From: Pseudomonas sp. FP2335
GTDB taxonomy: Bacteria; Pseudomonadota; Gammaproteobacteria; Pseudomonadales; Pseudomonadaceae
Direction: 5' to 3'
Assembly: GCF_030687535.1 (NCBI RefSeq)
Contig: NZ_CP117437.1
Location: 1,757,501 to 1,821,500 of the forward strand
Length of the DNA stretch: 64,000 bases
This document shows positions 1-64,000 of this stretch, piece by piece. Made by a program: the position numbers and the translations under genes. Within the stretch, counting starts at the first letter, position 1, and each line of letters begins with the position of its first letter. Below the pieces are notes generated by a model. The model saw nothing but the letters and a program-made list of their open reading frames with translations. It searched no databases and had not been told where the DNA came from.

Positions 1-57
1 CAGCAAGGGGGGATTTTGTCGGTGCAGGTGTAGGGCGATGACGCCCGAGGGGTTTGT

Positions 58-387
58 ATGTTGCTACGTTATGCGGCATTGGCGGCGGTGGTCGTCGCGG
101 CATCCGGGTGTGTGCAAGAGCGTGTCGTGCATGAACGCAGGCCGGTTCAGCGTGAATACGTCGAGGTGATTGCCCCGCAGCCGCCGCCCGTGCAGGTGAT
201 CGAAGTCGAGCCGCCAGTCCGTTATGGCTACGTATGGTCGCGCGGTTACTGGCGTTGGGCGGGTGGGCGTTACGTTGCGGTTCACGGCCATTGGGAGCCG
301 GTGCGCGAGGGGTATCGCTACGTGCATCCGCATTGGGTGCAACGTAGTGATGGTTACCACTGGCAGGGTGGTGGCTGGGTGCGTTGA
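58..387 (+). CDS. YXWGXW-repeat lipoprotein, small
   Basis: A 109-residue exported lipoprotein. The N-terminus is a short hydrophobic signal with a lipobox ending in Ala-Ser-Gly-Cys, lipidated Cys at residue 18. The mature part is rich in Pro/Val, then carries aromatic repeats of the Tyr-x-Trp/Gly-x-Trp type (YVWSRGYWRW near residue 59 and similar units to the C-terminus), typical of the YXWGXW family. The family's function is not established; envelope location is inferred from the lipobox. ATG start preceded by GAGGGG. It converges with the next gene on the other strand, with 8 bases between them. Confidence 0.8.
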   Translation: MLLRYAALAAVVVAASGCVQERVVHERRPVQREYVEVIAPQPPPVQVIEVEPPVRYGYVWSRGYWRWAGGRYVAVHGHWEPVREGYRYVHPHWVQRSDGYHWQGGGWVR

Positions 388-395
388 GCCCCAGG

Positions 396-770
396 CTAGC
401 TCGGCTTCTTGATACCCAGCAGCCGAACTTCCCGCAATAGCGCGGCACCGAGCTGATCGGTGCCCAGTTCCTTGTAACCCACCGCCTTGATCTCGCCGTT
501 CTCTTCCGCCTGGATGATGATCACCGGCGTTTCCTTGCCGGTGGTTTCGTCGACATGCATCGCGTACTGCGGAATATCCAGCTTGATCGGCGTACCCGCC
601 GCTTCACCTTTCACATTGATAAGAAACGCCGCACAACCCGTATCGACGTCCGCACTGGTGGCGGAGCGGCCACTGACAAAGCAGGTTTGTGGGAGGTCGG
701 GCCAGATGATGGTGTTGGCGCTGGCCAAGGGCGATGCAATGCTCAGGATTGCGAGAAGAAGCGTACGCAC
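396..770 (-). CDS. small secreted hypothetical protein
   Basis: Hypothetical exported protein of about 124 residues. The preferred start is GTG at 770, which gives a clean signal peptide (Arg followed by a Leu/Ile-rich core and an ASA cleavage site before Asn-Thr). An upstream in-frame TTG at 791 would add seven polar residues and has no ribosome site. The mature protein has two cysteines (near TCF and TGC) that could form a disulphide and a mixed polar composition compatible with a small periplasmic beta-rich protein. I do not recognise a family. Its stop lies 8 bases from the convergent lipoprotein gene. Confidence 0.65.
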   Translation of the reverse strand: MRTLLLAILSIASPLASANTIIWPDLPQTCFVSGRSATSADVDTGCAAFLINVKGEAAGTPIKLDIPQYAMHVDETTGKETPVIIIQAEENGEIKAVGYKELGTDQLGAALLREVRLLGIKKPS

Positions 771-841
771 GTGGGTCTTTCTCTCGATCAACGTTGAACG
801 GGATTTTTACCAAAGCCTCAATGTCGTCGCAACACTACGGT

Positions 842-1237
842 TCAGCCCAGTCGTTTCATGCCAGGTGCCTTGGCTGCTTCAATGTCAAAGGTGGCCGTGT
901 ACTCACACCCCGCCGCGTGGCCGCAGCGTTCGATCAGGCAGTCGGCAAAATCGGCTTTGTTCGCGCTGAAGCGGCGCAGTGCCTGCCAGATGATCTCGGC
1001 ATGCTCGAGGGTGATTTCACGGGTGCGCAAAAGCGTTTCCAGCACCGTCACCACCTCCTGCTTGAGGCATTGGTAGCAACTTTGCAGAACCCACACCAGT
1101 TCAACTACCGACACCAGGCTGACAAAGCCCGGCGACAGGGTGGTGAGCGATTCGATCAGCGCGGATGCCTTGGGCGATTGCACAGGGTCATCCTGGGTGA
1201 CATAGCGCACCAGCACATTGGTATCCAGGCCGATCAT
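842..1237 (-). CDS. vapC: PIN-domain toxin, VapC type
   Basis: Type II toxin of 131 residues with a PIN ribonuclease fold. The N-terminal MIGLDTNVLVRY motif supplies the first catalytic Asp (D5). Further acidic positions expected of the Mg-dependent active site are E46, D96/D99 in the NKADFADC segment and D118 near the C-terminus. PIN toxins of this kind cleave RNA, often initiator tRNA or rRNA; the target here is unknown. The ATG overlaps the stop of the upstream antitoxin gene by four bases, so the two are translationally coupled. Confidence 0.88.
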   Translation of the reverse strand: MIGLDTNVLVRYVTQDDPVQSPKASALIESLTTLSPGFVSLVSVVELVWVLQSCYQCLKQEVVTVLETLLRTREITLEHAEIIWQALRRFSANKADFADCLIERCGHAAGCEYTATFDIEAAKAPGMKRLG

Positions 1238-1476
1238 CGCGCTTTTGCCCCTTGCGCCGCGATGGCGCGGCTCATGTCGTCAAGGGACACGGGTTTGGCG
1301 GGTTTGCGGATCAGGCCCTTGAGGTCATGCACGGTTTTGCTCGCCGCAATCAGCGAGAACTGGCCGTCTTCCATTTCGACAAATTCCACGCGGTCGCCTG
1401 TTTCCAGGCCCAGGGCGGTCCTGACCTGAACGGGAATAGTGATTTGCCCTTTTGAGGTAAGTGTGGCGGTTGCCAT
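1234..1476 (-). CDS. AbrB/MazE-fold antitoxin
   Basis: Antitoxin of 80 residues with an N-terminal swapped-hairpin AbrB (SpoVT) DNA-binding domain: MATATLTSKGQITIPVQVR, then LGLETGDRVEF. The C-terminal half, rich in Lys/Pro/Ala, would wrap and inhibit the PIN toxin. The start is taken at ATG 1476 because GGAG lies nine bases upstream; upstream in-frame starts would run through the operator palindrome. It is the first gene of a two-gene operon with the PIN toxin and probably represses its own promoter through the inverted repeat at 1498-1521. Confidence 0.88.
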   Translation of the reverse strand: MATATLTSKGQITIPVQVRTALGLETGDRVEFVEMEDGQFSLIAASKTVHDLKGLIRKPAKPVSLDDMSRAIAAQGAKAR

Positions 1477-1497
1477 AGTGAGAATCTCCATGGTGAT

Positions 1498-1521
1498 ATT
1501 CCTTACCTTAGGGTAAGGAAT
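1498..1521. promoter_or_regulatory. toxin-antitoxin operator palindrome
   Basis: Perfect inverted repeat ATTCCTTACC / GGTAAGGAAT with a four-base spacer (TTAG), ending 21 bases upstream of the antitoxin ATG on the minus strand. Position and symmetry fit an autoregulatory operator bound by the AbrB-type antitoxin, alone or with its toxin. Binding is inferred. Confidence 0.7.
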
Positions 1522-1663
1522 TATGGAGGACAAGATCCGTTGGTCCATAGGTTGCGCCTCGTGCAGTGTGTGAATCGGAATAACTGAACCCTAGTCCGAT
1601 TCACCGCATCAGCACGCCCGGCAACGTGGCCAAAGCGCTACAACGTATGACCAACTGATGGCG

Positions 1664-3037
1664 TTATTGCACCACGCGGTAACACGGCACATACGCCGCG
1701 CCGCCCGGCAACTTCATGCGGTGCTGGGCGACGAATGCCTGCAACAGCTCGTCCAGCGGTTTCATGATCGCCGCATCGCCGTGGATCTCGTACGGGCCGT
1801 TCTCTTCGATCAGGCGGATGCCTTTGTCCTTGACGTTGCCCGCCACAATGCCCGAGAACGCGCGGCGCAGGTTGGCCGCCAACTCATGGGGCGGCAGCGC
1901 ATGGCTCAGTTGCAGGCTGGCCATGTTGGCGTGGGTCGGGTCGAAGGGGCGCTGGAAACCTTCATCGATCTTCAGCAGCCAGTTGAAGTGAAACGCGTCG
2001 TTGCGCTCGCGACGGAACTGTTTCACTGCCTTGAGCCCGGCCGTCATCTGGCGGGCCACTTCGGCCGGGTCGTCGATGATGATCTGGTAGTGCGCCTGCG
2101 CCGCTTCGCCAAGAGTTGCTCCGACGAACGCGTGCAGTTGCTGCAGGTATGGCGCGGCGTGTTTCGGCCCGGTGAGGATGACCGGAAACGGCAGGTCCTT
2201 GTTGTCCGGGTGCATCAGGATGCCCAGCAGGTACAGGAACTCTTCGGCCGTCCCGGCGCCGCCCGGGAAGATGATGATGCCGTGGCCGACACGTACGAAG
2301 GCTTCCAGACGTTTTTCGATGTCCGGCAGGATCACCAGTTCGTTGACGATCGGATTCGGTGCTTCCGCCGCAATGATGCCAGGCTCGGTCAGGCCCAGGT
2401 AGCGCCCGCCGGTAATCCGTTGTTTGGCGTGGGAAATGGTCGCGCCTTTCATCGGACCTTTCATCACGCCCGGGCCGCAGCCGGTGCACACATCCAGGCT
2501 GCGCAGTCCCAGTTCGTGGCCGACTTTCTTGGTGTATTTGTATTCTTCGGTGTTGATCGAGTGCCCGCCCCAGCACACCACGATCTTAGGCTCGACACCG
2601 GGGCGCAGCGTACGGGCGTTGCGCAACAGGTGGAACACGTAGTCGGTGATGCCCTGGGAGTTGCTCAGGTCGATGCGCTGGCTGTCCAGCTCGTTCTCGG
2701 TGTAGACGATGTCGCGCAGGGCGCTGAACAGCATTTCGCGGGTGCTGGCGATCATTTCGCCATCGACGAACGCGTCGGCTGGCGCGTTCAGCAGTTCCAG
2801 GCGCACGCCGCGGTCCTGCTGGTGGATGCGCACTTCAAAATCTTTGTAGGCGTCGAGGATGGTCTTGGCGTTGTCGATATGCGCGCCGGTGTTGAGGATC
2901 GCCAGGGCGCACTGGCGGAACAGGGTGTAGATACTGCCGGTGCCGGCTTCGCTCAGTTGTTGCACTTCACGTTGAGACAGGGTTTCGAGGCTGCCCTTGG
3001 GGCTGACGGAGGCATTGATGACTTGACGTTGGGGCAT
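1664..3037 (-). CDS. ppnN: pyrimidine/purine-5'-nucleotide nucleosidase PpnN
   Basis: Protein of 457 residues matching the PpnN (YgdH) family, cytosolic enzymes that hydrolyse the N-glycosidic bond of nucleoside monophosphates, giving base and ribose-5-phosphate; the E. coli enzyme is controlled by (p)ppGpp. The central LOG-family Rossmann domain carries the signature FPGGAGTAEE that binds phosphate, preceded by the CWGGHS and CTGCGPGVMKGPMKGA segments. The N- and C-terminal extensions (PpnN N-terminal domain and DUF3412-like tail) are both present, so the length is normal. Start at ATG 3037 is chosen because AAGGA lies seven bases upstream and the encoded MPQRQVINASVSP fits the family; an upstream start at 3073 would add 12 residues. 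Confidence 0.93.
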   Translation of the reverse strand: MPQRQVINASVSPKGSLETLSQREVQQLSEAGTGSIYTLFRQCALAILNTGAHIDNAKTILDAYKDFEVRIHQQDRGVRLELLNAPADAFVDGEMIASTREMLFSALRDIVYTENELDSQRIDLSNSQGITDYVFHLLRNARTLRPGVEPKIVVCWGGHSINTEEYKYTKKVGHELGLRSLDVCTGCGPGVMKGPMKGATISHAKQRITGGRYLGLTEPGIIAAEAPNPIVNELVILPDIEKRLEAFVRVGHGIIIFPGGAGTAEEFLYLLGILMHPDNKDLPFPVILTGPKHAAPYLQQLHAFVGATLGEAAQAHYQIIIDDPAEVARQMTAGLKAVKQFRRERNDAFHFNWLLKIDEGFQRPFDPTHANMASLQLSHALPPHELAANLRRAFSGIVAGNVKDKGIRLIEENGPYEIHGDAAIMKPLDELLQAFVAQHRMKLPGGAAYVPCYRVVQ

Positions 3038-3186
3038 TCTGATTCCTTGAAAGCGCAGCCATCGCACCCCCATGGGCTGCGATGGCTAGAGAAGAATGGG
3101 CGCCGAACTCGGTCGCACGAGACGGATATTTACCTCAGGCCCAAGGCCGAGTGCAAACACCGTCCCGCACCATCATGCCGCAGAAC

Positions 3187-4011
3187 TTACTGAATCAGCT
3201 TCCAGTTTTTGTAGAAAACCCGACGCAGGGTAAAGACCATCCCGGCAAACCCCGCGATCACGGCCTTGAGCACCGAAGGCAGCGGCGTTGGTCGCACGAT
3301 GTCGATAAACAGGCAGTAGCGCTTGGCGTCGTTTTTATTGAAGGATGCGTGCATCAACGTGTCATCGAAAATAAACAGTGGATCGTCGTGCCAGTAATGT
3401 TTGTGCTGGCCCACCTGGATGTACACGCCCTCGTGATGGGGGGCAGGTGCCATGTTGTAAAGCACACGAAACATCATGCGCAGCGGGCCGAAGTGAAAGG
3501 AGGTCGAACGGTTTTCGTTGAATACCGATACGCCGACGGTCTTCACGAATGGCAGTTTTTCCCGCAGTTTCGGGATGTCCAGCGTGGTTTCGATTGGGCG
3601 TCCGTACCACTGGAAAAACAACATGCCGCGTTTTTTCTCGGCCATGCGTTCATCCAGGTAACCGATGATTTCACCCTTGTGGGCCATGGCCTCATCGATC
3701 ACTTGCTGCAAGTCTTCGCGCCAGGCGGGCGGCAGGTCGTGCATCGTATAAACGTGGCGATTGCGCGAGCTCAACAGGTCGAACAGCGTGTTGAACGGCG
3801 CCAGCAGCCAGGTGTTGCGGCCGCTGCCGATAAAGTATTTCTTGATGGTGGGGGCGTCATACAGCCCATTGCGCAGGAAGTCGTAGATCCCACAGACCAG
3901 TACCAGGCCAAGAAACACCGCGGTGGTCAGGGGGAACAGGCAAATGATCAGCAAAACGCCGAGTATCCAGGCGATCGACACCGCTTTTTTGCGTAGGGCA
4001 GACGTGTTCAT
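3187..4011 (-). CDS. lpxO: lipid A hydroxylase LpxO (aspartyl/asparaginyl beta-hydroxylase family)
   Basis: Fe(II)/2-oxoglutarate-dependent dioxygenase, inner-membrane anchored, that 2-hydroxylates a secondary acyl chain of lipid A. Residues of the long form show two N-terminal transmembrane segments (IAWILGVLLIICLFPL and VFLGLVLVCGIYDFL), then the cytoplasmic catalytic domain with the family's HF/HxH-type ligands (SFHFGP, HEGVYIQV, DTLMHASFN) and Arg for 2-oxoglutarate near KRYCLF. Start at ATG 4011 has GGAG nine bases upstream (274 residues); a longer 298-residue form from 4083 lacks a ribosome site. Divergent from fabV. Confidence 0.85.
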   Translation of the reverse strand: MNTSALRKKAVSIAWILGVLLIICLFPLTTAVFLGLVLVCGIYDFLRNGLYDAPTIKKYFIGSGRNTWLLAPFNTLFDLLSSRNRHVYTMHDLPPAWREDLQQVIDEAMAHKGEIIGYLDERMAEKKRGMLFFQWYGRPIETTLDIPKLREKLPFVKTVGVSVFNENRSTSFHFGPLRMMFRVLYNMAPAPHHEGVYIQVGQHKHYWHDDPLFIFDDTLMHASFNKNDAKRYCLFIDIVRPTPLPSVLKAVIAGFAGMVFTLRRVFYKNWKLIQ

Positions 4012-4319
4012 GCAGCTCAGCTCCGGCAGGACGCCATTCGACAGGTCCGTATCCGTGGCCGCGAGTGGTGGGGTTTGAAACATGTTGAAACAATCGCGCC
4101 ATGATAAGGCGTCCGGTGCCGCAGAGTCGTTTTAAATATTGCAAAATTGTGAAGGCTTTACACAGTTTTTCACCGGATATGGGTTTTACCGATTGGATTT
4201 TGTAAACAGAAGATTTGCGACTATCGTGACGCTTCGGTTTTTCGGACGTCATAGACCGGTACGATTGAAGTTGAATGGCCACCACTGGCCATCGACCCCT
4301 TGGAAGAGGCAGAAATTTT

Positions 4320-5516
4320 ATGATCATCAAACCGCGGGTTCGTGGCTTTATCTGTGTGACCGCTCACCCTGTTGGCTGTGAAGCGAACGTCAAGGAACAG
4401 ATCGACTACGTGACCCAACACGGCGCCATCGAAGGCGGCCCCAAGAAGGTGCTGGTCCTCGGCGCCTCCACCGGCTACGGCCTGGCCGCGCGCATCAGTG
4501 CTGCGTTTGGCTGCGGCGCCGACACCCTGGGCGTGTTTTTTGAGAAAGAGGGCGAAGAAGGCAAGCTCAGCTCCGCCGGTTGGTACAACAGCGCTGCATT
4601 CGAAAAGTTTGCCGTCGAGAAAGGCCTGTACGCCAAGAGCATCAACGGCGACGCGTTCTCCGACGAGATCAAGCGCCTGACCATCGAGACCATCAAGAAA
4701 GACCTGGGCAAGATCGACCTGGTGGTCTACAGCCTGGCCGCACCACGCCGCACCGATCCAAAAACCGGTGAAGTGTACAACTCCACCCTCAAGCCGATCG
4801 GCAAGGCTGTGACCCTGCGGGGTATCAACACCGACAAGGGCGTGGTGGTCGATACCACCCTTGAGCCTGCGACCCAGGAAGAAATCGCCGGCACCGTCAA
4901 AGTGATGGGCGGTGAAGACTGGCAGCTGTGGATCGACGCCCTGCGTGACGCCGACGTTCTGGCCGAAGGCGCCAAGACCACCGCGTTCACCTACCTCGGT
5001 GAAAAGCTGACCCAGGACATCTACTGGAACGGCTCCATCGGCGAAGCCAAGAAAGACCTCGACAAGAAAGTCCTGACCCTGCGCGACAACCTTGCTGCGC
5101 TGAAGGGCGATGCCCGTGTGTCGGTGCTCAAGGCCGTGGTTACCCAGGCCAGCTCGGCAATCCCGATCATGCCGCTGTACCTGTCGCTGCTGTTCAAAGT
5201 GATGAAAGAGCAGGGCACCCACGAAGGTTGCATCGAGCAGGTCTACGGCCTGTTCAAGGACAGCCTGTACGGCAGCCAGCCGAAACTCGACGCCGACGGC
5301 CGCCTGCGTGCCGACCTGGCCGAGTTGGAGCCGAAGGTCCAGGACGCCGTGGCAGCATTGTGGGATCAGGTGACCGATGACAACGTCGACGAGATCAGCG
5401 ATTTCGCCGGCTACAAGGCTGAATTCCTGCGCTTGTTCGGCTTCGAGGTCGAGGGCGTGGACTACGACGCTGATGTGAATCCGACCGTGAAAATCAATGG
5501 TCTTGTCTCTGCATAA
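4320..5516 (+). CDS. fabV: enoyl-[acyl-carrier-protein] reductase FabV
   Basis: NADH-dependent trans-2-enoyl-ACP/CoA reductase of 398 residues, the last step of each fatty-acid elongation cycle. Features: N-terminal [17 protein letters not shown] typical of FabV, NADH-binding [13 protein letters not shown] at residues 45-57, and the Tyr-x8-Lys catalytic pair Y235/K244 in [11 protein letters not shown]. FabV enzymes are insensitive to triclosan, and in P. aeruginosa FabV explains triclosan resistance; the same is expected here. ATG at 4320 is preceded by GGAAGAGG; an upstream start at 4275 would add unrelated residues. Followed by a strong hairpin terminator. Confidence 0.95.
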
Positions 5517-5535
5517 ATAGGTGTCGGGGTCGACA

Positions 5536-5575
5536 ACAGCAGCCTCAATCGCCGTGTCATGAGGCTGCTGTCTTG
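5536..5575 (+). terminator. fabV terminator
   Basis: Perfect 12-bp inverted repeat ACAGCAGCCTCA (5536-5547) / TGAGGCTGCTGT (5560-5571), 12-base loop, followed by TCTTGTTT-like sequence. It lies 19 bases after the fabV stop. Confidence 0.75.
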
Positions 5576-5591
5576 TTTGCGCCTCACAGCG

Positions 5592-6827
5592 TCAGCCTTG
5601 GCCAAAGGCTGACGCCAACCGTCCTTGGGCCTGGACGAAGCCAGAGCGCTTGATACTGTTCACTTCGCTTTCCCAAAGTGGATTCAGGGGCACGTGATAG
5701 CCGCTGTCCTTGGCTGTTCTTATCAGTTCAGCCATCTCTTTGCGGTCGTTGATGATGCAGATTTCGTCATATCGCCCTAGCCGGGTCGGCAGGAAGAATG
5801 TTGCCGGGTAATTGGCGGCAACGTCCGTCGCAGGGCTGCCAGAGTCCGCATTGTGGTGAACCACCCGCTCTCCATCACCGACCAACTGGTGATTGATCAG
5901 CTTTATCATGTCCGTTATTCGCTGTGTGGCGTTGCCCAGGTCGAAGTCTTCCTTTCGATAGAAATGTTCGGTGTCTTCATAGTCTGCGCGTAACGCTTCG
6001 GGCACCTCGAACACCGACGGGTCTGGTTGTTGCTGTCTGTAGCGATCAATTCTCTGCGTGAAAACACTGTGCGCAATATCGGGCACCGGGATCTTATCCT
6101 GTGATCCGAAATCGCTGAGGTGGGGCGCGACCATGTGCAGGTCATAGTCGGCTGTCAACGCCTTGCCTGTTTCGGATTTGGCCAGGACTTCGACGGGTTT
6201 GTCCTTATGGGTAATGGCATAGCTGTCTTCTGTTGGCGCTGTGCGCTTGCCTTCGAATGCATACACCTCCTGGCTTGGCGCTCTGGCGTTGAAACGCAGC
6301 GTGCCGTCCTGCTCGTTCACGGCCAGCTGAGTGATCTGACCGAGTTGTATCAACTCGCCGAGGCGGTTGCGTGAGAGCTTCAAGGGGATCGCAACCGCAT
6401 GCTTGTCCTTTATGCATTCCTCGACTTGTCTATTGGCTCGCGCAACCTTTTCGGGCTCGCAGACCTTGAACTTTTCAAGCTTGCTGAAGGCCTGGTCCTT
6501 GCAGATCAGGCCCGCTTGCGGCCCCCAGTTGGCGCTTTTTCCCTTGATATGATAGTCCTTGGTGGGATGCCCGTTCTCAATCAATCCGGTAGCGACCGCT
6601 TCCACGGGGCGTACGCCGATGATGGAGTTGGTCTGCGCCGCAATCCTCTGCAAGGGCACAAGGTGGCTCGGGACTATTCCGGTCTTTCCTCGGACACGTT
6701 CGAACGCCGCGTATACCGGATCATTCATGTCTTGGAGGGGGCCAGCCGGTTGATGGGGTAGGGTGTGTTGCAAAGTGTTCAAGCTCAGCGCAGAAGGTGA
6801 AATAGCCGAGGTGAGTAAACCGGTCAT
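5592..6827 (-). CDS. ExoY/edema-factor-like nucleotidyl cyclase toxin
   Basis: Protein of 411 residues related to ExoY of P. aeruginosa and to the catalytic domain of anthrax edema factor and CyaA (class II adenylyl cyclases). These toxins make cyclic nucleotides inside eukaryotic cells after activation by a host factor (actin for ExoY). The ExoY catalytic motifs are all visible: the GVRPVE segment, two lysines in IKGKSANWGPQAG (K95 and the basic region that follows), metal-binding aspartates in LTADYDLHMVAP (D227, D229), the active-site His in VVHHNADSGSP, and the conserved YPATFFLP. ATG 6827 has GGAG seven bases upstream; an alternative TTG at 6881 has AGGAG and would add 18 residues. The 3' end overlaps a perfect 11-bp hairpin (5589-5615). 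Base composition is lower in GC than its neighbours, and no type III chaperone or secretion gene is adjacent. Confidence 0.88.
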   Translation of the reverse strand: MTGLLTSAISPSALSLNTLQHTLPHQPAGPLQDMNDPVYAAFERVRGKTGIVPSHLVPLQRIAAQTNSIIGVRPVEAVATGLIENGHPTKDYHIKGKSANWGPQAGLICKDQAFSKLEKFKVCEPEKVARANRQVEECIKDKHAVAIPLKLSRNRLGELIQLGQITQLAVNEQDGTLRFNARAPSQEVYAFEGKRTAPTEDSYAITHKDKPVEVLAKSETGKALTADYDLHMVAPHLSDFGSQDKIPVPDIAHSVFTQRIDRYRQQQPDPSVFEVPEALRADYEDTEHFYRKEDFDLGNATQRITDMIKLINHQLVGDGERVVHHNADSGSPATDVAANYPATFFLPTRLGRYDEICIINDRKEMAELIRTAKDSGYHVPLNPLWESEVNSIKRSGFVQAQGRLASAFGQG

Positions 6828-7120
6828 TGAATTGCTCCACTTCGTGTTCGTCGGGACGTTGGATGTTCCCTTCCAGCCCAAAGCGCTCCTTCGGTCACGT
6901 AGGAAACACTAGAGCAACTGTTATTTTGTTGGGAGAAGTGAGTGTTACTAACGATTTGAAAAAGAAGCGCAGAGGAAGTGTTCAAGGCCGTAATACAAGG
7001 GGCATAGCTCTGTATTCTGTTCATGTGCCGTGAAATTATCAGAACAGTCGTACGCATGTTTGCTTGCCGGGGCGTGCCATGCGCATGGGAGACTGGCGTA
7101 TCACACTAACGGAGGTGGGT

Positions 7121-7744
7121 ATGGCTATTCGTGCAGTAGTTTTTGATTTTGGCGGTGTCCTGTTCGATTGGAACCCGCACCACCTGTACCGCAAGCTGAT
7201 TGCCGATGACCACGAACGGCAATGGTTCCTCGACAATATCTGCACCCAAGCCTGGAACACCGAGCAGGACGCCGGTCGCAGCCTGGCGGACGGCACCCGC
7301 AGCCTGATCGAGCAATTTCCCCAGCATGAACGCCTGATCCAGGCCTATTACGAGCGTTGGCACGAGATGCTGCGTGGCTCCTTGCCCGAAGGCGTGGCGA
7401 TTCTCAAGGCATTGCACCAGGCCAGCATGCCGTTGTTCGGGCTGACCAACTGGTCTGCCGAGACCTTTCCCTATGCGCGGGCCAACTACCCGTTCCTGCA
7501 GTGCTTTCGCGACATCGTCGTGTCAGGCGAATTGAAACTGATCAAGCCCGATGCGGCGATCTATCAGGCAAGCCTTGGCCAGGTCCGCGCGCACTTGCCG
7601 GATATTCAGCCCGCTGAAGTCGTGTTTATCGATGATGTCGCCGGCAATATTGACGCCGCCGTCGCCCTCGGTTGGCAAGGCATTCACCATGTGTCGGCCG
7701 AGCACACCGCAGCGCGGTTGCGTGAGTTGGGAGTGGGCTTCTAG
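7121..7744 (+). CDS. HAD family IA hydrolase/phosphatase
   Basis: Cytosolic haloacid-dehalogenase superfamily hydrolase, 207 residues. Motif I is VVFDFGGVLFDW (nucleophile Asp with Gly-Gly-Val, as in the YihX/epoxide-hydrolase-N-terminal-like branch), motif II LTNWS, motif III Lys in KLIKPD, motif IV VFIDDVAGNIDAA. Substrate probably a sugar phosphate or small phosphomonoester; not assignable. The start ATG 7121 is preceded by GGAGG; an upstream in-frame start at 7064 lacks one. Its stop overlaps the 3' end of the convergent LysR gene by four bases. Confidence 0.85.
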   Translation: MAIRAVVFDFGGVLFDWNPHHLYRKLIADDHERQWFLDNICTQAWNTEQDAGRSLADGTRSLIEQFPQHERLIQAYYERWHEMLRGSLPEGVAILKALHQASMPLFGLTNWSAETFPYARANYPFLQCFRDIVVSGELKLIKPDAAIYQASLGQVRAHLPDIQPAEVVFIDDVAGNIDAAVALGWQGIHHVSAEHTAARLRELGVGF

Positions 7745-8646
7745 CGCGCCCACTTTTCCATGGCGAAATCGACGAATGCTCGCAGTTTGGGCAGGCGGTA
7801 ACGGTCCTGGCCGTACAGCAAATGCATGGGGCGACTGGGCAGTTGGTAGGCCGTCAGCAAGGCCACCAGTTTTCCCTCCTGCAAGTCGGGCTGCACCAGG
7901 GCATCTGGCAGCATGACGATGCCCATGCCTTGCACGGCTGCCTGGCGCAAGGCCTGGGAGCTGTTGATGGTCAGCGAGCCGGACACCGGGATTTCCACTT
8001 CGCCTGCCGCGCCGCTCATGCGCCACAGCTTGTCGGCGTTGCGCCAATCGTCGGTGGACGGGTAGGCGAACGCCAGGCAGTCATGTTGCTGCAAGTCTTC
8101 GGGAGTCTGTGGTGTGCCACGTCGCGCCAGGTAGCCCGGTGAGGCGCAGAGGGTGATGGTGTAATCCTGCATCGGCCGGGCGATCAGGCTTGAGGGTTCC
8201 AGTTCGCCCAGGCGGATGGCCACGTCGAAGCCGCTGTCGACCATGTCCATGCGTTGATTGCTGAGCACCACATACAGCTTGATCAGCGGGTAGCGTTGGG
8301 AGAATTCGCTCAAGGCCGGGGCCAGGCGCTCGGTGCCGAAGGCGGGTGGGGCGGTGATGCGCAAGGTGCCTTTGGGCACATCACTGTGGGCTTGTTCGGC
8401 GAGTTGTTCGGAGTCGGCCACCAGCCCCAGCACTTCCAGGCAACGCTGGTAATACTGCCCGCCGAATTCCGTGAGGCTCTGTTTGCGAGTGGTGCGCTTG
8501 AGCAGGCTGACGCCCAGGCGTTGCTCCAGGGCGCGCAGGTGATTGCCGACCATGGTGGTCGACATCCCGCAGGCCTGGGCGGCGGCGGTCATGCTGCCGG
8601 CTTCCACTACTTTCACGTAAACCGACATCGCCTGGAACAGGTCCAT
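7741..8646 (-). CDS. LysR-family transcriptional regulator
   Basis: LysR-type regulator of 301 residues: winged helix-turn-helix at residues 1-60 (FQAMSVYVKVVEAGSMTAAA, then RTTRKQSLTEFG) and a periplasmic-binding-like effector domain. It resembles the DhcR/CrgA-like subgroup with VLSNQRMDMVDSGFDVAIRLG, common in Pseudomonas. ATG at 8646 with AGGGA upstream; a TTG two codons earlier is less likely. Transcribed divergently from the aminotransferase gene at 8750, the most likely target along with itself. Confidence 0.88.
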   Translation of the reverse strand: MDLFQAMSVYVKVVEAGSMTAAAQACGMSTTMVGNHLRALEQRLGVSLLKRTTRKQSLTEFGGQYYQRCLEVLGLVADSEQLAEQAHSDVPKGTLRITAPPAFGTERLAPALSEFSQRYPLIKLYVVLSNQRMDMVDSGFDVAIRLGELEPSSLIARPMQDYTITLCASPGYLARRGTPQTPEDLQQHDCLAFAYPSTDDWRNADKLWRMSGAAGEVEIPVSGSLTINSSQALRQAAVQGMGIVMLPDALVQPDLQEGKLVALLTAYQLPSRPMHLLYGQDRYRLPKLRAFVDFAMEKWAR

Positions 8647-8749
8647 TATCAATCCCTGGTTTAAAGTTATTGCAGGAAAGCGCAGTTTATCCAGCTCAGG
8701 TGGCTAACGATACTGTTGGCATCACAATGAAGCACTGGAGCCTGACACC

Positions 8750-9919
8750 ATGACCGCCGCCTGCCTGATGAGCACTTATCAACCCTTGGCCCTGAGCTTT
8801 ACCCGCGGCCTGGGCACGCGCCTATGGGACCAACAGGGCCGCGAATACCTGGACGCAGTGGCGGGCGTGGCCGTGACCAACGTCGGGCATTCCCATCCAA
8901 AATTGGTGACAGCCATCAGCGAACAGGCGGGTTTGCTGCTGCACACTTCCAACCTCTACAGCATCGACTGGCAGCAACGGCTGGCCCAGCGCCTGACCCG
9001 ACTGTCCGGCTTGGACCGCGCATTCTTCAACAACTCGGGGGCCGAAGCCAACGAGACGGCGTTGAAGCTGGCGCGTTTGCATGGCTGGAAAAAAGGCATC
9101 GAAGAGCCTCTGGTGGTAGTCATGGAAAACGCTTTCCACGGCCGCACCCTTGGCACCATGGCCGCCAGCGATGGGCCATCGGTACGCCTGGGCTTCCAGC
9201 GTTTGCCAGGGGATTTTCTCAAGGTGGCTTTTGGGGACCTGGCGGCGATAGAAGCCATCACCCAAACGTTCGGCACGCGTATCGCAGCGGTACTGTTGGA
9301 ACCCATCCAAGGTGAAAGTGGCGTACTGCCTGCACCGCCGCGTTACCTGCAAGCCCTGCGCGATCACTGTACGCGCCACGGTTGGCTGCTGATGCTCGAC
9401 GAAATCCAGACCGGCATTGGCCGCACGGGGCGTTGGTTTGCCTTCAAGCATGAAGGCATCGTGCCGGATGTGATGACCCTGGCCAAAGGCCTCGGCAATG
9501 GCGTGCCGATTGGTGCCTGCCTGGCGCGCACGGCGGTGGCGCAACTGTTCACGCCCGGCAGCCACGGCAGCACGTTTGGTGGCAACCCGCTGGCCTGCCG
9601 CGTGGGCTGCACCGTGCTGGAGATTATTGAGGAGCAAGGCTTGCTGCAGAACGCCGCGCAACAGGGCGAACGCTTGCTGGCGCGGCTGCGCGTGGAGTTG
9701 AGCGAGCATCCGCAAGTGTTGGCGATTCGCGGGCAGGGCCTGATGATCGGTATCGAACTGGCCAGCCCTTACCGCGACCTGGCCCAGCGTGCAGCCCAGG
9801 AGCATGGCCTGTTGATCAACGTGACGCGGGGCAAGGTCATCCGTTTGCTGCCGCCGCTGACGCTGGAGGCGAAAGAGGTCGAGATGATCGTGCGAGCCAT
9901 CACCCGCCTACTGAATTGA
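8750..9919 (+). CDS. class-III aminotransferase, acetylornithine aminotransferase (ArgD)-like
   Basis: PLP-dependent class-III (subgroup II) aminotransferase, 389 residues, normal for ArgD/AstC. Visible features: substrate-side [12 protein letters not shown], the phosphate-binding NNSGAEANE at 94-102, PLP-ring Asp in [14 protein letters not shown] (D217), and the Schiff-base lysine K246 in TLAKGLGNG. It probably transfers the delta- or omega-amino group of N-acetylornithine or a similar diamine to 2-oxoglutarate. It lies away from arginine genes and beside a divergent LysR regulator, suggesting a catabolic or accessory paralogue rather than the biosynthetic argD. ATG 8750 with GGAG ten bases upstream. 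Confidence 0.85.
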
Positions 9920-10840
9920 TCACAGGGTGAGTGTGGGCCCATTGAGCCATTCCTGGTTCAGGGTCTCGGTGTCTCCGAGGTATTCCAACAGCCACGCCAT
10001 CGCCGGCGACAGTTTGTTCGGCGCCCAGGCCACGCACGAAGGGCTGGCCGGAAACGGCCGGGTCAGTTGCAGCGCCACCAACTCGCCGCGCTCGATCCAT
10101 GGCGATACCTGATGCGCCGGCGCCATGCCGATACACAGGCCGTCGCGCAGGCAATCAATTGCCGACGGCCAATTCGGCACCACCAGCCGCCGCTGATTAT
10201 CCAGGGTCCAGGTGTCGCGCTTGGGCAGATTGCGCGAGGTATCGGTCATGCACAGCGAGGCGAAGGGCCGCAGTTGATCGTCACTGAGCAGGCCTTCTAC
10301 CGCCGCCAGCGGATGCTGTGCACTGACCACGCACAGCCAATTCAACAGCCCCATGTCGCGAAAGGTGAAATGGCTGGCCACGGGCACCGCACTGGTGGCG
10401 CCGATCACGATGTCGGTGCGTTCGTCCGCCAGGGCATCCCACACGCCGTTGTACACCTCGTATTCCAGCAGCAGTTCCACCTCGGGAAATTGGCGATAGA
10501 AATCCAGCACCAATTGCCGACAACGTTGGGGTTTGACGATGGAATCCACCGCGACTTTCAACTGGCCGCTCCAACCGTTGGCCACCTGCTGGCACATGCG
10601 CCGGGTGCCGAGCATTTTTTTCATGACCCCACGGGTTTCGTCGACGAACAGTCGGCCGGCCGCAGTCAGCTCGACATCACGGTGGCGCCGCACAAACAAC
10701 GGCACGGCCAACCACTCCTCTATCTGACGCACCGTATAGCTGATGGCCGACGGCACGCGGTTCAATTCCTGCGCCGCAGCGCTGAAGCTGCCATGCCGGG
10801 CCACCGCATCGACTACATCCAGGGAGTATTCGGACCACAT
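9920..10840 (-). CDS. punR: LysR-family activator PunR (YdhB-like)
   Basis: LysR regulator of 306 residues very close along its length to E. coli PunR (YdhB): it begins MWSEYSLDVVDAVARHGSFS, continues with VPSAISYTVRQIEEWLAVPLF and RRHRDVELTAAG, and near the C-terminus has TWLLEYLGD-like AWLLEYLGDTETLNQEWL. In E. coli PunR activates the nucleoside exporter/importer gene punC in response to adenine-type ligands. Here it is divergent from the punC orthologue, the same arrangement. The ATG at 10840 is preferred over a TTG at 10855 because the protein family begins MWSEYS. Confidence 0.9.
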   Translation of the reverse strand: MWSEYSLDVVDAVARHGSFSAAAQELNRVPSAISYTVRQIEEWLAVPLFVRRHRDVELTAAGRLFVDETRGVMKKMLGTRRMCQQVANGWSGQLKVAVDSIVKPQRCRQLVLDFYRQFPEVELLLEYEVYNGVWDALADERTDIVIGATSAVPVASHFTFRDMGLLNWLCVVSAQHPLAAVEGLLSDDQLRPFASLCMTDTSRNLPKRDTWTLDNQRRLVVPNWPSAIDCLRDGLCIGMAPAHQVSPWIERGELVALQLTRPFPASPSCVAWAPNKLSPAMAWLLEYLGDTETLNQEWLNGPTLTL

Positions 10841-10962
10841 GACGGCTGCCTTCAAAATTATTGATAAGAGTATCCAATTATTATCGCTTCACACAGGAAC
10901 TGTCAGCTTCATAATAGGCGCCAGTCAGCAAATAGTTTGATGGCAGGATCAACAAGGCTTCG

Positions 10963-12147
10963 ATGAAAAATTCTTTTGGTTTCACTTGGTATCTGGCGGG
11001 GCTGAGCATGCTCGGTTACCTCGCCATGGACATGTACTTACCGGCGTTCGGCGCCATGGGCGCGCAGTTGCAGATTGGCGCGGGGGCGGTGGGCGCCAGC
11101 TTGAGTATTTTCCTTGGCGGTTTTGCGCTGGGTCAGTTGGTATGGGGGCCGTTGTCCGACCGCCTGGGGCGCAAGCCGATCCTGCTCGCGGGCTTGAGCC
11201 TGTTTGTGCTGGGTTGCGCGGGTATGTTCTGGGTCGAGACGGCGGTGCAGTTGCTTGCGCTGCGCTTTATCCAGGCGATTGGCGTGTGTTCCGCCGCCGT
11301 GAGCTGGCAGGCGCTGGTGATTGACCGTTATCCGGCCGACAAGGCTCATCGCGTGTTCGCCAGCATCATGCCGTTGATGTCTCTGTCGCCGGCCCTGGCG
11401 CCGTTGCTGGGGGCGCTGGTATTGAACCATTTGGGTTGGCAGGCGATCTTCGGGGTATTGCTCGGTGTGTCGCTGCTGCTGTTATTGCCGACATTGTTCT
11501 TGCGCACTGTGCCGAAACGTCGGACGCAAAAAAGCGAACCTGTGCGCCTCGGTTATGGCCAGTTGCTCGGTTCCCGCGTGTTTACCGGCAACGTAATGAT
11601 CTTCGCTGCCTGCTCTGCCAGTTTCTTCGCCTGGCTGACGGCTTCCCCCTTCATCCTTGGCGACATGGGCTACAGCCCGAACGATATTGGCCTGAGCTAC
11701 GTGTTGCCCACGTTGGCGTTTCTGGTCGGCGGTTATAGCTGCCGCAGCGCCTTGCAGCGTTTCCAGGGCAAGACGCTGTTGCCCTGGTTGTTGGTGGCGT
11801 ATTGCATCAGCATGTTGGCGTTGTACCTGGTGGCGACGTTGAGCGTGCCGACTCTCACCACGTTGTTGATTCCGTTCTGCCTGATGGCGTTGGTCAACGG
11901 TGCCAGTTACCCCATCGTGGTGGCGAATGCACTGATGCCATTTGCCGAAAACTCCGGCAAGGCGGCCGCCCTGCAAAACACCCTGCAACTGGGGCTGTGC
12001 TTTCTCAGCAGCTTGCTGGTGTCGTCGCTGATCGACCAGCCGCTATTGATTACTGTGATTGTGATGTTGGCGACCGCGCCGCTGGCGGTGTTGGGTTATT
12101 GGCTGGCGCGGCCGAAGGCTGACAATGGCGAACTGGCGAACGTTTGA
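10963..12147 (+). CDS. punC: MFS purine nucleoside transporter PunC (YdhC-like)
   Basis: Inner-membrane major-facilitator transporter of 394 residues with 12 predicted helices, Bcr/CflA drug-resistance branch. The start [29 protein letters not shown], broken by motif [10 protein letters not shown] near residue 65, closely follows E. coli PunC (YdhC), as do [19 protein letters not shown] and [16 protein letters not shown]. PunC imports purine nucleosides and its expression depends on PunR. ATG 10963 with AAGG upstream. The 122-base gap to punR contains GATAA (10863) and TTATC (10881) half-sites that could form the regulator's site. Confidence 0.9.
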
Positions 12148-12167
12148 CCTGAAAACTCGATGAAAAA

Positions 12168-12258
12168 ATGTGGGAGCGGGCTTGCTCGCGAATGCGCTAG
12201 ATCAGTCAATGCTGTTCCAACTGATACACCGCATTCGCGAGCAAGCCCGCTCCCACAT
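12168..12258. repeat. REPIN (paired REP palindromes)
   Basis: Two 29-base arms in perfect inverted orientation (12168-12196 and 12230-12258), core GTGGGAGCGGGCTTGCTCGC, separated by 33 bases. Classic Pseudomonas REPIN between convergent genes; may fold into a long hairpin and mark transcript ends. Confidence 0.9.
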
Positions 12259-12292
12259 TTTGATCCGGTTTCTTCAGTTGCCTGGCGGTAGG

Positions 12293-13126
12293 CTAAAAGG
12301 TGATTTCCATATTCACCGTCGGCGTCGACGTACGACTGCCCCGGCCGCCGTCCACGCCAAACTTGTTGTGCCAATACTCATAACCCACGCCGAGATACAG
12401 GTTCGGCTTCACGCTTTTACCCGGGCGCACCGCCACCATCAACGCGCTGCGCATCAGCGCTTCCGGCGCGGTGTCGCGGCCGTGGTAGTCCTCGCCTTTC
12501 TCGCCGACGTAGTTGATGAAACCCTGGAATTTCGCCGCATGGTTGGCGATTTCGAATGGGCGCATCCAGGTCAGGTTGAGCATGTAGGTGTCGTCGAAGG
12601 TGTGGTTCGACTCCCGCGCGCCAGGGATGCCGGTGTGGTTCTTTTCCTTGTAGTACAAAAGGCTCAGGTCCAGCACACCGACGGTGTTGAACTTCAAGGT
12701 CGGGCCAATCACCACCGCACGTTTTTTCGCCGAGGCGAAGTTGTTGTTGCGGTTGGCATCGAAGCCCAGGGTCAGCGCGTAATCCTTGATCAGGCCGGTG
12801 CCTAGCGGCACATCAAATACCCGTGAGGCATACAGTTGGTGGCGGTACACCGCATACACCTCGCTGCCGCCATGGTCAGTACCCTTGCGTGGGTCGCTGC
12901 TGTCGGAGAGGAACACATCCAGGTTCAGAAAGTTGCTGCCGTACGCGTAACCGCTGGCGTGGGTGAAGCTGTAGATGCGCTTGCTGAATTCGTCGGGGTT
13001 GTTCGGATTGGTGAACTGTTGGCCGTAGCGGAATCCTACGCTGTTGTTCATCCATTCCACCGCGACAGCCTCCCCGCCGCCGAGGAGTGCGAGTAAAACG
13101 GTTGCGCCGTGCAGTGCCTTTTTCAT
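12293..13126 (-). CDS. Tsx-like nucleoside-specific outer-membrane channel
   Basis: Outer-membrane beta-barrel of 277 residues. Signal peptide MKKALHGATVLLALLGGGEAVA, then amphipathic alternating strands and a C-terminal aromatic (NMEITF, terminal Phe), as required for BAM insertion. The VGFRYGQQFTNP and YYKEKNHTG segments fit the Tsx/OmpK nucleoside-channel family. Probably delivers nucleosides or bases to the periplasm for PunC and the NCS2 permease encoded nearby. ATG 13126 has AAGGA nine bases upstream; the longer frame from 13195 lacks a signal peptide. A LysR gene follows upstream in the same direction, 143 bases away. Confidence 0.82.
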   Translation of the reverse strand: MKKALHGATVLLALLGGGEAVAVEWMNNSVGFRYGQQFTNPNNPDEFSKRIYSFTHASGYAYGSNFLNLDVFLSDSSDPRKGTDHGGSEVYAVYRHQLYASRVFDVPLGTGLIKDYALTLGFDANRNNNFASAKKRAVVIGPTLKFNTVGVLDLSLLYYKEKNHTGIPGARESNHTFDDTYMLNLTWMRPFEIANHAAKFQGFINYVGEKGEDYHGRDTAPEALMRSALMVAVRPGKSVKPNLYLGVGYEYWHNKFGVDGGRGSRTSTPTVNMEITF

Positions 13127-13269
13127 TGTTTTAGTTCCTTTGGCGTTTGGCTCATGGCGGCCTTGCAGGGGCCGCCGGGCGCAGTATCGACACAAGGCTG
13201 GCGCGCACCAAAGAACAGAATCTCGCCTGGGCCGATGCCGAAACGGCAGCAGCCGGGTTGCCTGAGAAG

Positions 13270-14217
13270 TCAGGAAATACGTGGCGCTGCGCCGGTTTCG
13301 TCGCGTTCGCGCAGGGCGATTTCTTCGCCCAACAAATGCGCCAGCGCCTGCACGGCCACCGGCAGGTCGCGTTCCTTGCGTGCATACACGCCCAAATCGC
13401 TGAAGATGCCGCCCTGGTCACTCAACGGGATATGCAGCAGTTCGCCGCGCGCCAGGTCGGCCTCGATGCCGATACGGGTCTGGAAGGCGATGCCCAATTG
13501 CTGGCGTGCCAGTTGCCGGGCCAGTTCCATCGAGTTGCTGTGCAGCAGGGCTTTGCCGGGTGCTGCGCGTTTGTGCAGCGGCGCGATCAGGTGGTGCACC
13601 GACAGCTCGCTCTTGGCCTGGATCACTCCGTGTTCGCAACACTGCCCGTAGCTGACGCAGCTTTCTCCCGCCAACGCGTGCGCCGGTGCCATGAGTGCAC
13701 CCAAGCGGAAATGGCCGACACACAGCTGGGTGATTTCGCCACTGCGGGGTAGGGCAAATGCCAGCCCCAGATCCGCCTGGCCGTTGATCACCGCGCTGGG
13801 GATCGACTGCGAACCCTGCACCGTGACGCCAATCGTGACCTTCGGATAGCGCTCGCGCATGCGCTTGAGTGCGGTGGGCAGCAGTTCGACGGCGGCACCT
13901 TCCACCGTGGCGATCTCCACGTGGCCGGTCTGCACACCATGCAAGCCATCCAGTTCGCCGCGCACCCGTTCCACATCCTGCAGCAGCAAGCTGATGTGGC
14001 GCGTCAGGATCTCGCCCGCCGCCGTCACGCGCAGGCCGCCGGGCAAACGCTCGAACAATGTTGCGCCCATCTCGTCCTCCAGCTTGAGGATCTGCCGGTT
14101 CACCGCCGACGACGCCACGTTCAGGCGCCGCGCGGCTTCGCGGATCGAGTGACAGCGTCGCACCATGTCGAAGTAGTAGATGGCCGGTGCGTGGATGCGC
14201 AGTTTGCGGTTGAGCAT
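13270..14217 (-). CDS. LysR-family regulator, purine permease locus
   Basis: LysR regulator of 315 residues: helix-turn-helix IYYFDMVRRCHSIREAARRLNVASS with RQILKLEDEMGATLFERLPGG, then an effector domain. An N-terminal extension MLNRKLRIHAPA precedes the HTH. ATG 14217 has AAGGA about 11 bases upstream; a GTG at 14253 would lengthen it by 12 residues. Divergent from the NCS2 permease gene with a 172-base gap containing a perfect palindrome (14313-14322). Likely senses a purine base or a catabolite; inferred from context only. Confidence 0.86.
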   Translation of the reverse strand: MLNRKLRIHAPAIYYFDMVRRCHSIREAARRLNVASSAVNRQILKLEDEMGATLFERLPGGLRVTAAGEILTRHISLLLQDVERVRGELDGLHGVQTGHVEIATVEGAAVELLPTALKRMRERYPKVTIGVTVQGSQSIPSAVINGQADLGLAFALPRSGEITQLCVGHFRLGALMAPAHALAGESCVSYGQCCEHGVIQAKSELSVHHLIAPLHKRAAPGKALLHSNSMELARQLARQQLGIAFQTRIGIEADLARGELLHIPLSDQGGIFSDLGVYARKERDLPVAVQALAHLLGEEIALRERDETGAAPRIS

Positions 14218-14312
14218 TTTTTTCAGGTCCTTTTGCGCAGGTGTTCGAGCCACAGGGCAGGGCGGCTGAATGGATTTTTGTAACGGCGATTACCAGCTTG
14301 TTGTGAAATTGA

Positions 14313-14322
14313 TTGTATACAA
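14313..14322. promoter_or_regulatory. candidate operator palindrome TTGTATACAA
   Basis: A perfect 10-base palindrome between the LysR gene and the NCS2 permease gene, 68 bases upstream of the permease ATG. It has the dyad symmetry expected of a regulator site; which regulator binds is not known from the sequence. Confidence 0.45.
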
Positions 14323-14389
14323 CTCTATGGACATCCTCTGTTTCCTTTGCATACAGTGATTGCACAACAAAAACAGAGATCCCCTCACC

Positions 14390-15892
14390 ATGACTATCCC
14401 GAAGGCTTCACCGCAGCGGCCTGAAGATGAAAATCTCGGCGTCGCCGCCAACATGGCTTACGGCCTGCAGCATGTCCTCACCATGTACGGCGGCATCGTT
14501 GCCGTGCCGTTGATCGTCGGCCAGGCGGCCGGGCTGTCGCCGGCGGACATCGGCTTGTTGATAGCCGCGTCGCTGTTTGCCGGTGGCCTGGCCACGCTGT
14601 TGCAAACCCTGGGTTTACCGTTCTTTGGTTGTCAGTTGCCGCTGGTGCAGGGCGTGTCGTTTGCCGGTGTGGCAACCATGGTGGCAATCGTTGGCAGCGA
14701 CGGCGCTGGCGGGGTGCCAGCGATTCTCGGCGCGGTGATGGCCGCGTCGTTCATCGGGTTGCTGATTACCCCGGTGTTTTCGCGAATTACCAAGTTCTTC
14801 CCGCCGTTGGTGACCGGCATCGTCATCACCACCATCGGCCTGACCCTGATGCCCGTTGCGGCGCGCTGGGCCATGGGCGGCAATAGCCGTGCGGCGGATT
14901 TTGGCAGCATGTCGAATATCGGCCTGGCGGCGCTGACCCTGGTGCTGGTGCTGTTGTTGAGCAAGATCGGCAGCGCGACCATTTCCCGTCTGTCGATCCT
15001 GCTGGCGATGGTGATCGGCACCGTGATCGCGGTGTTCCTGGGCATGGCCGACTTCTCCGGCGTGACCCAGGGGCCGATGTTCGGTTTTCCTACGCCATTC
15101 CATTTCGGCATGCCAACCTTCCATGTGGCCGCGATCATTTCCATGTGCATCGTGGTGATGGTGACGCTGGTGGAAACCTCGGCGGACATCCTTGCGGTCG
15201 GCGAGATCATCGACACCAAGGTCGACTCCAAGCGCCTGGGCAACGGCTTGCGCGCCGACATGCTGTCGAGCATGTTTGCGCCGATCTTTGGCTCGTTCAC
15301 CCAGAGCGCCTTTGCGCAGAACGTCGGCCTGGTGGCGGTTACCGGGGTCAAGAGCCGCTTTGTGGTGGCCACGGGCGGGTTGTTCCTGGTGATCCTCGGC
15401 CTGCTGCCGTTCATGGGCCGAGTGATTGCGGCGGTGCCCACGTCAGTACTCGGCGGGGCCGGGATTGTGCTGTTCGGCACCGTGGCGGCGAGCGGGATCC
15501 GCACGCTGTCGAAGGTTGACTACCGCAACAACATGAACCTGATCATCGTCGCCACTTCCATCGGTTTTGGCATGATCCCGATTGCCGCGCCGAGCTTCTA
15601 CGATCATTTCCCGAGTTGGTTCGCGACCATCTTCCATTCGGGGATCAGCTCGTCGGCGATCATGGCGATCCTGTTGAACCTGGCGTTCAACCACTTCACG
15701 GCGGGTAATTCGGATCAGCAATCGGTGTTCGTGGCGGGGACGGAACGCAGCTTGTGCTTCCAAGATGTGGCGGCGTTGCGTGATGGGGATTACTTCCGGG
15801 GCGGGAAATTGTTTGATGCCGAGGGCAAGGAAATCCCGTTGGTGGCGCAGGTGCAGAAGCGCACGGCCATGCCCGAGGCCACCGAGGTTTAA
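14390..15892 (+). CDS. NCS2 family uracil/xanthine-type permease
   Basis: Inner-membrane nucleobase:proton symporter of 500 residues with about 14 hydrophobic segments. The early QHVLTMYGG(I) segment, GCQLPLVQGVSFAG, and the NAT signature QNVGLVAVTGVKSRF place it in the purine-transporting branch (xanthine/urate, UacT/XanP-like) of NCS2; exact substrate not resolvable. The hydrophilic C-terminal tail of about 55 residues is longer than in UraA. ATG 14390 fits family N-termini; an in-frame ATG at 14360 has no homology. Divergent from a LysR gene and flanked by PunC and the Tsx-like channel genes, suggesting purine scavenging. Confidence 0.88.
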   Translation: MTIPKASPQRPEDENLGVAANMAYGLQHVLTMYGGIVAVPLIVGQAAGLSPADIGLLIAASLFAGGLATLLQTLGLPFFGCQLPLVQGVSFAGVATMVAIVGSDGAGGVPAILGAVMAASFIGLLITPVFSRITKFFPPLVTGIVITTIGLTLMPVAARWAMGGNSRAADFGSMSNIGLAALTLVLVLLLSKIGSATISRLSILLAMVIGTVIAVFLGMADFSGVTQGPMFGFPTPFHFGMPTFHVAAIISMCIVVMVTLVETSADILAVGEIIDTKVDSKRLGNGLRADMLSSMFAPIFGSFTQSAFAQNVGLVAVTGVKSRFVVATGGLFLVILGLLPFMGRVIAAVPTSVLGGAGIVLFGTVAASGIRTLSKVDYRNNMNLIIVATSIGFGMIPIAAPSFYDHFPSWFATIFHSGISSSAIMAILLNLAFNHFTAGNSDQQSVFVAGTERSLCFQDVAALRDGDYFRGGKLFDAEGKEIPLVAQVQKRTAMPEATEV

Positions 15893-15894
15893 AA

Positions 15895-15984
15895 ATGTGT
15901 GCGGGCTTGCTCGCGAAGGCGGTGGATCAGCCAATGAATCTGTTGACTGACACACCGCCTTCGCGAGCAAGCCCGTTCCCACAT
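15895..15984. repeat. REPIN
   Basis: Inverted REP pair; the left arm starts 15895 and lacks two bases (ATGTGTGCGGG) compared with the right arm (revcomp ATGTGGGAACGGG), otherwise complementary through GCTTGCTCGCGAAGGCGGTG. It lies between the convergent permease and hydrolase genes. Confidence 0.85.
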
Positions 15985-15991
15985 GTTGAAT

Positions 15992-16924
15992 TCAGCCCGT
16001 CTTCAGCGCTTGGTGTTTTACAGAACAGGCGTCATCCAAAAACTTCACCACAGTCCCCATGCAGGCTTGGCGTTCTTCCACATGGGGCATGTGGCTGGAG
16101 TCTTCAAACAGTGCCCAGCGCACGTCCGCGATCTCATCCAGGAACGGCTTGACCACCAATGGCGTGGCCTCGTCGTGCCGGCCGGAGATCACCAGGGTCG
16201 GCACCTGAATCGCCGACAACCGGCCAATCGACTTCCAGTCCTTCAAGCTGCCGATCACGTGGAATTCGGTCGGGCCGCTCATGGCGTGGTACACCGTGGG
16301 GTCTGAGTCGACTTGGGCAAAGGTGCGCGCCACTTCTTCCGGCCACGGGTTGACCCGGCACACGTGCTGGTCATAGAAAATCCGCGAGGCGGCGAGGTAT
16401 TCCGGGTCTTGGTAGGTGCCGGCGGCTTCGTGCTTGAGCAAGGTTTCGTGCACGCCTTCGGGCAACAGCTTGCGCAGGCGGTTGGCTTCGCTGACCCAGG
16501 TGCGCATGCACGTCGGCGAGTTGGCTGGGATAAACGCGCGCAGGCCTTTGGGTTGGCGGATCGCATGTTCACTGCCGAGCATTCCGCCCCAGGACTGGCC
16601 GAGGATTGCGTAGTCGTCGCTGATGTTCAGGTGGTCGAGCAGGTTGTCGAGTTCGTCGAGGAACAACTCGACGGTCCAGAACGACGGGTCTTTATCCGGC
16701 AAGTGGGTGGAGCGGCCGTTGCCGAGTTGATCGTAGTGGATCACGGCATGGCCGCTGGCCGCGACGTCCTTGAAGGCGTCTACGTAGTCGTGGGTGCAAC
16801 CGGGGCCGCCGTGGATGATCACCAGCGGCGTGCGGCCGGTGGTCAGGTCGCCGGTAACACGGTACCAAGTCTGGTAGGCGCCAAACGCCGCATACCCTTC
16901 GCGGATTTTTTCGATGAATTCCAT
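15992..16924 (-). CDS. pip: proline iminopeptidase-family alpha/beta hydrolase (PipR-flanking, copy 1)
   Basis: Alpha/beta-hydrolase of 310 residues, peptidase family S33. Oxyanion segment HGGPG at 38-42, nucleophile elbow GQSWGG with S111, acid Asp in SGRHDEATP, and catalytic His in SSHMPH near the C-terminus. Family members release N-terminal proline or hydrolyse related amides. No signal peptide, so cytosolic. ATG 16924. A 20-bp lux-box-like palindrome sits 63 bases upstream, and the LuxR solo gene ends 95 bases away in the same direction. In plant-associated Pseudomonas, PipR controls an adjacent pip gene; the same arrangement is seen here. Confidence 0.87.
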
Positions 16925-16986
16925 TTCGTACCCTGCTCGTGAAAAAAAGGATCAGGGACACGATAGTCGGCACGCCAAATTTAGGT

Positions 16987-17006
16987 AACTAGCAAAACAG
17001 CTAGGT
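16987..17006 (-). promoter_or_regulatory. lux-box-like palindrome upstream of pip copy 1
   Basis: On the minus strand the site reads ACCTAGCTGTTTTGCTAGTT: 20 bases with ACCTAGC/GCTAGTT arms (one mismatch), the size and ACCT ends of a lux box. It is 63 bases upstream of the hydrolase start, suitable for LuxR-type activation. Confidence 0.65.
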
Positions 17007-17018
17007 TTTACTCTCTGG

Positions 17019-17804
17019 TCAATCTTCCAGGAGCCGGTAATGGGTGGCACGGACCACCGCTTGCACGCGGTTCTTGGCCCCCAGCTTATGCATCGCCGAG
17101 GCCAGGTGCAGGGTCACAACGGCCAGCGAACGGCTCAGTTGCGTGGCAATTTCGGCCGCAGTGAGGCCGTCGGCGGCCCATTTCAGGCACTCGCGTTCGC
17201 GTTTGGTCAGGTGAATATGCGGGTAGGTGCGTAGCTCTTTGCTGAACAGCGGGTAGGCCGCTTCCTGCAAGGCGTGGGTAATCAGGCTGAAATCCGCGAG
17301 GGTCTGCTGTGCATCCTCCAGTACGCTGCGCGCCTTGCCGATGCGCAAGCCCGTCAACGAGGCGAAACCGCCGCGGGGCAGGTGGATCGGCACGCTGACG
17401 CCGCAGGTCAGTTGGCGTTCGTGCAGGTAGGACGAAACAGGAGCATGGCAGGGGTCGATGATCTTTTGCAGGGCCGTCTGGGCTTTTGCCTCGTAGGACC
17501 AGACAAACGGCGATACCGTGCTCAAGGCCAGGTGTTGCACCGGGTCGATCTGGTAGAAGCCTTCGCTGCACCACAAGGCGTGCCAGTCTGGTGGGGTGTT
17601 GCGCAACTCCAGCACCGAGGGGGTGATCAAGGCGCCGTCGTGATCGATGGGCACCGGGGTGTAGTCGTACACCAGCGCATCGAAACCCAACTGTTGGGCG
17701 AGGATAAAGGTGTTGTCCATCTGTTCGTCCAGGCTCCTGCCCGGCATCAGACGATTATTGAAGGCAGTAAGCTTGGCCAGCATCCGTTCTGCTCCCGAAT
17801 TCAT
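17019..17804 (-). CDS. pipR: LuxR solo regulator, PipR type
   Basis: LuxR-family regulator of 261 residues without any luxI nearby. Residues 20-175 form the autoinducer-binding domain and 193-250 the GerE helix-turn-helix (LTKRERECLKWAADGLTAAEIA). Aligning to TraR, W57 is kept (W74), Y61 is Trp (W78), and the D70-P71 pair is kept (D87-P88). The Tyr-to-Trp change is characteristic of plant-responsive solos (OryR, PsoR, PipR), which respond to plant-derived compounds rather than acyl-homoserine lactones. PipR of Pseudomonas GM79 senses an ethanolamine derivative with the help of an ABC importer. ATG 17804 preferred to GTG 17837. Both flanks carry lux-box-like sites. Confidence 0.82.
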   Translation of the reverse strand: MNSGAERMLAKLTAFNNRLMPGRSLDEQMDNTFILAQQLGFDALVYDYTPVPIDHDGALITPSVLELRNTPPDWHALWCSEGFYQIDPVQHLALSTVSPFVWSYEAKAQTALQKIIDPCHAPVSSYLHERQLTCGVSVPIHLPRGGFASLTGLRIGKARSVLEDAQQTLADFSLITHALQEAAYPLFSKELRTYPHIHLTKRERECLKWAADGLTAAEIATQLSRSLAVVTLHLASAMHKLGAKNRVQAVVRATHYRLLED

Positions 17805-17863
17805 TTGAATCTCGACTTGCGGCAAGTAGAATGCCACGCCCCGGCGAAGGACTGCCAGGCCAA

Positions 17864-17883
17864 ACCTATAAGAAATACTAGGT
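17864..17883 (+). promoter_or_regulatory. lux-box-like palindrome between pipR and pip copy 2
   Basis: ACCTATAAGAAATACTAGGT, 20 bases, with ACCTA/TAGGT ends (AACCTA/TAGGTT if extended one base each side). It lies 84 bases before the ATG of the second hydrolase gene and 60 bases before pipR on the other strand, so it could serve both promoters. Confidence 0.65.
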
Positions 17884-17966
17884 TATGGACGCACGGCAAC
17901 CTCGGTAGTGTTGGCCTGATCAACGGCCGCTGCCAGCCAGGCTGATACCACACAAGGAACGTATGC

Positions 17967-18854
17967 ATGTGGCGTGAAATTGCCCCCGACCAGCAATACA
18001 ACGTGAGAGTCGACGGCCACAACCTCGTGGTCTACAGCTTCGGCGACGGCGATGAGGTGCTCTTGTGTCTCAACGGTGGCCCGGGCCTGCCGTGTGACTA
18101 TTTGCGCGACGCCCATGGCTGGCTCAAGGAGCATAACCTGCGAGTGGTTGCATTCGACCAGCTTGGCACGGGCGCATCAGCCAGACCCACCGATGTTTCC
18201 CTGTGGGAAATCGGCCGTTATGTCGAAGAAGTCGAAACCGTCCGCCAAACCCTGAACCTGGGGCGTGTGCATTTGCTCGGGCACTCCTGGGGCGGTTGGC
18301 TCGGCATCGAATACGCCATTCATTACCCCGATGCGCTGAAAAGCCTTATCCTCGAAAATACCGTCGGCGACATTCCGCACTTGTCCCAGGAACTTGAACG
18401 CCTGCGCGGTGCCCTTGGCAGCGAAACCGTGGCAATGATGCAGCGCCATGAAGCCATGGGCACCCTCGATCATCCGCAATATCAGGCCGCAATCACCCTG
18501 CTCAACTACCGTCACGTGTGCCGCTTGGACGAGTGGCCGGAGCCGGTCAAGCGCTCCCTCGGCGACTGGAACATGGGCCCGTACGAAACCATGCAAGGCC
18601 CCAACGAATTCCTCTACGTCGGCAACCTCAAGGACTGGAACCGCATCGCCGAAATGGCCGAGTTCAAGATGCCGACACTGATCACCACCGGCCAACACGA
18701 CGAACTCACCCCGGCCTGCGCCATGCGCATGAAGATGGCGGTCAAGCACGCTGAACTGCACGTATTCCCCAACAGCAGCCATATGCCGTTTTACGAAGAG
18801 CCCCAGGCGTACTTCCCGGTGCTACTCGACTTCCTCGCGCGTCACCGAGGCTGA
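17967..18854 (+). CDS. pip: proline iminopeptidase-family alpha/beta hydrolase (copy 2)
   Basis: S33-family hydrolase of 295 residues, a diverged paralogue of the copy at 15992. NGGPG oxyanion segment at 36-40 (Asn in place of His), nucleophile S107 in GHSWGG, Asp in TTGQHDELTP, His in SSHMPFYEE. Cytosolic. Start ATG 17967 with AAGGA upstream (another ATG four bases earlier is out of frame). First gene of a probable six-gene operon with the ABC importer (permease starts 3 bases after the stop). Having a hydrolase next to a peptide/amide importer suggests uptake followed by intracellular cleavage of the signal or of peptides. Confidence 0.87.
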   Translation: MWREIAPDQQYNVRVDGHNLVVYSFGDGDEVLLCLNGGPGLPCDYLRDAHGWLKEHNLRVVAFDQLGTGASARPTDVSLWEIGRYVEEVETVRQTLNLGRVHLLGHSWGGWLGIEYAIHYPDALKSLILENTVGDIPHLSQELERLRGALGSETVAMMQRHEAMGTLDHPQYQAAITLLNYRHVCRLDEWPEPVKRSLGDWNMGPYETMQGPNEFLYVGNLKDWNRIAEMAEFKMPTLITTGQHDELTPACAMRMKMAVKHAELHVFPNSSHMPFYEEPQAYFPVLLDFLARHRG

Positions 18855-18857
18855 CGG

Positions 18858-19805
18858 ATGAACCTGGCGCGCTACCGTTTTGTGCTGTCCCGGCCACTGC
18901 AATTGCTGCCGGTGCTGTTTGGCATCAGCCTGATCACCTTCATCCTGGTGCGCTCGATCCCCGGCGACCCGGCGCGCGCCTTGCTCGGCTCGCGCAGCAC
19001 GCCGGATGCGTTGCTGAAGATCCGCGCCCAGTACGGCCTCGACCAGCCGCTGTGGCTGCAATATTTCTACTTCCTGAAGAACCTGCTCAAGGGCGATCTC
19101 GGCCAGTCGCTGTTGTACAAGGTTGACGCCTTGAAACTGATCGTCACCCGCATCGAGCCGACCCTGGTGCTGGTGCTCGGCAGCGTACTGCTGGCGTTGC
19201 TGATCGCGGTGCCGCTGGCCACCCTGGCGGCGCGCAATAAAGGCGGTTGGGTGGACAACCTGATCCGGGTGTTCACCACGGTCGGCCTGGGCATGCCGGC
19301 ATTCTGGCTGGGCTTGATGCTGATTCTGTTGTTGAGCGTGCAGTGGGGCTTGTTCCCGGTATCCGGCTACGGCCGCACCTTTCTCGACAAGGCGCACCAT
19401 ATGGTCTTGCCGTGTCTGACCATTGCCCTGGCGCTGTCGGCGGTGCTGGTGCGCAACCTGCGTGCGAGCATGCTGATGGAGTTGCAGGCCGATCACGTCA
19501 CCGCCGCTCGGGCACGGGGTCTGTCAGAAGCCGCGGTATTTCGCCGGCATGTACTGCCCAATTCCCTGGTGCCGGCGGTCAACCTGCTGGCGGTGAATAT
19601 CGGCTGGCTGATCAGCGGCACGGTGGTGATCGAAAGCCTGTTCGCCATCCCCGGTATCGGCCAATTGCTGGTGCGCGGCATTTTCACCCGTGACTACATG
19701 GTGGTGCAGGGCGTGGCCATGGTGCTGGCGTGTGCGACGGTGCTGGTCAACTTTGTCGCCGACGTGGTGACGGTGGCCCTCGACCCACGGGTGAAGATGC
19801 AATGA
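18858..19805 (+). CDS. ABC transporter permease, DppB/OppB type
   Basis: Inner-membrane permease of 315 residues, six predicted helices. N-terminal RFVLSRPLQLLPVLFGISLITFILVR-type helix (broken here by position), GDPAR loop, and the EAA-type motif ARARGLSEAAVFRRHVLPN for contact with the ATPases; typical DppB. Part of the importer operon and overlaps the next gene by four bases (ATGA). Probably imports a short peptide or the plant signal sensed by PipR. Confidence 0.9.
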   Translation: MNLARYRFVLSRPLQLLPVLFGISLITFILVRSIPGDPARALLGSRSTPDALLKIRAQYGLDQPLWLQYFYFLKNLLKGDLGQSLLYKVDALKLIVTRIEPTLVLVLGSVLLALLIAVPLATLAARNKGGWVDNLIRVFTTVGLGMPAFWLGLMLILLLSVQWGLFPVSGYGRTFLDKAHHMVLPCLTIALALSAVLVRNLRASMLMELQADHVTAARARGLSEAAVFRRHVLPNSLVPAVNLLAVNIGWLISGTVVIESLFAIPGIGQLLVRGIFTRDYMVVQGVAMVLACATVLVNFVADVVTVALDPRVKMQ

Positions 19806-20659
19806 GCAGCCGCCCGTTGATTGCACCCTGGCGCTTGCGCCTGCGCTTGGGTTTTCGCAATGGTCGGCTGACCGCTGCGTGGGGGTTGTTGATCCTGCTG
19901 TTGTGGTTTGTCCTGGCGTTGCTTGCGCCATGGATCGCGCCCTATGACCCGATTGCGCAGAACACCGATTTCAGCCTGTTGGGCCCCAGCTGGGCGCATC
20001 CTTTCGGCACCGATAACTACGGCCGCGACATTCTCTCCAGGGTGATCTGGGGCGCACGCATCGATCTGCAACTGGCGATTGTCGGGGTGATCTTCCCGTT
20101 CATGATCGGCACCTTTGTCGGCGCGGTGTCGGGCTATATCGGCGGGCGCTTCGACAGCTTCTGCATGCGCGTGATCGACGTGATCCTGGCGTTTCCGTTC
20201 CTGGTGCTGATGCTGGCGATCATGGCCATCCTCGGGCCGGGCCTGAAGAGTTTCTACATCGCCATGGCGCTTGTGGGCTGGGTGTCGTATGCGCGCCTGA
20301 TCCGCTCGCAGATCCTGGTGCTCAAGGAAAGCGATTTTGCCCTGGCCGCCAAGAGCCTGGGCTTTGGTCATGGGCGCATTCTGTTCCGGCATCTGCTGCC
20401 GAATGCGATGTTTGGCTCGATTGTGTTTTCCATGTCGGACGCGGTACTGGTGCTGCTCAACGGTGCGGCCGTGAGCTACCTGGGGCTGGGTGTGCAACCG
20501 CCCACTGCCGAGTGGGGGACGATGGTCGCCGAAGGGCAGGCGTTCATCACCACCGCCTGGTGGATCTGTACGTTCCCCGGCCTGGCCATCGTCACCTTGG
20601 CCATGGGTTTCAGCCTGCTGGCCGATGGTGTCGCGCAAGTGTTGGGGGATCGTTCATGA
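19802..20659 (+). CDS. ABC transporter permease, DppC/OppC type
   Basis: Second permease, 285 residues. Conserved N-terminal helix followed by the DPIAQN-(x)-HPFGTDNYGRDILSR signature of DppC/OppC, and the EAA loop KSLGFGHGRILFRHLLPN. Pairs with the DppB-type protein to form the channel. ATG at 19802 overlaps the previous stop; its own stop overlaps the next ATG by four bases. Confidence 0.9.
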   Translation: MSSRPLIAPWRLRLRLGFRNGRLTAAWGLLILLLWFVLALLAPWIAPYDPIAQNTDFSLLGPSWAHPFGTDNYGRDILSRVIWGARIDLQLAIVGVIFPFMIGTFVGAVSGYIGGRFDSFCMRVIDVILAFPFLVLMLAIMAILGPGLKSFYIAMALVGWVSYARLIRSQILVLKESDFALAAKSLGFGHGRILFRHLLPNAMFGSIVFSMSDAVLVLLNGAAVSYLGLGVQPPTAEWGTMVAEGQAFITTAWWICTFPGLAIVTLAMGFSLLADGVAQVLGDRS

Positions 20660-21612
20660 GCCTGTTGCAGGTGCAGGACCTGAGTGTGATTGCCAACAAT
20701 GCCGGGCGCGATGTGACCCTGGTGGATCGCGTGTCGTTTGCGCTGGCCGAAGGCGAAATCCTCGGCCTGGTGGGCGAGAGCGGTTCGGGCAAGACCATGG
20801 CCTGTCGCGGCCTGATGCGCCTGTTGCCGTCGCCGAACCTGCGCGTGCAGGGCGGCGCCGTCCGGCTTGCCGGACAGGACTTGTTGCAGTTGGACGATGC
20901 CGGCATGCGGGCTGTGCGCGGTGGGCAACTGGGCATGATCTTCCAGAACCCGAGCAGCCACCTCGACCCGCTGATGCGCATCGGCGAACAGATCGCCGAG
21001 GGCATTCGCCTGCATCAGGGCGCCTCGAAAAAAGACGCACGCCTGCAAGCCATCGAGGTGCTGCGCCAAGTCGGCATTCCCGATCCCCAGGCGCGGGTCG
21101 ACAACTACCCCCACGAGTTTTCCGGTGGCATGCGCCAACGTGCGATGATCGCCGTGGCCCTGGGCTGCAACCCGAAAGTGCTGATCGCCGACGAGCCGAC
21201 CACTGCGCTCGATGTGACCGTGCAGGCGCAGATCCTGCGGCTACTGCTGGACCTGCGCGACCGTCGCGGCCTGTCGCTCATCATGATCACCCACGACCTC
21301 GGCGTGGTGGCGCAGACCTGCGATTCCATCGCGGTGATGTACGCCGGGCGCCTGTGTGAACACGGCAGCAAGTACGAACTGCTGGCCCATCCGCAACACC
21401 CGTACACGGCGGGCCTGATTGATTGCCAACCGGCCCATAGCAGCGGTCACGCCTTGTTGCGCACCATCGCCGGGCAACCGCCGCTGCTCGATGCATTGCC
21501 CGCCGGCTGCCGCTTCAGCCCGCGCTGCCCGCAGGTCGGCGCCTTGTGCACACAAGTGCTGCCGGAAGGTGCGCGAGTCGCCTGTCATTACCCACTGGGG
21601 GTGTCGGCATGA
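20656..21612 (+). CDS. ABC transporter ATPase, DppD/OppD type
   Basis: ATPase of 318 residues: Walker A GESGSGKT at 40-47, Q-loop [10 protein letters not shown], signature FSGGMRQR from 155, Walker [14 protein letters not shown]-loop MITHDLGVV, and the oligopeptide-transporter C-terminal region with the Cys motif [10 protein letters not shown], which in OppD-like subunits can hold an iron-sulfur cluster. ATG 20656, overlapping both neighbours by four bases, so translation of the operon is coupled. Confidence 0.9.
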
Positions 21613-22580
21613 GCCTGTTGCAGATCAAGGACCTGGAAGTGAAATTCGCCGCGTCCGGCACCGGCTTGTTCGGCTTGAATAAGCAGTGGGTGAGGGCGGT
21701 GAACGGGGTTTCGCTGAACCTGGCGGCGGGGCAAACCCTGGGCTTGGTCGGCGAGTCCGGCAGCGGCAAGAGCACCTTGGGCCGGGCGATCTTGCACCTC
21801 AATCCGATCAGCGCCGGGCAGGTGCTGTTCGATGGCGTCGACATGGCCCATGGCAGCCCCATCGACATCGCACGCCTGCGCCATGAAACCGCGATGATTT
21901 TCCAGGACCCCTACGCCGCGCTGAATCCGCGCCACACCGTCGGTGAAACCATCGCCGAAGTGCTGCGGGTGCAGCGCAAGGTCGCGCCAGGGCAGATCCC
22001 GGCCCGGGTCGATGAACTGCTCGAACTGGTGGGCCTGCGCCCCGAACTGGCCAGCCGCAAGCCCGGCACCCTCAGCGGCGGCCAGTGCCAGCGCGTCGGC
22101 ATCGCTCGGGCGCTGGCGGTGGAGCCGCGCTTGATCATTGCCGATGAGTGTGTGGCGGCGCTGGATGTGTCGATCCAGGGCCAGATCATCAACCTGTTGC
22201 TGGAACTGCAACAGCGCATGAACCTGGCGATCCTGTTTATCGCCCATGACCTGGCCATCGTGCGCCGCCTGTGCGACCGGGTGGCGGTGATGTACCTGGG
22301 CAAGATCGTCGAGGAAGGGCCGGTGGAAGCGGTCTTCACCACGCCGCGCCATCCGTACACGGCTGCGCTGATCCAGGCGATTCCCGAGATCGATCCGCAC
22401 AAACCTTTGCCTACTGAACCCTTGCCTGGTGAGCCACCGAGCCCACTGAATCTGCCTACTGGTTGCGCCTTTCACCCGCGTTGCCGGCATGCGCAAACGA
22501 TGTGTGCCGCGGTGTTGCCGCCCACCCATTTCCTGCACGAGCATCGATACAGTTGCGTGCTTGAAGAACCCTTGCTTTAA
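21609..22580 (+). CDS. ABC transporter ATPase, DppF/OppF type
   Basis: Second ATPase, 323 residues, starting at ATG 21609. Walker A GESGSGKST at 48-56, Q99, signature LSGGQ at 155-159, Walker B LIIADE with E180, H-loop IAHDLAIV, C-terminal oligopeptide domain with TGCAFHPRC. Two positions are unusual: C160 replaces the common Arg after LSGGQ, and C181 replaces the nearly invariant Pro of the DEP motif. The catalytic residues themselves are intact, so it is probably active. Confidence 0.9.
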   Translation: MSLLQIKDLEVKFAASGTGLFGLNKQWVRAVNGVSLNLAAGQTLGLVGESGSGKSTLGRAILHLNPISAGQVLFDGVDMAHGSPIDIARLRHETAMIFQDPYAALNPRHTVGETIAEVLRVQRKVAPGQIPARVDELLELVGLRPELASRKPGTLSGGQCQRVGIARALAVEPRLIIADECVAALDVSIQGQIINLLLELQQRMNLAILFIAHDLAIVRRLCDRVAVMYLGKIVEEGPVEAVFTTPRHPYTAALIQAIPEIDPHKPLPTEPLPGEPPSPLNLPTGCAFHPRCRHAQTMCAAVLPPTHFLHEHRYSCVLEEPLL

Positions 22581-22612
22581 CCCTCTGCCATTCATTAACA
22601 AGGAGTTGTGAT

Positions 22613-24127
22613 ATGCAATCGCGCCACTTGAAGTCTCTCGCCGCCGCTACATTGACCCTATGGTCCCTGACTACCGGGTTGGCGCAAGCCGCTGGGGTAC
22701 TGACCATCGGCTGTCGTGAAGACAGCACCACGTTCGACCCGATCAAAAGCGCGCAAAACCGCGATACCTGGGTGTTCGCCAACGTTTACGACACCCTGGT
22801 GCGCGTGGATAACCTGGGCACCAAGATGGAGCCGGGGCTGGCAGAAAGTTGGGATATTTCCAAGGACGGCCTGACCTACACCTTCAAGCTGCGGGATGCG
22901 AAGTTCTCCGACGGTTCGCCGATCACCGCCGAGGATGCGGCGTTCAGCCTGTTGCGCATCCGCGACAACAAAGCTTCGCTGTGGGCTGACCCGTTCAACC
23001 TGATCAACACGGCCAAGGCGACGGATCCGAAAACCCTGGTGGTCACCCTCAAGACTCCGGCCGTAGCCTTCCTCTCGCAATTGGCGTCGCCGACGGTATC
23101 GATCCTGTCGGAAAAAGCCATGACCAAGATGGGCGAAGACGCCTACTCGGAAAACCCGGTGACCTCCGGCGCGTTCACCGTAGACGAGTGGCGCAAGGGC
23201 GATCGTGTGATCCTGAAGAAGAACCCGAACTTCTGGCAGGCCAAGAACGTGAGCCTGGATGGCGTGGAGTGGGTCTCGGTGACCGACGACAACACGCGCA
23301 TGCGCATGGTGCAGAACAACGAGCTGGATACGGCGATCTTCGTGCCGTTCTCGCGGGTTGAAGAACTGAAGAAAGACAAGAACGTGGTGATCCACGCCGA
23401 CCCGTCGACCCGTGAAGATCATCTGTTGATCAACCACGAGCACGGCCTGCTGGCCAAGCCCGAAGTGCGTCAGGCACTGGACCTGGCCATCGACAAACAA
23501 TCGCTGGTGAAGACCGCCACCTACGGTCAGGGCACTGTGGCGTATTCCTATATCCCCAAGGGCTCGCTGTACCACTACGCCAACAACCTGCAACGCCCGT
23601 ACGACCCGGCCGAAGCCAAGAAACTGCTGGCGGCTGCCGGTGCCAAGGACTTGAAGCTCAACTATGTGGTCAACGCCGGCAACGAAGCCGACGAGCAGAT
23701 CGCGGTGATCATCAAGGACCAACTGGCCAAGGTCGGCGTGACCGCCAACCTGCAAAAGGTCGACCCGACCCAGAGCTGGCAGATGCTGGTGGACGGTGAG
23801 TACGATATTTCGGTGATGTACTGGACCAACGACATCCTCGACCCGGACCAGAAGACCACCTTCGTGCTGGGCCACGACACCAACCAGAACTACATGACTC
23901 GCTACAAGAACGACAAGGTCAAGGACCTGGTGGCAGCCGCGCGGATCGAAGCGGACCCGGCCAAGCGTGAGCAGATGTATGTGCAATTGCAGAAGTTGGC
24001 GAAGCAGGATGTGAACTGGATCGACTTGTACTACAGCCCGTATATCAATATCTCGCGCAGCAATATCAGTAACTTCCTGCAGAACCCGTTGGGCCGCTTC
24101 ACCCTTGAAGAAGTGGTGAAAAACTAG
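22613..24127 (+). CDS. ABC transporter substrate-binding protein, family 5
   Basis: Periplasmic solute-binding protein of 504 residues, SBP_bac_5 (DppA/OppA) family. Sec signal peptide with hydrophobic core and AQA cleavage site near residue 25. Family features: TFDPIKS, then SWDISKDGLTYTFKLRDAKFSDGSPITAEDAAFS-type segment from about residue 80, and the usual C-terminal lobe. AAGGAG ribosome site, ATG 22613. Last gene of the pip-ABC operon; in the PipR system of other strains a peptide-type binding protein is required to sense the plant signal. Confidence 0.9.
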   Translation: MQSRHLKSLAAATLTLWSLTTGLAQAAGVLTIGCREDSTTFDPIKSAQNRDTWVFANVYDTLVRVDNLGTKMEPGLAESWDISKDGLTYTFKLRDAKFSDGSPITAEDAAFSLLRIRDNKASLWADPFNLINTAKATDPKTLVVTLKTPAVAFLSQLASPTVSILSEKAMTKMGEDAYSENPVTSGAFTVDEWRKGDRVILKKNPNFWQAKNVSLDGVEWVSVTDDNTRMRMVQNNELDTAIFVPFSRVEELKKDKNVVIHADPSTREDHLLINHEHGLLAKPEVRQALDLAIDKQSLVKTATYGQGTVAYSYIPKGSLYHYANNLQRPYDPAEAKKLLAAAGAKDLKLNYVVNAGNEADEQIAVIIKDQLAKVGVTANLQKVDPTQSWQMLVDGEYDISVMYWTNDILDPDQKTTFVLGHDTNQNYMTRYKNDKVKDLVAAARIEADPAKREQMYVQLQKLAKQDVNWIDLYYSPYINISRSNISNFLQNPLGRFTLEEVVKN

Positions 24128-24145
24128 CTAACACCGCAATAAAAA

Positions 24146-24267
24146 ATGTGGGAGCGGGCTTGTGTGGGAGCGGGCTTGCTCGCGAAAGCGGTGTATCAGG
24201 ACCAGACTTGCTGGCTGACACTCCGCTTTCGCGAGCAAGCCCGCTCCCACACAGACCCCTCCCACAT
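24146..24267. repeat. REPIN with duplicated outer end
   Basis: Inverted REP pair (24162-24192 with 24223-24253). On the left the first 17-18 bases of the REP (ATGTGGGAGCGGGCTTG) are repeated in tandem, and on the right a CCCCTCCCACAT stub mirrors that extension, suggesting one REPIN nested in or added to another. Lies between convergent genes and may end both transcripts. Confidence 0.85.
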
Positions 24268-24290
24268 TTAGTTTTATGGTGTGTCAGTTG

Positions 24291-25031
24291 TTACTGCGCG
24301 TCGAACGCCTGGCCGTTGATGCCAGCGCTGTCCGGCCCCATCAAGTACAGGTACACCGGCATGATCTCTTCTGGCGCAGGTCGTTCCATCGGATTTTCCC
24401 CTGGATAGGCCTGGGCGCGCATGCTGGTGCGTGTGCCACCTGGGTTGATGCTGTTAGAGCGTACCGCTGCCACATCCTCAAGCTCGTCCGCCAGGGTCTG
24501 CATCAAGCCCTCAGTGGCAAATTTCGACACACCATAAGCCCCCCAGTACGCCCGACCCTTACGCCCGACGCTGCTGGAGGTGAACACCACCGACGCATCC
24601 TGGGACAGCTTGAGCAGCGGCAGCAGGGTGCTGGTGAGCATGAACATCGCGTTGACGTTCACGTGCATCACGCGCATGAAATTCTCGCCGGACAACTGTT
24701 CGATCGGCGTACGTGGGCCGATGATCGAGGCGTTGTGCAGCAGGCCGTCGAGGTGACCGAATTCCTTTTCGATCATCGCAGCCAGCTCATCGTATTGATG
24801 GGGCAGGGCGGTCTCCAGGTTTAACGGGATCACCACCGGCTGGGGGTGGCCGGCCGCTTCGATTTCGTCATACACCTGGGCCAGGTTGGCTTCGGTCTTA
24901 CCCAGCAACAGCACGGTGGCGCCATGGGCGGCGTAGGTTTTCGCCGCCGCCGCGCCAATCCCGCGACCGGCGCCGGTCACCAGGATCACCCGGCCTTTGA
25001 GCAGTTCTGGACGCGCAGAGTAATCAAACAT
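24291..25031 (-). CDS. yciK: SDR oxidoreductase, YciK type
   Basis: Short-chain dehydrogenase of 246 residues: NADP-binding VTGAGRGIGAAAA near residue 18, NAS motif in LLHNASIIG, catalytic Ser in TSSSVGRKG and Tyr-x3-Lys in YGVSK. Matches YciK, an SDR of unclear substrate conserved beside mupP and ubiG in Pseudomonas (PA3173 in P. aeruginosa). Start at ATG 25031 has GAGG six bases upstream; the frame extends to 25046 without better evidence. Confidence 0.88.
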   Translation of the reverse strand: MFDYSARPELLKGRVILVTGAGRGIGAAAAKTYAAHGATVLLLGKTEANLAQVYDEIEAAGHPQPVVIPLNLETALPHQYDELAAMIEKEFGHLDGLLHNASIIGPRTPIEQLSGENFMRVMHVNVNAMFMLTSTLLPLLKLSQDASVVFTSSSVGRKGRAYWGAYGVSKFATEGLMQTLADELEDVAAVRSNSINPGGTRTSMRAQAYPGENPMERPAPEEIMPVYLYLMGPDSAGINGQAFDAQ

Positions 25032-25073
25032 AAATAGCCTCGACAAAATTCACAGTGATACAGCGCTCAATGT

Positions 25074-25091
25074 GCAAGCCAGCTCCCACAT
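25074..25091. repeat. solitary REP half-site
   Basis: GCAAGCCAGCTCCCACAT matches one arm of the REP family seen elsewhere in the window but has no partner arm. Probably a decayed element between yciK and mupP. Confidence 0.55.
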
Positions 25092-25121
25092 GGAATCGGT
25101 GTTTTTGAGATTCTTGAGCAA

Positions 25122-25793
25122 TCAGCAACTGCACAGCGCGCTATCGAGCACTTTGCGCAATTCCAGCGGGTGATCCACCACGACATCGGCGCCCCAGTTA
25201 CGCGGGTTGTCGTCCGGATGGATATAACCGAATGTGACCGCCGCCGTACGGGTGCCGGCGTCGCGACCGGACTCGATGTCGCGCAGGTCATCGCCGACGA
25301 ACAGCACGCTGGCTGGGTCCAGGTCGAGCATTTTGCACGCCAGGATCAGGGGCTCAGGGTCGGGCTTGCTGTTCTTCACGTGGTCCGGGCAGATCAACAG
25401 CGCCGAGCGCTCGGCCAGGCCCAACTGCTGCATGATCGGTTCGGCAAAGCGCAGCGGCTTGTTGGTGACCACGCCCCAGACCAGCTTGGACTTTTCGATG
25501 TCTGCCAGCAGTTCGTCCATGCCGTCGAACAGTTTGCTGTGGATCGCACAGCCCTTGAGGTAACGCTCCAGGAATTCCAGGCGCAACTCTTCAAAACCTG
25601 GGGATTCGGGGTCCATCGAGAAGGTCACGGCCACCATCGCCCGCGCACCGCCGGAGATTTCATCGCGGATGTGCTGGTCGTTGATCGGCGCCAGCCCGCG
25701 GTCGGCGCGCATCGCCTGGCAGATGGCGATAAAGTCCGGCGCGGTGTCCAGCAGTGTACCGTCCATGTCGAAGAGAACTGCTCGCAACTTCAC
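25122..25793 (-). CDS. mupP: N-acetylmuramic acid 6-phosphate phosphatase MupP
   Basis: HAD-superfamily phosphatase of 223 residues. Motif [13 protein letters not shown], motif II VTNKP, motif [12 protein letters not shown], motif [13 protein letters not shown]. In P. putida and P. aeruginosa the orthologue, next to ubiG, dephosphorylates MurNAc-6-phosphate in the MurU-dependent cell-wall recycling route that bypasses de novo UDP-MurNAc synthesis and gives intrinsic fosfomycin tolerance. The start is GTG 25793, four bases after the ubiG stop, with GAGGA inside the end of ubiG. Older annotations call this gene gph. Confidence 0.9.
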
Positions 25794-25797
25794 AGGC

Positions 25798-26496
25798 TTA
25801 TTCCTCGCGCAGGGTCTGGATCATGTAGTTGACGTCAACGTCGCTGGCCAGCTTGTAGTGCTTGGTCAGCGGGTTGTAGGTCAGGCCGATGATGTCCTTG
25901 ACGGTCAGCCCGGCCTGACGGCTCCACGCGCCCAGCTCGGACGGGCGGATGAATTTCTTGAAGTCATGGGTGCCGCGCGGCAGCAGCTTCATGATGTATT
26001 CGGCGCCGATGATCGCGAACAGGTAGGCCTTGGGGTTGCGGTTGATGGTGGAGAAGAACACCTGGCCGCCAGGCTTGACCATGCGGAAGCAGGCGCGGAT
26101 CACCGAGGACGGGTCAGGCACGTGTTCGAGCATCTCAAGGCACGTGACCACATCGAACTGCTCGGGCATTTGCTCGGCGAGATCTTCGGCGGTGATCTGG
26201 CGGTATTCGACGTTCACGCCGGATTCCAGCTGGTGCAACTGAGCCACGGCCAGAGGCGCTTCGCCCATGTCGATGCCCATCACCGTGGCGCCGCGCTGGG
26301 CCATGGCTTCGCTGAGGATGCCACCGCCGCAACCAACGTCCAGCACCTTCTTGCCGGCCAGGTTGACACGTTCGTCAATCCAGTTGACCCGCAGCGGGTT
26401 GATGTCGTGCAGGGGTTTGAACTCGCTTTCGCGGTCCCACCAGCGGTGGGCCAGGGCTTCAAACTTGGCGATTTCGGCGTGGTCGACGTTGCTCAT
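25798..26496 (-). CDS. ubiG: 3-demethylubiquinone/polyprenyl-dihydroxybenzoate O-methyltransferase UbiG
   Basis: SAM-dependent methyltransferase of 232 residues, carrying out both O-methylations of ubiquinone biosynthesis at the inner membrane face. Motif [17 protein letters not shown], motif [18 protein letters not shown], and the UbiG N-terminus [21 protein letters not shown] 26496 with GAGGAT upstream. Second-last gene of the mtaD-ubiG-mupP set; spacing to mupP is four bases. Confidence 0.95.
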
Positions 26497-26560
26497 GGTG
26501 CATCCTCTAAATCTGATAAATCGGTTTGTCGGTCTTGAACGTACCGCTTCAAGGCCGGCG

Positions 26561-27892
26561 TTATTCGCTATGCCCGCCGATGCGTTGGCCCCAGGCGATG
26601 GCCGTGGCGGTCAACTGTTGTTCATCCATGCGGGTCAATTGCCGGTCGTCGAGCAACTGCTTGCCGGCGACCCAGAGATGTTTCACGCAATCGCGTCCGG
26701 TGGCATATATAAGTTGTGAGACCGGATCGTAGATCGGTTGTTGCGCCAGCCCCGACAGATCGAAGGCGACCATATCCGCCGCCTTGCCAACTTCCAGCGA
26801 GCCAATTTCGCTTTCCAGGCCCATGGCGCGCGCACCATTGAGTGTGGCCATGCGCAAGGCGCGATGGGCATCCAGGGCGGTGGCCGAACCGGCGACGGCC
26901 TTGGCCAGCATCGCGGCGGTGCGGGTTTCGCCCAGCAGGTCGAGGTCATTGTTGCTGGCGGCGCCATCGGTGCCGATCGCCACATTCACCCCAGCCTGCC
27001 ACAGACGCTCCACCGGGCAGAAGCCGCTGGCCAGTTTCAGGTTGGACTCCGGGCAATGGATGACGCTGGTGTTGCTTTCTACCAGCAAAGCCAGGTCGGC
27101 CTCGCTGATTTGGGTCATATGAACGGCCTGGAAGCGCGGGCCCAACAGCCCGAGGCGGGCCAGGCGTGCCAGTGGGCGCTCGCCGGTCTGCTCGACAGCT
27201 TGCTGCACTTCGAAGGCGGTTTCGTGAACGTGCATATGGATTGAAGCATCCAGCTCTTCGGCCATGACCCGGATCTTTTCCAGGTTTTCATCGCTCACGG
27301 TGTACGGTGCGTGGGGGCCGAAGACGATGTTGACGCGGGGGTGATGCTTGAGGTCGCCGAACAGCTCGACGCCCTGGCGAATCGCCTCGTCGGCGCTGCT
27401 GGCGCCGGGAATCGGGAAGTCGAGGATCGGAATTGCAATCTGCGCGCGCATGCCGCTGTTGTGCACGCAGTCGCTGGCCACCTTGGGGTAGAAGTACATG
27501 TCGCTGAAGCAGGTAATGCCGCTCTTGAGCTGCTCGGCGATGGCCAGGTCGGTGCCGTCGCGCACGAACGCTTCGTCGACCCACTTGGCTTCGGCGGGCC
27601 AGATGTGTTTTTCCAGCCAGGTCATCAGCGGCAGGTCGTCGGCCAGGCCGCGAAACAGGCTCATTGCCGCGTGCCCGTGGGCGTTGATCAGGCCAGGGCT
27701 GAGCAGCATGCCCGGCAACTCACGGACCTCGGTGGCCGCCAGTTTCAGCGCCGTCGCCCGTGGGCCGATAAACGCGATGCGCCCGTCGCGGATGCCTAGG
27801 GCGTGGTCCTTGAGCACCACGCCGGCAGGTTCGACAGGCACCAGCCAGGTCGGCAGCAACACCAAGTCGAGCGGGGCGGCAGTGGAGGTCAT
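26561..27892 (-). CDS. mtaD: 5'-methylthioadenosine/S-adenosylhomocysteine deaminase (TRZ/ATZ amidohydrolase)
   Basis: Zn-dependent amidohydrolase of 443 residues, cog0402 type. Metal ligands in [10 protein letters not shown], then [10 protein letters not shown], the HMTQ segment and [13 protein letters not shown] (Asp). In P. aeruginosa the orthologue (PA3170) deaminates 5'-methylthioadenosine to methylthioinosine, the first step of the unusual MTA salvage of pseudomonads, feeding methylthioribose-1-phosphate to MtnA encoded divergently at 28002. ATG 27892. Older annotations call it N-ethylammeline chlorohydrolase. Confidence 0.9.
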
Positions 27893-28001
27893 CGCGGGCT
27901 TCTTCCCAGGCAGCTATAAAAGAAGGCCGAAGTATACCCGAGCGTCCTGGCTGGCGGATCGCTATAATCGGCGGCTTTTGTTCATGAGTGCGGAGTAAGG
28001 G

Positions 28002-29078
28002 ATGCGCGATCGACTGTTGGCTGCGGAGAAAGTGAAGGCCATCGATTGGCGTGATGGCGCGCTGTACCTGCTCGATCAGCGTGCCTTGCCGTCCCGGGAA
28101 AGCTGGGTCGCGTGCTCCACGGTTGAAGCCGTGGCCGCCGCGATCCGTACGATGGTGGTGCGGGGCGCGCCAGCCATTGGTATCAGTGCCGCCTATGGCC
28201 TGGTGCTCGCCGCCCGTAAGCGGATTGCCGAGGGTGGTGACTGGCAGGCCGCCTGGGAAGAAGACTACGCACTTTTAGCCGACGCCCGCCCCACTGCGTC
28301 GAACCTGTTCTGGGCGTTGAAGCGCATGCGTGACCGCCTCGATCGCGTCAAAAAGCACGCCGATCCGCTGGCGATGCTGGAGGCCGAAGCGATTGCGATC
28401 CATGAAAGTGATCGTGAAGCCAACCTGACCATGGCCCAGCTCGGCGTCGAGTTGATTCGCAAGCACCAGGGCAATGCCCAGGCGATCCTCACCCATGGCA
28501 ATGCTGGCGCACTGGCCACCGGCGGCGTCGGCACGGCGCTTGGGGTTATTCGTGCGGCCTTTTTGGAGGGCATGGTCGAGCAGGTTTATGCCAATGAAAC
28601 CCGGCCCTGGCTGCAAGGTTCGCGGCTGACCGCCTGGGAGCTGGCGGGCGAGGGTATCCCGGTGACGGTGAACGCCGACTCGGCCGGTGCGCATATCCTC
28701 AAGACCAAAGGTGTGACCTGGGTCATCGTCGGCGCCGACTGCATTGCCGCCAACGGTGATGTGATCAGCAAGATCGGCACTTACCAGCTGGCTGTATGCG
28801 CGATGCACCACGGCGTGCGTTTCATGGTCGTGGCGCCGAGTTCTACCCTGGACCTGATGATGGCCACTGGCGATGATATTGCCCTGGAAGAGCGCGATGC
28901 CGGTGAGTTGCTCGAAGTCGCCGGCCAGCGCTTCGCGGCGGATGTGGCAGCCTTCAATCCGGTGTTCGACGTGACCCCGGCCGACCTGATCGACGTGATC
29001 GTGACCGAAAAAGGCGTGGTCGAACGGCCGGACGCTGCCAAGCTGGCCAAGTTGATGTGTCGTAAGCGCCTGCATTAA
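28002..29078 (+). CDS. mtnA: methylthioribose-1-phosphate isomerase MtnA
   Basis: Isomerase of 358 residues (eIF-2B alpha/beta/delta-like fold) converting methylthioribose-1-phosphate to methylthioribulose-1-phosphate in methionine salvage. Features: [36 protein letters not shown] with the catalytic Cys position replaced in the usual GNAG context, [17 protein letters not shown], and [18 protein letters not shown] with catalytic C/D. ATG 28002 with AAGGG. A TATAAT hexamer at 27963-27968 gives a plausible -10 element for this gene. Confidence 0.95.
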
Positions 29079-29381
29079 GCCAATTTGCCCCCGGAAACGG
29101 GCTTGGATCCAGCTCTGAGCCCCTCTCGTCGCCCTCAAGCCTGTCATCCGTCAACTTACTATGCTCCATGCGCATCAGGGGGATAGGTGCGTGGCGGCGA
29201 TTGTGATAACATCCGGCGGTTTCCAAGGCCGCCCCGAGGGGTGGCCTATAACGTGCAGATCCGTGTCATAACTCGTTGATTTGTCGTAAGTCGTTGTCAG
29301 GCACCGTGCCGGCAGCGGCGAGCTTCGTTCGTCCCATATGGATGTGACGAGGTTTCACCCGAAAAAGGAATCAGGCTTCTC
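29079..29381. other. intergenic region before gyrA, 303 bases
   Basis: No coding potential recognised. A short GCCC/GGGC hairpin after mtnA (29089-29104) is too weak to call a terminator with confidence. The gyrA promoter must lie here but I see no clear sigma-70 pair. Confidence 0.6.
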
Positions 29382-32036
<2,655 letters not shown>

Positions 32037-32046
32037 GCGGACACAC

Positions 32047-32080
32047 AGGGGGCGGATGAAGATTCGCCCCCTTGTTGTTT
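32047..32080 (+). terminator. gyrA terminator
   Basis: Stem AGGGGGCG (32047-32054) / CGCCCCCT (32065-32072), 10-base loop, followed by TGTTGTTT. Ten bases after the gyrA stop. Confidence 0.85.
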
Positions 32081-32121
32081 GTCCCTTGTGAAATAACACA
32101 TCCTTTGGCTGGATGCGGTCA

Positions 32122-32208
32122 ATGTGGGAGCTGGCTTGCCTGCGATGGCAGCGCCGCGGTATCACTGCGATACCGAGGTGCCCTTATCGCAGGCAAGCCG
32201 GCTCCCAC
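32122..32208. repeat. REPIN, GTGGGAGCTGGCTTGCCTGCGA variant
   Basis: Inverted pair with arms at 32122-32146 and 32186-32208. The core GGGAGCTGGCTTGCCTGCGAT differs from the GCGGGCTTGCTCGCGA type elsewhere in the window, so two REP subfamilies are present. One mismatch between arms (CTGG/CCGG). Confidence 0.85.
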
Positions 32209-32279
32209 GGGAATTCGCTCCAGAGAAAGGTTGTTGCCGAACATGATTGCAGCCCCACCAGATCAGAGTGAGATTGGAT

Positions 32280-33365
32280 GTGAGCAAGAGAGCCTATAAC
32301 TTCTGTGCCGGTCCCGCGGCGCTTCCTGAAGCAGTCCTGCAGCGTGCGCAGGGTGAACTCCTCGACTGGCATGGAAAAGGCCTCTCTGTGATGGAAATGA
32401 GCCATCGCAGCGATGAGTTCGTATCCATTGCCAACAAGGCCGAGCAGGACCTGCGCGACTTGCTGGACATCCCATCCAATTACAAAGTGCTGTTCCTGCA
32501 AGGTGGCGCCAGCCAGCAGTTCGCCCAGATCCCGCTGAACCTGCTGCCGGAAGACGGCACTGCCGACTATATCGACACCGGTATCTGGGGGCAGAAGGCC
32601 ATTGAAGAGGCCTCCCGTTACGGTCACGTGAATGTGGCGGGCACTGCCAAGCCCTACGATTACTTCGCGATTCCAGGTCAGAACGAATGGAAGCTGTCGA
32701 AGGATGCGGCCTACGTGCACTACGTCGCGAACGAAACCATCGGTGGCCTGGAGTTCGACTGGGTACCGGAAGTGGGCGACGTTCCGCTGGTGTGTGACAT
32801 GTCTTCTGACATTCTTTCGCGCCCGATCGATGTGTCCAAATACGGCATGATCTACGCCGGTGCGCAAAAGAACATCGGCCCGAGCGGCATCCTGGTCAAT
32901 ATCGTCCGCGAAGACCTGCTGGGTCGCGCCCGTTCGCTGTGCCCGACCATGCTCAACTACAAGGTCGCGGCTGATAACGGCTCGATGTACAACACTCCGC
33001 CGGCTTTCGCCTGGTATCTGTCCGGCCTGGTGTTCGAGTGGCTCAAAGAGCAGGGCGGTGTGGCTGCCATGGGCAAGCTGAACGAAGAGAAGCAGCGCAC
33101 CCTGTACGACTTCATCGACGCCAGCGGCCTGTACAGCAACCCGATCAACCGCACTGACCGCTCGTGGATGAACGTGCCGTTCCGTCTGGCTGATGATCGC
33201 CTGGACAAGCCGTTCCTGGCCGGTGCCGACGCGCGTGGCCTGCTGAACCTCAAGGGTCACCGTTCGGTCGGCGGCATGCGCGCCTCCATCTACAACGCCG
33301 TCGACATCCATGCGATCAACGCGCTGGTTGCCTACATGGCAGAGTTCGAAAAGGAACACGGCTAA
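32280..33365 (+). CDS. serC: phosphoserine/phosphohydroxythreonine aminotransferase SerC
   Basis: Class-V PLP aminotransferase of 361 residues that converts 3-phosphohydroxypyruvate to phosphoserine (serine synthesis) and acts in pyridoxal phosphate synthesis. Starts at GTG 32280 giving SKRAYNFCAGPAALP; family length is 360. PLP lysine K197 in IYAGAQKNIGPSG; C-terminal GHRSVGGMRASIYNA. Its last base overlaps the pheA start, so translation is coupled. First gene of serC-pheA-hisC-tyrA/aroA-cmk. Confidence 0.96.
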   Translation: MSKRAYNFCAGPAALPEAVLQRAQGELLDWHGKGLSVMEMSHRSDEFVSIANKAEQDLRDLLDIPSNYKVLFLQGGASQQFAQIPLNLLPEDGTADYIDTGIWGQKAIEEASRYGHVNVAGTAKPYDYFAIPGQNEWKLSKDAAYVHYVANETIGGLEFDWVPEVGDVPLVCDMSSDILSRPIDVSKYGMIYAGAQKNIGPSGILVNIVREDLLGRARSLCPTMLNYKVAADNGSMYNTPPAFAWYLSGLVFEWLKEQGGVAAMGKLNEEKQRTLYDFIDASGLYSNPINRTDRSWMNVPFRLADDRLDKPFLAGADARGLLNLKGHRSVGGMRASIYNAVDIHAINALVAYMAEFEKEHG

Positions 33366-34459
33366 TGTCTGAGCAAGAACTCAAGGCCCTGCGCGTGCGC
33401 ATTGACAGCCTGGACGAGAAAGTCCTGGAGCTGATCAGTGAGCGTGCGCGCTGCGCCCAGGAAGTGGCACGGGTGAAGATGGCGTCCCTGGCTGAAGGCG
33501 AGGTGCCGGTGTTCTATCGTCCCGAGCGTGAGGCCCAGGTGCTCAAGCGCGTGATGGAACGCAATAAAGGCCCCCTGGGCAACGAAGAGATGGCGCGGTT
33601 GTTCCGCGAAATCATGTCTTCGTGCCTGGCTCTGGAGCAGCCGCTGAAAGTGGCTTACCTCGGCCCTGAAGGCACCTTCACCCAGGCGGCAGCCATGAAG
33701 CACTTTGGCCACGCCGTGATCAGCAAGCCGATGGCGGCGATCGATGAAGTGTTCCGCGAAGTGGCGGCGGGGGCGGTGAACTTTGGCGTGGTCCCGGTGG
33801 AAAACTCCACCGAGGGCGCGGTCAACCACACCCTGGACAGCTTCCTTGAGCACGACATGGTGATCTGCGGTGAAGTCGAACTGCGTATCCACCACCACTT
33901 GCTGGTGGGTGAGAACACCAAGACCGACAGCATCAGCCGTATCTATTCCCACGCCCAGTCCCTGGCCCAGTGCCGCAAGTGGCTGGATGCGCACTACCCG
34001 AATGTCGAGCGCGTGGCGGTGTCCAGCAACGCCGAAGCGGCCAAGCGGGTCAAGGGGGAGTGGAACTCGGCGGCGATTGCCGGTGATATGGCTGCGGGCC
34101 TGTACGGCCTGACGCGCCTGGCCGAGAAAATCGAGGATCGCCCGGATAACTCCACGCGTTTCCTGATGATTGGCAGCCAGGAAGTGCCGCCGACTGGCGA
34201 CGACAAGACCTCGATCATCGTTTCCATGAGCAACAAGCCCGGCGCGCTGCATGAACTGCTGGTGCCGTTCCACGACAACGGGATTGACCTGACGCGCATC
34301 GAGACCCGTCCTTCGCGCAGTGGTAAATGGACCTACGTGTTCTTTATCGACTTCATCGGCCATCACCGCGACCCGCTGGTCAAGGGCGTGCTGGAGAAGA
34401 TCAGCCAGGAAGCCGTGGCGCTCAAGGTGCTGGGCTCTTACCCGAAAGCGGTTTTGTGA
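33365..34459 (+). CDS. pheA: bifunctional chorismate mutase/prephenate dehydratase PheA
   Basis: 364 residues. Residues 1-90 are an AroQ-type chorismate mutase (LRVRIDSLDEKVLELI), about 95-275 the prephenate dehydratase (YLGPEGTFTQAA, then PVENSTEGAVNHTLD), and the C-terminal ACT domain (KPGALHELLVPFHDNGIDLTRIE-type with ESRPS-like ETRPSRSGKW) gives phenylalanine feedback inhibition. Ten-base gap to hisC. Confidence 0.96.
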   Translation: MSEQELKALRVRIDSLDEKVLELISERARCAQEVARVKMASLAEGEVPVFYRPEREAQVLKRVMERNKGPLGNEEMARLFREIMSSCLALEQPLKVAYLGPEGTFTQAAAMKHFGHAVISKPMAAIDEVFREVAAGAVNFGVVPVENSTEGAVNHTLDSFLEHDMVICGEVELRIHHHLLVGENTKTDSISRIYSHAQSLAQCRKWLDAHYPNVERVAVSSNAEAAKRVKGEWNSAAIAGDMAAGLYGLTRLAEKIEDRPDNSTRFLMIGSQEVPPTGDDKTSIIVSMSNKPGALHELLVPFHDNGIDLTRIETRPSRSGKWTYVFFIDFIGHHRDPLVKGVLEKISQEAVALKVLGSYPKAVL

Positions 34460-34468
34460 GGCGTTAAC

Positions 34469-35581
34469 ATGAGTGGCAACTTTCTCGCCCTGGCGCAGCC
34501 GGGCGTGCAGCAACTGTCGCCTTACGTTCCGGGCAAGCCTGTGGACGAGTTGGCGCGTGAGTTGAACCTGGACCCGGCAAAGATCGTCAAGCTGGCCAGC
34601 AACGAGAACCCGCTGGGCCCGAGCCCCAAGGTGTTGGCGGCGATTCGTGAAGAGTTGGCCGAGCTGACCCGTTATCCCGATGGCAACGGTTTTGCCCTCA
34701 AGTCGCTGTTGGCAGAGAAGTGCCGGGTCGAGCTGAACCAGGTGACTCTGGGCAACGGTTCCAACGACATCCTTGAGCTGGTCGGCCGTGCTTACCTGGC
34801 GCCGGGCCTCAATGCGGTGTTCAGCGAGCATGCGTTCGCCGTCTACCCTATCGTTACCCAGGCGGTTGGTGCGGATGCGCGGGTGATTCCTGCGAAGGAC
34901 TGGGGCCACGATCTGCCAGCGATGCTGGCGGCCATCGATGCACAGACCCGCGTGGTGTTTATCGCCAACCCGAACAACCCGACCGGGACCTGGTTCGATG
35001 CGCAGGCGTTGGACGATTTCCTGCAGGACGTACCGGAGCATGTGCTCGTCGTGCTGGACGAAGCCTACATCGAGTACGCCGAAGGCAGTGACCTGCCGGA
35101 CGGCCTGGACTTCCTTGCGGCCTACCCGAACCTGCTGGTATCGCGCACGTTCTCCAAGGCCTATGGCCTGGCGTCGCTGCGAGTCGGTTACGGCCTGTCC
35201 ACCGCAGTCGTCGCCGATGTGCTGAACCGTGTTCGCCAGCCGTTCAACGTCAACAGCTTCGCCCTGGCGGCAGCTTGTGCGGCGGTGAAGGATACCGAGT
35301 ACCTGGAAGAAGGTCGTCGTATCAACCAAAGCGGCATGCTGCAATTGCAGGAAGGCTTCCGTGAGTTGGGCCTGGGCTGGATTCCGTCCAAGGGCAACTT
35401 CATCTGTGTCGACCTCGGCCAGGTGGCGGCCCCGGTGTTCCAGGGGCTGCTGCGCGAGGGTGTGATCGTGCGCCCGGTGGCCAATTACGGCATGCCGAAC
35501 CACTTGCGTATCACCATTGGTTTGCCGGCTGAAAATGCCCGCTTCCTGGAGGCGCTGGCCAAGGTTCTGGCTCGTGGTTGA
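34469..35581 (+). CDS. hisC: histidinol-phosphate aminotransferase HisC
   Basis: Class-I/II PLP aminotransferase of 370 residues. Features: KLASNENPLGPSP, NPNNPTGTW, LDEAYIEY, PLP lysine in SRTFSKAYGLASLRVGY, C-terminal RITIG. Makes histidinol phosphate and can also transaminate aromatic keto acids, which fits its place between pheA and tyrA (hisC2 of P. aeruginosa). The stop overlaps possible alternative starts of tyrA/aroA. Confidence 0.94.
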   Translation: MSGNFLALAQPGVQQLSPYVPGKPVDELARELNLDPAKIVKLASNENPLGPSPKVLAAIREELAELTRYPDGNGFALKSLLAEKCRVELNQVTLGNGSNDILELVGRAYLAPGLNAVFSEHAFAVYPIVTQAVGADARVIPAKDWGHDLPAMLAAIDAQTRVVFIANPNNPTGTWFDAQALDDFLQDVPEHVLVVLDEAYIEYAEGSDLPDGLDFLAAYPNLLVSRTFSKAYGLASLRVGYGLSTAVVADVLNRVRQPFNVNSFALAAACAAVKDTEYLEEGRRINQSGMLQLQEGFRELGLGWIPSKGNFICVDLGQVAAPVFQGLLREGVIVRPVANYGMPNHLRITIGLPAENARFLEALAKVLARG

Positions 35582-35609
35582 TGTCACTGCATTGCAACCT
35601 GTCGTGCCT

Positions 35610-37820
35610 ATGATCGGTCGCCTGGTGGTGGTCGGCCTGGGTTTGATCGGCGGCTCCTTTGCCAAGGGCCTGCGTGAAAGTGGGCTGTGTGGCGAAGTGG
35701 TCGGTGTGGACCTGGACCCGCAGTCGCGCAAGTTGGCGGTTGAGTTGGGGGTGGTGGATCGCTGTGAGGCGGACCTGGCGCTCGCGTGCCATGGCGCTGA
35801 TGTGATCCAGCTTGCCGTGCCGATCCTGGCGATGGAGAAGTTGCTGGCTCTGCTGGCGGGGATGGATCTGGGGCAGGCGATTCTGACGGATGTCGGCAGC
35901 GCCAAGGGCAATGTGGTGCGCGCGGCGCAACTGGCCTTTGGCGGCATGCCTGCGCGGTTCGTGCCTGGGCATCCGATTGCCGGTTCCGAGCAGAGTGGGG
36001 TGGAGGCGTCCAATGCGCAGCTGTTCCGCCGCCATAAAGTGATCCTGACGCCATTGGCGCAAACCGATCCGGCTGCGCTGGCCGTAGTGGATGGTCTGTG
36101 GCGCGCGTTGGGGGCGGATGTCGAGCATATGCAGGTCGAGCGTCATGACGAAGTGCTCGCGGCGACCAGCCACTTGCCGCATCTGTTGGCATTTGGCTTG
36201 GTGGATTCCCTGGCCAAGCGCAACGAAAACCTCGAGATTTTCCGTTACGCCGCCGGTGGCTTTCGCGACTTTACGCGGATTGCCGGCAGCGACCCGGTGA
36301 TGTGGCACGACATCTTCCTCGCCAACCGCGAAGCGGTGTTGCGCACGCTGGATACCTTCCGCAGTGATCTCGACGCCCTGCGGGACGCGGTCGATGCAGG
36401 GGATGGTCATCAGTTGCTGGGCGTATTCACCCGTGCGCGGGTGGCACGTGAGCACTTCGGCAAGATTCTGGAGCGCCGGGCTTACGTCGAAACCGCTGTG
36501 AGCACCGATGAGCTGACCTTCGTCGCCAACCCGGGTGGGCGCTTGAGCGGGCGTATTCGCATGCCGGGTGACAAGTCGATCTCTCATCGCTCGATCATGC
36601 TGGGCTCGTTGGCAGATGGCGTGACCGAGGTTGAAGGTTTCCTCGAAGGTGAAGACGCCCTGGCGACCTTGCAGGCGTTTCGCGATATGGGCGTGGTGAT
36701 CGAGGGGCCGCACCATGGGCGCGTGACAATTCACGGCGTGGGCTTGCATGGCTTGAAGCCTGCGCCGGGGCCGATCTACCTGGGGAATTCCGGTACGTCC
36801 ATGCGCTTGCTGTCCGGCTTGTTGACCGCGCAGCGTTTCGACAGCGTGTTGACGGGGGATGCGTCACTGTCCAGGCGCCCGATGAGCCGCGTGGCAGAGC
36901 CGCTGCGAAAAATGGGCGCGGTGATCGAGACTGGGCCTGAGGGGCGTCCGCCGTTGACCATTCGTGGCGGGCAGGTGTTGAAGGGCTTGAGTTACGCGCT
37001 GCCGATGGCCAGTGCCCAGGTCAAGTCCTGCCTGTTGCTGGCTGGGCTGTATGCCGAAGGCAAGACCGCAGTGACCGAGCCTGCGCCGACCCGCGACCAT
37101 ACTGAGCGCATGTTGCGAGGTTTTGGCTACCCGGTGGTGGTGGAGGGTGCTACGGCGTCGGTTGAATCCGGGCGTGCGCTGGTCGCTACCCGTATTGAAG
37201 TGCCAGGGGATATTTCCTCTTCGGCGTTTTTCCTGGTGGCCGCCACGATTGCCGAGGGTTCCGAGCTGGTGCTGGAACATGTCGGTATCAATCCGACGCG
37301 CACTGGGGTAATCGACATCCTGCGGCTGATGGGGGCGGACATCACCCTGGAAAATCCCCGTGAAGTGGGTGGCGAGCCTGTCGCTGATCTGCGTGTGCGC
37401 GCAGCTGTGCTGAAGGGTATCGACATTCCCCAGGCGCTGGTGCCGTTGGCGATCGATGAGTTTCCAGTACTGTTTGTCGCGGCGGCCTGCGCTGAGGGGC
37501 GAACGGTGTTGTGTGGGGCTGAAGAGCTGCGCGTGAAAGAGTCCGATCGTATCCAGGTGATGGCCGATGGTCTGCGGGTGCTGGGGGTCAAGTGTGAACC
37601 GACCTCAGATGGGATTATTATTGACGGTGGGTTGCTGGGTGGTGGTGAAGTCCATGCCCATGGCGATCACCGGATTGCAATGGCGTTCAGCGTGGCCTCC
37701 CTACGGGCGGCAGCGCCGATTCGTATTCGTGACTGTGCCAATGTTGCTACGTCTTTTCCGAACTTTCTTACACTGTGTGCCCAAGTCGGCATCCGTGTTG
37801 CCCAAGAGGCTCAATTGTGA
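35610..37820 (+). CDS. fused prephenate dehydrogenase / EPSP synthase (TyrA-AroA)
   Basis: Fusion protein of 736 residues found in Pseudomonas. Residues 1 to about 290 are the NAD-binding cyclohexadienyl/prephenate dehydrogenase ([28 protein letters not shown]). Residues from about 300 are 5-enolpyruvylshikimate-3-phosphate synthase, with [33 protein letters not shown], and KESDR near the end. The AroA half lacks the usual class I GNAGTA motif and resembles class II. ATG 35610 gives the family length; an in-frame GTG at 35574, overlapping hisC, is a possible earlier start. The stop overlaps the cmk GTG by four bases. Confidence 0.94.
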
Positions 37821-38506
37821 ATATCAAAGCACCGGTGATTACCATCGACGGGCCAAGCGGCTCGGGCAAAGGCACAATCGCCGGCATCCTGGCCAAGCGC
37901 CTGGGCTGGTGCCTGCTGGATTCCGGCGCGCTTTACCGCCTGCTGGCATTTGCTGCGCGCAACCATGGCGTCGATCTGACCAACGAAGAATCCTTGAAAC
38001 TGCTGGCGGCGCATCTTGATGTGCAGTTCGTCGGGGCGACGGAAGGTCATCCGCAGCGCATCATTCTGGAAGGGGATGATGTGACCGATGATTTGCGCAA
38101 CGAGCAAGTCGGCTCGTGGGCCTCCCAGATCGCCGCGCTGCCGGCCGTGCGTGATGCGTTGCTGCAGCGCCAGCGGGCATTTCAAGAGCCGCCGGGCCTG
38201 GTTGCCGATGGTCGTGACATGGGGACGGTGGTGTTTCCCGAGGCGCCCCTGAAGATTTTCCTGACCGCCAGCGCCGAGGAGCGGGCTCGCCGGCGCTACT
38301 TGCAGTTGAAGGGCAAAGTCGATGGTGTTAGTCTGTCGAGTCTGCTAGATGAGATCCGTGCACGCGATGAGCGTGACACCCAGCGTGCGGTAGCCCCGCT
38401 CAAGCCGGCGGCTGACGCCATACAGCTGGATTCCACGGAGTTGTCCATCGAGCAGGTGCTGGAACGCATCTTGAGTGAAATCGCCATTCGCGATATTGCC
38501 GGGTGA
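37817..38506 (+). CDS. cmk: cytidylate kinase
   Basis: CMP/dCMP kinase of 229 residues. P-loop [13 protein letters not shown] at the N-terminus, DSGALYR for nucleotide monophosphate binding, and the [11 protein letters not shown] substrate motif with RARRRY lid. GTG start at 37817, overlapping the aroA stop (GTGA), with AAGAGG upstream. Upstream of rpsA as in most proteobacteria. Confidence 0.96.
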
Positions 38507-38510
38507 TCAA

Positions 38511-38554
38511 GAAGGCCGCGGGGGACCAGTCATAGTCCTGCGGTGGCTTCTTTT
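38511..38554 (+). terminator. possible imperfect terminator after cmk
   Basis: GAAGGCCGCGGGGGAC / GTCCTGCGGTGGCTTC can pair imperfectly, followed by TTTT. It would attenuate read-through from cmk into rpsA. Confidence 0.4.
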
Positions 38555-38567
38555 AACTGAAATTGAC

Positions 38568-38587
38568 CCACACCGTCTGGGGTGTGG
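38568..38587 (+). promoter_or_regulatory. hairpin in the rpsA leader
   Basis: CCACACC (38568-38574) / GGTGTGG (38581-38587) with a 6-base loop, 40 bases upstream of the rpsA ATG. Leaders of rpsA are folded and used in autogenous control by S1 in E. coli; a similar role is inferred, not shown. Confidence 0.35.
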
Positions 38588-38626
38588 AGATGGGCGTATT
38601 CTTCGCCCTTATCAACAGGAATTAAA

Positions 38627-40315
38627 ATGAGCGAAAGCTTTGCGGAACTCTTTGAAGAAAGCCTAAAAACCCTGAACCTTCAGGCTGGCTCCATCATCAC
38701 CGGTGTTATCGTTGATATCGATTACCAAGCTCGCTGGGTAACCGTTCACGCTGGTCTGAAGTCTGAAGCTCTGATCCCGCTGGAACAGTTCTACAACGAT
38801 GCTGGTGACCTGACTATCAATGTCGGTGACGAAGTTCACGTTGCTCTGGACTCGGTTGAAGACGGTTTCGGTGAAACCAAGCTGTCCCGTGAAAAAGCCA
38901 AGCGCGCTGAATGCTGGATTGTTCTCGAAGCAGCCTTCGCAGCTGAAGAAGTGGTCAAGGGCGTTATCAACGGTAAGGTTAAAGGCGGCTTCACTGTCGA
39001 CGTTAACGGCATCCGTGCGTTCCTGCCAGGTTCTTTGGTCGACGTTCGTCCAGTGCGCGACACCACGCACCTGGAAGGCAAGGAACTCGAATTCAAGGTC
39101 ATCAAGCTCGATCAGAAGCGCAACAACGTTGTCGTTTCCCGTCGCAGCGTCCTGGAAGCAGAGAACTCCGCCGAGCGTGAAGCTCTGCTGGAATCCCTGC
39201 AGGAAGGCCAACAAGTCAAAGGTATCGTCAAGAACCTCACCGATTACGGCGCATTCGTCGATCTGGGTGGCGTCGATGGCCTGCTGCACATTACCGACAT
39301 GGCTTGGAAGCGCATCAAGCATCCATCTGAAATCGTCAACGTTGGCGACGAGATCGATGTGAAGGTTCTGAAATACGATCGCGAACGCAACCGTGTTTCC
39401 CTGGGCCTGAAGCAACTGGGTGAAGATCCATGGGTTGCTATCAAAGCCCGTTACCCAGAAAGCACTCGCGTAACCGCGCGTGTTACCAACCTGACCGACT
39501 ACGGCTGCTTCGCTGAGCTGGAAGAAGGCGTTGAAGGCCTGGTACACGTTTCCGAAATGGACTGGACCAACAAGAACATCCACCCTTCGAAAGTCGTACA
39601 AGTCGGCGACGAAGTGGAAGTTATGGTTCTGGACATCGACGAAGAGCGTCGTCGTATCTCCCTGGGCATCAAGCAGTGCAAATCTAACCCATGGGAAGAT
39701 TTCTCTGGCCAGTTCAACAAGGGCGATAAAATCTCCGGCACCATCAAGTCGATCACCGATTTCGGTATCTTCATTGGTCTGGACGGCGGCATCGACGGCC
39801 TGGTTCACCTGTCCGACATCTCCTGGAACGAAGTTGGCGAAGAAGCTGTTCGTCGTTTCAAGAAGGGCGACGAGCTGGACACCGTTATCCTGTCGGTTGA
39901 CCCAGAGCGCGAGCGTATCTCCCTGGGTATCAAGCAGCTGGAAAGCGACCCGTTCTCTGAATACGTTCAGGACAACGACAAAGGCGCAATCGTTAAAGGC
40001 ATCGTGAAGGAAGTTGACGCTAAAGGCGCCATCATCACTCTGGCCGACGATATCGAAGCAACTCTGAAAGCCTCCGAAATCAGCCGTGACCGCGTTGAAG
40101 ACGCGCGCAACGTTCTGAAAGAAGGCCAGGAAGTAGAAGCCAAGATCATCAGCGTTGATCGCAAGAGCCGTGTAATCCAGCTCTCCATCAAGTCGAAAGA
40201 CGATGCTGAAGAGAAAGAAGCAATCCAGAGCCTGAAATCGGCTCCGGAAGGCGAAGCAGCAGCTGACACCACTATGGCTGCTCTGTTGCGTCAAGCAATG
40301 GCTAAGCAGAACTAA
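38627..40315 (+). CDS. rpsA: 30S ribosomal protein S1
   Basis: 562 residues with six S1 (OB-fold) RNA-binding repeats; the first two contact the ribosome and the rest the mRNA. N-terminal [14 protein letters not shown] is the ribosome-binding helix. Highly biased codon use. ATG 38627 has AGGA upstream; an upstream in-frame start at 38582 is not used in the family. Followed by a strong terminator, so the downstream acetyltransferase gene has its own promoter. Confidence 0.98.
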
Positions 40316-40332
40316 GTTCTGTAAGGCTTTAG

Positions 40333-40363
40333 AAAAAGGGCGACTTCGGTCGCCCTTTTTTGT
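40333..40363 (+). terminator. rpsA terminator
   Basis: AAAAAGGGCGAC / TCGCCCTTTTTT with loop TTCGG, ending in a T run; textbook Rho-independent terminator 18 bases after the stop. Confidence 0.95.
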
Positions 40364-40631
40364 GCCTGAAATTCGTTGGATCGCCAAATCAGAATAAATG
40401 TATTCTAGCTATGATGCTCATTTAGTAATGAGCGTACTTGAAAGTTGCGGAAACGTTAAGCTTTTGGAAGCTGGTCGAGGTTGAGTGTATAGAAGCGCGC
40501 AAAATAATTAGCTGATAGTTATTGTGATAAGTACTTTCAATAAGTAGTGGTGATATTGTCTGGTGGTATTGAATCGAATCGCGAGGCTGTCGTAGCACTC
40601 CCTCGGTAGTCGGTCAGTTTAGGAGTTGAGT
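40364..40631. other. AT-rich intergenic region at O-antigen island boundary
   Basis: About 268 bases with no recognisable gene. GC content drops sharply here compared with rpsA, marking the left edge of the low-GC segment. It should contain the promoter of the acetyltransferase gene, but no convincing pair of hexamers was assigned. Confidence 0.5.
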
Positions 40632-41294
40632 ATGGAAAAGATTGTAATTTTGGGGTCGTCCGGTCACGCCAAAGTCATTATCGATATTGTCGAAAAACAG
40701 GCGCGCTATGCAATTCTTGGCTTCGTAGACGATTTTAGAGCGCCCGGTGCTGAAACGCTTGGCTACCAGGTTCTTGGGTGTGAATCGGACCTCCCGACGC
40801 TCGTCGCACAGCACAGTATCAAGGGAATAGTTATTGCTATAGGAGATAATGCCGTAAGGGAGGATGTGGCAACTAGAGTTGCAGGATTGTGCCCTAGCTT
40901 AATGTTTGTCAATGCCATACATCCCAGCGCAATTATTGGGCGTGATGTTTCTATAGGCGTGGGTACGGTAATAATGGCGGGAGGGATTGTAAATCCGAGC
41001 TGCGAAATAGGTAATTTTTGTATTGTTAATACAAAAGCATCTTTGGATCACGATTCTACAATGCAGGATTTTTCCAGTCTGGCACCCGGTGTCAGCACGG
41101 GGGGCGGCTGCCGGGTGGGTAGGCTCGCAGCTGTGGGGATCGGCGCAAGCTTACGTCATGGTATTAGCATAGGCGAATGCGCAGTCGTTGGTGGCCAATC
41201 GATGGTGTTGGAGGATGTACCTCCTTACACCGTTGCATACGGTTCGCCGGCAAAAACTATCAGGTCCAGAGGGCGAGGCGAAAAGTACTTGTGA
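40632..41294 (+). CDS. sugar N/O-acetyltransferase, NeuD/PglD family
   Basis: Left-handed beta-helix acyltransferase of 220 residues. N-terminal Rossmann-like nucleotide-sugar domain MEKIVILGSSGHAKVI with FVDD, then hexapeptide repeats from about residue 90 (HPSAIIGRDVSIGVGTVIM, later VSTGGGCRVGRLAAVGIGAS) and a C-terminal PPYTVAYGSPAKTI. Catalytic His probably in the HDSTMQD segment. PglD acetylates C4 of UDP-4-amino sugars made by PglF/PglE; homologues of those two (wbpM and the aminotransferase at 57293) lie at the far end of the island, so this gene may supply the missing step. AGGAG seven bases before ATG 40632. It is inserted between rpsA and ihfB, adjacent genes in most Pseudomonas. 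Confidence 0.85.
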   Translation: MEKIVILGSSGHAKVIIDIVEKQARYAILGFVDDFRAPGAETLGYQVLGCESDLPTLVAQHSIKGIVIAIGDNAVREDVATRVAGLCPSLMFVNAIHPSAIIGRDVSIGVGTVIMAGGIVNPSCEIGNFCIVNTKASLDHDSTMQDFSSLAPGVSTGGGCRVGRLAAVGIGASLRHGISIGECAVVGGQSMVLEDVPPYTVAYGSPAKTIRSRGRGEKYL

Positions 41295-41528
41295 GGCGAG
41301 TTGTGCCTGAGTTCGACGTAACTGATTGCCTCCATATATTTCTTGGGGTAATCAGGCAGGGGTGAGCTTGGGTGCCTTGGAGTGAGGGTAGAAATTTTCC
41401 AGTAGCGGTGCTGCGCGATTTTTTGTCGGTATGCCAACTGAAGTCGGAGGACGGGCTTTTCAAAAGCATCAAGTCGTGCTAAAACCTTTGGAGCGCTGAT
41501 CTAGCTGCTTGAAAAAGAAGGGAAAAAT

Positions 41529-41825
41529 ATGACGAAGTCGGAGTTGATCGAACGAATTGTCACCCATCAAGGGCTACTTTCATCCAAGGATGTAGAGCTG
41601 GCTATCAAGACTATGCTTGAACAAATGTCGCAATGCTTGGCTACTGGTGACCGTATTGAAATTCGAGGTTTTGGTAGCTTTTCACTTCATTATCGGGCAC
41701 CTCGTGTGGGTCGTAACCCAAAAACCGGGCAATCTGTTAGCCTGGACGGGAAGTTTGTGCCTCACTTCAAGCCGGGCAAAGAGCTGCGGGATCGCGTGAA
41801 TGAAGATGAAGACGAGGGTCTCTGA
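41529..41825 (+). CDS. ihfB: integration host factor subunit beta
   Basis: Small DNA-bending histone-like protein of 98 residues forming a heterodimer with Ihf[18 protein letters not shown] start, GRNPKTG DNA-binding arm with the conserved Pro intercalator, and [11 protein letters not shown] terminus. ATG 41529. Followed immediately by the LapA-domain gene whose GTG abuts the stop. Confidence 0.97.
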
Positions 41826-42074
41826 GTGAGTCTGCTGCCGAGGAGGTCGTCGGGTGCATTTGCACGCGTTTTCAAGGTTCTGATTGTATTGTCGCTCGTG
41901 CTGGCAGTGGCGACGTTTGTCTTGGAGAACCAGCAAAGCGTTACATTGTCATTTCTGGGGTGGCGTACGCCTGGCTTGGCGGTTTCTGCCTTCATGATCC
42001 TCTTTCTAATCGTGGGAATGATCGTCGGGCCAGCGATTGCTGTGGTTCTGAAGGCGAGTCGTCGCCGAGATTGA
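41826..42074 (+). CDS. lapA: LapA (DUF1049) family inner-membrane protein
   Basis: 82 residues, two transmembrane helices (VFKVLIVLSLVLAVATFVL and FMILFLIVGMIVGPAIAVVL) with positive residues at both ends. The lipopolysaccharide assembly protein A domain family is linked in enterobacteria to control of LpxC and LPS assembly. GTG start at 41826, directly after the ihfB stop, so co-translated. Same position downstream of ihfB as in other Pseudomonas. Confidence 0.85.
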   Translation: MSLLPRRSSGAFARVFKVLIVLSLVLAVATFVLENQQSVTLSFLGWRTPGLAVSAFMILFLIVGMIVGPAIAVVLKASRRRD

Positions 42075-42224
42075 AGTTGTCGCTGGGGCTGAGCACAGAG
42101 CGACCCCATTCGCTGGGCGAGGTGGTTGATTCTGCTACAGGACTATTGAGCAATTCGCTTGAAGGAATTCTCCTACAGCCTTGTCAAGACTTGTATTGTT
42201 GTCGTTAGATGTCAAAATGCTAAT

Positions 42225-42238
42225 TGTTCTCGAGAACA
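42225..42238. promoter_or_regulatory. 14-base perfect palindrome upstream of wzz
   Basis: TGTTCTCGAGAACA, 118 bases before the wzz start codon, in the 281-base gap after lapA. Perfect dyad symmetry suggests a regulator site; the protein is unknown. Confidence 0.45.
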
Positions 42239-42355
42239 GGCTTTTTGTGGGCTTTAACAGCTAGGTGGGAGTTATAGCCGAGATGACACGCTAAAGAGCT
42301 ACAAAATGCCTGCATAACGAGCCCGCAGTTTCATTCTTGAAGGCAGGTTTTTGTT

Positions 42356-43636
42356 GTGAGTAGTAGCTTTCGCACCCCGCAGATTTCCCCGGCTGAAGAC
42401 ATTCAATTTGCAGCATTTTTCCGATCCATATGGCGGCAAAAGAAGCTGATTTTGCTGGTTTCAGCGCTCTCGACTGCGATAGCGGTTCTATACGCTTTTG
42501 TAGCCACTCCCGAGTTTCAGGTTACGAGTGTTCTCCGACCTTCAGCAATTAATGAACTGGACGCTTTGAATCGTTCAGAAATCTATAAACTCCCACCTTC
42601 TGAGGCTTTGAATAAAGTTGGTGCGGCCCTTGAATCTTACGATATTCGTTTAGGTTTTTTTCGTGCTAACCCGAATTTATTCAAGAATTTTGTGCAGCCC
42701 GGTCGAACGCTAGAGCAAAGTTTCGAAGAGTTTAATCGTAACTCGATCAAGCTAATATTGCCAGATACTAAGAAAGCAGATTCGTTGAGTGCCTATATTA
42801 AACTTGAGATGACTTATCCGAAGGATATAGACGGTGTAGCGATATTGAATGGCCTCATTGATTATGCAATCTCAAATGAGCGTGAACAAATCGGTTCTGA
42901 TCTTGAAGTTATCGTCAAAAATAGGATGGCAGAGCTAAACGGAAAGTTGGATGCAGCTCGCGCCAATTATGAGACAGAGAAACAAGCCAAAATTGCTTTG
43001 CTTGTAGAGTCTGACCTCGTAAAGCGTGCTCAATTGCAGGACGAGCTCAGTGCGCTTAGAGTCCAGTTAAAAACCAACCGTATGGAAAGAGTGGCGCAGT
43101 TGAACGAAGCTATTGTGATCGCAAAATCACTTGGCATCCGAAAGCCTGCAACGCCATCTTCTTTTGGTGATGCCATTCATGATAGTTCCACCAATATCAT
43201 GCGTACAGAAATCAATAATCAACAAATACCTCTTTATTTTATGGGGGTTGAGGCTTTGGAGGCAGAGCGCACTGCGTTATTGCAGCGTAAGTCAGATGAT
43301 TTCTCGGAAAAAAGAGTCTCGCTTATCGCTAAGGAGCTTCAACTGCTGCAGTCAAATCGGCAGATAGATGTTTTGAATCAGCGGAAAAATGAGGAGCTAT
43401 TCTTGAGCGGAGTAGCCCCTATGCGCGCAGAAGCTGTTCGCTTGCAGAATTTAAATATCGATATGTCCAGAATCAAACTGGTCACTATCGATAAGCAAGC
43501 AATAGAACCCCTAAGCCCCATAAAACCCAAAAAAGCACTAATAATTGTCCTAGGGCTTATGTTGGGCTTAATATTTGGTGTTGTCTTTGCAGCACTGCGC
43601 GAATTTCTTTTTCTCAGAAAGCGACAGTCAAGCTAA
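42356..43636 (+). CDS. wzz: O-antigen chain length determinant Wzz
   Basis: Polysaccharide co-polymerase of 426 residues: N-terminal helix KLILLVSALSTAIAVLYAFVA, a periplasmic coiled-coil region (about 60-385, with KLDAARANYETEKQAK and ELQLLQSNRQID), and a C-terminal helix preceded by the Pro-rich PLSPIKPKK. Sets O-antigen length together with Wzy. Longer than E. coli Wzz (325) but like Pseudomonas Wzz1. GTG start at 42356. Matches the position of wzz downstream of ihfB in P. aeruginosa. The stop overlaps by a few bases a possible decayed reading frame on the minus strand. Confidence 0.92.
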   Translation: MSSSFRTPQISPAEDIQFAAFFRSIWRQKKLILLVSALSTAIAVLYAFVATPEFQVTSVLRPSAINELDALNRSEIYKLPPSEALNKVGAALESYDIRLGFFRANPNLFKNFVQPGRTLEQSFEEFNRNSIKLILPDTKKADSLSAYIKLEMTYPKDIDGVAILNGLIDYAISNEREQIGSDLEVIVKNRMAELNGKLDAARANYETEKQAKIALLVESDLVKRAQLQDELSALRVQLKTNRMERVAQLNEAIVIAKSLGIRKPATPSSFGDAIHDSSTNIMRTEINNQQIPLYFMGVEALEAERTALLQRKSDDFSEKRVSLIAKELQLLQSNRQIDVLNQRKNEELFLSGVAPMRAEAVRLQNLNIDMSRIKLVTIDKQAIEPLSPIKPKKALIIVLGLMLGLIFGVVFAALREFLFLRKRQSS

Positions 43637-43892
43637 GTCATGTTGATGCTCTGAATACCTGAGGGGGATGCGATAGCAGCCTTGTCAGGTCTTTTGAAGT
43701 CGGTAGCGTAGAAGGTGTGGCTATTGGCTATATGCCATCATTCATCATTGTGGCTGACCTGGTCACCGTTCACCACTATTTCCGAAGCGGTGCCGTTGGT
43801 TGAATTGAGTTTGCAGCACTGGATCATTCGCTTAATATCACAGGTCTAGGTCGGCGGGTGAGTGGCCGGCCGTTTTTTGGATATGTTTTGGT

Positions 43893-43942
43893 GATGCACC
43901 GGTTCGGGTCTGCATCCCTGTCAGAAAAATCCTCATATCGAT
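43893..43942. repeat. leader repeat copy 1 (inverted repeat + TGTCAGAAAAATCCT)
   Basis: GATGCA/TGCATC inverted repeat (43893-43916), two bases, then TGTCAGAAAAATCCT (43919-43933), three bases, then ATCGAT. The same order occurs at 44635-44696. Confidence 0.6.
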
Positions 43943-44183
43943 AGCTGATGCAATAACCTCATAGGAAATTGATGTTAGTTAATGATTTATTGGAATGAAC
44001 GGTTAAGGGTCGTGTCCAATAGCCATCATGCTGTCAGTACGAATCATTGGAATTGGGTTAAGCGCAGGCCTGAGGGGAGCGAACTTGCCGATGAAAACCT
44101 TCGGGGCAAGTGAAATATCTGGGTTGTGCCTGCGTTTGGAGCGAAATGCTTACTGGATGGATCGCCAGTAAATGGCTTTTGTC

Positions 44184-44193
44184 GGGGGGGGGG
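44184..44193. repeat. G10 homopolymer tract
   Basis: Ten consecutive G residues on the plus strand, about 340 bases upstream of the JUMPstart element. Such tracts are prone to slipped-strand changes in length. Confidence 0.8.
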
Positions 44194-44534
44194 CTCTTGA
44201 TTTGCCTCCTCGTTGACCTGCATAGGGTTCACTAAAATGTATGCAAGGGGTTGAGCTGGCAGTTGCTTTTACTCCTTCTCCTTGGGCGGCGGGCTTGTGC
44301 GTGATTCGAAATTTCAACGACCGAGGTCGCTTTAGAGATTCTTCTACATACGCTATGGTTAAGGAAATGCTCATATTGGATAGCACAACAGCTTATCGTG
44401 ATTCCATTTTCATGACGTCAGATGGATGGCGCCGGGTGGTTTTGCTAATCAATGTGTTGAATTGGTCAGAGTTTTTTTCTGTCGGCAACGAGCTCGCATG
44501 CCCATACCGCGGAGGTAGGGGAGCCCTCGTTACT

Positions 44535-44575
44535 CAGCGCCGCATCGAGGGCTTAAATCCCGGGGCGGTAGCGTG
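44535..44575 (+). promoter_or_regulatory. JUMPstart element with ops (RfaH recruitment site)
   Basis: A 41-base element beginning CAGCGC, with an A/T-rich middle, ending in GGCGGTAGCGTG (44564-44575), an exact copy of the E. coli ops core. Located 222 bases upstream of wbpO in the transcribed leader. In E. coli and relatives, ops pauses RNA polymerase so that RfaH can join and suppress Rho termination across long surface-polysaccharide operons. Pseudomonads encode RfaH, so the same control is expected. Confidence 0.85.
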
Positions 44576-44634
44576 TTGAAATTTGGGTTTGTGTACGGCA
44601 CGGCATCAATGTTTTGGGATCTGTTGTGGTGTTT

Positions 44635-44696
44635 GAATGCTCTAAAGTGGTCCCAATCATGTGAGCATTCAATGTCAGAAAAATCCTTTAATCGAT
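44635..44696. repeat. leader repeat copy 2 (inverted repeat + TGTCAGAAAAATCCT)
   Basis: GAATGCTC/GAGCATTC inverted repeat (44635-44670), two bases, then TGTCAGAAAAATCCT (44673-44687), three bases, then ATCGAT. The 15-base block is identical to copy 1; the inverted repeat differs in sequence but not in position. Confidence 0.6.
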
Positions 44697-44796
44697 GATC
44701 AGAGAGATTTTCTAATTGAGTTGCTCATATTGAAGAGATTTTTCAACGAAAAAAACATAGAGCGATTATTTTAAACATTTATCACGGAATAAATAC

Positions 44797-46074
44797 ATGC
44801 TGTCACTTGAAGATATAAAGCTCGCTGTTGTTGGCTTGGGGTACGTCGGTTTGCCATTGGCTGTTGAGTTTGGAAAGCATCGTTCGGTTATTGGCTTTGA
44901 TATAAATCAAGCTCGAATTGATGCTCTGAATGAAGGGCGTGATGGCACATTAGAAGTAAATGACGACGAGTTAAAAGCAGCAAAGCATTTAAGCTTCAGT
45001 GCTAAGTCAGATGTACTGAAAGGATGTAATGTTTTTATTGTCACCGTGCCAACTCCGATTGATCAGTATAATCAGCCAGATCTAACGCCATTGATTAAGG
45101 CATCAGAAACAATTGGACGAGTGCTTAAACAGGGGGATTTGGTTATTTATGAATCAACTGTTTATCCAGGCGCGACCGAAGAAGACTGCGTTCCGGTGCT
45201 AGAGAAATACTCAGGGTTGAAATTTAACGTCGACTTCTTCGCCGGTTACAGTCCAGAGCGCATCAATCCTGGCGATAAGGAACATCGCGTAACGACTATT
45301 AAAAAAGTCACATCAGGTTCTACTCCGGAAGTGGCGGATATAGTAGATGCTTTATATCGACAAATTATTACCGCAGGAACTCATAAGGCAAGCAGCATAA
45401 AAGTTGCCGAAGCTGCCAAAGTGATTGAAAATACGCAGCGTGACCTTAATATTGCACTTATTAACGAGTTGGCTATTATTTTCAACAAGATGGGGATAGA
45501 TACTGAAGCTGTCCTAGAGGCTGCTGGAACGAAGTGGAATTTTTTACCCTTCCGTCCAGGTCTGGTAGGCGGACATTGTATTGGCGTTGATCCTTACTAT
45601 TTGACTCATAAAGCTCAGTCGATAGGCTATCACCCAGAAATTATTCTGGCTGGGCGCCGTCTGAATGACGGTATGGGTGCATATGTAGTTTCGCAATTAG
45701 TAAAGGCTATGCTTAAAAAGCGTATTCACGTTGATGGAGCAAAAGTGCTCATCATGGGCTTGACTTTCAAGGAGAATTGCCCCGATCTTCGCAATACTCG
45801 AATAGTGGATATTGTGCGTGAATTAGGTGAGTACAACATTGAAGTGGATGTGTATGACCCATGGGTAAATCCGTCAGAGGCTCAGCATGAATATTCCATT
45901 AGTCCAATAGCGGTTCCGGTGACTGATAGTTATGATGCAATAGTACTAGCAGTAGCGCACAACGAGTTTCGAGCAATGGGCGCAGAACGTATTCGCTCTT
46001 TAGGAAAGGCGAAACATATTCTATACGACTTGAAATATCTTTTAGATCGAGCCCAATCCGATATACGCTTGTAA
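44797..46074 (+). CDS. wbpO: UDP-N-acetyl-hexosamine 6-dehydrogenase (WbpO/TviB)
   Basis: NAD-dependent nucleotide-sugar dehydrogenase of 425 residues that oxidises UDP-GalNAc or UDP-GlcNAc at C6 to the uronic acid. N-terminal NAD fold [15 protein letters not shown], central [10 protein letters not shown] and NTQRDLNIA, and the catalytic Cys261 in [15 protein letters not shown]-terminal UDP-binding domain with [15 protein letters not shown]. Closest family is WbpO of P. aeruginosa O6 and TviB of Vi antigen, which work with WbpP/TviC encoded next. First gene after the JUMPstart. ATG 44797. Confidence 0.92.
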
Positions 46075-46131
46075 TCAAGCAAGGAAGGCTTGACTTACTA
46101 GGGTCGGTATAAAATTTTAGGAGCGCAACCA

Positions 46132-47157
46132 ATGACTCGTTATGAAAATGTACTGGAATCACTTATCCGTGCGCCGAAGACCTGGCTCATTACTGGTGTC
46201 GCGGGCTTTATAGGTTCAAATCTTCTTGAAACGTTGCTTAAGCTCAATCAGCACGTTATTGGGCTGGATAACTTCTCTACGGGTCATCATCGAAATCTAA
46301 AAGAAGTCCAACGGTCTGTAAGTGATGAGCAATGGATGCGTTTGAAGTTTATTGAAGGCGATATTAGAGATTTAAATTGTTGCCGTGAAGCATGTCACGC
46401 TGTCGATTATGTGCTTCATCAAGCCGCATTAGGTTCGGTTCCAAGATCTCTGAACGACCCCATCAGCACTAATCAGACCAATATTGACGGTTTCCTTAAC
46501 ATGCTGCTTGCTGCGCGTGATGCAGGTGTCAGTAGCTTCACCTATGCTGCAAGCAGTTCGACTTATGGTGATCATCCCGGGTTACCAAAAGTAGAGGACG
46601 TTATCGGAAATCCGCTATCCCCTTATGCTGTTACAAAATACGTGAACGAGTTGTACGCCGATGTGTTTGCACGCTGCTATAACTTTAATAGTATAGGTCT
46701 TCGTTACTTTAATGTGTTTGGCAAACGGCAAGATCCTGATGGTGCCTATGCGGCAGTTATTCCAAAGTGGGCCGCATCCATGATCAAGGATGAAATTATA
46801 TTCATCAATGGAGATGGAGAGACAAGCAGGGATTTTTGTTTTATCGAGAATACTATTCAGGCAAATATACTCGCGGCAACTACCGAAGATCATGACGCGA
46901 GAAATCAGATTTATAACGTTGCTGTCGGTGGTCGTACAACGCTCAATAGTTTGTTTGTTGCGATGAAAAATGAATTGAATTTGAATGGAGTGGTTTATAC
47001 AAAAGATCCGGTATATCGGGAGTTTCGTGATGGTGATGTCAGGCACTCGCAAGCAGACATCAGTAAAATAAAAACTAAGCTGGGGTATGCCCCTACTTAC
47101 TCTATAGACGGAGGAGTGGAGAAGGCGATGCCTTGGTATGTTAAGTTTTTAAACTAA
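46132..47157 (+). CDS. wbpP: UDP-N-acetylglucosamine C4 epimerase (WbpP/TviC)
   Basis: Extended SDR epimerase of 341 residues, the same length as WbpP of P. aeruginosa O6, and highly similar to it. [21 protein letters not shown] nucleotide-binding segment, catalytic Ser in [11 protein letters not shown] and Tyr-x3-Lys in [16 protein letters not shown]. It interconverts UDP-GlcNAc and UDP-GalNAc, or their uronic acids, so with WbpO gives UDP-GalNAcA. AGGAG-like site before ATG 46132. Confidence 0.94.
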
Positions 47158-47204
47158 TGACTTCATGATTCACTGATATATATGGCTGTGATGGGAGGGG
47201 CGTG

Positions 47205-47609
47205 ATGAGTCTTGTAAAATGGATAGATTTTCAAACGTTAGGTGATGAACGAGGCAGTCTTGTTTCTATTGAGCAAGGTAAGATCGTTCCTTTCGAAATA
47301 AAGCGGGTTTATTATATTTATCGGACCGCTGAGGGCGTCAGTCGCGGTTTTCATGCTCACCGAAGCCTAAAACAAGTTGCAATATGCTTGGTGGGCAAAT
47401 GCCGCATGGTTTTAGATAATGGCATCACACGTGAAGATGTCTGGCTCGATTGCGCGACAAAGGGAATACTCATCGAAGGTGGGGTGTGGCGCGAAATGCA
47501 CGATTTTAGTGAGCAGTGCGTACTTTTGGTTCTGGCGAGTGCAGCCTACGACGAAGCAGACTATATTCGAGATTATGATGAGTTTTTGGAAGGTGCTTGT
47601 AAAAAATAA
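47205..47609 (+). CDS. fdtA: dTDP-4-oxo-6-deoxy-glucose 3,4-oxoisomerase (FdtA/QdtA-like)
   Basis: Cupin of 134 residues (WxcM-like/FdtA). The active-site histidines are in SRGFHAHRSLKQV (H50, H52), followed by the beta-barrel segments CRMVLDNG and WREMHDFS. FdtA converts dTDP-4-keto-6-deoxyglucose to the 3-keto galacto isomer; QdtA gives the gluco isomer, and sequence alone does not separate them with certainty here. ATG 47205 has GGAGGGG upstream; a GTG one codon earlier is possible. Works with the aminotransferase gene that follows. The dTDP-sugar precursor genes rmlA/rmlB are not in the window. Confidence 0.87.
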   Translation: MSLVKWIDFQTLGDERGSLVSIEQGKIVPFEIKRVYYIYRTAEGVSRGFHAHRSLKQVAICLVGKCRMVLDNGITREDVWLDCATKGILIEGGVWREMHDFSEQCVLLVLASAAYDEADYIRDYDEFLEGACKK

Positions 47610-47701
47610 CATATAATTTTTTATACGTATTTTATATTAAAGGCTTGTTCGGTGGTTGACAGTCGTGCAAGTTTCTTCAGGAAATTAATTGGATTATTCA
47701 A

Positions 47702-48832
47702 ATGGTAGGCTTTCTCGATTTAAAAGGTATTAATTCTGCATATCGCGACGAGTTGATAAATGCGTGCACTCGAGTGATCGACTCTGGATGGTATATTTCT
47801 GGAGCGGAAGTCAGTGCATTTGAGTCCGAGTTTTCTAATTATTGTGGTGTAGAGCATTGTGTCGGCGTTGCGAACGGCTTGGACGCGTTGACGCTGACTA
47901 TAAGAGCATGGAAAGTGATGGGGCGCTTGAAGGATGGTGACGAAGTTATCGTGCCTGCGAACACTTACATTGCTAGTATTTTATCGATCACTGAGAATAA
48001 TTTAGTTCCTGTTTTGGTTGAGCCCGATCCCGAAACATTTAATATGTGCCCCAAAAATGTGGAGCAGGCTCTAACTAGTCGCACAAAGTTGATACTTCCG
48101 GTTCATTTGTATGGCCGTATTTGTGACATGGGCGCTGTAATGGCGATAGCAAAAAAACATAATCTTTTAGTACTGGAAGACTCCGCGCAATCTCATGGCG
48201 CGAGTGTCGATGGTAAAAAAGCTGGAAGTTGGGGAGATGCTTCAGCCTTCAGCTTTTATCCCGGAAAAAATCTTGGCGCGTTAGGTGATGCGGGCGCGGT
48301 AACTACCGATGATGAAGACCTAGCAGAGACGATCCGTGCCTTAGGGAATTATGGGTCAAAAGTAAAATACAACAACCTATTCAAAGGCGTTAATAGCCGC
48401 CTGGATGAATTGCAAGCAGCAATGCTGCGCGTGAAGCTTAGGTATTTGGATCGTGATACCAATAATCGTCGAAGCGTAGCGGCTGCTTATATAGCAGGGA
48501 TAAAGAATGAATTACTGCAGTTGCCTTTTTCGGACGCGGTTGATGTTGAAAATTACTCGGGGCACGTTTGGCATTTGTTCGTTATTCGTTGCAAGGATCG
48601 GAAGGCCTTTCAAGAGCATTTGCGCTCCAACAATGTAGAGACATTGATACACTATCCTATCCCTCCTCATAAGCAACAAGCCTATGCAGAATGGTCCGAC
48701 CTAAACTTTGAGGTTACTGAGGATATTCATGCTGAGGTTATTAGTTTGCCAATCTCGCCAAACATGGGTATGGACGATATTAAGTTAGTTATCCTTGCGT
48801 GTAATAGCTATATTGGCGCTACGATAGAATGA
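47702..48832 (+). CDS. fdtB: dTDP-3-amino-3,6-dideoxyhexose transaminase (FdtB/QdtB-like)
   Basis: DegT/DnrJ/EryC1/StrS PLP aminotransferase of 376 residues. [25 protein letters not shown] lysine K189 in [17 protein letters not shown]. Its place behind fdtA indicates transfer of an amino group to C3 of the dTDP-3-keto sugar, giving Fuc3N or Qui3N. The stop overlaps the wzx start by four bases. No dedicated FdtC-type N-acetyltransferase lies beside it. Confidence 0.9.
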
Positions 48833-50091
48833 CGTTTCTCAAAACTAGCTTGCTCAACGGAATAGCAGTTGCGGTTCGTATGCTCACATTGTTGGGTATC
48901 AATAAGATTCTTGCGATTTACGTCGGGCCGGTTGGGTATGCGGCCCTCGGACAATTCCAAAACGCGGTGCAAATGATTACCGCGTTTGCAAGTGGTGCGA
49001 TTAATGCTGGTGTGACTAAGTACACTGCTGAGCATTTCGAGGATGAGGTTAAACAGCATACAGTGTGGAGGACTGCGGGAAGTATTTCTTTGCTGAGTTC
49101 GGTCATTACTGGTGTTGCTGTTGTCGTATTTAATAAAGAATTGGCGCTGTTTTTCTTAAATGATCGTGCTCTCGGTAGTGTCTTTGTTTGGTTCGCGATA
49201 ACATTGGTACTATTCGTTTTGAATGCTTTGTTGCTTGCCGTTTTAAATGGTAAGAAGGAGATAGGTCGCTACGTCATATCGAATATAGCCGGAAGCTTGT
49301 TCGCGTTAGCAGTGACCAGTTGCATGGCAATTGCCTGGGGATTATATGGCGCTCTGGTAGCGTTGGCTGTTTATCAGTCGTTGAGTTTTTTTGTTACGTT
49401 GTGGCTTTCCTATCGCGCGCCTTGGTTTAAGTTTAAATACTTTCTAGGTCGAATTGACTCGGGGGTTGCGCGTGATTTGGCTAAGTATACGGCGATGTCA
49501 TTGACCTCGGTAGCATGTGTTCCTCTTAGCCAAATTCTGGTTCGCAATCACATTGGGCAAAGTTTCGGTTGGGAGGCTGCAGGTTATTGGGAGGCGCTGA
49601 CCAGATTAAGTGCGGCTTATTTGATGCTGATTACCACGACCCTGAGTGTATATTATTTGCCGCGGTTCTCAGAGCTTAAGAATTCCGATCAGATTCGTGC
49701 CGAGATAATCAAGGGCTATAAGATAATTTTACCTGTGGCTGCAGCAGGAGCGTTAATCATATACTTACTTCGCGAGCTAATTGTAAGTCTATTATTCACC
49801 CCTGAGTTCTTGCCCATGATCGATTTGTTTGCTTGGCAAATGCTGGGCGATGTATTAAAAATCGGCAGTTGGGTCCTGGCCTATTTAATGCTGGGTAAAG
49901 CAATGTTTAAGCTCTTTATGATTACGGAAGTTGTTTTTTCGTGCTCTTTTGTGCTGCTGTCCTGGGTTTTTACTCATCAGTTTGACCTGCAGGGCGTGAC
50001 GATCGCTTATGCGCTTAACTATGCTGCTTATTGGGTTGTGATGGGGGTTTGTATGTCCCATAAACTTAAGTCATTAAATAAATTAGATTGA
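48829..50091 (+). CDS. wzx: O-unit flippase Wzx (WzxE-like)
   Basis: Integral inner-membrane MOP-superfamily flippase of 420 residues, 12 predicted helices, translocating undecaprenyl-linked O units. Resembles WzxE of enterobacterial common antigen ([25 protein letters not shown] [41 protein letters not shown], broken in two). fdtA-fdtB-wzxE-like order is frequent where the unit contains Fuc3NAc-like sugars. ATG 48829 overlaps fdtB. Confidence 0.88.
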
Positions 50092-50098
50092 GCTTGTA

Positions 50099-51013
50099 AT
50101 GATTACTCTTTTGATTCCTTCTTACAATCATGAAAATTATATAGTTGACTGTTTGGACGCGGCTAGATCAGTAGATATTCCTGGGCGGAAGATATTGGTT
50201 GTTGATGATGGGTCCACAGACGGAACTGTGGGTGTAGTTAAAGAGTATATGGAGCGTTTGAATGATCACTCAATTGAGCTTGTCTGTAAGAAAAATTCTG
50301 GACTTGTATCGTCGTTGAACCTAGGGCTTGATGCAGCGGTTACAGAGTTTTTCTACTTGGTTGCATCTGACGATTTACCTAATGCCGAGGGTATTAGTAA
50401 AAGCGTCAGAGAATTAATCAATAATCCAGATGCAAAATTTATCGTGGGTGGTGGATATGCATTTTATGATGATGCGCCGGAAAAAAAAATTCCCGTCTAT
50501 GGGCGCGCTCAGGATGTATTTTTCAGGTTGCCACCTGAGTCTATCGCGCGCAGTTTATTTTTGAATTACCCTTCTCCATTGCTTTTGCAATCGACAGTTT
50601 TTAGGACCGAGGCTTTAAGAGCGATTGGTGGATGGGATTCGAACTTGGTGCTGGATGACTATCCGACGTTTGTAAAAATGTTATTGAAATATCCTCTACT
50701 GAACACTGACTTCTTTTTCGCTCCTGAGTTTTGCGTGGTTGGATATCGGCAGCATAGTTCTAATAGTTATAAAAATATAAGAAGACAATATTCTATGGTT
50801 TCGGCTGTTATTGCATCTTTAGCACCGGAGTCAATAAAGGTCAAGGCGATTTCTCGTGTACTTGCTTCCTATATATTGTCCGCAATTAAAGTTCGAGATT
50901 TTAGCGCAATACGTGCGATGCTTGCTGCTTCAAAACCGAAATATGTTCTGAGTGCACTACCTGCTATGATTGAGCTGCTATGTCGCAAGATTTGCGCTAG
51001 ATTTATTGCGTAA
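50099..51013 (+). CDS. glycosyltransferase family 2
   Basis: GT-A fold glycosyltransferase of 304 residues. N-terminal ITLLIPSYNHENYI, DDGSTDGT nucleotide-sugar site and the ASDD motif (DXD-like) near residue 95. Probably adds one sugar to the growing lipid-linked O unit on the cytoplasmic face. ATG 50099, eight bases after wzx. The coding sequence contains an A9 run (50481-50489) at EKK. Confidence 0.88.
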   Translation: MITLLIPSYNHENYIVDCLDAARSVDIPGRKILVVDDGSTDGTVGVVKEYMERLNDHSIELVCKKNSGLVSSLNLGLDAAVTEFFYLVASDDLPNAEGISKSVRELINNPDAKFIVGGGYAFYDDAPEKKIPVYGRAQDVFFRLPPESIARSLFLNYPSPLLLQSTVFRTEALRAIGGWDSNLVLDDYPTFVKMLLKYPLLNTDFFFAPEFCVVGYRQHSSNSYKNIRRQYSMVSAVIASLAPESIKVKAISRVLASYILSAIKVRDFSAIRAMLAASKPKYVLSALPAMIELLCRKICARFIA

Positions 51014-51075
51014 AGGTTCAATAGTGGTATGTTGGTTTCGTCAAAGTATTTGCGTTTCTCTAGACGGTGGCTTAA

Positions 51076-52170
51076 GTGGGAAAATATTTTAAGAACGCAT
51101 TAGTGTCCCCTGTCTTCATTTTATTGTTCATAACGACGTTGATGTTTGCCGCAAATATTTTTGCATTAGAGCAAGAGTGGGAGTGGGGGCATAGTGTATA
51201 TTTGTTGGGCGTGCTTTCGTTTGTTGTGCTTTATTTTTTAGTTTATGCGTTCTTGTTGTTGACGAATTTTATAACGCCCAAGAAGGAGGTCTCTGTACCT
51301 TATTTGTTTGTTATACAGCTCTACTGGGTTTTGTCTTTTGTTGGCCTTGTTCTTTGCCTTTATAAGATTATTGTCGTCGGGATGAGTGGGCAGTACGATA
51401 GTGTTTTGTTGGCACTGCGAATTGCAAATACATGGGAGCATCAGCCTTCCTACGGTGCGCAGCACTTCGCGTTGTTTTCTTTGGCGTTGGCACTTTACTA
51501 TGCGCAGAGGAAAAGGGCGTTTCCTTGCATTATTGCCGCTTCGATTTACTTGGTCTCTGCATTTAGCATGGCCGAAAGAACAAGTATGCTTTTTTTGTTT
51601 GTTGCGATCGGGTATACGGCGATTAACGAGGGGTGGGTCAAGCTCAAGGGGCTACTCGTTTCATTTGCCCTGCTGGTCGCATTGTTTATTATCGTTGCTA
51701 TTGGTACTGGGAAAACCGGCGGGGACAATAGCTATGATTTTTTATTAAAGTACTTTTCCTATGCGGTGACGGCGTTTTCGGTATGGACTGAGGGGAGGGA
51801 GTATTTAGGTTGCGCTGATCTTGTGTTTGGTAAGTTAATTGACATTATCTCGCTCGGCTTGTATTCGTGCGCACCGCTCGATCTTGGGCTTACTGACCGT
51901 GATTTCAACGTTCTTACCTACGCGGCGTCTCCGTATCTAGCTGGAGGAACTCCAGCAGTCATAGTCAGTATGGCATTTCTCGGTGGCGTTTTTGCTCTGC
52001 TACGAGTGTTGGCGATGAAGCGGAAAGGTTATTACCTGGCTTTGCTGAGTTGTTACATGTATGCGTTGATTATGATGTTTTACGCCTGGCAGTTCTCGTT
52101 AACCACGTATTTGTATTTGGCGTTAATATTTATTCCGCTGTTTGCTGGTCGTTTCATTGGGCGGAATTAG
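51076..52170 (+). CDS. wzy: O-antigen polymerase Wzy
   Basis: Polytopic membrane protein of 364 residues with about ten helices and one larger loop between hydrophobic segments, the pattern of Wzy polymerases (O-unit polymerisation at the periplasmic face). No strong sequence motif, as usual for Wzy. Position between wzx and glycosyltransferase genes supports the call. GTG start at 51076, lowest GC in the cluster. Confidence 0.78.
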   Translation: MGKYFKNALVSPVFILLFITTLMFAANIFALEQEWEWGHSVYLLGVLSFVVLYFLVYAFLLLTNFITPKKEVSVPYLFVIQLYWVLSFVGLVLCLYKIIVVGMSGQYDSVLLALRIANTWEHQPSYGAQHFALFSLALALYYAQRKRAFPCIIAASIYLVSAFSMAERTSMLFLFVAIGYTAINEGWVKLKGLLVSFALLVALFIIVAIGTGKTGGDNSYDFLLKYFSYAVTAFSVWTEGREYLGCADLVFGKLIDIISLGLYSCAPLDLGLTDRDFNVLTYAASPYLAGGTPAVIVSMAFLGGVFALLRVLAMKRKGYYLALLSCYMYALIMMFYAWQFSLTTYLYLALIFIPLFAGRFIGRN

Positions 52171-52246
52171 TGCTATTGATTGTGGTGGGCAATGGTTGGT
52201 TGTGCCTTTCAAAGTTTGCTTGTGATGGTTTGGAGTTTTGGTTGAT

Positions 52247-53332
52247 ATGAAGGTTTTGTTGTTGTCAAAATACTCTCGTATGGGCGCCAGTACCCGACTT
52301 AGAGCGCTACAGTATTTGCCTTACTTGGAAAGTGATGGCGTCCAGGTAAAAGTTCAAACTCTTTTTGATGACCAATATTTAGAGTCCCTTTATCAGGGGC
52401 GAGGCCGCTCCCATTGGCTGACGCTCAAGCGGTATATAGCGCGTTTTTTGGTTCTTTTCCAAGTGGGAAAATATGATGTAATTTGGATCGAGAAGGAAAT
52501 ATTTCCTTTCTTGCCCGCCACAGTGGAGCGGTTGCTAAAAGTTTTGGGTATTCCGTACGTTGTTGACTACGATGATGCTATTTTTCATAACTATGATTTG
52601 TCAAAAAACGTTTTTGTTAGAGCGCTGTTAGGCTCGAAAATTGATGTTGTAATGCGATACGCGCATTGTGTAGTCGCTGGAAATAATTATCTGGCCCAAA
52701 GGGCGGCTAATGCTGGTGCGTCAAGCATTGAAGTTGTTCCTACCGTTGTTGACTATTTAAGATATTCTGGGGAAGCGTCGCAACGAAATAGGAAACTTAC
52801 GATTGGATGGATTGGGTCGCCCTCAACCGAAAAATACGTTGTCCAGATTCGTGATGCGCTCAGGGAAGCGTGTGAGACGTACGACGCTCGCCTGGTACTC
52901 ATGGGGGCGGGGGCAGGAGTTCTTAGCGAATTCGAAGGTGTCGATATAGAGCTTCATCCTTGGAGCGAGGATGCTGAAACGGGCTTTATTCAGCTATTGG
53001 ATATTGGAATAATGCCTCTCGTTGATGGAGACTGGGAAAAAGGGAAATGTGGATATAAACTCATTCAATACATGGCTTGCGGTGTGCCAGTCATTGCTTC
53101 GCCGGTTGGTGTAAACGTCGACATCGTCGAGGGGAATCAGTGCGGTATGTTGGCGGTGGATCTTTCTGATTGGCGAGATTGTTTGGGCAAGCTGTTGAGT
53201 GACGAAAAACTGCGGTCCAGTTATGGGCGGAACGGGCGTCATGCTGTCGAGCAAACTTTTTCCTTACAGATTCAAGCTCCTCGGATTAGAGATATACTTG
53301 GACGTGCGGGAGAAAGCCTCGACCATGCATAA
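52247..53332 (+). CDS. glycosyltransferase family 4
   Basis: GT-B fold glycosyltransferase of 361 residues. N-terminal MKVLLLSKYSRMGASTRLRAL, C-terminal nucleotide-binding half with IGWIGSPSTEKY and the E-x7-E-like region GKCGYKLIQYMACGVPVIAS. ATG 52247 with GGAG upstream. Adds an internal sugar of the O unit; donor not assignable. Confidence 0.85.
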   Translation: MKVLLLSKYSRMGASTRLRALQYLPYLESDGVQVKVQTLFDDQYLESLYQGRGRSHWLTLKRYIARFLVLFQVGKYDVIWIEKEIFPFLPATVERLLKVLGIPYVVDYDDAIFHNYDLSKNVFVRALLGSKIDVVMRYAHCVVAGNNYLAQRAANAGASSIEVVPTVVDYLRYSGEASQRNRKLTIGWIGSPSTEKYVVQIRDALREACETYDARLVLMGAGAGVLSEFEGVDIELHPWSEDAETGFIQLLDIGIMPLVDGDWEKGKCGYKLIQYMACGVPVIASPVGVNVDIVEGNQCGMLAVDLSDWRDCLGKLLSDEKLRSSYGRNGRHAVEQTFSLQIQAPRIRDILGRAGESLDHA

Positions 53333-53437
53333 CAGCGTTGGCCGGCTCTGGTGTTGTTTGTGCTCATGTTCATTTGATTTTTTAAGATCTGTGTGCGTTT
53401 TTTTCGTCCAAGTGCTCAAATTCAGGATTCGTTAACA

Positions 53438-55390
53438 ATGTGTGGAATAAGTGGTCTTTTTGACCTTTCTAAGCCCGCTCAGCTTTACGATTGCATTTCA
53501 AAAATGAACGACGCCATAGCTTATCGTGGACCTGATGACGCGGGCGTTTGGATTGATGACTGCGGTCTTGCACTTGGGCATCGACGTTTGGCGATAGTTG
53601 ATCTCACGAGTGCTGGCCACCAGCCCATGCACTCAGCAGATCAACGATACGTCCTGACGTTCAATGGCGAAATTTATAATCATAACCAGCTCCGTAGTCA
53701 GCTAGCTGATGAAGGTGCCTCTGTGGCGTGGAGCGGGCATTCAGATACTGAGGTTTTGCTTGAATGCCTAGTTCGATGGGGGGTTGAAAAAGCCCTAAAG
53801 GCGTCGGTGGGGATGTTTGCGTTTGCACTTTGGGACAGGCATGAGCAAATACTGACGCTCGCACGGGACCGTATGGGTGAAAAGCCACTTTATTGGGGCT
53901 GGCAAGGAGATGTTCTTTTATTTGGATCCGAGTTGAGTGCCATAAAAGCATATCCAGGATTCAAGGCAGAAGTTGACCGTAATTCCTTGGCGCTTATGTT
54001 GCGCTACAGCTGTATTCCTGCCCCCTACAGCATTTTCAAAAATATCAACAAGCTTCGTCCTGGTCATTATATCACGCTGAATTTGGGTAACCCGAGTGCA
54101 GCTAAAGATGCTCGTCCTCATGCATATTGGTCTGTAAATAGTGTCGTAGAAGCAGGGCTCGCGAACCCCTTTCCAGGTTCCGAAGTTGAGGCTACGGATG
54201 CATTGGAAAGCACACTTCTACATAGTATCGGTCAACAGATGCTTGCTGATGTACCTCTCGGTGCGTTCCTGAGTGGTGGTGTCGACAGTAGTGTGGTTGT
54301 TGCATTGATGCAGGCCCAAAGTACACGTGCGGTTCGCACGTTTACTATCGGTTTCGATGAGGCTGCATATGATGAAGCCATATATGCTAAAGCAGTAGCG
54401 AAGCATCTGGGCACAGAGCATTCCGAACTTTATGTTCGTCCTCAAGATGCACTTCGAGTTATTCCTGGATTGGCGTCGATTTATTCTGAGCCTTTCAGTG
54501 ATAGCTCCCAAATTCCAACTTTTCTTGTTAGTCAAATGGCCCGACAAGACGTGACTGTAGTTCTTAGTGGCGATGGTGGCGATGAGTTATTTGGTGGTTA
54601 TAATCGTTATTTGACCGCGCGTAAAGTTTGGCAGCGCATGCACCGTTTGCCTGGGTTTGCGCGTAGTGGCGCTTCCCAAATCTTGCGTTCTCTTTCTCCT
54701 GCTAGCTGGGATCGCCTATTTGCATTAACTAAACCTCTGTTACCAGAGCGGATGCATTTGGCAACCCCAGGAGATAAGGCTCACAAGCTCGCATCGGTAC
54801 TTGGGCTTACCAGTGGTGAAGCGTTTTATCATCAACTGAATAGTCACTGGGACGATCCTGCCAGTGTGGTTATTGGTGCGTGTGAACCTCAAACGCTTTT
54901 TACAAATAAAAATGAATGGCCTGCCGCCGATAGCTTTGAGCATTGGATGATGGCAATGGATGCACAGATTTATATGCCTGATGACATCCTCGTCAAGGTG
55001 GACCGCGCGTCTATGGCTGTGAGCCTTGAATCTCGGGTGCCGATGCTTGATCATCGAGTGGTTGAGCTGGCCTGGCGGATGCCGTTGGAATACAAGATAC
55101 GTGGCGGTCAAGGCAAATGGTTGTTACGAGAGGTGCTGTACCGTCACGTTCCTAAAGATCTTATCGAGCGCCCGAAGCAAGGTTTCGGCATCCCGCTGGA
55201 CAGTTGGTTGAGAGGACCTTTACGAGAGTGGGCTGAGGAGCTCTTGGATGAATCGCGGCTCCGTCGAGAAGGTTATCTTCACCCAGAGCCGATTCGCCGT
55301 AAGTGGGCGGAGCACTTGAGTGGGCGGAAAAATTGGCAACATCATTTGTGGGACATTTTGATGTTTCAGGCGTGGTTGGCGGAACAATGA
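53438..55390 (+). CDS. asparagine synthetase-like glutamine amidotransferase (AsnB/WbpS type)
   Basis: Protein of 650 residues with an N-terminal class II glutaminase domain, Cys1 of MCGISGLF as nucleophile, GHRRLAI and GEIYNH motifs, and a C-terminal AsnB synthetase domain with the PP-loop [10 protein letters not shown] and [16 protein letters not shown]. In O-antigen clusters of this type (WbpS of P. aeruginosa O6, which also has WbpO/WbpP) such enzymes amidate uronic acids, here probably GalNAcA to GalNAcAN. ATG 53438 places Cys at position 2; an upstream frame to 53393 would block the catalytic N-terminus. Confidence 0.9.
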
Positions 55391-55391
55391 T

Positions 55392-56519
55392 ATGAAAATT
55401 CTTGTGATTGCTAGCTACGCGGACTCATTGATTAATTTTCGGGGACCTTTGTTGGACGCTTTGCTTGCGAGAGGTCTCTCGGTGAGTGTTGCTGCTCCAG
55501 GGTTACCCGCTGGAAGTGCCGTTAGAGCAGATCTGGAAAGTAAAGGTATAACAGTATACGAAATACCTTTGCAGCGTGTGGGAACGAACCCGTTCGCAGA
55601 TCTCATGGCGTTTATCTCGCTTTGTAAGCTAATGGTGCGCGTCAATCCAGAAGCCGTCCTGGCTTACACAGTGAAACCAGTAATCTATGGCTTGCTGGCC
55701 GCGCGCCTGATGAGAGTTCGCCGTCGTTTTGCGCTTATTACCGGCTTAGGTTACGCGTTTCAACACGCGACTAATCCGGGGAGTGGTGGACGCGGATTGC
55801 TCCAGTCGCTGGTGCAGCATTTGTATGCATTGGCGCTGCGACCTGCTACGAGGGTTTTCTTTCAGAACCCTGATGATGAGGCGCTTTTCAAGGAGATGCG
55901 ATTAATCGCTTCCGAGACACCGTCTACGGTGGTAAACGGCTCAGGTGTCGATCTTAGCAATTTTGGTGTCGTACCACTCCCCGGATCGGTCAGTTTTCTT
56001 TTAATCGCCCGACTTCTTGGCGATAAAGGGGTACGCGAGTTCGTTGCGGCCGCCCGGGCCGTTAAGGCCAAGCATGAGGGCGTTGTATTCAAGATTGTAG
56101 GATGGATCGACGAAAATCCCGACAAGATTTCACCTGACGAATTAGACGCCTGGATTGCTGACGGTACAGTTCAGTTTCTTGGGCGTCTGAAAGATGTCCG
56201 CCCCGCAATTTCTGATTCAAGCGTGTATGTTCTACCCTCTTATCGTGAGGGAACTCCTCGTACAGTACTTGAAGCGATGGCCATGGGCAGGCCTATTATT
56301 ACCACCGATGCACCAGGCTGCAGAGAGACTGTTATTGACGGCGAAAATGGGTTCTTGATACCAGTAAAGGACGTCAGTGAACTCACTGCGGCGATGTTGC
56401 GTTTCGTCGAGTGCCCCGAGCTCATCCAGACGATGGGCAAGCAGTCCCGGCATTTGTGCGAGATTAAGTATGACGTGAAAAAGGTCAACGAAGTTATGTT
56501 GGATGGAATGGGTATTTAG
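55392..56519 (+). CDS. glycosyltransferase family 4, PglA-like position
   Basis: GT-B glycosyltransferase of 375 residues. N-terminal SLINFRGPLLDALLARG, HNVxNG-like TVVNGSGVDLSNF, and the C-terminal YREGTPRTVLEAMAMGRPIITTDAPG segment (E-x7-E) broken here. Adjacent to the phosphoglycosyltransferase gene, suggesting it adds the second sugar. Starts one base after the stop of the amidotransferase gene. Confidence 0.88.
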   Translation: MKILVIASYADSLINFRGPLLDALLARGLSVSVAAPGLPAGSAVRADLESKGITVYEIPLQRVGTNPFADLMAFISLCKLMVRVNPEAVLAYTVKPVIYGLLAARLMRVRRRFALITGLGYAFQHATNPGSGGRGLLQSLVQHLYALALRPATRVFFQNPDDEALFKEMRLIASETPSTVVNGSGVDLSNFGVVPLPGSVSFLLIARLLGDKGVREFVAAARAVKAKHEGVVFKIVGWIDENPDKISPDELDAWIADGTVQFLGRLKDVRPAISDSSVYVLPSYREGTPRTVLEAMAMGRPIITTDAPGCRETVIDGENGFLIPVKDVSELTAAMLRFVECPELIQTMGKQSRHLCEIKYDVKKVNEVMLDGMGI

Positions 56520-56615
56520 TGCTTGTAAATCATAGGATGTGGCTTGGAACCTATGGTTTTCGTGTTTTTGTTAGCTCAGGGTTGAAGCCAGCCTTATTTC
56601 TCTACTGGGTAGATT

Positions 56616-57209
56616 ATGCTTAAGCGTTCATTTGATATTTTTGCATCTGTATGCGGTCTTTTTTTATTTGCTCCAGTCATGATTGTCGTGGCTTGGTTCG
56701 TCAGGAAGAAGCTTGGGTCGCCGGTGCTGTTTAAGCAGGTCAGACCGGGGCTGAATGGCAAACCCTTTACGTTGGTCAAATTTCGTACTATGCGTGATGA
56801 TTGCGATCAAGATGGAGTTCCGCTGGCCGATTCTGATCGCCTGACTAGGTTCGGTCGCTTCTTGCGCTCCACCAGCCTTGATGAATTGCCTAGCCTTCTG
56901 AACGTACTCAAGGGGGACATGAGTATCGTCGGCCCTAGGCCGTTATTGATGGAATATTTGCCTTTGTATAGTGCTGAGCAGTATCGGCGCCACGATGTAA
57001 GACCTGGCATCACTGGCTGGGCTCAGGTAAATGGACGTAACTCCCTTAGCTGGGAAGAAAAATTTAAACTCGATATTTGGTATGTTGAAAGAAGATCGCT
57101 CTGGATGGATCTTAAGATAATTATGATGACTGTTAAGAAGGTTTTCGTCAGAGAGGGTATTAGTGCTGACGGCGTAGCAACAATGAATAAGTTTACAGGC
57201 ACTAAGTGA
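56616..57209 (+). CDS. undecaprenyl-phosphate phosphoglycosyltransferase, PglC-like
   Basis: Small monotopic phosphoglycosyltransferase of 197 residues: N-terminal re-entrant helix (DIFASVCGLFLFAPVMIVVAW), then FKQVRPGLNGKPF, KFRTMRD, LDELPSL (Asp-Glu dyad), GPRPLLMEYLP and RPGITGWAQVNGRN. Transfers the first sugar-1-phosphate to undecaprenyl phosphate. Its length and company (PglE-like aminotransferase, WbpM) suggest the sugar is a 2,4-diacetamido-2,4,6-trideoxyhexose such as bacillosamine or QuiNAc4NAc. Confidence 0.9.
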   Translation: MLKRSFDIFASVCGLFLFAPVMIVVAWFVRKKLGSPVLFKQVRPGLNGKPFTLVKFRTMRDDCDQDGVPLADSDRLTRFGRFLRSTSLDELPSLLNVLKGDMSIVGPRPLLMEYLPLYSAEQYRRHDVRPGITGWAQVNGRNSLSWEEKFKLDIWYVERRSLWMDLKIIMMTVKKVFVREGISADGVATMNKFTGTK

Positions 57210-57292
57210 AAAAGGACTGATGCACCTGGGCGCTGTAAATTAGCCGATCAGTGTCGCATGCTTTTGCTTTTATAAATACATAAGGAGTTTCC

Positions 57293-58471
57293 ATGTTAGG
57301 AACAACATTTTCTCCCTGGCCTTCTTTCACGGTAGAGGAAGCAGACGCTGTCCGCGATGTGGTTCTATCAAATAAGGTCAACTATTGGACGGGGCAGGAA
57401 ACGCGTCAGTTCGAGGCGGAATTCGCTACCTGGTCGGGCGTCAATCATGCTGTTGCGCTCGCAAACGGGACTGTTGCGTTGGACGTAGCGCTGGTAGCTC
57501 TAGGCATTGGTTCCGGTGATGAGGTCATCGTAACCTCCAGAACATTCCTTGCGTCTGTTTCTTCCATTGTGAATGCAGGTGCCATCCCTGTGTTCGCTGA
57601 TGTGGATCTTGACTCGCAAAACATCACAGCGAAGTCTGTTGAAGCAGTGATTACTCCACGTACACGAGCAGTGATCTGTGTACACCTTGCAGGCTGGCCA
57701 TGTGATATGGATCCAATCATGAGCCTTGCTGCCGAACATGACTTGAAAGTCATTGAGGACTGTGCGCAGGCGCACGGGGCTTATTATAAGGGCCGGCCAG
57801 TTGGCTCCATAGGCCATATCGGAGCCTGGTCCTTCTGTCAGGATAAAATCATGAGCACCGGCGGCGAAGGTGGCATGGTCACGACTAACGACCGCGATCT
57901 TTGGGCGAAGATGTGGTCGTACAAGGATCATGGCAAGAGTTGGGAGGCTGTGTACGAGCGCTCCCATGCCCCTGGTTTTCGCTGGGTACACGAAAGTTTT
58001 GGTACCAATTGGCGTATGCTTGAGGTGCAGGCTGTAATTGGTCGTATTCAGTTGCGCCGGATGGAGGCATGGCACGCTCAGCGTGCACAGAATGCGCAGA
58101 GCATTTGGGCGGCTGCACGTCGGTTGCCTGCGTTGAGAGTCCCGGACTTTCCTGAAGGTGATGTGCACGCTGCCTATAAGTGTTATTTCTTTGTACGCCC
58201 AGAACGTTTAAGAGACGGCTGGTCCCGTGATCGTATCTTGAGCGAATTCGCGGCACGCGGCGTTCCTGCCTTTTCAGGATCGTGCTCTGAGGTCTATCTC
58301 GAAAAAGCATTCGACAACACCGGCTGGCGACCGGCAAAAAGGCTCCCCAACGCCAAAGAGCTAGGTGAGACGAGTTTGATGCTTCTCGTCCATCCAACGT
58401 TGACGGCAAGTGAAATTCAGATGACTTGCAGAGTATTGACAGACATAGTGGGTGAGGCATCAATCCAATAA
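57293..58471 (+). CDS. UDP-4-keto-sugar aminotransferase, PglE-like
   Basis: DegT/DnrJ-family PLP aminotransferase of 392 residues. ALANGTVALD, EDCAQAHGA and the PLP lysine K185 in SFCQDKIMSTGGEGGM, plus the C-terminal VYLEKAFDNTGW segment seen in PglE/legionaminic-type enzymes. Probably aminates C4 of the product of WbpM. Situated between the phosphoglycosyltransferase and wbpM genes. ATG 57293 with AAGGAG upstream. Together with the acetyltransferase at 40632 it would complete UDP-2,4-diNAc-trideoxyhexose synthesis. Confidence 0.87.
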   Translation: MLGTTFSPWPSFTVEEADAVRDVVLSNKVNYWTGQETRQFEAEFATWSGVNHAVALANGTVALDVALVALGIGSGDEVIVTSRTFLASVSSIVNAGAIPVFADVDLDSQNITAKSVEAVITPRTRAVICVHLAGWPCDMDPIMSLAAEHDLKVIEDCAQAHGAYYKGRPVGSIGHIGAWSFCQDKIMSTGGEGGMVTTNDRDLWAKMWSYKDHGKSWEAVYERSHAPGFRWVHESFGTNWRMLEVQAVIGRIQLRRMEAWHAQRAQNAQSIWAAARRLPALRVPDFPEGDVHAAYKCYFFVRPERLRDGWSRDRILSEFAARGVPAFSGSCSEVYLEKAFDNTGWRPAKRLPNAKELGETSLMLLVHPTLTASEIQMTCRVLTDIVGEASIQ

Positions 58472-58541
58472 TTGTGTGAGATGGCGCAATGATGGTCAGA
58501 ATGAAGATTTCGCTGGGAGCAAAATAGTGTTCAAGGGGTAT

Positions 58542-60536
58542 ATGGATCGCATACGGGCGTACTTGCTGAGTCTTCCTCGAAGACAAAAGCGGGTCTTGCA
58601 GGTGATCACGGATGTGATTTTGGTCTGGAGTGCGCTTTGGCTTGCGTTCGTAGTGCGCCTGGGAATAGACGAAATGACCAATCCGGTCAGGCTGCATCTG
58701 TGGTTGTTCGTCTGTGCGCCGGTCGTCGCCATCCCCTTGTTCATTCGGTTTGGAATGTACCGCGCTGTGATGCGGTACTTCGGTAATGATGCGCTCATCG
58801 CTATCATCAAAGCTGTTTGTCTCTCATCTCTTATTCTGGGTGTGATTGTTTATTGGTTCAGTAATCATCAGAGTGTTATTCCAAGGTCCATTATTTTTAA
58901 TTACTGGTGGTTAAGTCTAATAATGGTGGGCGGTTTGCGCTTGGCGATGCGACAGTATTTCTTGGGTGATTGGTTCGCGGCTGCTCAGCATGTTCCATTT
59001 ACCAGTCGAGAAAACGGTCTTCCGCGAGTTGCGATTTATGGTGCCGGTGCCGCGGGTAACCAACTAGTTGCTGCTTTACGAATGGGTCGTGTAATGCGGC
59101 CTGTAGCGTTCATTGACGATGACGACAGTATTTCCGATCGTGTCATTTCGGGCTTGCAGGTATACAAACCGCGTCATATTCAGCGAATGATCGATGCTAC
59201 AGGTGCTCAAGAGATTCTATTGGCGATCCCTTCTTCCAATCGTGGTCGCCGTCGTGAGATCTTGGGGCTTCTTGAGAAGTATCCTCTGCATGTGCGTAGC
59301 GTTCCCGGATTCATGGACCTTGCGAGCGGTCGTGTAAAGGTTGACGACATTCAGGAAGTCGATATTGCCGATCTTTTAGGACGTGATGCGGTCCCGGCCC
59401 AAGCGGAACTACTGGAGCATTGCATTAAAGGGCAAACGGTTTTGGTTACCGGTGCTGGTGGTTCGATTGGTTCTGAGCTATGTAGGCAGATTCTGGAGCT
59501 TCGTCCGACTACTCTGTTGATGTTTGAACACAGTGAATTCAATCTTTATTGCATTTTATCTGAGTTGGAGCAACGCATTGCGCGCGAGTCGCTGATTGTT
59601 AGAGTCCTACCGATCCTAGGATCTGTTCGTGATCCAGCGAAACTGCTGGACGTGATGAAAACCTGGCATGTAGATACTGTTTATCATGCTGCGGCTTACA
59701 AGCACGTGCCGATGGTTGAGCATAATATTGCTGAAGGGGTACTGAATAATGTAATCGGTACCTTGAATACTGCACAGGCAGCTCTGCAGGCCGGAGTTGC
59801 CAATTTCGTATTGATTTCTACTGATAAAGCGGTGCGGCCAACTAACGTTATGGGCAGTACCAAGCGGTTGGCCGAAATGACGCTGCAGGCCCTCAGTCAG
59901 GAAGTGGCGCCTGTGATGTTTGGTGAAAAGGCAAACGTCTCTCGTGTCAATAAAACACGCTTCACCATGGTTCGTTTTGGCAATGTGCTAGGGTCATCCG
60001 GATCAGTCATTCCCTTATTCCATAAACAGATCAAGTCTGGGGGGCCGCTAACGGTTACCCATCCTAAAATTACCCGGTATTTCATGACCATTCCTGAGGC
60101 TGCCCAGTTGGTTATTCAAGCTGGTTCGATGGGGCAGGGCGGCGATGTGTTTGTACTCGACATGGGGGAGCCGGTTAGGATCGTTGAATTGGCGGAAAAA
60201 ATGATTCACCTCTCAGGCTTGAGTCTGCGGTCTGAGAAAAATCCTCATGGAGACATTGCAATAGAGTTCAGCGGTCTGCGGCCCGGAGAGAAACTTTATG
60301 AGGAATTGCTGATCGGCGATAACGTAGTCGGTACTCAGCATCCAATGATTATGAGTGCCAGTGAGGATCACATCGCCTGGGATGTCCTGAAGACAAAGTT
60401 GAGTGAACTACTCGACGCGATTCATCACGATGACTATGGTCGGGTACGACAACTACTTCGTGATACGGTGAGCGGATATTCACCAGACGGCGAGATAGTC
60501 GATTGGGTTTATCAACAACGTCGACAGGAACCATAA
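58542..60536 (+). CDS. wbpM: UDP-GlcNAc 4,6-dehydratase WbpM
   Basis: Membrane-anchored nucleotide-sugar dehydratase of 664 residues (665 in P. aeruginosa). Four N-terminal transmembrane helices (ITDVILVWSALWLAF onward), a first Rossmann-like domain VAIYGAGAAGNQLVAAL, and the catalytic SDR domain with VTGAGGSIGSELCRQI and STDKAVRPTNVMGSTKRLAE (the atypical active site with Met instead of Tyr). Converts UDP-GlcNAc to UDP-4-keto-6-deoxy-GlcNAc. ATG 58542 agrees with WbpM; a GTG at 58527 is also possible. Marks the right end of Pseudomonas B-band O-antigen loci. Confidence 0.94.
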   Translation: MDRIRAYLLSLPRRQKRVLQVITDVILVWSALWLAFVVRLGIDEMTNPVRLHLWLFVCAPVVAIPLFIRFGMYRAVMRYFGNDALIAIIKAVCLSSLILGVIVYWFSNHQSVIPRSIIFNYWWLSLIMVGGLRLAMRQYFLGDWFAAAQHVPFTSRENGLPRVAIYGAGAAGNQLVAALRMGRVMRPVAFIDDDDSISDRVISGLQVYKPRHIQRMIDATGAQEILLAIPSSNRGRRREILGLLEKYPLHVRSVPGFMDLASGRVKVDDIQEVDIADLLGRDAVPAQAELLEHCIKGQTVLVTGAGGSIGSELCRQILELRPTTLLMFEHSEFNLYCILSELEQRIARESLIVRVLPILGSVRDPAKLLDVMKTWHVDTVYHAAAYKHVPMVEHNIAEGVLNNVIGTLNTAQAALQAGVANFVLISTDKAVRPTNVMGSTKRLAEMTLQALSQEVAPVMFGEKANVSRVNKTRFTMVRFGNVLGSSGSVIPLFHKQIKSGGPLTVTHPKITRYFMTIPEAAQLVIQAGSMGQGGDVFVLDMGEPVRIVELAEKMIHLSGLSLRSEKNPHGDIAIEFSGLRPGEKLYEELLIGDNVVGTQHPMIMSASEDHIAWDVLKTKLSELLDAIHHDDYGRVRQLLRDTVSGYSPDGEIVDWVYQQRRQEP

Positions 60537-60741
60537 TGGCTATAGTCTGCCGAGGCGTAGCACAGTGGCATTGATGCGAATGATTGTCTGCTCACTGTCG
60601 AGGATCGACATGATCTTCTTAAGTAGCTAGTGTGTTCAGGTTGGAGGGTAAGGATGTTCTCTGAATATCTAGCTCTTTTAATTTTACAGTTTACTTATTT
60701 TGCACAGTTTTGGTTTTGTGCCTCATAGATTGGAGTCTGAA

Positions 60742-61809
60742 ATGTCTAAAATACTTATCGCAGGGGCTGGTGGGGCACCGTCCGAGGGCGTGATCAATTC
60801 ACTTTTGATGGGGGCCAAAGGCGATACGGTTATTGGAATGGGGTCGGAGCCTTCGGACCTCGCGTTGTCAAAGGCAAGTAAGAAGTTTTATATTCCGTAC
60901 GCCAACACGCCAGAGTACCAGGGCAAGCTGATTCAACTATTAAATGCCGAGAAGCCAGATTTAGTTCACTTCCAGAACGATCTTGAGATTTTTCATGCCT
61001 CTTTGATACGTGATGAAATTCTTGCAACGGGTACAAAGTTGTTTATGCCCAGTCATGAAGTTATCGATACGTGCGTGCATAAGCATAAGTCTTATGAAGC
61101 TTTCAAGCGCGCAGGCATTACAGTGCCCCGCAATATTATGATCAACGACGAGCAGGATCTGCGAGAGGCATTCAAATCCCTCGGGAATGTTGACCGTAAA
61201 ATTTGGTTGCGTGCGTCCTCTATTGGGGGCGGTGGCAAGGGGGCGATACCTACCAATGACTTTGCCTTGGCTAAGTCGTGGATTGATCATTATAACGGTT
61301 GGGGGGATTTTGTAGCTGCTGAGTTGCTCACACCCAACACTATTACATGGCTTTCTATCTGGCACGAAGGTGATTTGGTTGTAGCGCAATCACGTGAGCG
61401 TAGAAGTTGGACTCATGGCAATAGAAGTATTTCTGGTGTTACAGGTGTCACGAAAGTTGGGGTTACCTGCGCTAACGATAAAGCCACTGAAGTAGCAATT
61501 AACTGTATAAAGGCTGTTTCAGAAAAGCCGCATGGAATATTTGGTGTGGACATGGCGTATGGTTTTGATGGTGTGCCAAATCCTACTGAAATCAATATTT
61601 CCAGATTTTTCACAACCGTGCAGTTTTTTACCGAGGCAGGTTTGAATATGCCTGAGATTTTCAAGGATATTGCACTGCACGGGGAGTTTCCACAGCTAGA
61701 GTCCATCATCAATCCTTTGCCAAATGACCTTATGTGGCTGCGCGGTATGGATACGCCTCCAAGGTTGACTACCGAGCAAGGTATTCGAGATGAGATTATC
61801 TTCATATGA
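60742..61809 (+). CDS. ATP-grasp enzyme, carbamoyl-phosphate-synthase-like, function unknown
   Basis: Protein of 355 residues with an N-terminal pre-ATP-grasp Rossmann domain (ILIAGAGGAPSEGVINSLL, residues 4-22) and an ATP-grasp domain (about 110-310): Lys in CVHKHKSYEAFKRAGI, the Gly-rich loop IWLRASSIGGGGKGAI at 154-169, and metal ligands in GVDMAYGFDGVPNPTEINISRF (D270, E283, N285) given here by position. Such ligases join a carboxylate to an amine through an acyl-phosphate. Substrates unknown. ATG 60742 with GGAG upstream. Its stop overlaps the next ATG by four bases. It replaces the usual wbpM-comEA junction. Confidence 0.85.
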   Translation: MSKILIAGAGGAPSEGVINSLLMGAKGDTVIGMGSEPSDLALSKASKKFYIPYANTPEYQGKLIQLLNAEKPDLVHFQNDLEIFHASLIRDEILATGTKLFMPSHEVIDTCVHKHKSYEAFKRAGITVPRNIMINDEQDLREAFKSLGNVDRKIWLRASSIGGGGKGAIPTNDFALAKSWIDHYNGWGDFVAAELLTPNTITWLSIWHEGDLVVAQSRERRSWTHGNRSISGVTGVTKVGVTCANDKATEVAINCIKAVSEKPHGIFGVDMAYGFDGVPNPTEINISRFFTTVQFFTEAGLNMPEIFKDIALHGEFPQLESIINPLPNDLMWLRGMDTPPRLTTEQGIRDEIIFI

Positions 61810-62702
61810 ATATTTTAATTACCGGCGCGTCTGGTTTTATTGGCGAGCGGCTATTAGATGCGGCAATCACGCTGTGGGGGAAGGATAGTGTCACTGCGTT
61901 CAGTTCTCGGAAAATCGAGGGCTGTTATAGCATTGTTTATAATAAATCATTGCCCGGTTTCGGTTTGCAGGCCGCGGACCTTGCCAGGATCGAAAATGTC
62001 GATGTTTTGATCCATGCGGGAGCCTATACTCCGAAAAGTGGCGGCGAAGCCAATATTTTTAGTGCGTGTAACGGTAATGTTTATTTCACTGAAGAGTTGC
62101 TGAAATTACCCTTTAGTAAACTGAGCAGGATATTGTTTGTCAGCACGCTCGATGTGTATGCATCCGCCACTCCGATATCGGAGCTTACACCCACTGTGCC
62201 TGCGACCTTGTATGGGTGGTCTAAGCTTTACTGCGAACAAATGGTTTCACTGTTTGCCCGTGAGAAAAAAATTAATCATACAATTCTGCGTGTCGGCCAC
62301 GTCTACGGACCAGGTGAGGAGAAATACGCGAAATTCCTACCCAAAACTATCACAAGTATCCTGGCAGGCGGACCTGTTGAGTTGTACGGGGATGGGGCTG
62401 AGTTAAGAAGTTTCATTTATATTGATGATGTCGTTACGGCGCTGCTCGCTGCGGTTGACTTGGCGGAACAGGTTTCTGTCATTAACATCGTCGGTGGTAC
62501 CGCCGTATCAATCAAAACAGTATTGGATGAGTTGGTTGCAATCAGTGGTCGGCCCGTTGAAATAGTTCGGCGCGAATTTTCGGGTGTTAAGCGCGACTTT
62601 GTTTTTGATACAACGTTGTTAAAGAAATATTTGCTACCTCAAGAGACACCTTTCTTGTTGGGGCTGAACGCCGAGTTTGCTTACTTCGAGAGCCTCAAGT
62701 GA
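61806..62702 (+). CDS. NAD-dependent epimerase/dehydratase (extended SDR)
   Basis: SDR of 298 residues: ILITGASGFIGERLLDAA, catalytic Ser/Thr in FVSTLDVYA and Tyr-x3-Lys in LYGWSKLYCEQM, then RVGHVYGPGEEKY and a C-terminal nucleotide-sugar domain FIYIDDVVTAL. Probably a nucleotide-sugar epimerase, dehydratase or reductase. Translationally coupled to the ATP-grasp gene (ATGA overlap) and to the HAD gene (GTGA overlap). Confidence 0.87.
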   Translation: MNILITGASGFIGERLLDAAITLWGKDSVTAFSSRKIEGCYSIVYNKSLPGFGLQAADLARIENVDVLIHAGAYTPKSGGEANIFSACNGNVYFTEELLKLPFSKLSRILFVSTLDVYASATPISELTPTVPATLYGWSKLYCEQMVSLFAREKKINHTILRVGHVYGPGEEKYAKFLPKTITSILAGGPVELYGDGAELRSFIYIDDVVTALLAAVDLAEQVSVINIVGGTAVSIKTVLDELVAISGRPVEIVRREFSGVKRDFVFDTTLLKKYLLPQETPFLLGLNAEFAYFESLK

Positions 62703-63307
62703 ATATTATATTTGATCTCGATGGCACGCTGATCGACTCGCGTCTTCGCCTATATCAGCTTTTCCAAAAGTTGGTTCCGAAGTCACGGCTTGATTATATT
62801 CAGTACTGGGATTTTAAATTTGCGGGGCTTTCAAATGAGGCGATTTTGTCGCGTCAATTCGGCCTTGGAGAAACGCAGGTTATAGAGTTTCGTGAGCGAT
62901 GGATGGATTTAATTGAAAGTCCGGAATTTCTTTCGATAGATACGAATTTTCCCGGTGTGCATGCTGCGTTATCGCGGTTGAAAAGTGAGGCGAAATTGTA
63001 TGTTTGCACGGCGCGTCAGTTGGTTGACCCTGTCTATGTGCAACTGGAAAGTCTGAAGTTGCTCGAGTATTTTGAAAGTGTGATGGTTACCGAACAGCGC
63101 AATACAAAAGATTTTTTGATTTCGCAAAACGTCAAGGATTTGAGTTCGGCTGATTGGGTGATTGGCGATACAGGGAAAGATATACAGGTGGGTGCTGCGC
63201 TCGGTATGAGTACCTGTGCTGTATTGACCGGTTTTATGAAGCGTGAGGCTTTACTTAAATACTGTCCGAGTCGAGTTGTCGAGTCGGTCATCGACTTTGC
63301 GCTTTAG
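62699..63307 (+). CDS. HAD-family hydrolase/phosphatase
   Basis: HAD phosphatase of 202 residues. Motif I IIFDLDGTLIDSR, motif II VCTAR, motif III Lys in NTKDFL, motif IV VIGDTGKDIQVGAA. Acts probably on a sugar or alditol phosphate made in the same pathway. GTG start at 62699 overlapping the previous stop. The third member of the unidentified trio; its 3' side is an AT-rich 229 bases before a terminator. Confidence 0.85.
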   Translation: MNIIFDLDGTLIDSRLRLYQLFQKLVPKSRLDYIQYWDFKFAGLSNEAILSRQFGLGETQVIEFRERWMDLIESPEFLSIDTNFPGVHAALSRLKSEAKLYVCTARQLVDPVYVQLESLKLLEYFESVMVTEQRNTKDFLISQNVKDLSSADWVIGDTGKDIQVGAALGMSTCAVLTGFMKREALLKYCPSRVVESVIDFAL

Positions 63308-63536
63308 TATCAGAGCGCTATCGGCTCGACGGTCAATTTAGTTATAAGGATTCATGGAGTGTTTTTGAGTTTTTAAGTTGCTTCTGATTTTATTTGGTAG
63401 AGTCGAAATAATAGCCTTTATTCAGGTTTGCATAATTTTCTATGACTATTTATTTCCTGAAGCACCTTTCGAATACTTAAATTTACACCCTGTAACTCAA
63501 CCCTCTTTGACGAATCCCCCACATCACCTAAGTTTG

Positions 63537-63566
63537 AAAAGCAGCTTCGGAAAAGCTGCTTTTCTC
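63537..63566. terminator. O-antigen region terminator
   Basis: AAAAGCAGCTT (63537-63547) / AAGCTGCTTTT (63553-63563), 11-bp perfect stem with a 5-base loop flanked by A and T runs, so it can work in both directions. It marks the right end of the low-GC segment, 29 bases before comEA. Confidence 0.88.
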
Positions 63567-63591
63567 TTATTGATCCCAAGGAGCGTCACCC

Positions 63592-63924
63592 ATGCAAAAC
63601 ACCTACATCTCTTCCCTGATCTTCGCTGTCCTCACCACACTTTCCGTCACCACCACCGCCGCCCCTTCGATCAAACCCGAAGCCCCAGCGCCCATTTCCG
63701 CGCAGATCAACAAGGCCGAGCAATCCGCCAAGGTGAACCTGAACGCCGCCGACGCGGAGACCCTGCGTCGGGATCTGTTTGGCATCGGTGCCGCCAAAGC
63801 CAAGGCGATCATCGCCTACCGCGATAGCAATGGGCCGTTCACGGCGGTAGATGAGTTGCTGGAAGTGAAGGGGATCGGCAAGGCGCTGCTGGGGAAGAAT
63901 CGCGAAAGGCTGTCGATCAACTGA
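63592..63924 (+). CDS. ComEA-like helix-hairpin-helix protein
   Basis: Exported DNA-binding protein of 110 residues. Signal peptide with cleavage after TTTAA, a Pro/Ala linker, then a double HhH domain: VNLNAADAETLRRDLFGIGAAKAKAII-type repeat beginning at residue 48 and VDELLEVKGIGKALLGKN. Similar to the DNA-uptake receptor ComEA but found widely in Pseudomonas beside wbpM. ATG 63592 with AAGGAG. High GC, back to core composition. Confidence 0.9.
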   Translation: MQNTYISSLIFAVLTTLSVTTTAAPSIKPEAPAPISAQINKAEQSAKVNLNAADAETLRRDLFGIGAAKAKAIIAYRDSNGPFTAVDELLEVKGIGKALLGKNRERLSIN

Positions 63925-63934
63925 GGCGTCAGGG

Positions 63935-63958
63935 AGGCCGGTCATTGACCGGCCTTTT
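63935..63958. terminator. terminator after comEA
   Basis: AGGCCGGTCA / TGACCGGCCT stem with tight loop, followed by TTTT (63955-63958). Ten bases after the comEA stop. Confidence 0.85.
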
Positions 63959-64000
63959 CGTCATCCTGTATCTGCGCCTTCAAGGTATCGCGCACCACCG
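63942..64000 (-). CDS. possible 3' end of a minus-strand gene (partial)
   Basis: On the minus strand an open frame enters the window at 64000 and ends at TGA 63942-63944, reading ..VVRDTLKAQIQDDEKAGQ. The charged ending fits a real C-terminus but is too short to identify. The stop would lie inside the terminator hairpin. Confidence 0.3.
   Translation of the reverse strand, partial: VVRDTLKAQIQDDEKAGQ

Follow-up and report, generated by a model that had tools for sequence, protein, structure and literature searches.

Positions 15992 to 24127 of the window (the whole 64,000-nucleotide stretch of Pseudomonas sp. FP2335 DNA that was analyzed) hold a complete module, according to profile matches and orthology, consisting of pipA, the LuxR solo gene pipR, aapA, and a five-gene importer. 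pipA (15992 to 16924, minus strand), which lies downstream of pipR, encodes an alpha/beta hydrolase of 310 amino acids that is 75% identical to GM79 pipA across 95% of its length, and aapA (17967 to 18854, plus strand) encodes a hydrolase of 295 amino acids that is orthologous to the GM79 alanine aminopeptidase, with 88% identity to GM79 aapA. Both proteins exceed the TIGR01250 cut-off (253.1 and 281 bits, respectively, versus 167.65), which agrees with their assignment to the proline-iminopeptidase family in an earlier, sequence-only reading. Between them, pipR (17019 to 17783, minus strand) encodes a LuxR-type regulator of 254 amino acids with no linked luxI.

The importer genes are all on the plus strand. 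aapB (18858 to 19805) begins 3 nt past aapA and encodes an ABC permease (PF00528 and PF19300) that is 89% identical to its GM79 counterpart. aapC (19802 to 20659), which overlaps aapB by 4 nt, encodes a second permease (PF00528 and OppC_N), and aapD (20656 to 21612) and aapE (21609 to 22580), each overlapping the preceding gene, encode ATPases (ABC_tran with oligo_HPY tails). The starts of aapC (MSSRPL), aapD (MSLLQV), and aapE are inferred, and the ATG was checked for each. aapF (22613 to 24127) encodes a periplasmic binding protein (SBP_bac_5). These domains are those of a peptide-type ABC importer, as had been read from the sequence.

Of the 80 named Pseudomonas loci compared, 76 have the full module with its order and strands unchanged, among them that of GM79 (L103); the sample consists solely of Pseudomonas, comprises the best 80 of 103 confirmed loci, and includes 56 close relatives of the window. 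The protein listing covers 120 of 306 proteins. None of 635 plasmid records matched at 60% identity or more, and a promoter and terminator scan gave matches that were not above chance.

PipR matches PF03472 (autoinducer binding) and PF00196 (LuxR helix-turn-helix), both above the cut-off. Its start is most likely the ATG at 17783, giving 254 residues, rather than that of a longer frame: this ATG is preceded by a GGGAGC Shine-Dalgarno sequence, and three loci (L102, L117, and L105) have in-frame stops just 5' of the matching position. GM79 PipR is given as 289 amino acids, which we read as probably too long at the 5' end. With pipR starting at 17783, the second of the two palindromes described below lies between genes, at a distance of about 90 bases from each of pipR and aapA.

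Two 20-base palindromes, one upstream of each hydrolase gene, lie exactly where the sequence-only reading had put them. The predicted PipR operator of pipA, ACCTAGCTGTTTTGCTAGTT (16987 to 17006, minus strand), is centered 72.5 nt upstream of the pipA ATG, and the other predicted operator, ACCTATAAGAAATACTAGGT (17864 to 17883, plus strand), has its center 93.5 nt from aapA and 90.5 nt from pipR, upstream of both; it is divergent and possibly shared by these two genes. Best-match boxes that keep 9 or more of the 10 consensus arm bases were observed in all 79 readable pipA promoters, 65.5 to 73.5 nt upstream of the start, and in 80 of 80 aapA promoters, 72.5 to 94.5 nt upstream (best 80 of 103 loci). 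Changing two bases of the GM79 counterpart of the pipA operator abolished PipR-dependent activity (PMC4981722). TATCGT (16960 to 16965, minus strand), 21 nt past the box, is the likely -10 element of the pipA promoter; across 80 rows (the window and 79 loci), the column consensus has TATcGT at this spacing, with variants such as TAAGGT in L116 and TATCTT in L106. The -10 element of the aapA promoter shows weak conservation. A noncoding block located between pipR and the aapA-side operator, TGGCATTCTAC (17826 to 17836, minus strand), is conserved at 97% or more across 81 aligned rows. The GC of a candidate sigma-54 promoter of pipR, TGGCATTCTACTTGC (GG-N10-GC), is not kept in at least L112, L116, and L117, among the 19 of 81 rows listed.

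The exact pattern ACCTA-N9-CTAGNT occurs at two sites in the 6.06-Mb genome, both of them the module palindromes. The same pattern read backwards, as a control, is richer, with 14 + 14 matches in the whole genome. CTAG is rare in such genomes, which probably accounts for the backward excess, so the count of two is partly a composition effect. When one mismatch was allowed, the window gave four matches (both sites on both strands) versus a mean of 1.08 in shuffles; four were reached by 5 of 100 shuffles, and the case against chance from these window-level shuffles alone is modest. The corresponding genome search gave 72 rows (both strands), 4 of them the two boxes, and all were scored with a matrix. 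The boxes scored 28.1 and 25.9 and the next best site 13.7, a gap that arises partly by construction, because the matrix was trained on Pseudomonas boxes that include near-copies of those in the window. The sequence context was read at 11 sites: the two best nonmodule sites are within coding frames, the next (C1:4037646) overlaps a frame start, and the one after it (C1:4839704) lies between genes. Additional PipR targets outside the module are not supported among the matrix-scored sites with at most one mismatch. Since the strict-pattern operator is confined to the Pip locus, the predicted direct regulon is local. Each of the 65 genomes in which pipR is matched at an E value of 1e-30 has at least one exact site, and 60 of the 65 have two or more. 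The box was nevertheless rejected as a genus-wide diagnostic, because at least one exact site is also present in 123 of 233 genomes without a pipR match at that E value.

Alignment places Trp67 and Trp71 of PipR at TraR positions 57 and 61, so that the Tyr61-to-Trp substitution and the retained Trp57 noted from the sequence both hold. The residues at TraR positions 61, 73, and 105 (Trp, Gln, and Leu) fit the pattern of the PipR/OryR subfamily (Trp, Gln, and Leu/Met). Among the 222 aligned rows, P0010, P0053, P0064, P0067, and L105 are unreadable or odd at positions 57 and 61, although L105 is Trp/Trp by eye; L172 has Leu/Trp. A regulator phylogeny, proposed in the sequence-only reading as a possible refutation, was run in part, on 56 chosen rows with the Kosakonia protein P0092 standing in for PsrR and with OryR, PsoR, and NesR themselves outside the tree. 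It groups PipR with GM79 PipR (support, 95/94), splits off five outgroup regulators with Trp57 and Tyr61 (100/100), and gathers Met57 into one derived clade; the root is less sure than the clades, because the outgroup branches are long. The suggestion that Trp57 sets the window copy apart and marks a different ligand range was rejected: GM79 PipR also has Trp57 and Trp61 (PMC4981722 and PMC7301841), and Trp57 is present in all 79 scored named Pseudomonas loci (best 80 of 103). Most simply, Trp57 would be ancestral in the PipR line and Met57 would have arisen once afterwards, in which case Trp57 is not a sign of an unusual ligand range.

AapF is identical at 463 of 478 residues, with 15 substitutions, to AapF of Pseudomonas sp. 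PDC86 (PDB accession numbers 7kz8 and 7kz9), and entry 7KZ9 is described as this protein bound to HEHEAA, an ethanolamine derivative. The identity to GM79 AapF is only about 80%. AapF of Pseudomonas sp. FP2335 would thus be expected to bind HEHEAA. According to a review, a close AapF homolog of another species cannot bind HEHEAA, and another report notes only a lack of HEHEAA binding to the Vibrio sensor CqsR (PMC7046293). No further literature on PDC86 AapF was found among the matches listed.

Taken together, the module is very probably an intact ortholog of the Pip system of GM79 and PDC86, combining import by AapF and AapBCDE, sensing by PipR, and feedback. The sequence-only reading of a GM79-type PipR module is borne out by agreement with the GM79 locus in gene content, order, and strands, a common clade in the tree, operators at matching distances, and an AapF nearly identical to the HEHEAA-bound one. 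In the proposed mechanism, periplasmic AapF would capture HEHEAA or a closely similar compound of ethanolamine or peptide type, which AapBCDE would pump inward. PipR would bind the compound in its Trp57/Trp61 pocket, which is not an AHL pocket, and then the two 20-bp operators. At the operator upstream of pipA it would activate the promoter whose -10 element lies 21 nt further on, and at the divergent operator it would activate aapA to aapF more weakly; pipR itself may be a target. PipA and AapA would destroy the signal or a derivative, which would close a negative-feedback loop. The dependence on PipR and AapB, the operator mutation, and the peptidase activities were shown in GM79, for which the negative feedback is the model of its authors (PMC4981722), and the same ligand and regulation would be expected in Pseudomonas sp. 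FP2335. Because the second operator is intergenic, the autoregulation of pipR that we infer is testable. The Pip-system reading is supported by the domains, gene order, tree clade, AapF identity, operator distances and uniqueness, pocket likeness, and GM79 genetics; the divergence of PipR, pocket positions 49 and 110, the nonbinding AapF homolog of the review, the weak aapA-side -10 element, and the modest shuffle control would count against it.

The module might instead serve nutrition, with an importer of peptides or amines, peptidases for scavenging, and PipR as an ordinary substrate-induction regulator and not a receptor for a plant cue. We consider this possible but unlikely. The linked genes all serve uptake and hydrolysis, the local regulon predicted above fits this explanation, and GM79 responds to peptone as well; however, leaf macerate triggers the response in GM79, and related regulators of plant pathogens are reported, in the summary of the same authors, to matter on the host (PMC4981722). 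The mechanics would be the same as those of the Pip system, and only the biological meaning differs.

Somewhat less probable is the same circuit with another cue, in which a different small amine or peptide has become the cue for PipR in this subgroup and HEHEAA is imported but is a weak inducer. PipR is identical to GM79 PipR at 185 of 252 residues, and its ligand half (about 70%) diverges faster than its helix-turn-helix (about 85%). The pocket is that of GM79 PipR at 14 of 16 compared positions, which speaks against a shift; the differences, in TraR numbering, are position 49, which is residue 59 of PipR (Glu versus Lys in GM79), and position 110 (Leu versus Met in GM79). Position 49, the marker of such a shift, is acidic or neutral in the window subgroup (Glu, Gln, or Ala in 56 of 56 rows, L038 to L093) and basic in the GM79 lineage (Lys or Arg in 22 of 23 other Pseudomonas rows); L105, which did not align there, is outside this tally. 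It is among the pocket differences named for GM79 PipR (K96) and PsrR (E58), and Kosakonia PsrR, with Glu at 49 and Met at 57, does not respond to HEHEAA; yet the pocket of PsrR departs from that of PipR elsewhere as well (PMC7301841), position 49 is highly substituted across plant-responsive solos (PMC3821632), and the AapF of this very subgroup (PDC86) is the one crystallized with HEHEAA. More speculatively, Pip may be a closed, purely local circuit with only two strict chromosomal operators, one of them shared by pipR and the importer, an arrangement that would let the receptor regulate itself; the subgroup charge switch at position 49 (Glu/Gln/Ala for Lys/Arg) would have given PipR a cue that differs in part, with HEHEAA import by AapF retained.

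The absence of luxI claimed earlier holds at the locus and not genome-wide, where a single luxI match was found (C1:2245910-2246416). That PipR still senses AHLs, including the product of this LuxI, is highly improbable despite the luxI and the retained Trp57, because Tyr61 to Trp, Val73 to Gln, and Ala105 to Leu form the plant-responsive pattern, the GM79 pipA reporter, with a PipR of the same Trp57 and Trp61, did not respond to six AHLs (PMC4981722), and the luxI lies about 470 kb from the module beside a different luxR.

Among known systems, PipR/AapA-F of GM79 (PMC4981722) shares the gene order and strands, Trp57 and Trp61, the two peptidase genes, the two 20-bp operators, and the five-gene importer, and the operator distances by the same measurement are 68.5 and 91.5 nt in GM79 and 72.5 and 93.5 nt in the window; the two differ in the PipR and AapF identities and at the pocket positions given above. 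The solos with W57M/Y61W (OryR, PsrR, and NesR) have Trp61, Gln73, and an adjacent pip gene in common with the window, and enterobacterial and rhizobial relatives also have the importer, whereas no ABC importer is linked to the solo in Xanthomonas (PMC4981722). In contrast to PipR, which is not filed in this subclass because of its Trp57, they form the Met57 clade, in which the operator varies, for example CCCTATCACTTCTTATAGCT in L159, L161, and L171. The circuit is one already described, of which the window holds a complete copy and which many Pseudomonas carry; a published plant-signal circuit is thus present and apparently intact in Pseudomonas sp. FP2335, in a lineage whose AapF-HEHEAA structure is already solved and for which pocket position 49 is a better lead on ligand range than Trp57.

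The module at 15992-24127 of the window is a real, complete, and conserved Pip module of the GM79/PDC86 type, a result of low surprise. Its first two genes, encoding a proline-iminopeptidase-family hydrolase (pipA) and a LuxR-type regulator (pipR), lie on the minus strand and are followed on the plus strand by a second hydrolase gene of the same family (aapA) and, as the final block, by a peptide-type ABC importer encoded in five genes (aapB-F). The gap between aapA and aapB is 3 nt, and aapC, aapD, and aapE, read from their inferred ATG codons, each overlap the preceding gene, which fits a single operon. The named-locus scan confirmed 103 relatives, of which the best 80, all from Pseudomonas and including GM79 (locus L103), were kept. 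The eight core genes have identical order and strands in 76 of these best 80. The sequence-only reading of a PipR-type module was right in kind. As for the exceptions, L056 and L086 are short contigs, the aapC match of L074 covers just 72%, and L091 (Pseudomonas sp. ANT_H4) lacks aapF and most of aapE (L091:4776-5192 and beyond). The ANT_H4 locus is a natural importer-deficient locus that retains pipR, pipA, and aapA-D. Among the named loci, the one whose proteins are all 99-100% identical is that of Pseudomonas sp. PDM05 (L092).

The window corresponds to C1:1757501-1821500 of a single 6.06-Mb chromosome. The outer neighbors pbuX, yciK, gph, and ubiG are common to the near relatives (44 of the 45 loci having full flanks), and none of them was found in the flanks of 24 more distant loci (L094-L117), including GM79. 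By eye, a REP-type inverted repeat (CGGGCTTGCTCGCGAAGGCGG and its complement) is located at 15893-15983, between the convergent pbuX and pipA. A pipR match at E 1e-30 or better was obtained in 65 of 298 sampled Pseudomonas genomes, the window's own counted, and the Pip system is thus common in the genus, not universal; at E 1e-40, 12 of 398 genomes of the phylum matched.

Both lux-box palindromes proposed from the sequence were confirmed, at 16987-17006 on the pipA side and 17864-17883 on the aapA side, and they are the only two sites in the chromosome with the strict pattern ACCTA-N9-CTAGNT. The support from a shuffle control on the window alone is modest, as 5 of 100 shuffles reached four matches at one mismatch or fewer. 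A LuxR-type site overlapping the -35 element is expected to be followed by a -10 element at the spacing seen on the pipA side, where the column consensus of 80 rows reads TATcGT 21 nt beyond the box and a few rows vary. The corresponding -10 region of the aapA promoter is less well conserved, in keeping with the small effect of PipR on aapA described for GM79 in the available text of PMC4981722. The same text reports that a two-base change in the GM79 pipA site abolishes PipR-dependent activity and gives operator distances of 71.5 and 91.5 nt; measured alike, the distances are 68.5 and 91.5 nt in GM79 and 72.5 and 93.5 nt in the window.

The open frame of pipR has 287 codons in most near relatives. 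The ATG at 17783 is preceded by a GGGAGC-type Shine-Dalgarno sequence, and in-frame stops occur a few codons upstream of the matching ATG in L102, L117, and L105, which together argue for a PipR of about 254 aa. The length given for GM79 PipR in the part of PMC7683790 consulted, 289 aa, agrees with translation beginning from an ATG within the L103 operator region, 37 codons upstream. With the start at 17783, the overlap of the second GM79 site with the pipR coding sequence, as reported in PMC4981722 (available part), would be an annotation effect, and the site would be intergenic, with pipR and aapA each about 90 nt away. Strongly conserved noncoding blocks (CTGGCaGTCC and CGTGGCATTCTAC) lie at 17826-17836 and neighboring bases, between the divergent operator and pipR; they persist in rows with a broken reading frame and are sigma-54-like in part, not fully.

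A genome search allowing one mismatch returned 72 rows, and the best site after the two boxes scored 13.7 versus 25.9 and 28.1 for the boxes, on a matrix trained on such boxes. Among 11 sites whose context was examined, the two top-scoring ones fall within coding frames, the third overlaps the start of a frame, and the fourth is intergenic; sites at one mismatch or fewer in this genome thus do not support direct PipR control beyond the locus. The stated absence of luxI stands for the locus and fails for the genome, in which one luxI match (G000:C1:2245910-2246416) was found beside a luxR-type gene (2244976-2245596), about 470 kb from the Pip locus and outside the window. This pair makes the strain probably AHL-capable.

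A tree of 56 rows groups the window regulator with GM79 PipR in a clade of 13 rows (support 95/94), and the outgroup, five regulators with W57/Y61, lies outside the PipR rows (100/100), which places the regulator with PipR as proposed. The retained Trp57 had been contrasted with the W57M/Y61W solos and taken to suggest a different ligand range; this cannot be upheld, since GM79 PipR keeps Trp too, according to the accessible portions of PMC4981722 and PMC7301841. W57M is given in PMC8546723, as far as its available text goes, for its plant-responsive subgroup, with Xanthomonas OryR as the stated prototype. Among 222 aligned regulators, 148 rows carry W/W and 63 carry M/W at positions 57/61, although locus and database rows overlap and the counts are not independent. 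In the tree, the M/W rows group as a single clade (99/96), made up of proteins from enterobacteria and rhizobia together with two more from Pseudomonadaceae, L157 and L164, the latter a second copy in a genome (G101) that also carries the W/W form. Because the M/W rows are a single clade and the outgroup has W57, Trp57 would most simply be ancestral and Met57 derived once, with the caution that the outgroup branches are long.

The Met57 PipR paralog at L164:9241-10956 (G101:C15) has its own pip gene, and the same Pseudomonas has the Trp57 module. The Trp57 regulators of L165 and L167 branch adjacent to the Met57 clade; these two Pseudomonas loci have pipA, pipR, and the importer, and nothing between pipR and aapB matches aapA. 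The importer also lies beside Met57 regulators in L158-L162, L170, and L171, in L158 and L170 without aapA. No importer was seen within the stretch taken for L164 and L166.

The window AapF, the binding protein, is identical at 463 of 478 positions to the AapF chain of PDB 7kz8/7kz9, whereas GM79 AapF shows just about 80% identity to both the window and PDC86 proteins, which puts the window in the lineage of the crystallized AapF. A figure legend in PMC11168924 describes 7KZ9 as AapF of Pseudomonas sp. PDC86 bound to the ethanolamine derivative HEHEAA, and the review PMC10134790 describes, in the part available, a close homolog from another species as unable to bind this compound. In the PipR pocket, all 56 of the rows L038-L093 have E, Q, or A at position 49; of the 23 remaining rows, 22 have K or R and one has Q (L105 excluded). 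This residue (K96 of GM79 PipR) is among the pocket differences to PsrR in PMC7301841, and PMC3821632 counts position 49 among the highly substituted ligand-site positions, both in the passages available. We regard it as a pointer for ligand choice, a lead and not a result. The window PipR equals GM79 PipR at 14 of the 16 pocket positions compared and differs from it at position 49, where Glu replaces the Lys of GM79, and at position 110, where Leu replaces Met.
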